From NCBI GenBank assembly GCA_030603495.1, contig JAUVXR010000056.1, positions 1 through 6,024 on the forward strand: a stretch of DNA of 6,024 bases, in the 5' to 3' direction. Under the pieces are notes generated by a model. The model saw only the letters and a program-made list of their open reading frames with translations, did no database searches and was not told the DNA's origin. This document shows positions 1 through 6,024 of the stretch, piece by piece (the stretch's first letter is position 1; each line of letters opens with the position of its first letter). The translations under genes were made by a program, and so were the position numbers. The DNA comes from a bacterium. Lineage in GTDB: Bacteria > Armatimonadota > Zipacnadia > Zipacnadales > Zipacnadaceae.

Positions 1-25
1 TGCAACGGCGAACGGTTCGAGCCCG

Positions 26-45
26 GCGCCAGTACAACCTGGCGC
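26..45. other. Perfect short hairpin near the window's left edge
   Basis: A 7-bp perfect inverted repeat (GCGCCAG / CTGGCGC) encloses the 6-base loop TACAAC. It has no following T-run, so it is not a canonical intrinsic terminator. It may end the transcript of a gene lying left of the window, or lie inside the last codons of such a gene: one frame stays open to a TGA at 63-65. The rest of 1-129 holds no gene I can support. Confidence 0.3.
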
Positions 46-156
46 TAGTGCGCACGACCAAGTGAGTCAGCCACAATAGAGGTCAAAGTACACCTTATTC
101 ATTGGCCCAATTTGTCCAAATAGGTCTGAGCACGTACACCCATCGACCTGGGCGAG

Positions 157-864
157 GTGGTTCCTATCGGAGGGGTGTCGTTCAGCACCACCGCGGGAGC
201 AGCCGATGTGGGCTGGCCGTCGGTAATGCTGATACTGGTCAGTGACGATGGCGAAAGCTTCCACTATGTGGGTGAGCTTCGTTCGCTGTCGGCCAAGTTC
301 GGAATGCCGGAGGCTTTCGGTCTGCAAGAGCACCGGTTTCGCACTGACGATCTCAGCACCCACGGGCGATTCCTACGTTTAGCTGTTGTGGCGGGAGGCT
401 CGTACCTATTCTGCGATGAGATCGAAGTCTACGCCGGCACCCAAGAGATGCTCGGCGTGGAGGAGGACGGGTTGATCGTAACTGACCTTGGCGCTTTCCT
501 GGCTGAGCACCAAACCGGCATCGCCATGCAGAGCCGAATTGCCCTGGACATCGCCCGCGTGCGGGCGGCAGTTGCCGTCGCAGATCTGGAAGCCGACCGG
601 CGCGAGGAACTGAACCAGCAGATCAGTGCCCTGCAAAGTGCTAACGAAACCATTCCCGGTGAGCCGGAGCCCGACTACCGGGCGATATTCCCGCTGAACG
701 ACAATCACGCCCGGGTGTTCGGCCTGGTGGCTGAGTTGCGGCGCGAGGAGGGCTTTCCACCGTTGTTTCTTTGGCACAACGATCGCTGGGCAGGGATAGA
801 GCTGTGGGGTGCGCCGGACCAAGCACCAGATAGTGCCACGGACTCTCGAAGATCTACTGAGTAA
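157..864 (+). CDS. Discoidin (F5/8 type C)-like protein, apparently truncated at both ends
   Basis: The open frame begins after a TGA at 127-129. The first possible start in it is GTG at 157, with no Shine-Dalgarno site. The fold-defining text already begins before that codon, at the in-frame residues for TPIDLGEV (136-159), so the N-terminus is missing. Up to about base 440 it reads like a discoidin-type beta-sandwich used to bind carbohydrate or surfaces: a PIGGVSF strand, VSDDGESFHYVGEL, THGRFLRL and the closing DEIEVYAG. Bases about 525-650 encode a charged, Ala/Leu-rich probable coiled coil, followed by a segment with FPPLFLWHNDRWAGIELW. Proteins of this style, as I recall them, are several hundred residues longer at both ends, whereas this one ends after a low-complexity tail (PDQAPDSATDSRRSTE). 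No signal peptide is present. I read it as a gene remnant. The domain assignment is by pattern recall, with moderate certainty; substrate unknown. Confidence 0.6.
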   Translation: MVPIGGVSFSTTAGAADVGWPSVMLILVSDDGESFHYVGELRSLSAKFGMPEAFGLQEHRFRTDDLSTHGRFLRLAVVAGGSYLFCDEIEVYAGTQEMLGVEEDGLIVTDLGAFLAEHQTGIAMQSRIALDIARVRAAVAVADLEADRREELNQQISALQSANETIPGEPEPDYRAIFPLNDNHARVFGLVAELRREEGFPPLFLWHNDRWAGIELWGAPDQAPDSATDSRRSTE

Positions 865-975
865 CGTCGAGCAGCCAAAGCAGAGCTATTGGCGTCCCCC
901 CGACCGGTCATATGGGGACAACCGGTGCCGAATGCCGGGTCTGACGTTCTGAAGGACGGCTGAGGAGGTGGCGTG

Positions 976-1398
976 ATGCCATTCCGAATTAGGGCTGAAG
1001 AGATAGGGCGCCTGAACGCCCATGAGTTCAATGAGTTCATGGGCAGGTTGCTCAGAAGCGAGGCCTGGCGTCTGGGTATCCCTGATGACCATGTTGATAC
1101 AAGCTGCAATATTAACGATCCAGACGAGGGGATAGATGCGCGGATCCGAGATGACGACAACATTACTGGCGGGCCATGGATTCCTCCTGGACTGAGCGTT
1201 TGGCAATTCAAAAGCGGAGCCAGTTTAACCTTGACAGAAATCGCTGAGGAAGTAGCAAAACCCGGCCCAAAAGCAGCACTCGAACAGGGAGGATCGTACC
1301 GACTTGTTTCGAGCGCAGACAAGGTGGCCGCAGAACTAGACAAACGGCAGGGCGCGGGAACAAAGGCAGACAGTTCCAGCGGCCAAATGCAAACATAG
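976..1398 (+). CDS. Orphan PD-(D/E)XK nuclease-type N-terminal module, defence-associated family
   Basis: ATG at 976 is preceded by a strong Shine-Dalgarno site (AGGAGGTG, 963-970) with 5-base spacing, so the start is good; GTG at 973 is an unlikely alternative. The 140-residue product has the layout of a restriction-type nuclease domain: an N-terminal helix with Glu29, then NDPDEGIDARI with Asp54, then SVWQFKSG with Gln77-x-Lys79, the D...(E/Q)-x-K active-site signature also seen in Mrr-like enzymes. LEQGGSYRLVSSAD follows. In families I know with this N-terminus (Cap4/DUF4297-like and STAND/NACHT-coupled anti-phage proteins) the nuclease is fused to a sensor or NTPase of hundreds of residues. 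Here the frame stops at 1398 after a hydrophilic tail, so the protein may be a truncated remnant or a free-standing nuclease. The catalytic residues seem intact. Activity and target are unproven. Confidence 0.62.
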   Translation: MPFRIRAEEIGRLNAHEFNEFMGRLLRSEAWRLGIPDDHVDTSCNINDPDEGIDARIRDDDNITGGPWIPPGLSVWQFKSGASLTLTEIAEEVAKPGPKAALEQGGSYRLVSSADKVAAELDKRQGAGTKADSSSGQMQT

Positions 1399-1420
1399 AA
1401 TACGCGAAAGGTCCGAAGGA

Positions 1421-1546
1421 ATGATGAACGAGGAAATAGCACGATTCTTCAACACCACACCGACCTGCCACGCTGGAAACGATCCAGCCGTGGCCCCCCA
1501 TATTCGGTTGCGCCTAGCCTTCCAGTCATGCTCGTACAGCCTGTAG
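1421..1546 (+). CDS. Possible 41-codon small ORF after the nuclease fragment
   Basis: ATG at 1421 (or 1424) opens a 41-codon frame ending with TAG at 1544-1546. A purine-rich GAAGGA lies directly in front but only one base away, too close for efficient initiation. The product begins MMNEEIARFFNTTPTCHAG; no domain is recognised. It may be a real small protein, a frame-shifted leftover of the preceding nuclease gene, or chance. It stops just before the first repeat copy at 1552. Confidence 0.2.
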   Translation: MMNEEIARFFNTTPTCHAGNDPAVAPHIRLRLAFQSCSYSL

Positions 1547-1551
1547 GACTG

Positions 1552-1587
1552 ACATAGCAGGTGGTACCACTAATGGGGGCATCTATG
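1552..1587 (+). repeat. Dispersed intergenic repeat, copy A (right half only)
   Basis: Bases 1552-1586 align with 3373-3408 at about 30 of 36 positions, with one single-base gap. Shared blocks are ACATAGC, GGTGGTACCA and GGGGCA. The copy contains the perfect 10-base palindrome GTGGTACCAC (1561-1570), and CATAG (1553-1557) can pair with CTATG (1583-1587), closing a stem around it. It lies between the small ORF and the secreted-protein gene. The family is not one I recognise. Confidence 0.5.
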
Positions 1588-1634
1588 GAAAGCGAAGTCA
1601 AGGCATGAGACGTGCTCTTTGCGCTGGAAGCCCG

Positions 1635-1659
1635 GATGCCAGAAGCTTAGCATCTGGCA
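1635..1659 (+). promoter_or_regulatory. Leader hairpin(s) upstream of the secreted-protein gene
   Basis: TGCCAGA (1637-1643) and TCTGGCA (1653-1659) form a perfect 7-bp stem with a 9-base loop ending 8 bases before the Shine-Dalgarno site. A second, mutually exclusive 5-bp pairing, GATGC (1635-1639) with GCATC (1650-1654), overlaps it. This could affect mRNA stability or translation, or be a weak terminator of upstream transcription (no T-run). No convincing sigma-70 promoter was found for this gene. Confidence 0.3.
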
Positions 1660-1667
1660 CACTATAA

Positions 1668-1684
1668 AAGGAGGAAACAACATG
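1668..1684 (+). promoter_or_regulatory. Strong ribosome binding site and ATG, out of frame with the following gene
   Basis: AAGGAGGA (1668-1675) stands 6 bases before ATG at 1682-1684, an excellent initiation site. Read from this ATG, translation stops after 28 codons at a TGA. The signal peptide and the long protein lie in a frame offset by one base. The natural start was probably this ATG, before a one-base change somewhere in 1685-1703 (or a sequencing or assembly error). Confidence 0.55.
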
Positions 1685-1703
1685 TCCAGATCTATCATTA
1701 GTC

Positions 1704-3293
1704 GTGATAATATGCCTGGCCGTCGCCACGGCTGGCGCCCAGCAGAGCGGCGACGACCTCACGCGTGACGGGCCGGCCGGCATTCTCCCCGTCCAGGTCC
1801 GCCTGGTCGATGAGGAGGCGCCTAGTGGGCTGCAGCTAGTTGTGCTGGACGACACCAGGAAGCAGGAAGGCAGCTACGAGTACGAGCGTGTGATGCTTGA
1901 CCTGGCGACCATAGAGGATTTCCAGGCCAAGCCACTCTTGGGCCGGTGGGGACGTCCAGCGACCGCCGTTTGGCGCGACTATGAACTGACGGAGCTTTTG
2001 CGCAAGCTCAACAGTGGCAACGGGGACGCTGCGGTCAACGAGATATACGAGCGCCTGGACTGGGCCAAGGCAGACGAAGACGGCGGACCAGTGCCTCTAC
2101 CCTGGCAGGACATCATCATCGCCCTGCTCAAGCAGCTGGGCAGTACGTGGGCGGTAGTGGACTTCCCCGCCAGAAGCGAGGAGGTGCGCGTAACGCTCAC
2201 CGGATGGCCTCCGGTCAAGGGCGAAACGCTGCGGCAATCCGAGCAGAGGGTCATACAAGAGGTTGTGCAGACCGGCTGTGGGGTCCAAGGCACCGTTTCG
2301 CTCGGTGATCCGGACAACCCGGCCGAAGGCGTGGAAGTATACCTAGTGCCAGCAGCAAGCGTCCCCGGACTCGGCTGCCTTGGCAAAAGGCCCGATGACC
2401 AGAAACCAAACCCGCGTGGGGGAGCCGTAGTGCTTACAGGAGACGGCTCTGGTCGGACGAGTCCGGGCGACGTTGGTAAGCTTGAGAATGCAGCCGGTGT
2501 GAGGACCGTGCTAACAAACTGGGACGGCCACTTTGAGTTTGACGGAGTCGCCGACGGTGAGTATGTGCTCGTGGCCAAGAGCCCAGCCAAGTCCAACTAC
2601 TTCAGCTTGCTGTACCCGGACAACCGTTGCTTGAATCCTAAGGACAAGGACTGGGAGTCCATAGACATCCAGAGCAACGTGCGCAACCGCCGCTTGGTGA
2701 GTCGCCATGATGCACCGCTGACGCTCCAGCCTGTGGTCGACGAAAAGGTGGCGCACATGGTAGAGCAAGCGCCCGGCGTCACGGGCATCTTGGGCAAGAT
2801 ACTTGCCAAGTTCCTGCTCTTCCCTGGTGCCGCCGATTTCGCGGAACACCTGGCGATGGACACCGGTTATCTGGCTGGCGAGGGAGGGGCGAAGGGCGCC
2901 TACTATGGGCTGCGCATCCCGGTGGGCAAGAGCAAGGTGGATTACGGGCCCAGGGGGGCCGCCCGATCCAGTATGAAGTTGGCGGTCATGCGCGCCAATA
3001 ATGGGTCCAGGTATGTCTGCTACACCAAGCTCACGCTGCTGGCAGCAGTACCTGAAGCCACTCTGCAGTTTGCCGGCCGTAAGCACGAGTCCAGGTTTGG
3101 CGTGGCCCTGGGTGTGGTGCCGGCAGCACAGGACTCGAAGGTCGTGGGCCCCTACCTGACCCTCGTGCCAAAACACAGCTTCCGGCTGATGGGCGCCTAC
3201 AGTGTAGATGCGGATGACGACCAGCATCGCTGGTTCTGGGGGGCTACCCTCGACGCCAGCAAGCTGCTCAAGGACCTGATCTCTCCGGACTGA
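1704..3293 (+). CDS. Secreted protein with carboxypeptidase-regulatory-like domain; apparent 5' frameshift
   Basis: The frame stays open to TGA at 3291-3293. GTG at 1704 is the only in-frame start candidate near the N-terminus and has no Shine-Dalgarno site; the well-placed ATG at 1682 is one frame off. The in-frame text around it (SLVVIICLAVATAGA-QQ, roughly 1692-1745) is a signal peptide with an AxA-type cleavage site, so the protein is exported. Residues about 191-295 (from GTG) look like a carboxypeptidase-regulatory/CNA-B-type beta-sandwich: GVQGTV, EGVEVYLVPA, a Gly-rich insert, then TNWDGHFEFDGVADGEYVLVA. The first 190 residues form a mixed region of unknown fold. The last 90 or so residues alternate in beta fashion (FGVALGVVP, GPYLTLVP, FRLMGAYSVD, RWFWGATLDASKLL) and resemble the closing strands of an outer-membrane or surface beta structure. 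Exact function unknown; a cell-envelope or surface role is inferred. The next gene is convergent. Confidence 0.65.
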   Translation: MIICLAVATAGAQQSGDDLTRDGPAGILPVQVRLVDEEAPSGLQLVVLDDTRKQEGSYEYERVMLDLATIEDFQAKPLLGRWGRPATAVWRDYELTELLRKLNSGNGDAAVNEIYERLDWAKADEDGGPVPLPWQDIIIALLKQLGSTWAVVDFPARSEEVRVTLTGWPPVKGETLRQSEQRVIQEVVQTGCGVQGTVSLGDPDNPAEGVEVYLVPAASVPGLGCLGKRPDDQKPNPRGGAVVLTGDGSGRTSPGDVGKLENAAGVRTVLTNWDGHFEFDGVADGEYVLVAKSPAKSNYFSLLYPDNRCLNPKDKDWESIDIQSNVRNRRLVSRHDAPLTLQPVVDEKVAHMVEQAPGVTGILGKILAKFLLFPGAADFAEHLAMDTGYLAGEGGAKGAYYGLRIPVGKSKVDYGPRGAARSSMKLAVMRANNGSRYVCYTKLTLLAAVPEATLQFAGRKHESRFGVALGVVPAAQDSKVVGPYLTLVPKHSFRLMGAYSVDADDDQHRWFWGATLDASKLLKDLISPD

Positions 3294-3313
3294 CCACGGA
3301 GCAACCTGCCGAT

Positions 3314-3408
3314 CCACGCTGCGAACAATATTCTGCGTCTCATCATTCGCGCTGTCTGGCGCGGGGACGGCAACATAGCGGGTGGTACCATTAGTAGGGG
3401 CAGCTCAT
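3314..3408 (+). repeat. Dispersed intergenic repeat, copy B (longest copy)
   Basis: The left part (3321-3377) matches copy C (4826-4882) at 51 of 57 positions; bases 3341-3377 (37 bases) are identical. The right part (3373-3408) matches copy A. The left part contains the hairpin CGCGC-TGTCTG-GCGCG (3348-3363). The right part contains the palindrome TGGTACCA, and ATAGC (3375-3379) can pair with GCT and AT (3403-3405, 3407-3408) around a bulged C. The unit lies in the 189-base gap between two convergent genes, so it may also affect transcript ends. Confidence 0.6.
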
Positions 3409-3454
3409 AAGCGCGCCCCGCCTATGTCGGTAGGACGCACCAGAATGCTCACTT

Positions 3455-3494
3455 CCCGCACACAGGGCACTGCTGCCGTGCGTTAGGGTGCGGG
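3455..3494 (-). terminator. Possible terminator at the end of the DUF4382-like lipoprotein gene
   Basis: CCCGCAC (3455-3461) and GTGCGGG (3488-3494) are perfect 7-base inverted repeats spanning the TAA stop of the minus-strand gene. A smaller GGCA/TGCC stem is nested inside. There is no T-tract, so an intrinsic terminator is only a possibility. Confidence 0.3.
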
Positions 3495-4568
3495 CGGCTC
3501 CGGAATCGTGGCCAGTCCTGACTCAAGTGGAAATACTCCGGTAATGTCGTCGGGTGAAGAGATGTCCGACGCCGCTGCGATCGAGGCGCCGACCGTCCCC
3601 GGACTGGCTCCAACGGCGACATCGTAACTGACAAACAAGGTCAGTGTTCCGGGGAATGAGAAGTGCTGGTCAGTGATGTCCAGCGTTGTCGGGCTAGCCC
3701 CCATGGGAGCACTGCCAATGGAGGCGTCGTCGGTCCCCGGATCAGCAGGATTGAATACGTCATCTCCCCCGTCAACCCAGACCTCTACAGTATCAACATC
3801 GGCTGCCGTGGCTGTTCCCAACAATGTTACGTCCAGGGCCGCAATGCTGGCGAAGTTGTCGTCCAACGCGAAGTCCAGTTGGAGCATAGGAACCTGTGTA
3901 GCTCCCGGGCTGACTTCTGCCGGGGCTATCGAGGTAGCTGTGACGGTCACCGTCTCCCCCTGGCTTATGTCGGTGACGATGAGAGCCATTGGTTCCAGCA
4001 TCCACTGGCCATTACCGGTGCAATGGACCGAGTTATGTGTGTTCCAGTCCAACTGAAGTATCGTATTGTACCCATCGGAGATCGTGAACTGGATCGGCAG
4101 CTTCAGCCCCGTTTGTGCACCGCTGGGCACAAAGACAGGCTCTACACTCTCGTCGTTGAATTCGATCTCGGCGCTGGCCACGATGAGTTCTAGCTTCTCG
4201 TAGTCGCCCGGCGGCAAGTCCTCCTCTAATAGTGGCCAGCTTGCCGGTAGGTTCAATACGTCAATTACAGTGTCTTCGGACATATCGAGGCGAATGGGCG
4301 GTGCGCCTACCGGTATCACCCGAATCTGTCCGATAGTGACTCTTAGGGCCACCGCTTCGGGTGGTACGCCTTGATAGCCAGCGGTGGCGACCACTGCAGC
4401 GGATGTCTGAGCAACCCCGGCCCCGGCGGCGCCGGAGTCCCCCATGTGCAGGACGAAGTTGTCACCGACAAACGGCACTCCACTGCCTCCACAGCCAGCA
4501 ACTAAGCCGATCAGTGCGATAGACAAAACGGCAAGTAGCGCGGACTCCACAGGTGAACTGCTGTTCAT
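3483..4568 (-). CDS. Lipoprotein with DUF4382-like domain and C-terminal beta domain
   Basis: The start is ATG at 4566-4568 (minus strand). A strong Shine-Dalgarno site sits 6 bases upstream, and the hydrophobic signal segment follows directly; the longer frame from 4604 only adds 12 residues. The product is 361 residues. Residues 10-26 give a membrane segment ending in VAGC-GG, a lipobox with Cys26 as the lipidation site, so it should be anchored in the envelope. Residues about 70-205 match my recollection of DUF4382: ALRVTIGQIRVI, DVLNL, PLLEEDLPPGDYEKLELIV, VPSGAQTGLKL, ILQLDWNTHNSV, WMLEPMALIV. Residues about 210-350 form a beta-rich domain with Asp-rich turns (VEVWVDGGDDVFNPADPG) that may bind calcium. 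It is monocistronic with its own promoter. Odd point: the signal's n-region (MNSSSPVES) has no Lys or Arg. The biochemical role is unknown. Confidence 0.8.
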   Translation of the reverse strand: MNSSSPVESALLAVLSIALIGLVAGCGGSGVPFVGDNFVLHMGDSGAAGAGVAQTSAAVVATAGYQGVPPEAVALRVTIGQIRVIPVGAPPIRLDMSEDTVIDVLNLPASWPLLEEDLPPGDYEKLELIVASAEIEFNDESVEPVFVPSGAQTGLKLPIQFTISDGYNTILQLDWNTHNSVHCTGNGQWMLEPMALIVTDISQGETVTVTATSIAPAEVSPGATQVPMLQLDFALDDNFASIAALDVTLLGTATAADVDTVEVWVDGGDDVFNPADPGTDDASIGSAPMGASPTTLDITDQHFSFPGTLTLFVSYDVAVGASPGTVGASIAAASDISSPDDITGVFPLESGLATIPEPPAP

Positions 4569-4574
4569 GCTGGG

Positions 4575-4582
4575 TCCTCCTC
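4575..4582 (-). promoter_or_regulatory. Shine-Dalgarno site fixing the start of the DUF4382-like lipoprotein
   Basis: On the minus strand these bases read GAGGAGGA, 6 bases before the ATG at 4568. This favours 4568 over the upstream in-frame start at 4604, which would begin inside the leader about 2 bases after the predicted transcription start. Confidence 0.7.
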
Positions 4583-4612
4583 TCGATGTACTCTCGGCAA
4601 CCATACCGCGGC

Positions 4613-4641
4613 AGCATAACCTTATTGAGCGTATTTGTCAA
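4613..4641 (-). promoter_or_regulatory. Sigma-70-type promoter of the DUF4382-like lipoprotein gene
   Basis: Read on the minus strand: a perfect -35 TTGACA (4636-4641), a 17-base spacer, then TATGCT (4613-4618), 4 of 6 matches to the -10 consensus. Transcription would start near 4606, giving a leader of about 38 bases containing the Shine-Dalgarno site. Confidence 0.6.
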
Positions 4642-4683
4642 GAATGATTGAACTATTCGCGACAGAATTGCATTCAAAAGGTC

Positions 4684-4709
4684 CCCCCTATGGCTGGATT
4701 GGTAGGGGG
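4684..4709. other. GC-rich perfect stem-loop upstream of the minus-strand promoter
   Basis: CCCCCTA (4684-4690) and TAGGGGG (4703-4709) form a perfect 7-bp stem with a 12-base loop, about 45 bases upstream of the -35 box. The right arm continues into GGCAGC, so GTAGGGGGCAGC (4702-4713) nearly repeats a block of repeat copy B (3394-3404). It could be an operator-like dyad or a scrap of the repeat family. Confidence 0.3.
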
Positions 4710-4814
4710 CAGCACCAACGGGGGAATGTTCGCCGCAGGGCCTGCAGGGTACACGTTTGGCCTGCCGAGGTCTACGCGGTGTCGTACGAAAGCAGAGAAA
4801 ACAAGGAGGAGTTC

Positions 4815-4922
4815 CCACGCCGGCGGCGAACATCACTTTACGTCCCATCATTCGCGCTGTCTGGCGCGGGGACGGCAACATAACATCCGTTCCAGGTGCG
4901 TCTATAACCCTGGGAGTTATGT
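4815..4922 (+). repeat. Dispersed intergenic repeat, copy C, ending in a paired-box hairpin
   Basis: Bases 4826-4882 match copy B at 51 of 57 positions with a 37-base identical core (4846-4882), including the CGCGC/GCGCG hairpin. The right half has diverged from A and B in sequence but can still fold. ACATAAC (4878-4884) pairs perfectly with GTTATGT (4916-4922), and TTCCAGG (4890-4896) pairs with CCTGGGA (4909-4915) with one G-T wobble. A 5-base bulge (4885-4889) sits on the left side only. Confidence 0.6.
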
Positions 4923-5099
4923 ACACATCTTTAGGTTTGGTGAGTATATAACTCGGCTTACGGACTCACTGTCCAGCGTCTTAGGTTTTTCTGTTAGTCC
5001 ACTGTGTAACATTGTAGGGCCACACTACTTGTGATAGAGTTCATTCGGGTCCCAAAGACCCTCCTGATGAGGCGGAGCATCTCACCGCTGACGCTGATC

Positions 5100-5106
5100 G
5101 TTAGGT
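5100..5106 (+). other. Integron core-site-like heptamer (GTTAGGT)
   Basis: Matches the GTTRRRY consensus of integron recombination sites at all 7 positions, 21 bases before the lipoprotein start codon at 5128. A degenerate heptamer will occur by chance. Its weight comes only from the palindrome at the other end of the same gene. No clear palindromic attC arm was found to its left. Confidence 0.25.
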
Positions 5107-5127
5107 GAAACTGGGGGCAAAAGACCG

Positions 5128-5556
5128 GTGAATAATCAGGCAAAAAACCTTCTTGGTCTTGTTCTCTTTGTGATGGTACTCGGTGCAGGTTGCGGAAGAG
5201 GCGTTGACACTGCGAACAGTTTGGCAACGGCACTCAAGCGCAATGGGATAGAGTATCAAGTGATAGAATCGGTTGATGTTGACGACTTCAGCCATGCTAA
5301 GATTGATGAAGCCATCGCTTTAAAAGGCGACAATCTCCGGCTCGAAATATTTCGTATTGAAGATGAAAAAACGTATAAACTCTTCGTGGTGTCGTGGCTT
5401 CTTCTGGGGGCAGCCGAGACAAAAGTACAACAGAGACTGCCGGGCAGACCTGACGTCTACTCAAAGAGGCCTTTCGTAATCATCATTAGAAAAGAACCCC
5501 AGAAGGGACATGTAAAAGAGGTGTTGAAAAGAATCCTTCCCGAGCAAGAAGGCTAG
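5128..5556 (+). CDS. Small predicted lipoprotein of unknown family
   Basis: 142 residues from GTG at 5128 to TAG at 5554-5556. The frame is closed upstream by TGA (5095-5097) and has no in-frame ATG before the signal segment, so GTG is the best start; its ribosome site is weak (GGGGG, 5113-5117). Residues 1-22 (MNNQAKNLLGLVLFVMVLGAGC) are a lipoprotein signal with Lys6 in the n-region and Cys22 as the likely lipidation site; the residue at -3 is Gly, a non-standard lipobox. The mature part is a small mixed alpha/beta protein: TANSLATALKRNGIEYQVIES, LKGDNLRLEIFRI, TYKLFVVSWLLLGAAE, then RPFVIIIRKEP and VKEVLKRIL. No catalytic motif is visible. The gene is clearly more AT-rich than its neighbours, which fits acquisition from elsewhere. 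Function unknown; an envelope location is inferred. Confidence 0.72.
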   Translation: MNNQAKNLLGLVLFVMVLGAGCGRGVDTANSLATALKRNGIEYQVIESVDVDDFSHAKIDEAIALKGDNLRLEIFRIEDEKTYKLFVVSWLLLGAAETKVQQRLPGRPDVYSKRPFVIIIRKEPQKGHVKEVLKRILPEQEG

Positions 5557-5562
5557 GTAAGC

Positions 5563-5648
5563 ACTTAACAGCCCACTTCAGCGCCTCGACCGGGGCGTCA
5601 AATATGGTGCTGATGCACGCGTCGAGGGGCTGAAGTGCACAGTTGTCG
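5563..5648. repeat. Large imperfect palindrome with attC-like layout
   Basis: The arms 5574-5590 and 5621-5637 are 17 bases long and complementary except for one G-G mismatch. The 30-base interior can fold further (GCGTCA 5595-5600 with TGATGC 5611-5616, wobble allowed). Outside the arms are unpaired 4-base spacers on both sides (5570-5573 and 5638-5641), then AAC (5567-5569) opposite GTT (5642-5644). The left box ACTTAAC (5563-5569) matches RYYYAAC; the right box GTTGTCG (5642-5648) keeps GTT but fails most of RRRY. It begins 6 bases after the lipoprotein stop, so an ordinary (non-T-tract) terminator or RNA hairpin is the main alternative. Confidence 0.5.
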
Positions 5649-5723
5649 GGTTATGGACTCACGGCCACAGGGTGGCAGACTGATAGCGCAACAACACCCG
5701 GCTCAGTTTGCTGCATGAGTCAG

Positions 5724-6023
5724 CTACTGTCCGGGCGCTCCGCCCCTCGCTTTGCCTGCCATTATCCGTGCCACCCTTGCATCTTGTTGATGCCAGGGCA
5801 AGCCCACGATCCCCCTGAGCATGCGCTCCGTCACAATCGGTCCGGGCAGTGGATCCCCCAGGGCGATGATGATTTCCTGGATTGCGGGCGCTGCCTCCCA
5901 AGGATGTAAAAGGCGGGACTCTGCGCTTCTCGACCGGCCTGCTGGGCGAAGAGGGATTAGATTCTCAGCAGATGCGCACCTGGGCGCTGGCCAAAGCCAA
6001 ACCGCTGGACAGCGACGGCGACG
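5724..6023 (-). other. Open frame without visible start, possible 3' end of a minus-strand gene
   Basis: A 99-codon minus-strand frame runs from the right edge to TAG at 5724-5726. Its last 60 or so codons look protein-like (AIQEIIIALGDPLPGPIVTE, then RMLRGIVGLPWHQQDARVAR), but I recognise no family. The edge-proximal part is Arg/Pro/Ala-biased and reads like the shadow of the plus-strand frame there. It could be a decayed fragment. Otherwise bases 5649-6024 hold nothing I can name. Confidence 0.2.
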
Positions 6024-6024
6024 G
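5873..6024 (+). CDS. Possible 5' part of a gene running off the right edge
   Basis: The plus-strand frame is open from 5873 (after TGA 5870-5872) to the window end and reads KGGTLRFSTGLLGEEGLDSQ, then QMRTWALAKAKPLDSDGDG. The composition is protein-like, and the final LDSDGDG resembles a calcium-binding or dockerin-type loop. There is no ATG near its beginning (TTG 5882 is the only candidate) and no Shine-Dalgarno site. It overlaps the minus-strand frame described above; at most one of the two is real here. Confidence 0.25.

What the first reader, a model, noticed from the sequence alone, without database searches (positions are those of the whole stretch)
1552..4922. Three partial copies of an unrecognised structured intergenic repeat
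Copies A (1552-1587), B (3314-3408) and C (4815-4922) lie only between genes, all in the same orientation. B shares 51/57 bases with C in its left half and about 30/36 with A in its right half. Each can close an outer stem: CATAG/CTATG in A, ATAGC/GCT-c-AT in B, ACATAAC/GTTATGT in C. Between A and C an A-T pair is replaced by a G-C pair, as expected if the fold matters. A GTGGTACCAC-type palindrome is kept in A and B, and a CGCGC/GCGCG hairpin in B and C. Candidates are a small non-autonomous mobile repeat, a recombination site or an RNA element.
Basis: seen in the sequence. Interest (0 to 1): 0.6.

Follow-up and report, generated by a model that had tools for sequence, protein, structure and literature searches.

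The report
IS3 ends and rnpB-type attachment site
The three "copies of one RNA-like repeat" are really fragments of two kinds of mobile DNA: two ends of a common insertion sequence (IS3 family) and one attachment site of a recombinase-driven mobile element that targets the end of the cell's RNase P RNA gene.

Summary
The repeats are real: they recur in this genome and in same-genus genomes at E down to 1e-23. They are not three copies of one structured element. A (1462-1586) is a decayed IS3-family 3' end: a fragment of the transposase C-terminus plus the right terminal inverted repeat. B (3318-3407) is a shared module, "L" (3318-3371), plus the same IS3 terminal repeat, ending at 3407. C (4754-4970) is L followed by something else: the arm and core of an attachment site. 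Its core, GTGAGTATATAA-CTCGGC-TTACGGACTCAC (4940-4969), is dif-like. It matches the 3' end of rnpB, the RNase P RNA gene. In relatives that core lies 129-220 bp upstream of 24 Xer-like tyrosine-recombinase genes, several directly downstream of rnpB itself, including in this genome on contig C20. Different left and right arms are joined precisely at the core, as site-specific recombination would produce. The proposed outer stem fails: only 35% of cells pair over 23 copies, with no excess covariation. The CGCGC/GCGCG hairpin shows no compensatory changes. A and B are ordinary. C belongs to an order-wide family of rnpB-associated recombinase elements, a target for which I found no description in the library searched. 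What L is remains open.

The parts
1462..1550 (+). Decayed 3' end of an IS3-family transposase gene (orfB)
   Evidence: Frame reads ...RPATLETIQPWPPIFG..., matching RPPAPEAIQPWPPAFG of the IS3 copy on G000:C36 and RPPAPEAVQPWPPASATPQL of G004:C29; 75% DNA identity over 102 nt to C36.
1551..1586 (+). A: IS3-family right terminal inverted repeat, last 5 nt decayed
   Evidence: PWM 47.7 bits; the same 36-mer lies directly 3' of IS3 rve_3 coding sequence on G000:C36 and C51, G004:C29 and C63, G006:C5 and C50.
3318..3371 (+). B left half: module L, truncated on its left
   Evidence: 86% identity over 90 nt (L plus terminal repeat) to C24; 88% over 60 nt to C; 12 L copies aligned.
3372..3407 (+). 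B right half: IS3-family right terminal repeat, ends ...GGGGCAGCTCA at 3407
   Evidence: PWM 53.3 bits. In the 23-copy alignment conservation stops at column 36, which is 3407.
4754..4876 (+). C left half: module L with its longer left extension
   Evidence: Homologous to G006:C31 and G004:C29 over 110-220 nt; sequence-profile match of 87.7 bits.
4877..4939 (+). C right half: left arm of the recombinase attachment site (ACATAAC 4878-4884 and GTTATGT 4916-4922 lie here)
   Evidence: 95% identity over 90 nt to G006:C2, where the recombinase gene follows; same arm plan on G036:C260 and G006:C11, C33, C56.
4940..4969 (+). dif-like recombination core: GTGAGTATATAA (4940-4951), CTCGGC (4952-4957), TTACGGACTCAC (4958-4969); copy of the rnpB 3' end
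   Evidence: One of only two hits in this genome; the other is the rnpB 3' end on C20, with the recombinase gene next to it.

Best explanation
The finding is a mosaic of mobile-DNA debris. A and the right half of B are right terminal inverted repeats of a ~1.25-kb IS3-family insertion sequence; A still carries a decayed piece of the transposase end. L, shared by B and C, is a low-copy module found mainly in one genus. In B-type copies it is bounded on the right by the IS3 end, so it probably spread as an IS3-end-bounded, transposase-less derivative (inferred). C is L joined to a recombinase attachment site whose dif-like core copies the 3' end of rnpB. Inferred mechanism: an Xer-like tyrosine recombinase recombines attP (arm-core-int) with the rnpB 3' end, which leaves rnpB-core-int on one side and arm-core-flank on the other. 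C is an arm-core-flank junction of that kind. Shown: the sequences, the adjacency and the reassortment of arms. Inferred: integration, excision, and that C pairs with the C20 copy.
For: IS3: the repeat follows rve_3 coding sequence in six or more copies in three genomes. OrfB on G006:C50 matches NCBIfam transpos_IS3 at 169 bits, above its cut-off of 160, and that copy has both ends about 1.25 kb apart. The window A frame matches the OrfB C-terminus. Conservation ends sharply at the terminus. Attachment site: full RNase P RNA (RF00010) ends at the core beside the recombinase gene in G000, G016, G019, G024 and G009 and in G036. The core lies 129-220 bp upstream of 24 recombinase genes. Left-arm and right-arm classes recombine at the core: the arm of C occurs with three right arms besides its own unique flank, and other arms with two or three. 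The own-genome recombinase (308 aa, intact) keeps R, K, HxxR, H and Y.
Against: No recombinase gene lies in the window, and the flank right of C is unique, so I could not show an empty site or that C is the partner of the C20 junction. The core in C has two mismatches to the consensus. The origin and left end of L are unresolved and no target-site duplication could be tested. The draft assembly (the window is a whole 6,024-bp contig) prevents mapping the element ends. A vertically inherited recombinase gene next to rnpB would explain the rnpB copies alone, but not the dispersed ones.
Confidence: 0.82

Rival explanations
1. A single structured RNA (riboswitch, small RNA or ribozyme-like element) present in three partial copies.
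For: Each copy contains short complementary stretches, and the CGCGC/GCGCG hairpin is kept in 93% of cells.
Against: The outer stem pairs in 34.8% of cells over 23 copies, and covariation is not above shuffles (96 of 500 reach it). The L hairpin has no compensatory change and all 500 shuffles reach its score. No Rfam match. Modules are found separately.
Confidence: 0.04
2. L plus the IS3 end is a true MITE family (IS3-mobilised, ~110-220 bp with both ends), and B and C are two members, C having been modified by later recombination at AACATAAC. (Compatible with the best explanation; it would settle the identity of L.)
For: Five L copies end flush at the IS3 right end. On G006:C2 an IS3 left end and leader lie directly left of L.
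Against: Most L copies lack a recognisable IS3 left end and their left borders differ. No target-site duplication was shown.
Confidence: 0.45
3. Integron-like cassette array: A, B and C are attC sites between cassettes (three same-orientation sites 1.5-1.8 kb apart).
For: Genes alternate with the repeats; C has an ACATAAC/GTTATGT inverted pair resembling attC boxes; a tyrosine recombinase is associated with C's homologues.
Against: The boxes do not fit RYYYAAC/GTTRRRY. A and B are IS3 ends. The recombinase scores 106 bits against the integron-integrase model (cut-off 265) and 244 against XerC.
Confidence: 0.03

Closest known systems
IS3-family insertion sequences
   Same: orfA/orfB layout, rve_3 integrase core, ends of the TGACCT(T)GCCCCC...GGGGGCAGGTCA type, ~1.25 kb
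   Different: The window holds only decayed or solitary right ends; L-bearing copies have no transposase gene
ssrA-specific genomic islands of Dehalococcoides (PMC3146451)
   Same: Copies of a short stretch of the 3' end of a single-copy RNA gene mark element borders, with the integrase gene next to the copy and several elements in one genome
   Different: The target here is rnpB, not ssrA; the recombinase is a tyrosine (Xer-like) rather than a serine recombinase; the core is dif-like; copies here are spread over contigs rather than shown as a tandem downstream of the target
XerC/XerD-dif and dif-exploiting mobile elements
   Same: XerC-like protein (TIGR02224, 244 bits) and a core of two inverted arms around a 6-bp spacer
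   Different: Below the XerC equivalog cut-off (335); core sequence matches rnpB, arms are 12 bp, and extra arm repeats flank it

Membership tests
IS3-family terminal repeat (A, right half of B) | Repeat lies directly 3' of an IS3-type transposase gene | tested here: met
   PF13683 hits immediately upstream in at least six copies; NF033516 over cut-off for the G006:C50 copy. A keeps a decayed piece of that gene; B does not
IS3-family terminal repeat (A, right half of B) | Sharp outer border with unique flanks | tested here: met
   Conservation stops at column 36 of 42 in 23 copies
IS3-family terminal repeat (A, right half of B) | Matching left terminal repeat at about 1.2 kb | tested here: met
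   Left and right ends about 1.25 kb apart on G006:C50 (L138); ends imperfect. Not present for A or B in the window
IS3-family terminal repeat (A, right half of B) | 3-5 bp target-site duplication | not tested
   No left end identifiable for A or B, so no duplication could be looked for
rnpB-targeting integrative element (C) | Attachment core identical or near-identical to the target gene's 3' end | tested here: met
   Against the dispersed consensus TAACTCGGCTTATAGACTCACT: 20/22 bases in C, 21/22 at the own rnpB 3' end
rnpB-targeting integrative element (C) | Tyrosine recombinase gene next to the core | tested here: met
   24 cases at 129-220 bp, including own C20 next to rnpB; not in the window itself
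rnpB-targeting integrative element (C) | Arms exchanged precisely at the core | tested here: met
   Left and right arm classes reassort at the core
rnpB-targeting integrative element (C) | Excised circle or empty site | not testable with these tools
   Draft assemblies, no reads
Integron attC / gene cassette | RYYYAAC ... GTTRRRY boxes and an IntI-type integrase | tested here: not met
   Boxes do not fit; TIGR02249 106 bits against cut-off 265
Structured RNA family | Match to a known family or covarying helix | tested here: not met
   No Rfam match at E up to 1; no covariation above shuffles

The most novel reading that the evidence does not exclude
An order-wide family of Xer-like tyrosine recombinases uses the 3' end of the RNase P RNA gene as attachment site, with dif-like 12-6-12 cores, and carries copies of that end around the genome so that element arms reassort at it; C in the window is one such junction.
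Probability: 0.6. Interest if true: 0.55.

Novelty: new variant of a known kind. Interest (0 to 1): 0.4.

Why it matters
It prevents a false "new RNA element" from being recorded, and it points to rnpB, a single-copy gene for an RNA enzyme present in nearly all bacteria, as an integration target for a mobile recombinase family. tRNA and tmRNA genes are the textbook targets; my searches of the open-access library found no paper describing rnpB in that role, although that library is incomplete.

Tried and rejected
Rfam scan of the window: no match at E up to 1. Collection scans for short exact pieces of L: a 27-base piece found nothing in viral contigs; a 19-base piece found four hits in genome contigs, unrelated beyond the matched bases. 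L as a protein-coding module: the frame NREEFP..ANSTLRLIIRAVWRGDGNI is open in several copies, but two have TGA at the Trp, substitutions do not favour third positions by eye, and no credible Pfam or NCBIfam match and no plasmid match was found. Recombinase in viral contigs: no relative; in phage records only distant ones, under 35% identity. Integron attC and single-RNA readings were rejected. The ORF at 5128-5556 was searched in 61 genomes to test whether the flank of C is the chromosome downstream of rnpB: found only in the own genome, so uninformative. A regex scan for the IS left end timed out and was replaced by BLAST.

Full report
What was checked. The window is the whole of a 6,024-bp contig (G000:C3) of a 2.67-Mb draft genome. 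The repeats are real. B matches another place in the genome at E 1.5e-23 (C24), C at 1.1e-15, and C44 at 2.1e-15, with two shorter matches to its right half on C44 and C36. Same-genus genomes G004 and G006 and one genome of another family in the order (G036) carry more. No Rfam family matches.

The copies are modular. Lining up all copies at the shared AACATA shows one left module L (present in B and C) and two alternative right modules. A and B have the first (consensus AACATAGCAGGTGGTACCATTAATGGGGGCAGGTCA). C has the second (AACATAACATCCGTTCC...). What lies left of A is not L. So the copies do not form one element: A and B share one module, B and C another, A and C none.

A and the right half of B are IS3 ends. 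The 36-mer lies immediately 3' of IS3 integrase-core (rve_3) coding sequence on G000:C36 and C51, G004:C29 and C63, and G006:C5 and C50. The transposase on G006:C50 scores 169 bits against NCBIfam's IS3 model, above its cut-off of 160, and its left and right ends are about 1.25 kb apart. In window A the frame upstream of the 36-mer still reads RPATLETIQPWPPIFG, against RPPAPEAIQPWPPAFG in the C36 copy. Over 23 copies conservation stops abruptly after ...GGTCA, as expected at a transposon end. In B that end is at 3407.

The proposed folds. On the 23-copy alignment the CATAG/CTATG stem pairs in 34.8% of cells and its two central pairs occur only in A; the structure as a whole (this stem plus the palindrome) shows no covariation beyond shuffles. 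In B the 3' strand of the stem runs past 3407 into unique flank. The CGCGC/GCGCG hairpin in L is 93% paired, but with no compensatory change and no excess over shuffles. The claimed A-T to G-C exchange compares the IS3 end in A with a non-homologous arm in C.

C is an attachment site. Its right module continues on G006:C2 into an intact tyrosine-recombinase gene (PF00589, 123 bits; best full-length model XerC, 244 bits, cut-off 335). The last part of the module, AACTCGGCTTATAGACTCACT in relatives, is the 3' end of RNase P RNA. Rfam finds a complete RF00010 gene ending at that sequence, directly beside the homologous recombinase gene, on own contig C20 and in G016, G019, G024 and G009; the same holds in G036. 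Searching the sequence itself gives two places in the own genome, rnpB on C20 and C in the window (4949-4970, two mismatches), and thirteen in G006. Across the order, 24 recombinase genes have such a copy 129-220 bp upstream, in the same orientation; where several copies and the host rnpB could be compared, variants of the copy tended to follow the host's own rnpB end (impression, not tested statistically).

Evidence for recombination at the core. With the sequences split at CTCGGC, left arms fall into classes (the arm of C, three other repeated arms, rnpB, and three singletons) and right arms into others, and they are combined freely: the arm of C occurs with three different right arms besides its own unique flank, rnpB with three, and the other repeated arms with two or three. 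On G006, C28 and C31 share an identical 100-nt right arm but have different left arms. Junctions exchanged exactly at one point are what site-specific recombination leaves. In C the core reads GTGAGTATATAA-CTCGGC-TTACGGACTCAC (4940-4969): two inverted 12-bp arms around 6 bp, as in dif sites (the comparison with dif is from general knowledge). The own-genome recombinase is intact and keeps the catalytic R, K, HxxR, H and Y.

What remains open. L is restricted to G000, G004, G006 and one G036 contig. Five copies end in the IS3 terminal repeat, and five (C and four in G006) run into the attachment arm, always at AACATAAC or its variant AACATGAC. That junction probably formed once and was then copied with the element (inference). 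On G006:C2 an IS3 left end lies left of L, which favours an IS3-derived non-autonomous element, but most other copies do not show it. Whether C is the partner of the C20 junction cannot be settled on this draft.

Comparison. The nearest described system in the library is the ssrA-specific islands of Dehalococcoides (PMC3146451): same logic, but a different RNA gene and a serine recombinase. Searches for rnpB as an attachment site found no paper describing it; the two of the four co-mentioning papers that I opened use the word for other things, and two were not opened.

Verdict. A and B are ordinary IS3 debris; C is a junction of an rnpB-associated recombinase element, a new variant of a known kind. 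Interest 0.4, carried by the rnpB association rather than by the repeat as first described.

Noticed in passing
G000:C20:54757-56339 (L142) and G016, G019, G024, G009, G036: An Xer-like recombinase gene sits directly 3' of rnpB in at least six genomes of the order.
   Followed up: yes
L042/L046 (G006:C2:4203-5754): Two inverted L-plus-arm copies (~166 nt, 82% identity) flank an intact recombinase gene, like a composite element.
   Followed up: partly
G000:C28:19844-20056 and G006:C11:79933-80037: Weak RNase P RNA matches (28.5 and 20 bits) that span the whole model in only 213 and 105 nt: possible shortened rnpB-like copies.
   Followed up: no
window 5567-5644: 34-nt inverted repeat (76% complementary) just after the 142-aa ORF, possibly a terminator.
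   Followed up: no
window 4697-4729: Weak (64%) resemblance to the IS3 terminal repeat, just upstream of C.
   Followed up: no
L105, L081, L082, L085-L087, L090 and others: Many recombinase relatives in the order have an in-frame stop, suggesting repeated decay of these elements.
   Followed up: no
G036:C18 (L029/L058): L with two IS3 right ends in tandem, in a genome of another family (8% contamination): transfer or contamination.
   Followed up: no
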